From: Gemmatimonadota bacterium
GTDB taxonomy: Bacteria > Gemmatimonadota > Gemmatimonadetes > Longimicrobiales > Gaopeijiaceae
Direction of reading: 5' to 3'
Assembly: GCA_009844885.1 (NCBI GenBank)
Contig: VYAQ01000038.1
Span: forward strand, 1 to 34,721
Length of the DNA stretch: 34,721 bases
A program made the position numbers and the translations under genes. Shown here in pieces: positions 1-34,721 of this stretch; the first letter of the stretch is position 1, and each line of letters starts with the position of its first letter. The notes below the pieces were generated by a model that ran no database searches, was not told where the DNA came from, and saw only the letters and a program-made list of their open reading frames with translations.

Positions 1-588
1 GGCTACAGTCACGACGCACAGTGCGTTCGCTACAACGGTCCCGACGAGGAGTACGTCGGCCGCGAGATCTGCCTGGGCGCGAACGAGACCGCGCTCTCGA
101 TCGCGGACGTCACGGACAAGGACGCCACCGTGGCGCTATCGGCATCCTCCTACCCCAACACCGGCTACCTGCATCAGGGCTGGATCTCGGACGACCACCG
201 CTACTTCTACATGAATGACGAGACCGATGAAGTGGGCGGCAACGCGTCGCGGACGCGCACGCTGGTGTGGGATATCCAGGACCTGAACGACCCGATCCTG
301 GTCAGGGAGCATTTCGGCACCACCGGGGCGTCGGATCACAACCTGTACGTGATCGGCGACCTGATGTACCAGGCCAACTATCTCAGTGGACTGCGCATTC
401 TCGACATCTCCGATCCGGAGTCCCCCGAAGAGATCGGCTTCTTCGACACGGTACCTTTCGGCGAGGACAACCCCGGGTTCGCGGGAGCGTGGAGCGTGTA
501 CCCGTACTTCGAGAGCGGCGTGATCATCGTGTCCAGCATCAAGGAAGGACTGTTCGTCCTCAGGAAGCGGCCGCCGCGGGTGTCTTAG
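1..588 (+). CDS. Choice-of-anchor B / LVIVD-repeat protein, C-terminal part (5' truncated by the window)
   Basis: The frame is open from base 1 and ends at TAG 586-588, so only about the last 195 residues are seen. The sequence has repeating motifs of the LVIVD / choice-of-anchor-B type, such as LRILDISDPESPEEIGFFDT and LVWDIQDLNDPILV, each roughly a blade of a beta-propeller. Proteins of this family are secreted or surface-exposed, and their biochemical role is unknown. The signal peptide and N-terminal blades lie outside the window. It converges on feoB across a 45-bp gap. The family call is from motif recognition; I infer no substrate. Confidence 0.75.
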   Translation, partial: GYSHDAQCVRYNGPDEEYVGREICLGANETALSIADVTDKDATVALSASSYPNTGYLHQGWISDDHRYFYMNDETDEVGGNASRTRTLVWDIQDLNDPILVREHFGTTGASDHNLYVIGDLMYQANYLSGLRILDISDPESPEEIGFFDTVPFGEDNPGFAGAWSVYPYFESGVIIVSSIKEGLFVLRKRPPRVS

Positions 589-616
589 TGGGTGTGCAGG
601 TTCCGGCGGGGCTGCT

Positions 617-632
617 GGCGGCAGGTGCCGCC
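617..632. terminator. Possible bidirectional hairpin between converging genes
   Basis: A perfect 6-bp stem, GGCGGC / GCCGCC, with an AGGT loop lies between the stop of the anchor-B gene and the stop of feoB. No T-tract follows on either strand, so intrinsic termination is only suggested by position and stem strength. Confidence 0.3.
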
Positions 633-633
633 G

Positions 634-2577
634 CTACAGAACGGCGTTGGCGACCCACGCCCCCGCGTACGCGAGGAAGAGCATGTAGCAGAACTGCAGC
701 GTGGGCCAGCGCCAGCCTCCCGTCTCGCGCCGCATGATGGCCACGGTGGACATGCACTGGAGCGCGAATACGAAAAACACGAGCAGCGCCACGGCCGAGC
801 CCAGATCGAGATCCTGTTGTAGCGCCGCCTGGAGTTCGAACGCCTCTTCCTCTTCGCTCTCGACGCCGTAGATCGTGCCCAGCGTCCCGACGATCACTTC
901 GCGGGCCGCCAGTGAGGTCACCAGGCCGATGCCGATGCGCCAATCGAATCCCAGCGGTTCGATCACGGGCTCGATGACCTGGCCGGCCTGCCCGAGGGCG
1001 CTGTCGCCGATCGGCGGAGCCTCGCCGCCGGGCGTCCTGGGGAATTGCGTGAAAACCCAGAGCACAACGGTCACGGCCAGAATGATCTTGCCCGCCCGGC
1101 GCAGGAAGACCTTCGTGCGATCCAGCAGCCGGGTCAGAATCGATCGCACCGTGGGTAGCCGGTAGGACGGAAGTTCCATCACGAAAGGTGCGGAGCGTCC
1201 CCGGAGCAACGTGCGCTTCAGGAGCGCCGCGGTCACGATGGCCGCCGCCACGCCCATCAGATACAACCCGATCAGGACCGCTGCCTGGGTTCCGAGGAAC
1301 GGTCCCAGGATGGGTTCGGCCGGGATGAAGGCGGCGATCAGGAGCGCGTACACGGGCAGGCGGGCCGAGCAGGTCATGAAGGGCGCGACGAAGATCGTGG
1401 CTATCCTGTCCCGTTCATCCTCCACCGTGCGGGCGGACATGATGGCCGGAATCGCGCACGCGTAGGCCGACAACAATGGCAGAAAGGACTTGCCCTGGAG
1501 ACCGACGCGGTGCATGAGGCGATCGGCGATCACCGCCGCACGAGCCATGTACCCCGAGTCCTCCAGGATCGCGATGAAGAAGAACAGGATCAGGATCTGG
1601 GGCAGAAACACCATCACCGAACCGACCCCGGCCCACACTCCGTCGAGGAGGAGGGCACGGAACCAGCTTTCGGGAAGCGCGGCCCCGATGTAGTTGCCTG
1701 ACGCTGCGATCGCGGCCTCGGTGCCGTCCATCAATGGCACCGCCCAGGCGAAGATGGACTGGAATACGAGCACGACGACGCCGAGAAAGACCAGCGGTCC
1801 CCAGAATCGGTGCAGCACCAGGGCATCGAGCCGCTGGGTGGTGCGCGATGGGCGGGGAGCCTTGAATCCGGCCGAGCGACCAAGCTCGCGGGCGCGCCGC
1901 CGGCGTTCCGCAAACAGGTCGATCATCGGCAGGGCACGACCGGTGCCCCTCCCCTCGGGATGCTCGGCTACGGCGACGATCGGGCAGGCGCGAACCTCCT
2001 CCCCACCGGTGTGGATCGCCTCGAGGAAGGCGCGCACCGGCTGCAGCGTCGCAGCGTCGCGCGCGTTGACCAATGCGACCTCTACGCCCAGTTCCTCCGA
2101 CAGGTTCGAGCGACGGAGGACCCCGTCGCGTCTGTCCAGCTCGTCGGCCATGGTGAGCACGACCAGCGTCGGGATGCCGAGGGCCAGAACCGGCTCCGCG
2201 ACCATCAGGTGCGACCTGAGGCGAGTCGCGTCCAGAACCAGGACGATTGCGTCGGGCTGCCGGTCGCCCTCGAAGTCGCCGAGGAGCACATCGCGGGTGA
2301 CGATCTGGTCGAGACTGCGCGGAGACAGGCCGTGGATCCCGGGCAGGTCGATCAGTTCCACCGGCCCGATCGGCAGATTGACCGTGCCGCACCTGCGTTC
2401 CACGGTCACGCCCGGATAGTTCGCGACTCTCTGCCGAAGACCGGTCAGCTGGTTGAAGAGGGTGGACTTGCCCGAGTTGGGAGGACCCACCACGGCAACC
2501 AGCGGGGTGCCGCTATCGACGCCGGCTCCCGGTGCCGAACCCCGGTCCAGCACGGCCGACCCGGTCCCTCCGTTCAA
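634..2577 (-). CDS. feoB: Ferrous iron transport protein B (FeoB)
   Basis: This is the inner-membrane Fe(II) permease with an N-terminal GTPase domain. With the TTG start at 2577 it has 647 residues. The G1/Walker A motif GPPNSGKST is at about residues 31-39, and G3 reads DLPG. Gate motifs follow: AYACAIPAIMSAR and APFMTCSARLPVY, each with the usual Cys. The C-terminus has the QCMSTVAIMRRETG motif. G4 reads TMAD where the family has NxxD. I chose the TTG start because it overlaps the feoA stop (TTGA) and follows a G-rich stretch. A frame open further upstream would run through feoA and is unlikely to be used. It is shorter than E. coli FeoB (773 residues). It is coupled to feoA and probably iron-regulated through the palindrome at 2924-2946. 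No feoC was seen. Confidence 0.95.
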   Translation of the reverse strand: MNGGTGSAVLDRGSAPGAGVDSGTPLVAVVGPPNSGKSTLFNQLTGLRQRVANYPGVTVERRCGTVNLPIGPVELIDLPGIHGLSPRSLDQIVTRDVLLGDFEGDRQPDAIVLVLDATRLRSHLMVAEPVLALGIPTLVVLTMADELDRRDGVLRRSNLSEELGVEVALVNARDAATLQPVRAFLEAIHTGGEEVRACPIVAVAEHPEGRGTGRALPMIDLFAERRRRARELGRSAGFKAPRPSRTTQRLDALVLHRFWGPLVFLGVVVLVFQSIFAWAVPLMDGTEAAIAASGNYIGAALPESWFRALLLDGVWAGVGSVMVFLPQILILFFFIAILEDSGYMARAAVIADRLMHRVGLQGKSFLPLLSAYACAIPAIMSARTVEDERDRIATIFVAPFMTCSARLPVYALLIAAFIPAEPILGPFLGTQAAVLIGLYLMGVAAAIVTAALLKRTLLRGRSAPFVMELPSYRLPTVRSILTRLLDRTKVFLRRAGKIILAVTVVLWVFTQFPRTPGGEAPPIGDSALGQAGQVIEPVIEPLGFDWRIGIGLVTSLAAREVIVGTLGTIYGVESEEEEAFELQAALQQDLDLGSAVALLVFFVFALQCMSTVAIMRRETGGWRWPTLQFCYMLFLAYAGAWVANAVL

Positions 2578-2867
2578 TTCGAGTCGAGAACCCCCGCGGC
2601 TTCCAGCGAGCTGCGCACGCACAGACAGGACGCGGTTTCCCTGCGCAGCGCCACAAGCACGCCGTCCACGCGATAGACCGTGGGGCCGCCCACCGGAGCG
2701 TGCCGCACCGGACAGAGCGTGCAACCGGGCACAATCCCCCGCTCGAGCAACGGCTCAACGTCGTCGCCGGCCACGTCGATACGGACCAGGACGACCTCTT
2801 CTTCCAGGGGAACGTCCGCCAGCATGCGATCGGCAGGTTTCTGCACCGTCTCTGGCTTGCGCTTCAC
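2574..2867 (-). CDS. feoA: Ferrous iron transport protein A (FeoA)
   Basis: A small cytoplasmic SH3-like protein of 97 residues that assists FeoB. The core fits FeoA: a short strand-rich domain with the turn LLERGIVPGCTLCPVRHAP followed by VDGVLVALRRETASCL. The start is GTG at 2867, supported by a strong Shine-Dalgarno (GGAGG, plus-strand positions 2872-2876) four bases upstream. Its TGA overlaps the TTG start of feoB, the classic coupling of these genes. The Fur-like palindrome lies 57 bp upstream. The N-terminal leader of about 15 residues is slightly longer than in many homologues. Confidence 0.9.
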   Translation of the reverse strand: MKRKPETVQKPADRMLADVPLEEEVVLVRIDVAGDDVEPLLERGIVPGCTLCPVRHAPVGGPTVYRVDGVLVALRRETASCLCVRSSLEAAGVLDSN

Positions 2868-2923
2868 AATTCCTCCGGATGGGATACCTGTTTCGGGGCT
2901 CGGACATGCTCCGGTGGGAGCCG

Positions 2924-2946
2924 TTGAGATTGAAACTGATTCTCAA
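2924..2946. promoter_or_regulatory. Fur-box-like iron-responsive operator upstream of feoA
   Basis: An imperfect 23-bp inverted repeat has perfect 6-bp outer arms, TTGAGA at 2924-2929 and TCTCAA at 2941-2946. The AT-rich core resembles the TGAGAAT...ATTCTCA form of Fur boxes. It stands out from the surrounding GC-rich sequence and sits between the divergent feoA and yigZ starts, 57 bp from feoA. Regulation of feoAB is inferred from position and similarity to the known motif; no regulator gene is in the window. A DtxR/MntR-type protein is an alternative binder. Confidence 0.65.
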
Positions 2947-3040
2947 TCGGCTCGCACCGTATTAGAGTAAGGTGCTGTTCCGGAAATGGAAAGCCCACCG
3001 CCGCGTCCCCGCAACACGACCCCACCGAGGAGCTCGCGCT

Positions 3041-3658
3041 TTGGACGATTCCTACCCGGTGCCAGGCGCCACGGGCCGCTTCGAGGAAGTCATCCGCCGG
3101 AGCCGTTTCGTCAGCTGCGCCGGGCGCGCCGCTTCGCGCGAGTCCGCGCTCGGGTTCGTCCAGAGCGTCAGGGACCGGTTCCCGGGGGCGACCCACTACT
3201 GCTGGGCCTTCAACGCGGGACCTCCCGGATCGACCGCCCGGATCGGCGCCAGCGACGACGGCGAGCCGCGTGGCACGGCTGGCGCGCCCATCCTCACGGC
3301 CGTGCTTCACTCCGGCGTGGGTGAAGTGGTGGTGGTCTGCGCCAGATACTACGGCGGAGTGAAGCTTGGCACGGGCGGTCTCGCCCGCGCCTACGCGCGC
3401 GGCGCGAAGGGTGCACTCGCGGCCTGCCCAACCGAGCGGAAGGTGAACCGTGTTCCCGTGCTGGTCACGGTTCCCTGGGAGGCATCCGGCAGAATCGATC
3501 CGATCCTGCGCAAACTGGATGCACAGATCGTCGGGCGCGATTTCGGCACCGACGTTCGCTACCGGATCCGCGTGCCCGTCGTGAACAGTTCACGCCTGCG
3601 CGCCGCGGTCGCGGCCGCAACGGGTGGACGTGGGCGCGTAGAGGACTCCTGCGAATAG
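3041..3658 (+). CDS. YigZ / IMPACT (UPF0029) family protein
   Basis: A predicted 205-residue cytoplasmic protein of the YigZ/IMPACT family. Recognisable are the N-terminal RFEEVIRRSRFVSCAGRA segment, HYCWAFNAG, the conserved SDDGEPRGTAGAPIL stretch and RYYGGVKLGTGGLARAY. A second ferredoxin-like domain makes up roughly the last 70 residues. I placed the start at TTG 3041 because it follows GAGGAG by about 8 bases and gives the usual family length (about 200). An in-frame open stretch back to 2972 lacks a clear ribosome site. The bacterial function is poorly defined; eukaryotic IMPACT modulates the GCN2 stress kinase. It is divergent from feoA. Confidence 0.88.
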   Translation: MDDSYPVPGATGRFEEVIRRSRFVSCAGRAASRESALGFVQSVRDRFPGATHYCWAFNAGPPGSTARIGASDDGEPRGTAGAPILTAVLHSGVGEVVVVCARYYGGVKLGTGGLARAYARGAKGALAACPTERKVNRVPVLVTVPWEASGRIDPILRKLDAQIVGRDFGTDVRYRIRVPVVNSSRLRAAVAAATGGRGRVEDSCE

Positions 3659-3714
3659 CAGGACCTGGCAGCCGGGATAGCCCGACTGCGCACGGGATAC
3701 GGCTCTGGGTTGCG

Positions 3715-3730
3715 CCAGCCGACAGGCTGG
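3715..3730. terminator. Possible hairpin terminator between yigZ-family gene and cold-shock gene
   Basis: A perfect 6-bp stem, CCAGCC / GGCTGG, with a GACA loop lies in the 142-bp gap between the converging ends of these two genes. There is no T-run, so termination is suggested mainly by position. Confidence 0.3.
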
Positions 3731-3800
3731 TCAGGTGGCGCCTGCGGTCGCGGCGCCGACCCGCGTGGTCACGGGCCGGCACCGCGGGTCCCCCAGTGGT

Positions 3801-4010
3801 TCAGTCCACTCGGACGACGTTCTCGGCCGCCGGCCCCTTCGCGCCGTCGACCACATCGAATTCTACTTTCTCGCCCTCGGCAAGGCTTCTGAAGCCTTCA
3901 GACTGGATGGCGGAGAAATGGACGAAGCAATCCTGTCCATTGTCGGCTCTGGAAATGAAACCAAAGCCCTTTTGGTCGTTGAACCACTTGACGGTTCCCT
4001 GCATTCGCAC
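3801..4010 (-). CDS. CspA-family cold-shock protein
   Basis: A 69-residue single OB-fold nucleic-acid-binding protein. RNP1 (KGFGFI) and RNP2 (CFVHFSAI; most homologues have VFVHFSAI) are both present, preceded by GTVKWFNDQ, and the C-terminus [10 protein letters not shown] is typical. I prefer the GTG start at 4010 (product begins MRMQGTVKW) because a GGGAG motif lies 9 bases upstream; the ATG at 4004 would be 15 bases away. Upstream, 4011-4266 holds no gene. A long leader there is usual for cold-shock genes, where RNA structure controls translation, but I cannot show such structure. Confidence 0.95.
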
Positions 4011-4266
4011 TTTGCTGCTCTCCCTCGTGTCGCGGTGCAGTCTGCTGATCCCGGGACCGGCCACACAAACCTCGCGTGGCTGCGGCGGGATACTGCGGAA
4101 AGAAGATTGACGGACATCCCCCGTTCGAGGTCTCGGCCCGTTCTGGATGTGGATGGGTACTGACCGTGCAGACTTGCTCCTGATTGGTAAGGGCGAAAAC
4201 TGACAGCAAATGCCGCCGGGGTCAACATCCCGGCGAACATGGCGCCTCCGGGGCACGACGTTCGAG

Positions 4267-4887
4267 CTACACTGGGGTACCCGTCAGCCACAGAGCCAGG
4301 GCGGTACCGAGCGGGACGACCAGGTTGTCGTCGAGGCCGATAGGCAGCACCTCCATGGCCGCGACCACAGCTGCTGCGAACAGCGCGACGCCAACCCCTG
4401 TCACGGGTGTCAGGACGGCCGCCGCCACCAGGAAAAAGGCCGTGGTTCCCTCCCACGTGCCTTTGCCCAGTCCGTGCCGTCCCCAAACGCGGCCGACGAC
4501 GCTCGCGGCGGGATCGGCGAACGCCAGGACCAGCATCGAGGGCATGAACAGCCGGGGCGGCGCGATCACCAGCACTGCCAGTGCGCCGACCATGTACCAG
4601 GTGGAAGACGCTATCCCGGTGGCTTCGCGGGGAGAAGCGAGCCGCGAGAACACCCTGAAGAAGAGCGTGTTGACACCCGCGACCCGAAGGCGGGCCCAAT
4701 CGAGAACCAGTGCCGCCGCCGCGCCGGCGCCGATCCCGGCCAGCGCCAACGCGGACTCGGGCCCGGTCAACTGCACGAACGCGATGAGCACCAGGCCACC
4801 CATCGCGTGAAACAGGCGGCGCCATGGCTGGACGCCCCTGGTTCGCCGGACGGCCTTCTCGAATTCGGAAGCCTGTCCCGTCCCCAT
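4267..4887 (-). CDS. Dolichol/polyprenol kinase-like integral membrane protein (CTP-transfer family)
   Basis: A 206-residue multi-pass protein with about six hydrophobic segments. It resembles the family that groups dolichol kinase, phytol kinase (VTE5) and CTP-dependent diacylglycerol kinase (Dgk1). Supporting motifs are RRLFHAMGG near residue 23, [16 protein letters not shown] and the glycine-rich [12 protein letters not shown]. These match the conserved ADPxAxxxGxxxG and GK(S/T)xEG signatures. The ATG at 4887 was chosen over the longer frame to 5010 because AGGAG lies 9 bases upstream and the extra leader is charged and low-complexity. It lies 14 bp after the metalloprotease gene, probably co-transcribed. 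The substrate alcohol is not predictable. Confidence 0.8.
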
Positions 4888-4901
4888 ATCCGCCCGCTCC
4901 T

Positions 4902-7517
4902 CTATCGACCGCGCCTCCCCGGATCTCTCGCGGCCGCGCCGCCGATCGGATCCCCGGGCGGCAGCTGGAGCGCCGGGGCCGGCGTCGTGTTTTCGATCCT
5001 CTCCTGCCAACGGCGAATGTCCGCGGCGACCAGCCGCTCATGCGGCGACGGGTCCGCTTCGGCTTCGAGGCGCCCCGCCAGCCCTGCCAGGCGGTCCGAA
5101 AGCACGGCGCGGGCCGCGGTCATGGTGGCTGCGCTGCCCGCCTCCTGCATCATCCGGTCGACCACTGCTCGCTGGATGGCGTGCTGCACCTGGCGGCGGT
5201 ACGCGTCGGCTTCGGGAGAGGTCGCCCAAGTGGCCGTAAGCAGCCGGTCGGTCACCTCTTCCAGGTCCGGGTAGTCGCCCATGCTGCCATACACGACCAG
5301 GCGCGCCATCCGCGCCGGGTGCAGGATCTCGCCGACGGTGAAGTCGGCCGCCGCCTCGGCGGCGCCCAGGGGGTCGAAGAGGAGCTCCGTGTGGCCCGCG
5401 AACACCTCGCCCTCTTCGTGACGGAACGCCGGCGGGGGAATCATCGCGACCACTTCCTCCGGCAGCGCCAGGAAGTCGACGGTCAGCGCAGAGAGGATCG
5501 TCTCCAGAGCGTCCCGCTGCTCCTCACCGGGCACGATCGCAACCGGCGTCTGGCCGTCCCCCTTCACCGCGTACGTGTAGTCGGCGCCGCCCAGCGTCTG
5601 CGCCGCGGCGCGAAGCTGGAAGCGGTGGTGCATGTAGAGCGGCAGCAGCACGAATTCGAGGTCGGAGAGGGGCCGGCCCGTTCGGATCATCGACGCACCG
5701 AAGTCGCCCATGCCGATATTGCGCACCCGGATCTCGTGCTTGAGGTGGTCCACCAGGTTCGCGCCGTTGTCCCAGACGCCCGCGTAGGGGTGTGCGGCCC
5801 CGATGAAGTTGTTGTTCGAATGGGCCATGAAGATCAGGCCGTCGCGGATACCCTGCATGACGATCTCTTCGAGCCCGGCAGCTTCGTCCGTCCCCTCCGG
5901 AAACTCCCTGTAGAGCCAGTTGACGGAGAGCTTGTCGTACTCCCCGATTCGCTGCACGTAGGCGTTCGACAGATCCAGGTTGCCGTCGTTGTCGATCTCG
6001 ACATACGGCGCGGGATAGTCCATCACGCTCTCGCGCCCGTAGGTGCTCGCGAGATAGTTGTGAGGGAATCCGATGGTATGGCCGACTTCGTGCGCGGACA
6101 GTTGGCGTACACGGGCCAGCGCCATCTCCACCGCGTCCGAGTTGGCGGACACCTGCGCCAGGTATTCGAAGTCGGGAGCAGCCGCGAGCAGACACGCCAT
6201 GCCGTGGCCCGAATGGTTTGCGGCACCCCAGGGCCATCCTCCGTACGCGGACGCATCGGCCCCACCCCCACCCACCGTTCCGGCAAACGGGGCAACCATC
6301 CCCTGGCCGTGCAGGTAGTCCTGCCGCAGTCTGAGGCTGCCGAGGTTGACCACGCCGCGGATGATCTCGCCGGTGCGCGGATCAGTGACGGTGTTGCCGT
6401 ACGAGTATCCCCGCGTCCGCCTGTGGGTCCAGTGGATCATGTTGTAGCGGATGTCCTGCGGATCGACCCCCTCCGGCAAAACCTCGACCCGGTAGGCGTC
6501 GATGAACCCGGCGGCCTCGAAGGCCTCCTCCCACCAAGCGGCCCCTTCGATCAGCGCACTGCGAATGGGCTCGGGGGTGCCGGGGTCCACGTAGTAGACG
6601 ATGGGTTCCACCGGCTCGGAGGGCGCCGGCCCCGGATTGCGCTTCTGCAGCCGGTGGCGGATGGTCAGGCGAAGACGCAGATCGCTGTCGATCGGCGTTG
6701 CGTAGTCGAAGATCGTGGGGCCGTTCACACCGATCCGCGGGTCGGCGACACGGGTCCGGTATCCGTCGTCGGGGAGTCGGATGAACGAGTGGTGCTGCCG
6801 CAGGGTGACCGCCTCCGGGTTCACGGCCACGCCGCGCACCAGCCCGCCCGGGTTGTCGCTGGTGAAGGTGAGCAGGGATTCGACTTCGGTGTTCTCCGGG
6901 AACGACCGCGTGGCGGGCATGTGAATGGCCGAACGGGATGCGTCCAGCCGGAACGTGCCCTGGCCGCGCTGCGCGATTTGGCCGATCGCGTTGCGCGCGT
7001 CCCGGATGAAGAACGGGGTGGCGTCCACCAGCACGCGGTCGCCGGTCCGGGCGGCGATGTCGAAGCCCCAGTACACCGATGGCGCGAAGGCGTCGCGTAC
7101 GGCCTGCACCTCGGTCGGATTGTCGCTCCGGGCCTGGAACTGGTAGTTGGGCTCCATGAGGAGTACGCGGGGACCGACCCGCTTCGCTTCGAGGATGTGG
7201 GTGCCGCGCAGCTGGCCCCGATCGATCCCCACCGGGTTGGAGCCCAGGCCCGAGCCCATCGAGATCTGATACAGGAACTCGCCGCCCGCGAGATCGAGCT
7301 CCCAGTACAGCGCGCCCGCGTCGTCGTCCCAGTACAGGCTGAAGAAGCCCTCCATGGCGGTCATGCCTACGGTCTTCTCGGCGATGGTGGGGGGCGTCTG
7401 CTGCGCCGTCAGCGTGGCCGTGCCGGGCTGCCCGAAAGCCGCTGCCGCGACGAGCAGCGGCAGGATCAGCGCGGGCGCGTTTCGGTGGAATCGTGTTCTT
7501 GTCGATGAAGCGAACAT
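4902..7517 (-). CDS. Secreted zinc-dependent metalloprotease, DUF5117/DUF4953 type
   Basis: An 871-residue protein. An N-terminal signal peptide (hydrophobic core ALILPLLVAAAAF, then AQQTPP) is followed by a long beta-rich N-terminal region of the DUF5117 type. A metzincin-like catalytic site follows: HEVGHTIGFPH at residues 476-486 (HExxHxxGxxH) and a Met-turn SVMDYP at 497-502. Family members are large exported peptidases common in Gemmatimonadota and Bacteroidota; substrates are generally unknown. The start ATG at 7517 has AAGG seven bases upstream. The C-terminal tail is helical and charged. The 160-bp gap upstream (7518-7677) shows no gene or clear terminator. Confidence 0.92.
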   Translation of the reverse strand: MFASSTRTRFHRNAPALILPLLVAAAAFGQPGTATLTAQQTPPTIAEKTVGMTAMEGFFSLYWDDDAGALYWELDLAGGEFLYQISMGSGLGSNPVGIDRGQLRGTHILEAKRVGPRVLLMEPNYQFQARSDNPTEVQAVRDAFAPSVYWGFDIAARTGDRVLVDATPFFIRDARNAIGQIAQRGQGTFRLDASRSAIHMPATRSFPENTEVESLLTFTSDNPGGLVRGVAVNPEAVTLRQHHSFIRLPDDGYRTRVADPRIGVNGPTIFDYATPIDSDLRLRLTIRHRLQKRNPGPAPSEPVEPIVYYVDPGTPEPIRSALIEGAAWWEEAFEAAGFIDAYRVEVLPEGVDPQDIRYNMIHWTHRRTRGYSYGNTVTDPRTGEIIRGVVNLGSLRLRQDYLHGQGMVAPFAGTVGGGGADASAYGGWPWGAANHSGHGMACLLAAAPDFEYLAQVSANSDAVEMALARVRQLSAHEVGHTIGFPHNYLASTYGRESVMDYPAPYVEIDNDGNLDLSNAYVQRIGEYDKLSVNWLYREFPEGTDEAAGLEEIVMQGIRDGLIFMAHSNNNFIGAAHPYAGVWDNGANLVDHLKHEIRVRNIGMGDFGASMIRTGRPLSDLEFVLLPLYMHHRFQLRAAAQTLGGADYTYAVKGDGQTPVAIVPGEEQRDALETILSALTVDFLALPEEVVAMIPPPAFRHEEGEVFAGHTELLFDPLGAAEAAADFTVGEILHPARMARLVVYGSMGDYPDLEEVTDRLLTATWATSPEADAYRRQVQHAIQRAVVDRMMQEAGSAATMTAARAVLSDRLAGLAGRLEAEADPSPHERLVAADIRRWQERIENTTPAPALQLPPGDPIGGAAARDPGRRGR

Positions 7518-7677
7518 GTGGCTGCCTTACCCGGACCTCTGCCGGCGAGCGAGTGTTGCCTGGCCGCCGCCCTCGCATGGACGAGCGGTCGTGGGTCAGG
7601 AGACTGGAAAACGCGGCCGCCGCACGCAAGGATGCCGCCCCCGGCTTCCCCGTGATTCGACCCGTCTCGTGGTCAGG

Positions 7678-9303
7678 CTAGCGCGCCTCTGTTTCCAGCT
7701 CCGGCGGAACGCGCGCCAGGGTCGCCTGTTCCAGGTCGTACGCGTAGGCCAGAAGATCGGCGTCCGTCCACAGGTCCCCGATGAAAGCCAGCACGAAAGG
7801 CGTGCCGTCGGCGTAGTAGGCGAAGGGCACCGTGACGGTCGGCAGCCCGATGTCGTTGACGATGTTGCTCGGCAGCTCCGCATGGTTGTTGGGCCGATAG
7901 TCCGGACGCTCCGGGTCTTCCACGAGCGGGCGAATGGGCTCGCCGGCCTGAGGGAAGAAGAGACCGTCCAGTTCGTGCTCGCGCAGCACCGCCCGAAACA
8001 GGGCGCGGATCTCCATCCGCCACGCCTGGAAGGCGTCGCCTTCCTCGGTGGCGGTGGGTGCGGCGGGTGGGCGGCCCGGGCGGCCGCGACGGAAATCGCG
8101 TCCGGTCAGTGTTTCCCACTCCTCGATGCTGTGGAAGCCCGCGTCCGGCCCCAGACCCTGCAGGTATACCAGCAGGTCGTGGCTGCCGACGGAGGGGACT
8201 GACGGACGATCTCCGTACAGCTCGACCCAGCCCCGGTCGGCGAACGGGTCCTCCACCACACCGGCGCCCCGGCTCTCGAGCACGGCGACCGCCTCGCGGT
8301 ACAGCGCCTCCGTCTCGGGAGCCAGCGGCAGGTACGAGTCCCGCCACCCCGGGCCGACGAGACCGAAGCGCTTGCCCGCGAGCGCCGTGGCGCTCAGGCC
8401 CGCCGCGTACCCCTCCTCGGGGATGTGTCCCACGGCTGCGTACGTCGCGCGATCCTCGGGCGTCGGGCCCGCGATCACGTCGAGGGTGAGGGCGGCATCC
8501 CGCACCGTCCTCGCGATCGGACCGACGACGTCCCGGTACGTTGCGTCCATGGGCAGCGCACCCTCCAGGGGGACCAGGCCGAAGGTGGGCTTGACGCCGA
8601 CGAGAGCCTGCGCGGCGGCGGGGTTCTGGATCGAGCCGCCCGTTTCGGTTCCCAGGCCCAGCACCGCGAAGCTGGCGTTGACCGCGGTGGCCGTGCCGCC
8701 GCTGGAGCCCCCCGGCACGCGGTCCACGGCATATGGATTAAGCGTTTCCCCCGCGACCGAGCTCCGGGTCCTGGTGCCGTGTCTCGCGAAGTCGGGCATG
8801 TTGGTCTTGCCGAGAATGACCGCGCCCGCTTCCCGGAGCCGCTCCACCGCGGCGGCGTCATCACCGGGAATCACGTCCACGCCGCCCGCGGCCGAACTGA
8901 AGCCGTCGAAGCCCGCCGTGGTGACCAGTCCCGCGTAATCCAGGTTGTCCTTGATGACGACCGGCACGCCGTGCAGCGGTCCCCGGGGGCCGGTCGTGCC
9001 GAGTTCCTCGTCGAGCTCGGCGGCGGTGGCCAGAGCGTCCGGGTTCATCGAGATGAACGCGTTGTAATGGTCTTCGTAGCGGTCGATTCGGGCCAGGAAC
9101 GCCTCCGCCAGCTGCACGACCGTGTAACGCCCGGCGCGCAGGTCGTCCTGCACCATGACAGCCGTGAGTTCCACGACGTCGATGGCGGACCCGCCGACCG
9201 CGCCACGGGGCGTCCCCGGCGCCTGGGCCGATGACGACCGGGCCCCCGTTTGCGCCACGGCCACCAGGGCCAGAATCAGGCAGGTACGTCGGGAACAGGC
9301 CAT
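7678..9303 (-). CDS. Secreted amidase (amidase-signature family)
   Basis: A 541-residue enzyme. A signal peptide at about residues 1-28 (core LILALVAVAQTG) precedes an amidase-signature domain. The Ser-cisSer-Lys triad is visible: Lys118 in VVIKDN, cis-Ser200 in GGSSGG and nucleophile Ser224 in TGGSIQNPA; the 24-residue gap between the serines is the family norm. The family hydrolyses amides; the actual substrate cannot be told. I chose ATG 9303 because AGAGGA lies five bases upstream and the signal peptide begins there; an upstream frame to 9369 adds an implausible leader. Export to the periplasm distinguishes it from GatA-type cytoplasmic amidases. Confidence 0.92.
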   Translation of the reverse strand: MACSRRTCLILALVAVAQTGARSSSAQAPGTPRGAVGGSAIDVVELTAVMVQDDLRAGRYTVVQLAEAFLARIDRYEDHYNAFISMNPDALATAAELDEELGTTGPRGPLHGVPVVIKDNLDYAGLVTTAGFDGFSSAAGGVDVIPGDDAAAVERLREAGAVILGKTNMPDFARHGTRTRSSVAGETLNPYAVDRVPGGSSGGTATAVNASFAVLGLGTETGGSIQNPAAAQALVGVKPTFGLVPLEGALPMDATYRDVVGPIARTVRDAALTLDVIAGPTPEDRATYAAVGHIPEEGYAAGLSATALAGKRFGLVGPGWRDSYLPLAPETEALYREAVAVLESRGAGVVEDPFADRGWVELYGDRPSVPSVGSHDLLVYLQGLGPDAGFHSIEEWETLTGRDFRRGRPGRPPAAPTATEEGDAFQAWRMEIRALFRAVLREHELDGLFFPQAGEPIRPLVEDPERPDYRPNNHAELPSNIVNDIGLPTVTVPFAYYADGTPFVLAFIGDLWTDADLLAYAYDLEQATLARVPPELETEAR

Positions 9304-9432
9304 TGGCGTCCTCTGCAAACCGGTGGATGATTTGGCCAGCCTCCAAAGATACGTCGTCGCCCTTCGCAACGCGCGTCGTGTGCGCGTTGCGACCGTTTCG
9401 CCACCGAAGCCATTGCACTACCATCAGGGACC

Positions 9433-10350
9433 ATGGCCCGTTCAACTCAAGCCCTCATCGAACTCCTCGACCTGGAGCGCATCGAAGACAACATCTACCG
9501 GGGTCGCAACCGGGACATCGGCTCCGGCCGGATCTTCGGTGGACAGGTGCTGGCCCAGGCGCTGGTCGCCGCGCGCCGCACGATCGACCAGGAGGACCGC
9601 GCTGCGCACTCTCTCCACGGCTACTTCATTCTCGAGGGCGATCTTGACATCCCCGTCGTGTACTTTGTGGACTGTCTCCGGGACGGGCGGAGTTTCACCA
9701 CGCGCAATGTGACGGCCATCCAGCACGGCCGCGCCATCTTCACCCTGTCGGCGTCGTTTCACCGCACCGAGGAGAGCCTGTCCCACCAGGCCACGATGCC
9801 CGACGTCCCGCCACCGGAGAAGCTGCGCTCGGAGCTGGAGATCGTGCGGGAGGCGCCCGAGAAGATCCCGGCACGGCTGCGGGACATGCTCATCCAGGAT
9901 CGGCCGCTGGATTTCAGGCCGGTCGAGCCGTACCACCCCTTCGACCGGGAAGCCCGGGCACCGGTCCGCCGCACATGGGTCAGGTCCTCCGGCTCCCTGG
10001 GCGACGACCCCGCCCACCACCAGGCGGCGCTTGCCTACGCTTCCGACTATGGCATTCTGTCGACCGCCCTCCAGCCTCACGGGAGGAACGTCCGGGACAG
10101 GGATCTCATGGCTGCCTCGCTGGACCACTCGTTGTGGTTCCACCGCCCCTTCCGGGCCGACGAATGGCTTCTCTACGTCGTAGAGAGTCCCGTCGCCCAC
10201 GGAGCCAGGGGATTCGCGACGGGCAGCTTCTTCACCCGAGACGGCCAGCTGGTCGCTTCGGCGGCCCAGGAGGGCCTGCTCCGCATCATCACACCGCGAA
10301 CCCCGGAAGGTCGGCCAGCCGGAACCGCACCTCAGGACTCCAGCCCCTAA
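9433..10350 (+). CDS. tesB: Acyl-CoA thioesterase II (TesB)
   Basis: A 305-residue double-hotdog cytoplasmic thioesterase that releases free fatty acids from acyl-CoA. It aligns by eye with E. coli TesB along its length: FGGQVLAQALVAA near residue 35, ASDYGIL with Asp205, ASLDHSLWFHRPF near 228-240, and a late Gln279. These correspond to the Asp204/Thr228/Gln278 triad; the Thr position is Ser229 here, a conservative change. The ATG at 9433 is preceded by a CAGGGA motif. It is followed after 7 bp by the thioredoxin-like gene, so the two are probably co-transcribed. It is divergent from the amidase gene across 129 bp. Confidence 0.94.
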   Translation: MARSTQALIELLDLERIEDNIYRGRNRDIGSGRIFGGQVLAQALVAARRTIDQEDRAAHSLHGYFILEGDLDIPVVYFVDCLRDGRSFTTRNVTAIQHGRAIFTLSASFHRTEESLSHQATMPDVPPPEKLRSELEIVREAPEKIPARLRDMLIQDRPLDFRPVEPYHPFDREARAPVRRTWVRSSGSLGDDPAHHQAALAYASDYGILSTALQPHGRNVRDRDLMAASLDHSLWFHRPFRADEWLLYVVESPVAHGARGFATGSFFTRDGQLVASAAQEGLLRIITPRTPEGRPAGTAPQDSSP

Positions 10351-10357
10351 AGCCCTC

Positions 10358-10897
10358 ATGCGCAACAGATTCGAATCCGCCCTCCCCTACCCCGTCTACC
10401 TCGAGACCGTCCGCCAACACGAGGAACTGTGGCATGGACTGTACGACCGGGTCCGGCTCCCCGCGGGCGCTGTCGACGACGCCCGCTCGATCCCCGGTAC
10501 CTGGCACCTGCTGGCGCTCAGCGAGGACTGGTGCGGGGACGCGATCAACATTCTGCCGGTGCTGGCCCGCCTCACCGAAGCCCTCGACCGCATGGACCTG
10601 CGCGTGCTCACCCGCGACGACAACCTCGACATCATGGACGCGCACCTGACCAACGGCACGAGCCGGTCCATCCCGGTGGTGATCCTGCTGGACGAGGAGT
10701 ACAGGGAGCGCGGGTGGTGGGGTCCGCGGCCCAGGGATCTCCAGAAATGGGTGATGGAAGAGGGGATGAAGATGGAACCCGGACCGCGCTATGCCCAGGT
10801 CCGCCGCTTCTACGCGCGTGACAAGGGAACGACGATTCTCAAGGAAGTGCTGGACCTGATCCGCTCGACCGCCGCGAACACTCGGTCGGGCCCCTGA
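10358..10897 (+). CDS. Thioredoxin-like protein with a single active-site cysteine
   Basis: A 179-residue protein without a signal peptide. The central fold reads TWHLLALSEDWCGDA, then helices, then SIPVVILLDEEYRERGWWG, matching the thioredoxin family group in which WC(G/P)D replaces WCGPC. Only Cys59 is present at the active site; the second Cys of CxxC is replaced (CGDA), so it cannot be a classical dithiol reductase. It may be monothiol or non-redox. The cis-Pro loop SIPVV is retained. It directly follows tesB (7-bp gap). No partner is evident. Confidence 0.82.
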   Translation: MRNRFESALPYPVYLETVRQHEELWHGLYDRVRLPAGAVDDARSIPGTWHLLALSEDWCGDAINILPVLARLTEALDRMDLRVLTRDDNLDIMDAHLTNGTSRSIPVVILLDEEYRERGWWGPRPRDLQKWVMEEGMKMEPGPRYAQVRRFYARDKGTTILKEVLDLIRSTAANTRSGP

Positions 10898-11009
10898 CCA
10901 TCCGCACGCTGTGAGTGATCCGTCGACCTGCCGGCCCTACGCACCGCTTTTGCGTCGAGTCACCTCGCATCCTAATGTCAGTATTGCAAATCCCCTGGCC
11001 CGGAACTTG

Positions 11010-11861
11010 ATGAAACGACTCCGCCCGACTCCACTCACCGCAATCGCCGCAGCATGCGCGGTCCTTGCCACTCCAGGGTCCGGCACGTCGCAGGTCCCCC
11101 TTGGGATCCGGACCGCCTCGGGCCTTACCATCTCACCCGTCTACGAAGGCTGGTACGAGAACCCCGACGGGACGTTCAGCCTCTCGTTCGGCTACTACAA
11201 CCGCAACTTCGAAGAGATCGTCGAACTGCCGCACGGTGCGGCCAATCGGCTGGAGCCCGCGGTTTTCGACGGCGCGCAGCCCACGCGCTTCCACCCGCGC
11301 AGGCATTGGGGGGTCTTCACGGTGACGGTGCCGGCAGACTTCGGCGACCAGGCGGTCGTGTGGACCATCGACTTCCGCGGCGAGCGCAACTCGATACCGG
11401 GCCGGCTCCACCTCGACTGGCGGATCGATGCGCTGGACGGCGAGGCCGAGACCGGGAATACGCCGCCGATGCTGGCCTTCGCAGAGGACGGTCCGAGAGG
11501 CGCCGGACCCGGAGGCCCGTGGGCTAGCCCGGTCGAGGGCGCGGTGGGCACTCCGGTGCCGCTGACGGTCTGGGCCTGGGACGACGGCCGTTCCCGCGGC
11601 AGTGTGGTCAGGGCGGGACGAACCGGGGTTCCGGTCACGCTGACCTGGTTCAAGCACCTGGGCCCGGGTGACGTGACGTTCGATGAGAACACGGCGAGGG
11701 TGCCGATCGAGGGAGGCAAGGCGACGACCACGGCCACCTTCACGCAGCCCGGCGACTATGTGATTCGCGTGAGAGCAAACGACGGATCCGGGGTGGCCAC
11801 CGCAGGCCACTCCCAGTGCTGCTGGACCAACGGATTCGTACGGGTGAGAGTGACCCGCTGA
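11010..11861 (+). CDS. Secreted protein of unknown function with C-terminal Ig/PKD-like domain
   Basis: A 283-residue protein that I do not recognise as a named family. The first 27 residues form a signal peptide (LTAIAAACAVLATPGSGTSQ). The middle is beta-rich with aromatic repeats (GWYENPDGTFSLSFGYYNRN). The last 110 residues read like an Ig/PKD-type domain (GTPVPLTVWAWDDG ... GDYVIRVRANDGSG) and end with a Cys pair in HSQCCWTNGF. I chose ATG 11010 because the signal peptide starts there; upstream codons to 10911 add no credible sequence. It ends 14 bp before the cytochrome/monooxygenase-like gene, suggesting one operon and a shared extracytoplasmic role. Confidence 0.7.
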   Translation: MKRLRPTPLTAIAAACAVLATPGSGTSQVPLGIRTASGLTISPVYEGWYENPDGTFSLSFGYYNRNFEEIVELPHGAANRLEPAVFDGAQPTRFHPRRHWGVFTVTVPADFGDQAVVWTIDFRGERNSIPGRLHLDWRIDALDGEAETGNTPPMLAFAEDGPRGAGPGGPWASPVEGAVGTPVPLTVWAWDDGRSRGSVVRAGRTGVPVTLTWFKHLGPGDVTFDENTARVPIEGGKATTTATFTQPGDYVIRVRANDGSGVATAGHSQCCWTNGFVRVRVTR

Positions 11862-11875
11862 ACGAAAGAGAGACG

Positions 11876-13252
11876 ATGCACCGACAACGCCGCCTGTTCC
11901 GGAACGCCGCTGCGAGCGGAATGCTGGTGACCACTGCCCTGGTGACCGCACCCACGCACACCACGGCCCAGGATCATCCGACCTTCGCCCGCGACGTGGC
12001 CCCGATCATCCAGCAGAACTGCCAGATCTGTCACCAGCCCGGCTCGATCGCACCCATGTCGCTCACCAGCTACGAGGCGGTCAAGCGGTACGCACCCCGG
12101 ATCCGCGAGAAGGTGGCGGCCCGCATCATGCCGCCGTGGCACATCGACCGCTCGGTGGGGATCCAGGAGTTCAAGAACGACCGGGGCCTCGCCGACGAGG
12201 AGCTGGAGACGCTGGTCACGTGGCTGGACGGCGACATGCCCTTCGGCGACGAGGCCGACATGCCTCCCGCACCCGTGTTCCCGGACGGGAGCGAGTGGCA
12301 GTACGAGGCGCAGTTCGGGCCGCCGGACCTCGTCGTCCGGTCCGAGCCGTACACCCTGGCCGCGCAGACACAGGACAAGTGGTTCCGGCCCGAGACCCCG
12401 ACCGGCCTGACCGAGGAGCGCTGGGTCAAGGCGATCGAGATCCGGCCTTCCTGGCCCGACGGGCGCCGGATCGTCCACCACACGCTGGCGTACCTGATCC
12501 AGGACGAGGACCCCGACGAGATGACGCCGGAGACTGCGGCGCTCAGCTCCAGCAGCCGCGCGATGGGCGGGCCCGGGCTCTTCATGGAGTGGGCCGTCGG
12601 CAAGGTCGGCGAGATCTTCCCCGACGGAGCCGGAAAGCTCATGCTGCCGGGCTCGAAGATTCGGTGGGAAGTCCACATGCACGCGATCGGCCAGGAGGTG
12701 AAGGACAGCTACGTGGAACTCGGTATCTGGTTCTACCCCAGGGACCGGATCCCCCAGAACAGGACCCGCCTGGCGTTCTACAACGCGACCGGCGACGATC
12801 TAGACATCCCGCCGGGCGAGATTGCGGTCACCCAGGACTTCCACGTGGTCAGGTGGCCCGCACGGCTGGAGAACTACCAGCCCCACATGCACATGCGGGG
12901 CAAGGCCATGGCCATGGAGGCCATCTACCCGGACGGCCGCAGGGAGATCCTGAGCCAGGTCAACAACTTCCAGTGGCAGTGGCACATCAACTACATCTAC
13001 GCCGATCACGCGGCACCGCTGCTGCCCGCGGGCACCACCCTCGTCTTCACGGCCTGGCACGACAACACGCTTGAGAACCCCAACAACCCGGACCACACCC
13101 AGTGGGTCGGCTGGGGTGACCGCACCGTCGACGAGATGGCCCACGCGTGGGTGGACGTGACCTACCTCACGGAAGAGCAGTACGAGGCGGAAGTGGCAAA
13201 ACGCGAGGCCATGGCCACGGACAGCGAGACCAGGGAGGGGACGAACCGGTAG
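11876..13252 (+). CDS. Secreted cytochrome c / copper type II monooxygenase-like fusion protein
   Basis: A 458-residue exported protein. After a signal peptide (about residues 1-31, ending TTAQ) comes a c-type heme domain with CQICH at 49-53, preceded by FARDVAPIIQQN as in planctomycete-type cytochromes. The rest resembles the copper type II ascorbate-dependent monooxygenase fold (peptidylglycine hydroxylating monooxygenase-like). His clusters could bind copper: VHHTLAYL, EVHMHAIG and PHMHMRGKAM. A plausible role is periplasmic oxidation with electrons passing through the fused heme, but no substrate is indicated. The ATG at 11876 follows GAAAGAGAG. It is probably co-transcribed with the preceding secreted protein. 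Confidence 0.82.
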   Translation: MHRQRRLFRNAAASGMLVTTALVTAPTHTTAQDHPTFARDVAPIIQQNCQICHQPGSIAPMSLTSYEAVKRYAPRIREKVAARIMPPWHIDRSVGIQEFKNDRGLADEELETLVTWLDGDMPFGDEADMPPAPVFPDGSEWQYEAQFGPPDLVVRSEPYTLAAQTQDKWFRPETPTGLTEERWVKAIEIRPSWPDGRRIVHHTLAYLIQDEDPDEMTPETAALSSSSRAMGGPGLFMEWAVGKVGEIFPDGAGKLMLPGSKIRWEVHMHAIGQEVKDSYVELGIWFYPRDRIPQNRTRLAFYNATGDDLDIPPGEIAVTQDFHVVRWPARLENYQPHMHMRGKAMAMEAIYPDGRREILSQVNNFQWQWHINYIYADHAAPLLPAGTTLVFTAWHDNTLENPNNPDHTQWVGWGDRTVDEMAHAWVDVTYLTEEQYEAEVAKREAMATDSETREGTNR

Positions 13253-13279
13253 GGTCTTCCCTCCGCGCACAAACCCTTC

Positions 13280-14830
13280 ATGGCCGTCGAACGACAATCA
13301 ACCTCGAGGGGGCGTGCCCTGGGCCTCTGGCTTGGCCTGGGCGCCTTCGTCCTTCTCCTCGTGCTCCCCGTGGATGCCACGAACGAGCCTGCCAGCCGTT
13401 TGGCCGCGGTGGCCCTTCTCATGGCGATCTGGTGGGTAACCGACGCCATTCCGCTCTTCGCCACCGCGCTCCTGCCCCTCGTCCTCTATCCCCTGCTGGG
13501 AATCATGTCGGGGGGCGACACCGCCCCGATCTACTTCAACAGCACGATCGTGCTCTTCCTGGGCGGCTTCATGATCGCCCTGACGATGGAGAAGTGGAAC
13601 CTGCACCGGCGTATCGCGCTCAACATCATCCACGCGGTCGGGGGCGGGCCGGCGCGCATCGTTCTCGGGTTCATGGTCGCGGCCGCGTTCCTGTCGATGT
13701 GGATTTCGAACACCGCCACCGCGGTCATGATGGTGCCGATCGGGCTCGCCATCTGCCTGCAGATCGAAAGCGAGGCGGGACGAGAGGGTGCGCGCCACCT
13801 CTCGGTTGGGCTGATGTTGGGGATTGCGTACGGCTGCACGGTGGGCGGGCTCACGACGCTGGTGGGTACACCGCCCAACCTCTCCTTCGTGCGCATCTTC
13901 GAGATCCTCTTCCCCGACGCCCCGGCGATCGCCTTCGGCCAGTGGCTGATCATGGCGTTCCCGGTGGGCCTGATCATGTTGTTCGTGTCATGGTTTCTCA
14001 TCACGCACGTGCTGCACCGCGTCCCGGAGGGCGTGACCATTGATCACGGCGTGGTGGAGAGGGAGCGCCAGGGCCTCGGCACCATCTCGTTCGAGGAGCG
14101 CGCGGTGCTGGGGGTCTTCGCGGCCACTGCGCTGCTGTGGGTCTTCCGCGTCGACCTGCAGCTGGGCTTTCTGACGGTGCCCGGCTGGTCGCGGCTCCTC
14201 CCGGACCCGGGCATGATCGACGACGGAACCGTTGCTATCACGCTCGCCTCGCTGCTCTTCTTCATACCCGCGAAGAACCGGAGGAAGGGCGCAACCCGCG
14301 TCATGGGACCCGACGTGATCCCGCGTTTGCCCTGGAACATCGTGCTGCTCTTCGGCGGCGGCTTTGCGCTGGCTGCGGGCTTTCAGGAGACGGGGCTCGC
14401 GCAGCTCATCGGCAGCCAGTTCGAGGTGCTGGGCAGCCTGCCCGTATTCGTGATGATCCTGCTGGTGTGCGCGGCGCTGACCTTCCTCACGGAATTCACC
14501 AGCAACACGGCCACGACCGAGATGGTTCTGCCGATCCTCGCATCCGTGGCGGTCGTGACCGGCACCCATCCCCTCGTGCTGATGATCCCCGCCACCCTGT
14601 CCGCGTCCTGCGCCTTCATGATGCCGGTGGCCACCCCGCCCAACGCGATCGTCTTCGGCAGCGACCGGATCACCGTGGGCGAGATGGCACGCGCGGGCAT
14701 CTTCCTCAACCTGATCGGGGTGGTCGTCATCGCGACCGTCGTCTTTACGGTGGGATTGCACGTCTTCGACATCGACCCTGCGATGGTGCCCGAGTGGGCA
14801 AGGTCAATGGCGGAAGGGGCGCACGAGTAG
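13280..14830 (+). CDS. SLC13/DASS-family anion (di/tricarboxylate-type) transporter
   Basis: A 516-residue inner-membrane protein with about 11-12 hydrophobic segments. The two SNT signature motifs of the divalent-anion:Na+ symporter family are present: WISNTATAVMMVP (SNT 143-145) and FTSNTATTEMVLP (SNT 408-410). They lie in the two inverted halves that form the Na+ and carboxylate site. MPVATPPNAIVFGS near the end is also typical. The likely substrate is a C4-dicarboxylate or similar anion; sulfate is possible. No clear Shine-Dalgarno precedes the ATG at 13280. It is 27 bp after the cytochrome gene, possibly the same transcript. Confidence 0.9.
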   Translation: MAVERQSTSRGRALGLWLGLGAFVLLLVLPVDATNEPASRLAAVALLMAIWWVTDAIPLFATALLPLVLYPLLGIMSGGDTAPIYFNSTIVLFLGGFMIALTMEKWNLHRRIALNIIHAVGGGPARIVLGFMVAAAFLSMWISNTATAVMMVPIGLAICLQIESEAGREGARHLSVGLMLGIAYGCTVGGLTTLVGTPPNLSFVRIFEILFPDAPAIAFGQWLIMAFPVGLIMLFVSWFLITHVLHRVPEGVTIDHGVVERERQGLGTISFEERAVLGVFAATALLWVFRVDLQLGFLTVPGWSRLLPDPGMIDDGTVAITLASLLFFIPAKNRRKGATRVMGPDVIPRLPWNIVLLFGGGFALAAGFQETGLAQLIGSQFEVLGSLPVFVMILLVCAALTFLTEFTSNTATTEMVLPILASVAVVTGTHPLVLMIPATLSASCAFMMPVATPPNAIVFGSDRITVGEMARAGIFLNLIGVVVIATVVFTVGLHVFDIDPAMVPEWARSMAEGAHE

Positions 14831-14916
14831 GGGCCCCCTGACACGCCTGCGCGGCCATCGAGTTGGGCACGGCACCGACAGGAACACGGCACGACACGGC
14901 ACTGTGGCGACTCAAC

Positions 14917-14946
14917 TTGACAGCGCGCGCTACGCCCCCGCACTTT
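14917..14946 (+). promoter_or_regulatory. Promoter of the beta-glucan operon (consensus -35, -10 inside operator)
   Basis: A perfect TTGACA lies at 14917-14922. The expected -10 zone (about 14940-14946) reads GCACTTT and overlaps the start of the palindromic operator. The same TTGACA-19 bp-ACTTTG arrangement recurs on the minus strand before the gene at 26381, which supports it as a real promoter. The -10 match is weak, as is common for regulated promoters. Confidence 0.6.
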
Positions 14947-14966
14947 GTTCGGTAACCGAACAAAGT
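14942..14966. promoter_or_regulatory. 25-bp perfect palindromic operator, probable ROK-repressor site (copy 1)
   Basis: A perfect inverted repeat with 12-bp arms (ACTTTGTTCGGT) around a single central A. It lies 70 bp upstream of the first operon gene and overlaps the likely -10 region, so a bound repressor would block transcription. Copy 2 at 26411-26435 differs only at two central bases. The shape resembles known ROK/XylR operators (GTTTG...CAAAC type). The only sugar-type regulator in the window, the ROK gene at 17073, is in this operon, suggesting autoregulation. The pairing of regulator and site is inference. Confidence 0.8.
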
Positions 14967-15036
14967 CAGACGTGGGCGTTCCGGTGCTCCGCGCGTCGCC
15001 GGACCCCGGAGTATCCGATCAACCCGGGATGGAAAG

Positions 15037-17013
15037 ATGACAGCGAGCACCTCACATCGGCTGACCGCAGCCCCGGCAACCCACGGCGGCAGGCGCGGCG
15101 GACGTCTCACCTTGCGGTGCGCCGTTCCGGGTTCCAGTCTGGCGCTGCTCACGATCCTCCTGGGTGCCGCGGGGTGCGAGAGGGACCTCGCCGTCCTCGA
15201 CCCTGCTCCCTTTCCGCCCGAGGCGGTGGTGTTCGAAGACGGGTTCGGTCCCGGAGTCCAGTTCTCGGCCTTCGGGGGATCGAAGGTGGACGCGCTGGAC
15301 ATCGAGCATGACGAGGTCTACCGCGGGACCGCCGCCCTCAAGTTCACCGTTCCCGCGCCCACCGATCCCTCCGGCGGCTACGCCGGGGGCGTGTTCTATT
15401 CCGTGGTACCCCGCGACCTGACCGGCTTCGACGCGCTCACCTTCTGGGCCAAGGCGAGCACCGCGGCTACGGTGAACACCATCGGGATCGGCAACGACAA
15501 CAGCGGCAATTCACGCTATCCCGCCACGGTCGAGGGGCTTCCCCTCTCCACCCGCTGGACCAAGTACGCCGTCCCCTTTCCGCTGCCGTCCAGGCTGGGC
15601 GAGGAAACCGGCCTCTTCCTGATCGCGGAGGGCTCCGAGTACCCGGTCGGCTACGACATCTTCTTCGACGACGTTCAGTTCGAGCGGCTTGGGACGATCA
15701 TCAACCCGAGGCCCGCCATCGCCACGCAGACGGTAAACGGTGAAGTCGGAGGCATGCTCCGGGTCGGCGGAACACAGGTGACCTTCGACGTCGGCGGCAG
15801 GGACCAGACGGTTCTTGCGGCTCCCGCCTATTTCACCTTCACCTCTTCCGATTCGGGAGTGGCCTCCGTAACCCCGGACGGCTTGATCTCGCTTCTTTCG
15901 GCGGGCACCGCCACGATCACCGCCACGCTCGGCTCCACCGCCGCCGAGGGTGCGGTGACGGTCACCGTCACGGCGCCCCCAACAGGCGCACCTCCCACTC
16001 CCCGGCACTCGGCCGGAGACGTGATTTCGCTCTTCAGTGACGCCTACGACGATGTCGTGGTCGACACCTGGTCGGCTTCGTGGGATCAGGCCGATGTCGA
16101 GGACATCCAGGTCGCCGGCAACCCGGTCAAGAAGTACACCAACCTGGCCTACGCCGGCATCGAGTTCACCTCGCAACCAATCGACGCGTCGTCGATGACC
16201 GACCTGCACGTCGATCTCTGGACCAACGATCCTTCCGCCTTCCGCATCAAGCTGGTCGACTTCGGAGGCAACGGGGTCTTCGGGGGCGGCGACGACACCG
16301 AGCATGAGATCACCCTCGATCAGGGCTCGATGCCACCCATCGCCGCGGGAGCCTGGAACACGCTGGACATCCCGCTCTCGGCCTTCACGGGTCTCGTGAG
16401 CCGCGGGAGCCTGGCGCAGATGATCATCTCGGGAGCCAGCCCGACCGTCTATCTCGACAACATCTACTTCTTCTCGACCACGCCTCCGCCGCCGAGCGCG
16501 CCCACAGAGGCCGCACCGACGCCGACGCACGCGGAGGCCAACGTGGTGTCCCTCTTCAGCGACGCCTACACGGACGCGGCCGTCGACACCTGGTCGGCTT
16601 CCTGGGATCAGGCCGACGTAGAGGATGTCCTGATCGCGGGGGACGCGGTAAAGAGGTACACCAACCTGGTCTTCGCCGGCATCGAGTTCACCTCGGCCAC
16701 GATCGATGCCGGCGAGATGACCCACTTCCACATGGACCTGTGGACCCCGGATCCCACCGCGGATCCGGCGGCGTTCAGGGTCAAGCTGGTGGACTTCGGG
16801 GCCGACGGCGGGTTCGGTGGAGGGGACGACACCGAGCACGAACTGACCCTCAACGCCATGTTTGAACCGCCGCTGGCAACCGGAAGGTGGGTCTCGTACG
16901 ACATCCCATTCACGGAGTTCACCGGGCTGACCACGCGAGGTCACCTCGCCCAGATGATCATCTCGGGAGATCCGAATACAGTGTTCATCGACAACGTGTA
17001 CCTGCACAGGTAG
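15037..17013 (+). CDS. Lipoprotein with carbohydrate-binding-like modules (glycan-binding surface/periplasmic protein)
   Basis: A 658-residue predicted lipoprotein. The signal peptide ends at LLGAAGC with lipid Cys47. A first beta-sandwich, CBM-like domain spans about residues 57-225 (ends DIFFDDVQFERLG). A bacterial Ig-like Big_2 domain follows at about 235-318 (VASVTPDGLISLLSAGTATI). Two tandem homologous modules come last, about 325-480 and 498-658, each opening with SLFSDAY and closing with VDN/LDN-[VI]Y. Such modules accompany laminarinases and glycan-binding lipoproteins in marine bacteria. No catalytic residues were seen, so the likely role is to bind the beta-glucan cut by the GH16 encoded downstream. 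It is first gene after promoter and operator 1. Confidence 0.8.
   Translation: MTASTSHRLTAAPATHGGRRGGRLTLRCAVPGSSLALLTILLGAAGCERDLAVLDPAPFPPEAVVFEDGFGPGVQFSAFGGSKVDALDIEHDEVYRGTAALKFTVPAPTDPSGGYAGGVFYSVVPRDLTGFDALTFWAKASTAATVNTIGIGNDNSGNSRYPATVEGLPLSTRWTKYAVPFPLPSRLGEETGLFLIAEGSEYPVGYDIFFDDVQFERLGTIINPRPAIATQTVNGEVGGMLRVGGTQVTFDVGGRDQTVLAAPAYFTFTSSDSGVASVTPDGLISLLSAGTATITATLGSTAAEGAVTVTVTAPPTGAPPTPRHSAGDVISLFSDAYDDVVVDTWSASWDQADVEDIQVAGNPVKKYTNLAYAGIEFTSQPIDASSMTDLHVDLWTNDPSAFRIKLVDFGGNGVFGGGDDTEHEITLDQGSMPPIAAGAWNTLDIPLSAFTGLVSRGSLAQMIISGASPTVYLDNIYFFSTTPPPPSAPTEAAPTPTHAEANVVSLFSDAYTDAAVDTWSASWDQADVEDVLIAGDAVKRYTNLVFAGIEFTSATIDAGEMTHFHMDLWTPDPTADPAAFRVKLVDFGADGGFGGGDDTEHELTLNAMFEPPLATGRWVSYDIPFTEFTGLTTRGHLAQMIISGDPNTVFIDNVYLHR
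16009..16476 (+). repeat. Carbohydrate-binding-like module, tandem copy A
   Basis: About 156 residues, from HSAGDVISLFSDAY to LDNIYFFS. It is closely similar in protein and DNA to copy B (for example both encode DTWSASWDQADVED with few base changes), indicating a fairly recent intragenic duplication. A third, more divergent and circularly permuted relative lies in the symporter gene at 19471-20100. Confidence 0.85.
16528..17010 (+). repeat. Carbohydrate-binding-like module, tandem copy B
   Basis: The C-terminal module, from HAEANVVSLFSDAY to the last codons (IDNVYLHR). It is separated from copy A by a Pro/Thr-rich linker. Its central hinge, DLWTPDPTADPAAFRVKLVDFG, is the point at which the copy inside the symporter is permuted. 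Confidence 0.85.
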
Positions 17014-17072
17014 TCCGCAAGGCCGGCCCGTCTTGCCGCGGCAACAGGGGACCGGCGGGAAGCCCAGGGCTC

Positions 17073-18299
17073 ATGGCATACAAGAATCCCTCCCGTTCGG
17101 CCGTCGTTCGCGAGCAGGGTCTGATGACGGAGGTCTTGAACCTTCTGTGGCGCCGGCGCGAGGTATCCCGGGCGGAGATCGCCCGGCACACGGGACGCTC
17201 GCGCTCCACGATTTCGGATCTGGTCGCGCGGCTCATCGCCGCCGGTCTCGTCAAGGAGGTGGGAAGCGGCGAAAGCCGGGGCGGACGGCGCCCAATCCTG
17301 ATCGGATTTCGGGATGATGCGGGAGTGATTCTGGGTGTCGACCTGGGCGCGACCCATATTTCCGTCATCTTGACCGATCTTCGCGGTTCGGTCCTGGCAT
17401 GGCGCGATCGATCCTACCCGGTACGAAGCAACCCCGGCGGCGCAGGCGATCTTGCGCTGGAACTGTGCCACGACTGCCTGGCCGAATGGGGTGGAGACAC
17501 GAACTGTCTGATCGGGATCGGCGTGGCGGTTCCCAGTCCCGTCGACCCCGAGGCTCCCGACCGCGTTCTTGAGCGAATCCACCCGGCCTGGCGCGGACGC
17601 GCGATCCTGGACAGGCTCGACGGCGCATTCGGGGTGCCCGTCTTCATCGAAAACGACGCCAACCTCGGGGCGGTGGCAGAGCACTCGCTGGGCAAGGCGG
17701 TCGGAGTCGACGACTTCCTGTACCTGAAGGTGGCGACCGGCGTCGGAGCCGGCCTGATGATCGGCGGAGAGATCTACCGGGGCTCGACGGGTGTGGCCGG
17801 AGAGATCGGACACATCGTGGTCGATCCCGCCGGCCCCGAATGCGTATGTGGCGGTCACGGCTGCCTGGCGACCTTTGTCGGAACACAGGCTCTGGTACGG
17901 AGGACGCGCGAATTGCTGAAGGGTCCGGTACCGAGCACGCTCGCGGGGGCGGATCTCGATATCAAGACCATCGAGGATGCGGCGCTCGCCGACGACCCGG
18001 TGGCCCTGCGCGTCGTCGACGAGGCGGCCCGCTACCTGGGCATCGCCGTCGCGGGTGTCGTCAACCTGTTGAACCCGGGCTCGGTAATCGTCGGCGGCAG
18101 CCTGGCGCGGGCGGGCGACCGACTGCTCGTCCCCCTTCGAGAGGCCGTCCTGCGCCGAACCCTGGTGGCTTCGGCGGCGGCGTCGGAGATACGGATCAGC
18201 GAGCTGGGACCTCGGGCCACGGCCCTGGGTGCGGCAACCCATGTGCTGGCCGCCTCCCTGGCGAACCCCAACCTCTTTCGAGGAGTGAACACGGCATGA
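17073..18299 (+). CDS. ROK-family transcriptional repressor (NagC/Mlc/XylR-like)
   Basis: A 408-residue protein. A winged-helix DNA-binding domain covers about residues 15-75 (EVSRAEIARHTGRSRSTISD, with wing GGRRP), followed by an ASKHA sugar-binding domain. ATP/phosphate-type motif DLGAT is at 90-94, ENDAN at 193-197, and GEIGH at 243-247 supplies the zinc His. The zinc loop CVCGGHGCLA has Cys257, 259 and 264. ROK proteins normally have Glu at the last position of this signature (CxCGxxGCxE); here it is Ala266. Since that Glu contacts sugar, the ligand or response may differ. The gene lies inside the operon and overlaps the GH16 start (ATGA). It is the likely binder of the 25-bp palindromes. 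Confidence 0.92.
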   Translation: MAYKNPSRSAVVREQGLMTEVLNLLWRRREVSRAEIARHTGRSRSTISDLVARLIAAGLVKEVGSGESRGGRRPILIGFRDDAGVILGVDLGATHISVILTDLRGSVLAWRDRSYPVRSNPGGAGDLALELCHDCLAEWGGDTNCLIGIGVAVPSPVDPEAPDRVLERIHPAWRGRAILDRLDGAFGVPVFIENDANLGAVAEHSLGKAVGVDDFLYLKVATGVGAGLMIGGEIYRGSTGVAGEIGHIVVDPAGPECVCGGHGCLATFVGTQALVRRTRELLKGPVPSTLAGADLDIKTIEDAALADDPVALRVVDEAARYLGIAVAGVVNLLNPGSVIVGGSLARAGDRLLVPLREAVLRRTLVASAAASEIRISELGPRATALGAATHVLAASLANPNLFRGVNTA

Positions 18300-19144
18300 C
18301 CTCGGGGACTTCCAACCGTTTCGCGGCCGGCGGCGACCGTCCCGCGTGGTACCGGTTCGCCGCCAGTGCCCTTCTCTGTGTCGCCACGCTTTCGTGCGAC
18401 GATGGCACCGACCCCGGCGAGGCCTCGTGGACCCTGGTCTGGAACGACGAGTTCGACGGCCCCGCTGGCGAGGTCCCCAATCCGGCCAACTGGGCCTTCG
18501 ACATCGGTACCGACTGGGGCAACGCCCAGCTGGAGTATGACACCGACCGCCCCGAGAACGTCTCTCTCGACGGCAACGGCAACCTGGCGATCACCGCCCG
18601 GCAGGAGCCCTACCAGGCAAGCGCCTACACATCCGGACGCATCAAGACGCAGGGGCTTTTCGAGCAGACGTACGGCCGTTTCGAGGCCCGCATCCAGCTC
18701 CCCACCGGCCAGGGCATCTGGCCCGCCTTCTGGATGCTCGGCAACGACATCGACGCGGTGGGCTGGCCAGAGTGCGGAGAGATCGACATCATGGAATACC
18801 GCGGCCAGGAGCCGAGCATCGTACTCGGCACCATCCACGGACCGGGATACTCGGCGAGCGCCGGTGTGAGCGGTCGCTACGCCCTTCAGGGCGCCCGTTT
18901 CGACACGGACTTCCACGTCTTCGCCATCGAGTGGACCGAAGGCGGCATCGCATGGTTCGTCGACGACTATCGCTATCACTCCGTCGACCGTAACGACCCC
19001 GGCGGCCGTTGGGTCTTCGATCACCCCTTCTTCATCCTTCTCAACGTCGCCGTAGGCGGCGGATTCGTCGGCCCGCCCAACGAATCCACGAACTTTCCGC
19101 AGACCATGCTCGTCGACTGGGTGCGCGTCTACCGGAGCGACTGA
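18296..19144 (+). CDS. GH16 endo-beta-1,3-glucanase (laminarinase-type) lipoprotein
   Basis: A 282-residue enzyme. An N-terminal export signal ends ATLSC with candidate lipid Cys34 (lipobox not ideal). A GH16 beta-jelly-roll follows. The catalytic signature is GEIDIMEY, with nucleophile Glu162, helper Asp164 and acid/base Glu167. WPAFWMLGND upstream and HVFAIEWTEGGIAWFVDD downstream are typical of laminarinases. The insertion after the first Glu (EIDIME) places it in the bacterial beta-1,3-glucanase branch rather than kappa-carrageenases or agarases, though the exact linkage is inferred. ATG 18296 overlaps the ROK stop, with AGGAG upstream. It is followed two bases later by the symporter gene. 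Confidence 0.93.
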   Translation: MTSGTSNRFAAGGDRPAWYRFAASALLCVATLSCDDGTDPGEASWTLVWNDEFDGPAGEVPNPANWAFDIGTDWGNAQLEYDTDRPENVSLDGNGNLAITARQEPYQASAYTSGRIKTQGLFEQTYGRFEARIQLPTGQGIWPAFWMLGNDIDAVGWPECGEIDIMEYRGQEPSIVLGTIHGPGYSASAGVSGRYALQGARFDTDFHVFAIEWTEGGIAWFVDDYRYHSVDRNDPGGRWVFDHPFFILLNVAVGGGFVGPPNESTNFPQTMLVDWVRVYRSD

Positions 19145-19146
19145 GA

Positions 19147-21213
19147 ATGAGCCACCGAACGGCCCCTGAAGATCGCATATCGTTTCCGCACAAGATCGCC
19201 TACGGGGTCGGCGGGTTCGTAAACAACCTGCTGGCGCAGGGCATCGGCAACATGATGATCGTGTTGACCCTCGCGCTGGGCATGGACTTCCGTGCGGTCG
19301 GCCTGCTGGGAAGTCTTCCGCGGGCCTTCGACGCGATCACCGATCCTCTGGTGGGCTTCATATCTGACAAGACGAAGTCCCGCTGGGGGCGGCGGCGGCC
19401 CTTCCTGTTCATCGGGGCGATCGCCTCGGGCGTGGTCTTCGCCCTGCTCTGGCAGATGCCGGCGCCGACCCAGTTCCGGCTCAAGCTGGTGGACTACGGC
19501 GCCGACGGCGTCTACAGCGGCGAGGTGACCGGCGAGCCGGTCGGAATGCTGGAGTCGGTAGTCAACTCGCTGAGGGGCATTGTCACGGTGGAGATGATGG
19601 ACGACGTCGAGGACGAAGTCACGATCCTCCCGCCGACGCTGGTGACGGGGCAGTGGGTGAGCGTGGACGTGCCCCTCGCTGCCTTCGATGAACTCGCCAC
19701 CCGGGAACACCTTTCGCAGATCCTCATCTCGGGGGACCTGACCGAGGTCTACGTCGACAACGTGTACCTGTACCGAAGCGACGGCGCCGCGCGCGCGGAA
19801 CCTTCCGGGCAGGACGTGGACGGACCGGCTGCGCCCGAGGCGCGTGCGCCCACCCCGACGGTGCCGGCCCAGGACGTGATCTCGTTATTCAGCGACGCGT
19901 ACGACGACGTACCGGTCCAGTTCTGGTCCACCGACTGGGACGAGTCCGATGTTGCGGACACACAGGTCGCCGGGGACCCGGTCAAGCACTACACCAACCT
20001 GCGCTTCGCCGGGATCGACTTCGGGGAAACCCCGGTCGACGCGCGCGAGATGACGCACGTCCACATGGATATCTGGACTCCGGAAACCACGGGCGCGGGC
20101 CGGAGCCAAACCTACTACTTCTACTACTTCCTGATCGGCTCGCTGATCTTCTTCCTCGCCTACACCGTCTTCGCCACGCCCTGGGTGGCACTCGGGTACG
20201 AACTCACTCCCGACTACAACGAGCGCACCCGCCTGATGGGCGTGCAGAACTTCGTTTCGAACATCGCGTTCGTGATCGGGCCCTGGTTCCTCGTGATCAT
20301 GACCAACGCCGCGTGGTTCCGGAACCAGATGGCCGGCGCACGCTTCCTGGCGATCGCGATCTGCGTAACGACCATCGCGCTGGGTGTGATCCCCGCGATC
20401 TTCCTCCGCGAGCGGGTGCCTACGGGCGGCGGGGACGCCAACGAGGACAGCGCGAGCCTCGCCGAGAACGTCATGGAGTTCCTGCGGGGCCTGTGGCAAA
20501 CGGTGAAGACCGGTCCCTTCCTGATGCTCTGCGTCGCGACCTTCCTGATCTTCAACAGCTTCATCATGATCTCGCAGTTCCAGTTCTGGGTGTTCGCCTA
20601 CTACGTCTCCGGCGGCAACATCGGAGAAGGGGCGGGGCTCGCGGGACTGGTCGGCACACTCGGCATCGTGGCCGGCTTCCTGGTGATCATGATCGTCACC
20701 TGGCTGGGGACGAAGATCGGGAAGAAGAACGCGTTCTTCGTGTCGACCGGCATCTCGATGTTCGGGTATGCGCTGAAATGGTTCTGCTACACACCGGACT
20801 ACCCCATGCTGGCCCTGCTTCCGGCCCCGTTCCTCGCCTTCGGCCTGGGGGGCCTGTTCACGCTCATGGGATCCATGATCGCCGACGTCGTGGACCTTGA
20901 CGAGATCACCACCGGGGAGCGGCGCGAGGGCATGTTCGGATCGGTGTTCTGGTGGGTCGTGAAGGTCGGCCAGAGCGTAGCGATCCTGGCCGGAGGCTTC
21001 CTGCTCTACTCCACCGGGCTCGACCCCGCGCTCGGGGCGAACCAGCCCGAAGGCACCCTCTTCTGGCTGCGCTTCTACGACGCCGTCGTGCCGCTCGTCG
21101 CTTCCGCGATCGCGATCGTGGCGATATACAAGTACCCGATCACGGAAAAGAGCGCGCTCGACGTGCGGGCGGAGCTGGAGAAGAGGCGGGGGACCGGGAG
21201 CGTGGCGGCGTAG
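19147..21213 (+). CDS. GPH/MelB-type sugar:cation symporter carrying an internal binding-module insertion
   Basis: A 688-residue inner-membrane protein. Without residues ~109-318 it is a normal-length (about 478) member of the glycoside-pentoside-hexuronide symporter branch of MFS. TM1-TM3 precede residue 105, with cytoplasmic motif SDKTKSRWGRRRPF at 73-86. TM4 resumes at YYFYYFLIGSLIFFLAYTVF, followed by the family motif YELTPDYNERTRL. The final cytoplasmic motif, DEITTGERREGMFGS, is also present. The insertion falls in the TM3-TM4 loop, which faces the periplasm. No stop or frame break is visible at either junction. It starts two bases after the GH16 stop. Likely cargo is glucose or beta-glucan oligosaccharides, inferred from the operon. 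Confidence 0.9.
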   Translation: MSHRTAPEDRISFPHKIAYGVGGFVNNLLAQGIGNMMIVLTLALGMDFRAVGLLGSLPRAFDAITDPLVGFISDKTKSRWGRRRPFLFIGAIASGVVFALLWQMPAPTQFRLKLVDYGADGVYSGEVTGEPVGMLESVVNSLRGIVTVEMMDDVEDEVTILPPTLVTGQWVSVDVPLAAFDELATREHLSQILISGDLTEVYVDNVYLYRSDGAARAEPSGQDVDGPAAPEARAPTPTVPAQDVISLFSDAYDDVPVQFWSTDWDESDVADTQVAGDPVKHYTNLRFAGIDFGETPVDAREMTHVHMDIWTPETTGAGRSQTYYFYYFLIGSLIFFLAYTVFATPWVALGYELTPDYNERTRLMGVQNFVSNIAFVIGPWFLVIMTNAAWFRNQMAGARFLAIAICVTTIALGVIPAIFLRERVPTGGGDANEDSASLAENVMEFLRGLWQTVKTGPFLMLCVATFLIFNSFIMISQFQFWVFAYYVSGGNIGEGAGLAGLVGTLGIVAGFLVIMIVTWLGTKIGKKNAFFVSTGISMFGYALKWFCYTPDYPMLALLPAPFLAFGLGGLFTLMGSMIADVVDLDEITTGERREGMFGSVFWWVVKVGQSVAILAGGFLLYSTGLDPALGANQPEGTLFWLRFYDAVVPLVASAIAIVAIYKYPITEKSALDVRAELEKRRGTGSVAA
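19471..20100 (+). other. In-frame, circularly permuted carbohydrate-binding-like module inside the symporter
   Basis: About 210 codons, symporter residues ~109-318. Order: a C-terminal half module (FRLKLVDYGADG ... ISGDLTEVYVDNVYLYR), a Pro/Ala/Glu linker (about residues 211-243), then an N-terminal half module (VISLFSDAYDDVPVQFW ... MTHVHMDIWTPETTGAG). In the lipoprotein at 15037 these halves occur in the opposite order and join at WTPD...FRVKLVDFG, exactly the break used here. The length is a multiple of three with no stops. Similarity to copies A and B is clear but not near-identical, so it is not a fresh copy of either. It is predicted periplasmic. Confidence 0.85.
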
Positions 21214-21226
21214 GCAGGCAGCCAGG

Positions 21227-23110
21227 CTAGCAGCGACGCAGGCTGCCCATACGCAATCCGTACCCGAGGGGAAACAGCGCCCTCGCGCGCGTGCCGCGCG
21301 TTCCATTGCTCCGCGAGTCCCCGTCGCCCGGCATGTCCGCCGGCCAGGACACCGGCAGACGCCCGTGGAACTCGCAGTCCCCGAAGAGCACATCGGCCAC
21401 GCCGGCGCCCTCCGAGCCGGGCAGCCACGCCGCCACGAATGCCGACGACTCGGACAGTTCGGCGTTGACGACCAGAGGCCGGCCGGAAATGAGGACCGTC
21501 ACCACCGGAATGTCCCGCGCGGCAAGCGCCCGTATGGTGCCCAGGTCCTCGGGATGCAGGGTCGCGAGTTCCAGCGTATCGCCGTACGGCTCCAATACAC
21601 CGGGGCCGGCCGCAGGTTGGATGGCTCCGGCACGCACGGGAGCGGGCTCGCGGATGTCTCCAAGTCCCTCGGCGTAGGGTTTCTCCCCGATGACCACGAT
21701 CGCCGCGTCGAAGTGCTCACGGGTCGCATCCGCCCCGCCTTTTTCGCAGAGCACCGCCCGCGGCGCGACCTCCCGGATCCCCTCCCAGATCGATGTCCCG
21801 CCCTCGATCGCGTCGTTGCCCGACACGCCCTGCCACTCGACAGTGAAGCCTCCGCACTGCCTCCCGCGGTCGTGCGCGTTTCTGCCGGTCACCAGGATGC
21901 GGGCGTCCCTCTGCAAAGGGAGGATCCCGCGCCTGTTCTTGAGCAGCACCAGCGACTTCCGCACCGCCTCGCGGGCAACTTCCCGGTGCTCCGCCGATCC
22001 AAACTCCACATCGTTGGAAGCCCGCCGAGCCCAGGGGCGGGGCCGATCGAAGAGTCCAATCGCCGATTTGACGCGCAGGATCCGTCCGACCGCGTCGTCG
22101 ATTCGCTCGATCGGAACCGCGCCGCGCTCCACCTGCGTCCTCAGTCCGGAGATGAAGGATTTCCAGGTCTCGGGAACCATGAACATGTCGATGCCGGCGT
22201 TTGCCGCCATCGCGGCGGCCTTGGAATAGTCGTCGGCCAGCGGATCGATCCCGTTCCAGTCGGAGACGACGAACCCGCCGAACCCCATCTCTCCCTTGAG
22301 CACGTCCTGGATCAGGTAGCGATGCGCATGGCATTTCGCGCCCTTCCAACTGCTCAGCGACACCATCACGGTCAGCACCCCGGCCTCCAGGGCAGGCCTG
22401 TACGGCGCGATGTGGAGACGCCGCAAGTCCTCCTCGCCAACCACCGTGTCGCCCTGGTCCACTCCCGCCTCCGTTCCGCCGTCGCCGACCCAGTGCTTGG
22501 CACAGGCCACGACACCGTTCGGGCCGACGCCCATGCGCCCGTCCTGCAGCCCCCTTACGATCCTCGACGCGTATCCGGCCACGATCCGGGGATCCTCCGA
22601 GTAGCTCTCGTAGGTGCGGCCCCAGCGCGCGTCCCGCGAGACCGCCAGGGTCGGCGCGAAAGTCCACTCCACACCCGCGGCCAGCACCTCCCGGGACGTT
22701 ACGCGCCCGATCCGTTCGATCAGATCGGGGTCGCGCATTGCGCCCAGTCCGATGTTGTGCGGGAAGATCGTCGCCCCCCGCACGTTGCCGTTTCCGTGGA
22801 TCGCATCCACGCCGTACAGGAGCGGGATCGCCAGGTGATCCTCGTCCTCCTCCATCGAGGCCGCCCAATAGGCGTCGTTCATCGCCACCCAGTCCGCCGG
22901 GCGGCTGCGGCCTGGACACGAGCCGCCGCCGCTCAGCACCGAGCCGATATGAAACGCCTTTACCTCGGCCGGACTCACGTGAATCCGCTCGGGCTGCGTC
23001 ATCTGCCCGATCTTCTGATCGAGGGTCATGCGCGCGACCAGCGCGTCGACGCGCACGTTGGTCTGGGACACACCCGCCGCGCCCGCTTTCGGGCGCACGG
23101 TTGCAGTCAT
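21227..23110 (-). CDS. GH3 beta-glucosidase / exo-beta-glucanase, probably cytoplasmic
   Basis: A 627-residue two-domain GH3 enzyme. The (beta/alpha)8 domain includes LLYGVDAIHGNGNV, AKHWVGDGGTEAG and nucleophile Asp284 in GFVVSDWNGI. The second domain contains IGEKPYAEGLGD, equivalent to the GExPYxE loop of barley exoglucanase ExoI, so Glu476 is the candidate acid/base. There is no C-terminal FnIII domain. The N-terminus (MTATVRPKAGAAG) shows no signal peptide, which fits hydrolysis of imported oligosaccharides to glucose. It is the second gene after operator 2, 49 bp behind the GH2-like gene. No clear Shine-Dalgarno precedes ATG 23110. It converges on the symporter with 13 bp between stops. 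Confidence 0.93.
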   Translation of the reverse strand: MTATVRPKAGAAGVSQTNVRVDALVARMTLDQKIGQMTQPERIHVSPAEVKAFHIGSVLSGGGSCPGRSRPADWVAMNDAYWAASMEEDEDHLAIPLLYGVDAIHGNGNVRGATIFPHNIGLGAMRDPDLIERIGRVTSREVLAAGVEWTFAPTLAVSRDARWGRTYESYSEDPRIVAGYASRIVRGLQDGRMGVGPNGVVACAKHWVGDGGTEAGVDQGDTVVGEEDLRRLHIAPYRPALEAGVLTVMVSLSSWKGAKCHAHRYLIQDVLKGEMGFGGFVVSDWNGIDPLADDYSKAAAMAANAGIDMFMVPETWKSFISGLRTQVERGAVPIERIDDAVGRILRVKSAIGLFDRPRPWARRASNDVEFGSAEHREVAREAVRKSLVLLKNRRGILPLQRDARILVTGRNAHDRGRQCGGFTVEWQGVSGNDAIEGGTSIWEGIREVAPRAVLCEKGGADATREHFDAAIVVIGEKPYAEGLGDIREPAPVRAGAIQPAAGPGVLEPYGDTLELATLHPEDLGTIRALAARDIPVVTVLISGRPLVVNAELSESSAFVAAWLPGSEGAGVADVLFGDCEFHGRLPVSWPADMPGDGDSRSNGTRGTRARALFPLGYGLRMGSLRRC

Positions 23111-23159
23111 CGATCAGCGAACATCGGTCGCGGATTCATTCAAACGCGCCCGGGTGCCC

Positions 23160-26100
23160 TCACATCCCGATGTGGAGGTAGGTGCGGACCTCCCATTCGC
23201 GCCCGTTGCCGCCGCCGAGCTTCGGATTGCACTCCATCCTGCCGAATTCGTCCGGCGAGAGGCCCGGGCAGTAGCGGGGCGAGTACTCGTTCAGCGTGCG
23301 CATCGCCGCACGCACGCCGAAGCGGGTCTGCGGCATGTCGAACCACTCCGGCGGCCCGAGCGTGTAGGAGATGTCGCCCATGAGCTGCAACGGGAAGGTG
23401 TGGTTGAAGTCGCGGTGGTAGTCGTAGGGACCCCAGTCGTTGACCCGCGCCATCGCCTGGAACTTGACGGCGCCGCCGATTAGCCGCAGGTCGGCGCCCG
23501 CCCGGCTGATCACCCGTTCATCGCTGCCGTTGGGTTCTCCCTTGCCCGCGTACACGTTGGCGACAACCCCTGCCGCGGCCGAGCGCTTCGAGACGATCCG
23601 CGCCTTGACCTCCCACAGGTCGCGAGCCGGGGGCGCACCCGGGAACGCAAAGGTGGAGCGGCCGTCGGCCAGGATTCCGATTCCGGCGTCCTGGGTGGTC
23701 GGGAAGCTGTAGTACACGAAGCCGAACGAGGTCGCGAAGCGCGCGTCCTCGCGAATGTCGCTGTCCCAGGTGTACATCCAGGTAGCGGGGGTCGGGTCGT
23801 AGGTGAAGAGGACTTCGGCCGCGCGGGTCTCGCGGTTGCCCCGGACGGCAAAGGGGTCGTCCAGGATGTTGCGGGGACGTCCCGGGGCCGGGACATCGGC
23901 CGGCACCGGACCCACCAGGGGTTTCCGCCACAGGAAGTTGGGCGCGACCTGCCAGTTGCCCGAGGTGATCGCGAACCCGGTGATCACGTTGCGCTGGTTG
24001 CCGTGGCCCGTGTCCTTCAGCGTCCAGCCGGTGAAGGTCTGGGTCTGGGTGAAGCCGCCGTCGGCCACGAGGCCCATCGCGGCACCCTGCAGATACCAGC
24101 TGAGGCGACCCCTCGTCAGGGTGATCTTGGCCTTCGCCCCCAGAGCGTCCGACGGCCTGATCTCGTCGTGGAGCACCCTGTAGGTGCCGGGCGAACCGTC
24201 AACGACCTGGAAGGGCTGCCCCTCCTTCGTGCTCCCCGACCAGATGCCTCCGACGTCGACGATCATGTTGCCGCGCGTTGCGGTCATGTGCAGCGTCGCC
24301 TTGCGGGTCGGCGGGAGCGGTACGGCGAAGGAACTGGCGGCCTTCCCCGCCTCTGCCAGGTCTTCCTGGTAGATGGCTGTGGTCTCCAAGGGCCCGATGT
24401 TGGTCCGGTATCTGGCCAGCACCGCCGGGTTGGCTCCCCACCACAGTTCGGGCCCGATCGCGATCTTCCAGCCGCTCAGCGAACGCTTCCCGGTGATCTC
24501 CATCCCGACCGGCGCGACTCCGTTGTAGATGTCCATGTTGGGCCCGTAGTTGGCCTCCGGGTACAGCCCGAAGAAGTCGCCTTCGTAGCCCCAGTGGTAG
24601 TGGCCGGTGCGGTAGAAGCCCTCGAGGTTGAACCAGCGGTCGTCCCACGAGAAGCTGGCGTTGTAGACCTTGAGCCGCTCGATGTCCTGGAGCTGGAAGG
24701 TCTCGCCGTTGTCGGCCTCGATAACGCGCGAGCGGCCGCGGTTCTCGTAGAAGAGTTCGTCGATCGGATTCCGGGGAATGTCGCCGAGGATGTTCAGAGA
24801 GACGTTCGCGACCATGCTCTGGACGGGCCTGGCCGCCAGATCCGCGTAGAACGACTGCATCTTGTCGAAGCCCCGGTGGCTGGGGAAGGAGCGGTTCCGT
24901 TCCGGAGCCTCCTCGGGCGTGCTCACCAGGTGGCCGCCGGTGTTGAAAGTCTCGAGTTCCGCCCGGATCCCGCTCAGGTGCACGCGGTCGCGCGCGGTGG
25001 CCAGCAGTGCGGCGCGGTCCCCCAGGGCCTGCAAGCCGACGTTGGCGGGATGGATCGAGGCGAAGTGCTCCCGGATGGCCGCAATGTCCGTCCCCGGCCC
25101 GTACGGATCGAGCCTGTACGCTTCCTGCAACGCGTAGTAGGCGGCACGCGGGTAGAGTTCGTAGAGGTTGTTGTGGTCGGTGGGGCCCTTGGCGACGATC
25201 CCCCACCACTCCTCGTTCATGTTGTTGTCGCCCTCGACGAAGTCCTCCGGATAGGCATCGTTCGCCCACGAGGCGTTGGTGTCCTGGATGTCCAGCCGGT
25301 CCTCCTGGCCGAACTTCCACCACCCGTCGGTCCACTGGAAGGTGAGGCCCCCGATCGAGTTGCCCACGCCCCCCTTGCCGGCGGACTCCTCGTAGATCTC
25401 GCGCCACTGCTCGATCAGATACTTCGCCTGCGTGACCTGGTCCTCGCGCATGTTCTTCGCGTCCCAGACATCCGCGCCGAACTCGGTGAACATGACGGGG
25501 CGGTCGAGCTTGTCGTGCACCTCCTGGAAGAGGTCCCTGAAGGAGATACCGCGATAGACGTTGGTGCCGAAGACGTCCAGGTCGGGGATCTCCTCGGCGA
25601 TGATGTCGATGTACTGGAGGTCGCCGTTGGCCATTGCGATCGGGCGCGTGTCGTCCATCTCCCTGATGCGGGCGGCCACGTCGCCGAAGAGCGAGTACAT
25701 GTAGCGCGCGCGCACGGCGTCCGCCTCGCCTGCGGGCAAGTCCTCGGTCTCGGCCGAACTCCACACCAGTCCGTAGTTGTTCTCGTTGCCGAGCAGCCAC
25801 ATCAGGACGCCGGGCGTGTCCCTGAAGGCATTGACCATCTCCACGATCTCGCCCATCACCACCGCGCGGGCCCTGGGATCCGAGTAGTCCGTGTTGGGGT
25901 TGAAGACGCCGCCCACGGTCACGCCGTAGCGTGCGACCGCGTGATTGAGGACCGTGTAGATGCCGTACTCCTCGTAGATGTGCCGCACCCATCTCGGCGT
26001 GATCCCCACATAGGCGCGGATCGCATTCCCGCCCATCGCCTTCAGCAGCGACATCTCGCGTTCGAGCGCCGCCTCGATGATGTGGTCGGGCTCGGTCCAG

Positions 26101-26381
26101 AAGTTGTAATTGTAGGTGGTTCCGCGCGGAAAGTAGTCCCAGTTGACTCCGAGCACCATGATGTCCTCGCCGTCCACCCGGAGACGGGTGCCCGAGTCGT
26201 CCTTGACGAGTTCGATGACCGGTAGGTCGGGTTCGGCGTCCTGGGCGGCGGCGGGCGTGGCGGGTGTGAGCGCGAGAAGGAGCGCCAGGGCGGACGTGGC
26301 GGACAAGAGCGCGGTCAATCGCTCCGGCACCGCAGCGGGCCTCTTTGCGGCTCGGATGATCTGATTGCGGATCGAACTCAT
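23160..26381 (-). CDS. GH2-like TIM-barrel glycoside hydrolase with C-terminal outer-membrane beta-barrel-like region
   Basis: A 1073-residue exported protein. A signal peptide (residues ~1-47, ending PAAAQ) is followed by a clan-A TIM barrel at about 55-440: VLGVNWDYFPRGTTYNYNF, then LLGNENNYG with acid/base Glu200, then VMFTEFGADVW with nucleophile Glu300. This matches retaining GH2 or glucanosyltransferase-like enzymes that act on beta-linked glucans. From about residue 500 the sequence changes to alternating, aromatic-rich strands and turns (FSWDDRWFNLEGFYRTGHYHW) and ends EWEVRTYLHIGM, as in outer-membrane barrels. The ATG at 26381 has GGGAGGAG seven bases upstream. It is the first gene behind operator 2. 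The barrel assignment is by eye; another beta-rich fold is possible. Confidence 0.78.
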   Translation of the reverse strand: MSSIRNQIIRAAKRPAAVPERLTALLSATSALALLLALTPATPAAAQDAEPDLPVIELVKDDSGTRLRVDGEDIMVLGVNWDYFPRGTTYNYNFWTEPDHIIEAALEREMSLLKAMGGNAIRAYVGITPRWVRHIYEEYGIYTVLNHAVARYGVTVGGVFNPNTDYSDPRARAVVMGEIVEMVNAFRDTPGVLMWLLGNENNYGLVWSSAETEDLPAGEADAVRARYMYSLFGDVAARIREMDDTRPIAMANGDLQYIDIIAEEIPDLDVFGTNVYRGISFRDLFQEVHDKLDRPVMFTEFGADVWDAKNMREDQVTQAKYLIEQWREIYEESAGKGGVGNSIGGLTFQWTDGWWKFGQEDRLDIQDTNASWANDAYPEDFVEGDNNMNEEWWGIVAKGPTDHNNLYELYPRAAYYALQEAYRLDPYGPGTDIAAIREHFASIHPANVGLQALGDRAALLATARDRVHLSGIRAELETFNTGGHLVSTPEEAPERNRSFPSHRGFDKMQSFYADLAARPVQSMVANVSLNILGDIPRNPIDELFYENRGRSRVIEADNGETFQLQDIERLKVYNASFSWDDRWFNLEGFYRTGHYHWGYEGDFFGLYPEANYGPNMDIYNGVAPVGMEITGKRSLSGWKIAIGPELWWGANPAVLARYRTNIGPLETTAIYQEDLAEAGKAASSFAVPLPPTRKATLHMTATRGNMIVDVGGIWSGSTKEGQPFQVVDGSPGTYRVLHDEIRPSDALGAKAKITLTRGRLSWYLQGAAMGLVADGGFTQTQTFTGWTLKDTGHGNQRNVITGFAITSGNWQVAPNFLWRKPLVGPVPADVPAPGRPRNILDDPFAVRGNRETRAAEVLFTYDPTPATWMYTWDSDIREDARFATSFGFVYYSFPTTQDAGIGILADGRSTFAFPGAPPARDLWEVKARIVSKRSAAAGVVANVYAGKGEPNGSDERVISRAGADLRLIGGAVKFQAMARVNDWGPYDYHRDFNHTFPLQLMGDISYTLGPPEWFDMPQTRFGVRAAMRTLNEYSPRYCPGLSPDEFGRMECNPKLGGGNGREWEVRTYLHIGM

Positions 26382-26410
26382 GGCTGCACTCCTCCCGGCG
26401 GGGCCCGGCT

Positions 26411-26435
26411 ACTTTGTTCGGTTGCCGAACAAAGT
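26411..26435. promoter_or_regulatory. 25-bp palindromic operator, probable ROK-repressor site (copy 2)
   Basis: An inverted repeat with perfect 11-bp arms (ACTTTGTTCGG / CCGAACAAAGT) around TTG. It is identical to copy 1 at 23 of 25 positions, the differences being central. It lies 29 bp upstream of the GH2-like start and 19 bp downstream of a minus-strand TTGACA. Two near-identical palindromes in one window of GC-rich DNA are very unlikely by chance. Confidence 0.8.
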
Positions 26436-26460
26436 GCGCACCCGCAGGCGCGCGTGTCAA
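26430..26460 (-). promoter_or_regulatory. Promoter of the GH2-like/GH3 operon
   Basis: Read on the minus strand, TTGACA (plus positions 26455-26460) is followed after exactly 19 bp by the operator's ACTTTG. The -10 zone is GCACTTT, the same as at the first promoter. It sits in the 119-bp gap after the DUF5916 gene and gives the two glycosidase genes their own regulated start. Confidence 0.6.
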
Positions 26461-26500
26461 GCCGAGTGGTACGGCTGCACGCCTGACCGACCGCCTGTCC

Positions 26501-28762
26501 TCAGAACGCCTTCATGTAGGTCAGCTTCACCACTCCGGTCCGCCGCTGCCAGCGCTCCGTCCTGGGATCCAGGAGGTCGCCGGTCAGGTAACCCGTGTCG
26601 AAGACCACGAAGAGGTCGCTGCCGGGCGTATGGATCCAGTTGACTCGGATGTTGGCCTGGATCTGATTCGAGACGTCGTCGTACTGGACCAGGGCGTTGG
26701 CGAAGAGCGACCGGCTGACCGCTGCCAGGACGGTCAGGGTAAAGACGCTGGTGGTGAAGTCGCCGTCCTCGACGGGCAGGCTGATGTCGTTGCGCGTATA
26801 GTTACCGCTGAGGGTAAGGTAGGGCCCCGTCTTCCACATCCCGCCGACTGCCACCTCGGTGCCGGTGCCGCCCCAGAAGCCACCCCTCGAGAACCCGCCG
26901 CTGGCCGAAAACTCGCGGCTGTCGTTGGTGTTGAACCGGACCTGGGCGCCGCTGAACACGTAGTCGCTGGAAGCCAGCTCGCGTCCCTGAATCCGCACCG
27001 GCTGATGAAGAACCTCTCCCCGGCGAGTGATGTTGAGCATCATGCGGTCGCCGCTCTCGAAGGTCAGCATGTTGTGCGACAGCAGGAAGGTGCTCTGCTT
27101 CTCGCCGTCCATGCCCGCGATGTAGTCGCCGCTCACGACCGTAACCAGCTGGCGGGCCCAGTCGCTCTGCTCGAAGCGGGGGAACGCGGCAAACGAGCCC
27201 GAACGCGTGCGGATGTCGCGGCGGCGCACGAAGCCGAGCGCCGGGTTGAATCCGGCGGGCACCTGCGCGAAGCTGCCTCCCGCCGAAAGCAGATTGTTGC
27301 GCAGGTCGACTTCGAAGGTCCCGGCCGTGGTGCCGCCAGCGGACGTGCTGCCGGTCCCGGAAGCCACGCTGCCGCTCTCGGGCGCCACGCCGCCGCTCTC
27401 GGACGACCGGGCCATCCATCCCCTCACGGTGGACCCGCCGAACCGGAACTGCATGTCGCCTCCGACGACCCTGCTCGCTTCGTCGTCCGTATCCAGCGAC
27501 GTGAAAATGGCTCCCACGGTCGTCCTCGGAAACGGATCGGCGCGCAACCGCAGCACCGAATTGAGGCCGCCGGCAATCACGCGGCCCTCCGCGTCCCGGG
27601 CGTCGTCGGTAAAGAGACTGAGCGCGCCTACGGAAATCGGGCCGGCCTGACCCGTCAACCGTGTGCCTCCCGCGATGTCGTTGGTGATCCCGATCCTGCG
27701 ACTGAAGAAGACCTGCGTCTCCCGCGGGTCGCCGAAGTCGAAAAGCCCGGCCCGCTCCAGGAAGAACTCCCGCTTCTCGGGGAAGAAGAGGCCGAAGCGG
27801 GTAAGGTTGATCTGGACGTTGTCGGCCTCCACCTGGGCGAAGTCCGGGTTCAAGGTCGCGTCGAGCGTCAGGTTCGAGGTGACCGAGTACTTGAAGTCCA
27901 GCCCGAGGTCGTTGAGCGTCTCGGTTCCGCCGTCCGCCCCACCCTGCCGCCCGGTCGCCGAGCGGCCCGTGATCGCGAAGGGCTTCACCTCCATGTAGCG
28001 GCCGCTCCGCAACCCTTCCAGCCCGGTCAGGGTCGCGTACTGCGACACCTGGCTGAGCGCGCGGCTGAACTCCTGCCCGATGTGGGGGAAGTACACCATC
28101 TCGTTCTTGCGGCGGATGGTGCGCTCCATGAGGATCCCCATTTCGAGCGCGTCCGCGTCGTCGAAGCGGATCGTCGTGAACGGGATGGCCGCCTCGACCA
28201 CCCAGCCCTCGTCGGTGACCCGCGCCTGACTCTCGTAGACGCCCTCCCACCACCAGTCCGAAAGCGTCATGTCCTCGTCGCTGATCAGCGCGTCGCCCTG
28301 CGTGCCGAAGGGGTTGATCTCGAAGATGTATGCGTTGCGCCGGTCATGGTACGTGTCGAGGCCGATGCGGATGTTGTCGTCCTGGTCGATCCGTCCCTCG
28401 CGGTGCAGGATGCTGCGCCGGATCCCCGACGGGTCCGAGTCGTGAAGGACGACCGCGAAATACAGGTTGTTGTCGTCGAACGCGACTCTCAGTTCGGTGA
28501 GTTCGGAGGATGGGGCGCCATCGACGGGCACGCGTTGGCGGAAATCGGTGACGGGCTCGATCTCGTGCCAGAAGGGCTCGTCGAGAACCCCGTCGATGGT
28601 CGGAGGCTGGCCGGTGCGGACGGCGCGGACCGTCGGCTCGTCGAGCGCCCGGGTTCCGGCCGACTGGCTGGTTGCAGCGTCTTGGCCCAGGAGGGGGCCT
28701 TGGTGCAAGGCGGCGGCGAGGGCCGCCAGAAGCACCGGACCGACTACGCGCACACGCCCCAC
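26501..28762 (-). CDS. DUF5916 outer-membrane-type protein with N-terminal CBM9-like domain
   Basis: A 753-residue exported protein. A signal peptide (LLAALAAALHQGPLLGQ) precedes a CBM9-like beta-sandwich at about 45-230 (PPTIDGVLDEPFWHEIEPV, YIFEINPFGTQGDA). The rest matches DUF5916: LNPDFAQVEADNVQINLTRF, FFPEKREFFLERAGLFDFGD, then strands ending in VVKLTYMKAF, typical of a beta-barrel C-terminus. The function of the family is unknown. The start is GTG at 28762 without a good ribosome site. The small upstream gene ends 27 bp before it, so reinitiation or coupling is possible. A Ser/Gly-rich stretch near residues 450-475 looks like a flexible extracellular loop. It lies upstream of operator 2 and so probably outside that regulon. 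Confidence 0.85.
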   Translation of the reverse strand: MGRVRVVGPVLLAALAAALHQGPLLGQDAATSQSAGTRALDEPTVRAVRTGQPPTIDGVLDEPFWHEIEPVTDFRQRVPVDGAPSSELTELRVAFDDNNLYFAVVLHDSDPSGIRRSILHREGRIDQDDNIRIGLDTYHDRRNAYIFEINPFGTQGDALISDEDMTLSDWWWEGVYESQARVTDEGWVVEAAIPFTTIRFDDADALEMGILMERTIRRKNEMVYFPHIGQEFSRALSQVSQYATLTGLEGLRSGRYMEVKPFAITGRSATGRQGGADGGTETLNDLGLDFKYSVTSNLTLDATLNPDFAQVEADNVQINLTRFGLFFPEKREFFLERAGLFDFGDPRETQVFFSRRIGITNDIAGGTRLTGQAGPISVGALSLFTDDARDAEGRVIAGGLNSVLRLRADPFPRTTVGAIFTSLDTDDEASRVVGGDMQFRFGGSTVRGWMARSSESGGVAPESGSVASGTGSTSAGGTTAGTFEVDLRNNLLSAGGSFAQVPAGFNPALGFVRRRDIRTRSGSFAAFPRFEQSDWARQLVTVVSGDYIAGMDGEKQSTFLLSHNMLTFESGDRMMLNITRRGEVLHQPVRIQGRELASSDYVFSGAQVRFNTNDSREFSASGGFSRGGFWGGTGTEVAVGGMWKTGPYLTLSGNYTRNDISLPVEDGDFTTSVFTLTVLAAVSRSLFANALVQYDDVSNQIQANIRVNWIHTPGSDLFVVFDTGYLTGDLLDPRTERWQRRTGVVKLTYMKAF

Positions 28763-28789
28763 AGGTGGCTGGGTCGGTCCCGCAAGGAC

Positions 28790-28984
28790 CTATTCCTCAT
28801 CCGCGTCGGCCTCGGCGGTGTCGTCCTCGCAACAGGACTTCCAGCAGCACTTGCCGAACCCCTTCCGGCGCAGCCAGCAGATAAGCAGGACCACCAGCAG
28901 GATCTGCACAAGGCCGATCCTGATGGCGGAGCTCCAGAACTCTACGAGAGAGGTTACGTAGAAGCTGAAGAAGTCTCCCAACAT
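28790..28984 (-). CDS. Small single-pass membrane protein with Cys-rich and acidic tail (unknown)
   Basis: A 64-residue protein, family not recognised. The N-terminus is amphipathic (MLGDFFSFYVTSLVEFW). One strong membrane helix follows (IGLVQILLVVLLICWL), then a basic/Cys cluster (RRKGFGKCCWKSCC) and an acidic end (EDDTAEADADEE). The positive-inside rule places the Cys-rich tail in the cytoplasm. Four tail cysteines could bind a metal or be acylated; this is speculation. The start at ATG 28984 is well supported by GGAGG five bases upstream. It sits 27 bp before the DUF5916 gene on the same strand, probably one transcript. Confidence 0.75.
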   Translation of the reverse strand: MLGDFFSFYVTSLVEFWSSAIRIGLVQILLVVLLICWLRRKGFGKCCWKSCCEDDTAEADADEE

Positions 28985-29071
28985 GGTGTCCTCCGTGTGA
29001 TGTCCGGCGCCCCCTGTCAAATGTACTGCCCCGCGGCGCTCATTGTTTCGCGCGCGCCGGGTTGGGCGAAT

Positions 29072-30511
29072 TCACTCCTCGCTGTCCGTCCGGTTTCTCA
29101 CCAGCGCGATCCTTGCGCCATCGGGGCTCACCGCGATGCGGGAAATGTCCCCCGAACCCGCCCCCAGGTCCGCGATCTCCCTCCATCCGGCGTCCTCGGA
29201 CCACGCGAACAGCACGGTCCCGTCCCCCATCAGAATCTCGCCGCCGGGCGTCCACGCATGGTCCTCGCGACCCGGCGGCGTCCGCACGATGCGTTCGCTG
29301 TGGCCGGACGCGGGATCCAGTCGCTCGATCCACCACTCGTTGTCGTCCACCTTGCGCACGAATGAGATCTCGCTCGACCCGGGGATTCGGTGCATGGAGC
29401 GACCCGGGTTCTCGGCCACGATCCGGATCTCGCCGGAGAGCGCGTCGCCGACCTGCAGCGAGGGCGGACTGCCGAGAATGAACATCGCCACGGTCTGCTC
29501 GTCCGCCCAGGCGTGGTATCCGACCGGCTCGGCCGTGGCGAAGATCGGCCCCAGTTCGGACCCGTCGACGCCGTATCGCCACAGGTACTGCAAGCCGTTC
29601 TTCTCGTGGATAGCCGAGAACGCCTCCTGCCCGGGAATGGGCGTGGGCGAGAACTCGCTGGCGTCGGGCGTGTGCGTGACCCGTTCCGACGCACCGTCTT
29701 CCACGAGGTAGCGGAAGGTGTCCGTTTGCGTGGTATCCATCGCCGCGGTGTAGTAGAGTGCATCGCCGGCGGGGTCGAAGGCGGGCTGATTGTCGTAGCC
29801 GTCACGGTCGGTGGCGTTCGAGAGGTCGCTGAGCACGAGTTCGCCCTGCTCGTCCCGGTCGAGCCGGCCGAGCCAGATGTCGGTGGACGGGGCACCGGCT
29901 GCGGTGGGTGTGTAGTCGGGCGGAGCGGGACCGATTGGTGGGAGCACGCCGTCGGCGGGCGTGGAGGCGAAGGGATCGCCGGCGTCCCGTGCGGCATCCG
30001 GGGCCGTGTCCCCCGTGCACGCAAGCGCGATGGAGAGCGCGAGCAGGAGCACAGTGCCTGCCGCCGGCGTGGCCGTCTCCGTGTCGGGGTCGCCATCCGG
30101 CTGCGGCGCCAACGCGCCCGCGAGGGCGTCCTCTGCCAGCCCCCAATCCTCCAGCGCCTGCCGTGACGGGGCGTCGGCGGCCCGCGCCACGCCCAGGAGA
30201 AGGTGGCCGCTCGTGGTCGCGCCGCCACCCGATTGGGATGCCGCGGTCACTGCGGCGGCAAGCACCTCGTGGGCGCCCGGGTTGAATGGAAGGTGCCCGT
30301 GATAGGTCTCGGGAAGGTCGCGCATCTCCTCCGGCAGGGCCTCGAGCTCCAGGCCCAGTCCGCCGAGAATCTCCAACAGGTCGGGCGCGCGCTGAGAGAT
30401 GACCCCCGCGAGGATGTCGCCCGGCGAAATCGCGTCCGCTCCTTCGCGGGCGGCGGCAGCGGAAGCGCGGTTCAGCGCGTGGACGGCGTCATCGGCTAGG
30501 TTAATGCTCAT
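29072..30511 (-). CDS. Fusion: Clp N-terminal repeat domain + membrane/lipobox segment + PD40/TolB-like beta-propeller
   Basis: A 479-residue protein. Residues ~3-135 form a double Clp-N repeat (DDAVHALNRASAAAAREG ... HLPFNPGAHEVLAAAV ... TTSGHLLLGVARA), the adaptor/substrate-binding domain of ClpA/B/C ATPases. A linker leads to a hydrophobic stretch at 150-164 (GTVLLLALSIALAC, possible lipobox Cys165). A WD40-like/PD40 propeller follows to the end (YDNQPAFDPAGDALYYT, ISRIAVSPDGARIALVRN). No AAA+ module is present. The ATG at 30511 is chosen from the start of the Clp-N homology; no Shine-Dalgarno is clear. An internal GTG at 30052 could start a separate lipoprotein, but no stop separates the two parts. 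Confidence 0.7.
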   Translation of the reverse strand: MSINLADDAVHALNRASAAAAREGADAISPGDILAGVISQRAPDLLEILGGLGLELEALPEEMRDLPETYHGHLPFNPGAHEVLAAAVTAASQSGGGATTSGHLLLGVARAADAPSRQALEDWGLAEDALAGALAPQPDGDPDTETATPAAGTVLLLALSIALACTGDTAPDAARDAGDPFASTPADGVLPPIGPAPPDYTPTAAGAPSTDIWLGRLDRDEQGELVLSDLSNATDRDGYDNQPAFDPAGDALYYTAAMDTTQTDTFRYLVEDGASERVTHTPDASEFSPTPIPGQEAFSAIHEKNGLQYLWRYGVDGSELGPIFATAEPVGYHAWADEQTVAMFILGSPPSLQVGDALSGEIRIVAENPGRSMHRIPGSSEISFVRKVDDNEWWIERLDPASGHSERIVRTPPGREDHAWTPGGEILMGDGTVLFAWSEDAGWREIADLGAGSGDISRIAVSPDGARIALVRNRTDSEE

Positions 30512-30974
30512 GGTGAAGCAATCTGTACGAGGTTCGGACCTTCGTTCAAGGTCCCGGGGGTGGAAGCCGTTGCGGTGGACTTGCTGCGTGCCGCTGTCCG
30601 CATGCGTGCTCGCCCCCGCGCTCTTCGCGTGTGCCCCAACCCCCACGCGCAATCTCGACGAACTGATCGTTCAGGACAGCACCTACCTCGACCCGGTTTC
30701 GATGCTGCCCTATTCGGGCCGGGTCGTCCGCCACTTTCCGGACGAGGATAGTGTCTTGCAGCTGGAGGCCAGTCTTCGCGACGGGACCTGGGAAGGTGAA
30801 TTGACGGTGTACCACGAAAGTGGCCGCGTGCGATACCAGGGCGAGATGTCCGGTGGCGCGCAGTGCGGCGGCTGGATCGAGAACGAGAATCCGGCCGAGC
30901 CCGAGACCGTCTACCAGGCGATTACCGAGGACCTGGAGTCGCTGGTGATCTACCCGGAGTGTCCGGGCAAATAG
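30510..30974 (+). CDS. Small lipoprotein with MORN-like (YwqK-type) repeats
   Basis: A 154-residue exported lipoprotein. The signal region (TCCVPLSACVLAPALFAC) ends in a good lipobox (LFAC, Cys41). The mature part has MORN-variant repeats: YSGRVVRHFPDEDSVLQ, then GTWEGELTVYHESGRVRYQG. Such repeats occur in YwqK-type proteins and in toxin-antitoxin immunity contexts; no toxin is seen here. The start is uncertain: ATG 30510 overlaps the divergent fusion gene's start, while TTG 30570 would give a more compact signal peptide after a G-rich sequence. It converges on the esterase gene. Confidence 0.7.
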   Translation: MVKQSVRGSDLRSRSRGWKPLRWTCCVPLSACVLAPALFACAPTPTRNLDELIVQDSTYLDPVSMLPYSGRVVRHFPDEDSVLQLEASLRDGTWEGELTVYHESGRVRYQGEMSGGAQCGGWIENENPAEPETVYQAITEDLESLVIYPECPGK

Positions 30975-31008
30975 CGGGCCGGGCGTGCTGGACCGGCCTG
31001 CCGGCCCG
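30975..31008. terminator. Possible bidirectional hairpin terminator
   Basis: An 8-bp GC stem, CGGGCCGG (30975-30982) / CCGGCCCG (31001-31008), lies in the 40-bp gap between converging stops. The loop is 18 nt and there is only a short T pair after the stem, so it is supported mainly by position and stem strength. Confidence 0.4.
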
Positions 31009-31014
31009 TTCCGA

Positions 31015-31914
31015 TCAGCGCCCCGCGAAGAGCCACGCGATGAGGCGTGCTCCGATCCTGTCGGGGTTGAACGCCGGCACGTGGGCGCCCTGTTCGATCG
31101 TCCACAACTCGACGGTGACCCCTTGCGCGCATCCCGCACGGTACCGCAGTGGCTGCGTTTCCGCGCCCGACAGCGTGAAATCGAGATCGAGAGGCTCCAG
31201 CTCCTCCGCGGCGTCGAGATCGCACCCCGCGCGGGCGGCCCACCGGCGGACGGTCTCCTCGGCACCGGGATAGTGAGTCGTGCCCGTGTTGCTGCTGCCG
31301 CCGCCGTACAGGATCACGACGTCCCCCGTGCCGTGAATGTGAAGCACGGAGAGGGGCGCGGCTCCCGCACACCGCTCCGGATCGTCGAACGTGGTGCCAC
31401 CGAGCGCCACGAGCCCCAGCAGTCCCGGCATCGACTCGCAAGCCATCCTGTAGGACATGAAGGCGCCGTTCGAGAGCCCGACAAGATAGACTCCGTCCGG
31501 GACGATGTGCTTGCCCGCCTCGATTACCAGGTTGTTCAGGTAGGCGACGTCGTCCACGCCGCTGCCCCAGAAATCGCAGCAGTAGTCGGTCGCGTTCCAG
31601 AAGTTGGCGCCCTCGGGATTGCGGGTGCCGTTGGGCAGGATCAGCGCGAAGCGGTCGCGGGTGACGCGCTGTGACAGCCCGAAATAGCGGTTGGTGTTGG
31701 CGGAGTTGCTGGTGTATCCGTGGAGCGCAATCACGAGGGGAAGGCGGGTGCCGGGCGCGTAGTCCAGGGGGCGGACCAGGGTAGCAGGACGGCCGCCACC
31801 GATGACGAATACCGACGGGGCATCCGGCGTGTCGCCCGTGGCGTCGGTGGACGAGGCATCGCATCCGGCCGCGCCCAGCGCGAGGAATGCCAGAAACCGC
31901 GCTGGCCGGGTCAG
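31015..31914 (-). CDS. Lipoprotein alpha/beta-hydrolase, PHB-depolymerase/feruloyl-esterase (LpqC-like) type, CTG start
   Basis: A 299-residue predicted lipoprotein esterase. The N-terminus, MTRPARFLAFLALGAAGC (lipid Cys18), is a clean lipoprotein signal. The hydrolase core has LVIALHGYTSN (oxyanion region), GLSNGAFMS with nucleophile Ser148, HIHGTGDVVILYGGG (acid region) and EQGAHVPAFN with the likely catalytic His. The family cleaves polyhydroxybutyrate, feruloyl or acetyl esters; which one is open. No ATG, GTG or TTG exists in frame before GTG 31734 (residue 61), and that start would delete the signal and first strands. CTG 31914 has AGGAGG six bases upstream and overlaps the hydantoinase stop (CTGA). 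Confidence 0.8.
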   Translation of the reverse strand: MTRPARFLAFLALGAAGCDASSTDATGDTPDAPSVFVIGGGRPATLVRPLDYAPGTRLPLVIALHGYTSNSANTNRYFGLSQRVTRDRFALILPNGTRNPEGANFWNATDYCCDFWGSGVDDVAYLNNLVIEAGKHIVPDGVYLVGLSNGAFMSYRMACESMPGLLGLVALGGTTFDDPERCAGAAPLSVLHIHGTGDVVILYGGGSSNTGTTHYPGAEETVRRWAARAGCDLDAAEELEPLDLDFTLSGAETQPLRYRAGCAQGVTVELWTIEQGAHVPAFNPDRIGARLIAWLFAGR

Positions 31915-34721
31915 GGGGTCCCTCCTCCCCCGTTGTAGGAGCTGCGCGCCTGCCCGCGGGTCACGAATCCGTCGGCCACGTCTTCCTCGACTTTCTTCGG
32001 GTCGCGCCGGCGCGGATCTCCCAATCCACCGCCTCCAGGGGTCTCCAGAACGATCCTGTGACCAGGCGGCACCACCTCGCGGCCCTTGACCCGCATCTCG
32101 CCCGCGCCAGGAACGTAGACCCGGCCGCGGGCGCCGGTGCCACCACCCTCCCTGCCCCGCGCCGCGTTGCGGACGCGCTCGAACATCTTGGACACGGCGA
32201 AGGGGGCGCCCTCGGCGTGCGCGATCTCCATGACCTGACCCAGACCGCCGCGGTATTCACCCGGACCACCCGAGTCGGGGATGTACTCCTTCCGCCAGAA
32301 GATGAGGGGCGCGACCGTCTCGGTGATCTCGATCGGCGTACTGCGCACCCCCGACGGAAACGAGGTCGCGGAGAGCCCGTCCTTGCCGGGACGAGCGCCG
32401 GTGCCGCCGGTGTGGAACGGGTTGACGACGAATGGTTCCGCGTCGCCGTACGGATGGGAGCCCGTGAGCCCCGGCCCGCCCATGAGCACGGGATTCCACA
32501 GGCACGAAGCCCCCTCGGCCGGCACGGACCCCGGGGGCATGGCCTGAGCCAGGCAGCCGAGCACCACGTCGGGGAGCATCTGGCCGATCGAATGGCGCGC
32601 GGATACCGCGGCCGGAGGCGGCGCGTTGAGGAGGGAGCCGAGCGGGGCGGTGACCTCGATCGCGTCCAGCGAGCCCGCGTTGTTGGGGACTTCGGAGCCC
32701 ACCACGCAGCGCACCCCGAACGACGCGTACGCGCGGGTATACGTCTCGGGGACATTGATCCCGTAGGGAGACATGGGCGAGGTGCCGTCGAAGTCGATGT
32801 GGATGCCGTCGGTTGTCACCGTGAGCGCACACACCAGCTCCAGGTCCTCGTCGTAGCCGTCGATGGTCATGCGGTGCGTGTAGATGCCGGGCCTCAGGGC
32901 GCGAATTCGCTCCACCATGGCGCGACGGGACGCGGCCACGATCATTTCGGCCAGTTCGTCCAGTGAGTCGAGCCCGAACTCGGTCATCATCGCAATGAGG
33001 CGGTCGCAACCGGTCCGATTGCACGCCGCCAGCGAGTACAGGTCGCCCTGGGCCACGTCGGGCTCGCGCACGTTGGCGCGCACCATGCGCATCAGCGTCT
33101 CGTCGACCGTGCCGGCGCGAATGAGGTAGCTGATCGGGATACGGAGTCCCTCCTCGTAGACCTGGTTGGCGTCGGCGCCGAAACCGCGGCCGCCGACGTC
33201 GGCGATGTGGCTGGTGGCGGCGAAGAGGGCCACCGGACGGCCGTCCAGAAAGGCCGGGGTAACGACGGTGAAGTCGTTGAGGTGGCCCGTGCCCTCCCAC
33301 GGATCGTTGGTGACGAGCACATCGCCCTCTTCGAGGGTCTCCACGGGGTGATCGCGCAGGAAGAAGCCGACCGAGGCCGCCATGGCGTTGACGTGTCCGG
33401 GCGTGCCGGTCACCGCCTGCGCCAGCATGCGGCCCGAGAGATCGAAGACGCCCGCCGAGAGGTCGCCCGCCTCCCGCACCGGCGTCGAGAACGCGGTGCG
33501 CACCAGCGTGCGGGCCTGTTCCTCGACCACCGAGAGCAGCCGGCTCCACATGATCTGGTCCTGAAGCGCCGAGATGCCCGCGGCGGCGGCTCCGCGAGCG
33601 CGGCGTTCCGCCAGCAGGTGACCGCCGGACAGCACCCGCGCCTCCCAACCGTCCGGGATGACCGTGGTGGTCTGGGTCTCGGCGATGAGCGCGGGGCCGC
33701 GGATCCGGGCGCCCGGGCCGAGGGCACGGCGGTGGTGGACCGCGGCGTTCACCGCGCCGTCGCCGGTGCCGTCGAAGAGCTCGGCTTGCGCGACGGGCTG
33801 GGGCGGCGGGGCGGCTTGCGTCGGGTCTGGAGCCAGCGAGATCTGTGACGGGTCCGGGACCGGCGCCTCGGCTGCCACCTGGGAGCGCGCCGGAGCCGAC
33901 ACCACCAGCGTCCAGCTGAGCACCTCCACATCCAGCCCCGGGATGGTGCGGCCATACACGGCGTGATATGCACGATCGAACGCGGCGCGCAGGGCAGCCG
34001 CGCGATCCCCACCACCACAGCCATTCGCCCCGCGCGGCACAGCGCCGCCGACAGCCCCCGCCATCACCTCCGGCGGCAGCTCCACTCCGATCTCGTGCCC
34101 CTGGCCCACGTACCGCATGTACGCGTGCGCCCGCTCCGTCGTGGCAACACCCGGGGCGCCCTCCGCGACCACGGCCGCCGCTTCCTCCCTCATCCCTGTG
34201 AGCACGTCGCGCACAAGACCCGCATCGAACCCGGACAGACGCATGTATCGGCTCCGCACGACCTCGTACGAGATCGGCGCCAGGAGGAACCCCACCGCCG
34301 AACCGACCCCGGCGTCGCCCGGCACGAGGAAGCGGTCCAGCTCCAGCTTGTCCGCCAGCCGCGCGGCGTGAATCGGCGCCGATCCGCCGAACGCCACGAT
34401 GGTGCGGCCCGCAAGCCCCTTGCCCCACTCGATCGCGTGCGTTCGCGCCGCGTTGGACATGTTCTCGTCCACCATCTCGCTCACCCCCAGCGCGGCCAAC
34501 CGGGCGTCAATCCCAAGCTCCGCACCCACACGGCCGCAGATCGCCGCCTCCGCCCGGCCCCGGTCCAGCGCAATCGCGCCGTCCGCGAACAGCTCCGGCT
34601 CGATCCGCCCCAGCACCACGTCCGCATCGGTCACGGTGGGCCGATCCCCGCCCCGCCCATACGCCGCCGGGCCCGGCTCCGACCCGGCGCTCTCGGGACC
34701 CACGTGAATGCGATCCAGATC
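31911..34721 (-). CDS. Hydantoinase/5-oxoprolinase family protein, HyuA-HyuB fusion (5' end outside window)
   Basis: The frame runs off the window end at 34721, leaving about 936 C-terminal residues. The first ~375 are the end of a HyuA-type ATP-dependent subunit: VGPESAGSEPGPAAYGRGG, PTVTDADVVLGR, then AFGGSAPIHAARLAD. From about 385 a complete HyuB-type subunit follows (ISALQDQIMWSRLLSVVEE, LVTNDPWEGTGHLNDF, SGGPGEYRGGLGQV, LETPGGGGLGDP). The fused order is that of 5-oxoprolinases, which open 5-oxoproline to glutamate with ATP; hydantoin or acetone-type substrates are possible. The C-terminus is Gly-rich and doubles as the ribosome site of the next gene. It is coupled to the esterase. Confidence 0.9.
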   Translation of the reverse strand, partial: DLDRIHVGPESAGSEPGPAAYGRGGDRPTVTDADVVLGRIEPELFADGAIALDRGRAEAAICGRVGAELGIDARLAALGVSEMVDENMSNAARTHAIEWGKGLAGRTIVAFGGSAPIHAARLADKLELDRFLVPGDAGVGSAVGFLLAPISYEVVRSRYMRLSGFDAGLVRDVLTGMREEAAAVVAEGAPGVATTERAHAYMRYVGQGHEIGVELPPEVMAGAVGGAVPRGANGCGGGDRAAALRAAFDRAYHAVYGRTIPGLDVEVLSWTLVVSAPARSQVAAEAPVPDPSQISLAPDPTQAAPPPQPVAQAELFDGTGDGAVNAAVHHRRALGPGARIRGPALIAETQTTTVIPDGWEARVLSGGHLLAERRARGAAAAGISALQDQIMWSRLLSVVEEQARTLVRTAFSTPVREAGDLSAGVFDLSGRMLAQAVTGTPGHVNAMAASVGFFLRDHPVETLEEGDVLVTNDPWEGTGHLNDFTVVTPAFLDGRPVALFAATSHIADVGGRGFGADANQVYEEGLRIPISYLIRAGTVDETLMRMVRANVREPDVAQGDLYSLAACNRTGCDRLIAMMTEFGLDSLDELAEMIVAASRRAMVERIRALRPGIYTHRMTIDGYDEDLELVCALTVTTDGIHIDFDGTSPMSPYGINVPETYTRAYASFGVRCVVGSEVPNNAGSLDAIEVTAPLGSLLNAPPPAAVSARHSIGQMLPDVVLGCLAQAMPPGSVPAEGASCLWNPVLMGGPGLTGSHPYGDAEPFVVNPFHTGGTGARPGKDGLSATSFPSGVRSTPIEITETVAPLIFWRKEYIPDSGGPGEYRGGLGQVMEIAHAEGAPFAVSKMFERVRNAARGREGGGTGARGRVYVPGAGEMRVKGREVVPPGHRIVLETPGGGGLGDPRRRDPKKVEEDVADGFVTRGQARSSYNGGGGTP
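31912..31926 (-). promoter_or_regulatory. Shine-Dalgarno and CTG start of the esterase, embedded in the upstream gene's last codons
   Basis: On the minus strand, AGGAGG (31926-31921) is six bases before CTG (31914-31912). The ribosome site is made of the glycine codons that end the hydantoinase gene, and the CTG overlaps its TGA. This decides the start of the esterase. Confidence 0.65.

Follow-up and report, generated by a model that had tools for sequence, protein, structure and literature searches.

The carrier gene and its locus

The window analysed here, a stretch of 34,721 nucleotides from a Gemmatimonadota bacterium of the order Longimicrobiales, raises the question of how a complete beta-sandwich domain came to lie inside a MelB-like membrane carrier and what it may do there. 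The genes concerned are the following.

13280..14830, plus strand: sodium:sulfate symporter-type carrier, upstream of the lipoprotein gene
15037..17013, plus strand: lipoprotein that matches Big_2 and carries two unpermuted free modules (16018-16473 and 16540-17007)
16887..18299, plus strand: ROK-family regulator (open reading frame as listed)
18290..19144, plus strand: GH16; nearest solved relatives are beta-1,3-glucanases and laminarinases
19147..21213, plus strand: GPH/MelB-like MFS carrier with an inserted domain, 688 aa
21227..23110, minus strand: GH3; nearest solved relatives include beta-glucosidase 5m6g, an exo-1,3/1,4-beta-glucanase and the barley beta-D-glucan exohydrolase
23160..26381, minus strand: protein of 1073 aa with a Glyco_hydro_2_C (TIM barrel) match, a recurrent neighbour
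26501..28762, minus strand: protein matching CBM9_1 and DUF5916, close to the locus

The true start of the ROK frame probably lies downstream of the lipoprotein gene. The order lipoprotein with modules, ROK, GH16 and carrier is found in 19 of the 22 loci whose carrier has the insert (the exceptions are G000b, G008a and G008b) and in 12 of 20 orthologous loci whose carrier lacks it. The uninserted exceptions include G031, G102 and G109, where GH16 precedes the lipoprotein, G098a, with no GH16 in the stretch, and G220, with no ROK match; three of the uninserted stretches are short. Within the reach of the stretches, 14 of the 22 inserted loci have GH3 next on the opposite strand, and the sodium:sulfate symporter-type carrier occurs in 11 other inserted loci of the 22. 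The nearest solved relatives of GH16 and GH3 suggest that the locus most likely serves beta-1,3-glucan. The words laminarin and glucan do not occur in the available text of the paper on Palauibacterales (PMC10469786), an order to which some of the hosts belong.

The gene had been described as a GPH/MelB-type transporter. The 688-aa carrier passes the gathering score of Pfam MFS_2 (201.2 bits against a cut-off of 27) while it remains below the curated cut-off of TIGR00792 (NCBIfam gph; 169.9 against 231 bits). Another inserted carrier scores 153.0 with TIGR00792 and the uninserted orthologs L041 and L042 score 162.2 and 157.0. Since the uninserted orthologs also fall below this cut-off, the low scores reflect a divergent carrier lineage and not the insert. 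Judged by these profiles, the carrier is MFS_2/GPH-like and not a member of TIGR00792. Its MelB-like MFS fold is intact in the AlphaFold model. D62 and D66 of helix II are invariant in 19/19 carriers and align with the stretch of MelB that holds the cation-site residues Asp55 and Asp59, as these are described in PMC8437787. The MelB sugar-site residues K18, D19 and D124 appear to be replaced by N26, N27 and A343, the TM4 part of the alignment being weak, so that the sugar specificity of this carrier group probably differs from that of MelB. The closest solved relative is the lysophospholipid symporter MFSD2A, with MelB behind it; a sugar as substrate therefore rests on the family profile and on the locus.

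A circularly permuted module between TM3 and TM4

The preliminary description placed some 210 in-frame codons between TM3 and TM4, at 19471..20100. Comparison with uninserted orthologs gives an insert of 211 residues, within 9 nt of the claimed start and 6 nt of the claimed end, and divides the gene as follows (all on the plus strand).

19147..19461: carrier N-terminal part, TM1-TM3, residues 1-105 (uninserted orthologs, AlphaFold model)
19462..20094: insert in the TM3-TM4 loop, residues 106-316, a circularly permuted beta-sandwich module (uninserted orthologs, permuted profile matches)
19462..19776: residues 106-210, module tail half, corresponding to positions 76-156 of the free-module profile (profile matches)
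19516..19599: loop of 28 residues (124-151) within the tail half (profile, AlphaFold model, dN/dS)
19777..19872: linker, residues 211-242; its AP.P motif resembles that of the inter-module linkers of the lipoprotein (profile matches, motif scan)
19873..20094: residues 243-316, module head half, corresponding to positions 1-74 of the free-module profile (profile matches)
20095..21213: carrier C-terminal part, TM4-TM12, residues 317-688 (uninserted orthologs, AlphaFold model)

No host residue appears to have been lost relative to the uninserted orthologs, where for example LLWQMP is followed directly by EGRSESYYF. In the predicted structure of the 688-residue product, a check that had been proposed, the insert is not predicted to be unfolded and the carrier fold is kept. 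The junctions are as clean, and the carrier otherwise as intact, as had been claimed. From the MelB topology (as given in PMC8437787) loop 3-4 would face the periplasm, again as proposed.

The insert had also been called homologous to the modules of the lipoprotein encoded in the same operon. The homology itself is strong: with a profile made from 62 free modules of related loci (alignment A1), the head half of the window insert gives an i-E of 8.5e-34 and the tail half gives 1.2e-19 and 3.3e-6 (E for the 22-sequence set). The normal order of the module is not retained, however, since all 22 inserts are circular permutants in which profile positions ~76-156 come first and ~1-74 follow. The linker that joins the two halves measures 31-54 residues across the 22 inserts. 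Every one of these linkers carries the AP.P motif (PADSP being allowed in one variant), which is also present in 52 of 55 tandem slices between modules. The insert has no match in Pfam or NCBIfam.

In the free-module model (pLDDT 91.6) the permutation cut falls in the loop that connects strand 4 to strand 5. Each of the nine strands of that model has a counterpart among the predicted strands of the carrier model, whose AlphaFold alignment contained tandem slices and was to this extent biased toward the permuted fold. Per block of ten residues the pLDDT of the insert ranges from 75 to 95, except for residues 121-150 (44-55) and 211-230 (57-63). The fast-evolving loop 124-151 exceeds its free-module counterpart by about 25 residues and is predicted, with low confidence, to include a helix at 134-146.

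The shape of the insert points to an origin from a single period of a module array. A tandem-array period of the type found just upstream would have moved once into the TM3-TM4 loop. Because the inserted period begins and ends in the loop that links the consecutive strands 4 and 5 of the module, the domain is a circular permutant, and the former inter-module linker now connects the original ends of the module.

The free modules

The lipoprotein (modules of ~155 residues each) is presumed to be the source of the domain family of the insert. Among the module-matching frames of the loci, 48 non-carrier frames have at least two full-length modules in normal order (L113 repeats L051, so that up to two are counted twice), and the arrays of related loci include 2-4 copies. 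The frames that lack any full-length module, 23 in number, belong to the 22 carriers, one of which is counted twice. None of the 62 free modules matches any Pfam family (E 0.01), and a sequence search for solved relatives of the free module returned none that is credible (a single match, E 0.067). Its fold is that of the beta-sandwich CBM type (CBM8, 11, 29 and 30, and the laminarin-binding CBM X584, 8qx6) at 6-17% identity; the list of fold matches also contains non-CBM sandwiches such as a glucuronyl C5-epimerase and a complex I assembly intermediate. The modules look like an undescribed CBM-like family of glucan loci. A CBM-like fold is by itself no proof of function.

For six inserts, each half was compared by score with the first, internal and last modules of the 48 arrays. 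The tail halves have higher mean scores with internal and last modules than with first ones, with maxima that do not always agree (G000a), and the head halves do not discriminate between the three positions. The exact donor module was not pinned down by this scoring.

Distribution and descent

A profile of the carrier at E 1e-20 finds matches in 28 of 154 genomes of the order and 53 of 394 genomes of the class. The search for the same domain order in related genomes, suggested earlier, recovered inserted carriers in 21 of the 394 class genomes, one of them a fragment. The hosts are uncultured marine Gemmatimonadota: 15 genomes of the window's genus, then G030, G071 and G072, and three of another family (G154, Ca. 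Palauibacter poriticola; G160, isolate SB0664_bin_19; G206, Ca. Palauibacter denitrificans). G005 has only a fragment at a contig end, the carrier of G007 has a later frame break, and G000, the window's own genome, has two carriers, as has G008. Eight of the 23 searched genomes of the window's genus (counting G000) show no carrier match or only a trace (G002, G004, G010, G011, G014, G016, G017 and G018). A pattern scan of genome contigs, which detects close relatives only, found 14 loci, all in Gemmatimonadota or groups within it, and a phylum sample of 395 genomes added no inserted genome to those of the class sample.

Measured between anchor points, loop 3-4 spans 210-235 residues in the 22 inserted carriers and 0-1 in 27 others (8 + 12 orthologs, 5 paralogs and 2 distant carriers). 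When trees were computed from the carrier sequence with the insert removed (21 inserted rows, G007 being excluded, with 15 and 20 uninserted rows), the inserted carriers formed one clade with 100/99 support, and no uninserted carrier fell inside it. The Palauibacter carriers (L050, L051 and L054, from G206, G154 and G160 respectively; order Ca. Palauibacterales) nest within the clade of the window's genus, which suggests transfer of the locus between orders. G220, from the same genus as these three, has an uninserted carrier on a long branch adjoining the inserted clade.

A chimeric assembly of the carrier and lipoprotein genes has to be considered, since the insert is as long as one repeat-array period, and assemblers can err at such places. 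The same architecture recurs with diverged sequence throughout the genomes listed above, four of which are assembled in one or two contigs (one each for G001, G021 and G072, two for G071). G001 and G021 correspond to the single-contig Longimicrobiales chromosomes OX638356.1 and OX639991.1. The window's own genome carries a second inserted carrier (G000:C282, L002, 1-4242), 87% identical to that of the window. The DNA of the insert is only 60-65% identical to the window's own modules and is therefore not a misassembled copy of them. On these grounds an assembly artefact was rejected; we give it practically no chance. Next to the second carrier of this genome lie ROK, GH16 and GH3 pieces (64-82% identity), which together with it represent a second version of the locus.

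We regard the insertion, its permutation and the common descent of the inserted carriers, taken together, as close to certain. The preliminary description was right to see a natural insertion, which proves to be fixed across 21 genomes. Of the refuting observations named with it, neither absence from all close relatives nor an unfolded insert turned up. It did not notice that the domain is permuted, was gained once, has a second copy in this genome and occurs in another order as well.

Constraint on the inserted domain

Ratios of dN/dS (NG86, 205 of 210 pairs, those with carrier dS < 1) are 0.21 for the carrier, 0.25 for the module and 0.34 for its head half, and reach 0.46 in the linker, 0.57 in the extra loop and 0.61 in a cytoplasmic loop. 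This pattern indicates that the fold of the inserted module is maintained by purifying selection while linkers drift. The module ratio exceeds that of the carrier in 6 of 8 sister pairs (e.g. 0.32 against 0.12 for G013/G021), so that the constraint on the module is somewhat weaker than that on the carrier.

Among 54 positions conserved at 95% or more in the free modules, 36 are kept in at least 90% of the inserts and 11 in fewer than half (D16, T17, G47, E49, T51, S52, D71, F86, H100, I140 and T147); T51 has become G in all 22. Residues D85, D96, D97, E99, E101, D151, N152, Y10, Y40 and W117 are unchanged in 22/22 inserts. The tryptophans W68 and W18 are kept in 21 and 19 of them, and W22 in 14, being lost in 8. 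As 11 near-invariant positions are mostly replaced, binding may have been kept, changed or lost. The early-branching G071 and G072 retain W22 and the DDVEHE motif, so that the insert was probably a normal module at first, with the changes coming later.

Possible roles of the insert

We favour, as the somewhat more probable account overall, a natural and fixed insertion whose domain has a tethered glucan-binding role. The domain, in the periplasm if MelB topology applies, might act as a tethered and probably low-affinity glucan-binding module near the entrance of the symporter. It could hold beta-glucan chains or oligosaccharides close by and so raise the local substrate concentration, or anchor the carrier where glucan is cut. 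Such a role is plausible; that the domain binds glucan at all we put at an even chance.

It is unlikely, although a serious alternative, that the domain no longer serves substrate capture and may instead be used for docking. The replaced positions, some of them identically replaced in all inserts while the fold core is kept, would fit this, as would the recurrence of the locus neighbours and the precedent of the peptide transporters PepT1 and PepT2 (PMC4597091). On the other hand no partner or interface is known, and the replaced positions may lie outside the ligand site. That the insertion is a tolerated passenger without function seems improbable. PepT2 can lose its ectodomain and retain transport (as reported in PMC4597091), fast evolution is seen in the linker and the extra loop, and the constraint on the module is somewhat weaker than that on the carrier. 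Yet all 22 inserts preserve the fold core and the reading frame, with the low module dN/dS given above; moreover the inserted clade is free of uninserted carriers and the inserted form is also present in another order. The mere need to fold harmlessly could account for part of these observations. Least probable of these three, and very much so, is a sensor (transceptor) in which the module binds glucan and the carrier part signals. The locus does encode a ROK regulator, but the invariance of D62 and D66 and the intact carrier fold of the model speak against it, and no output domain is seen.

A more far-reaching form of the preferred reading, the tethered glucan-binding role, is tentative and, in our estimate, rather doubtful: a cation-coupled sugar symporter with a built-in glucan-binding domain, made in one step from an array period, in which the permutation itself made the ends fit. 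If true, it would reveal a general route for repeat domains into other proteins, and provide a functional counterpart, as a secondary symporter, of an ABC importer with a fused binding protein.

Comparison with known systems

The open-access literature searched yielded no report of a carbohydrate-binding module inserted in a GPH or MFS carrier, in line with the earlier remark that no described GPH carrier of this build is known. MelB and the other GPH:cation symporters (MFS_2) differ from the present carrier in having no large insert in loop 3-4. MFSD2A, the animal sodium-dependent lysophosphatidylcholine symporter, is without such a domain in the alignments shown. CBM8, 11, 29, 30 and X584 share the beta-sandwich fold of the free module and are not permuted into a carrier.

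There is a likeness with PepT1 and PepT2 (SLC15), which have beta-sandwich domains inserted within the MFS fold on its outer side (PMC4597091). The present protein likewise has, by prediction, a folded domain in an extracytoplasmic loop of an intact MFS carrier, the side being taken from the MelB topology. The PepT proteins differ in belonging to another MFS family and to animals, in having two Ig-like domains, and in binding trypsin; permutation is not mentioned in the available portions of the same source. By analogy, the PepT ectodomain is a precedent in kind for the inserted carrier. It supports the possibility of such an insertion and at the same time warns that an ectodomain need not handle substrate. 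Insertion of an ectodomain into an MFS carrier is already known; the present case is set apart by the CBM-like fold, the sugar-symporter host and a permutation that equals one repeat period.

The inserted carriers illustrate with unusual clarity how a permuted domain can come about. Relatives with an empty site, arrays of the presumed donor type and inserted carriers that branch early are all still extant, so that the proposed event could be repeated and put to the test. The placing of an array period into a loop could also guide the design of sensors and of transporters with inserted domains.

Secondary sugar carriers are generally regarded as drawing their substrate from solution. ABC importers with fused substrate-binding domains, such as GlnPQ and OpuA, are ATP-driven, have another fold and obtain the binding domain by terminal fusion. 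The inserted carrier would work in a similar manner, as a permease with a built-in binding domain. If the glucan-binding tether is real, a secondary carrier would have gained the scavenging ability of binding-protein-dependent importers in uncultured bacteria that include Ca. Palauibacter.
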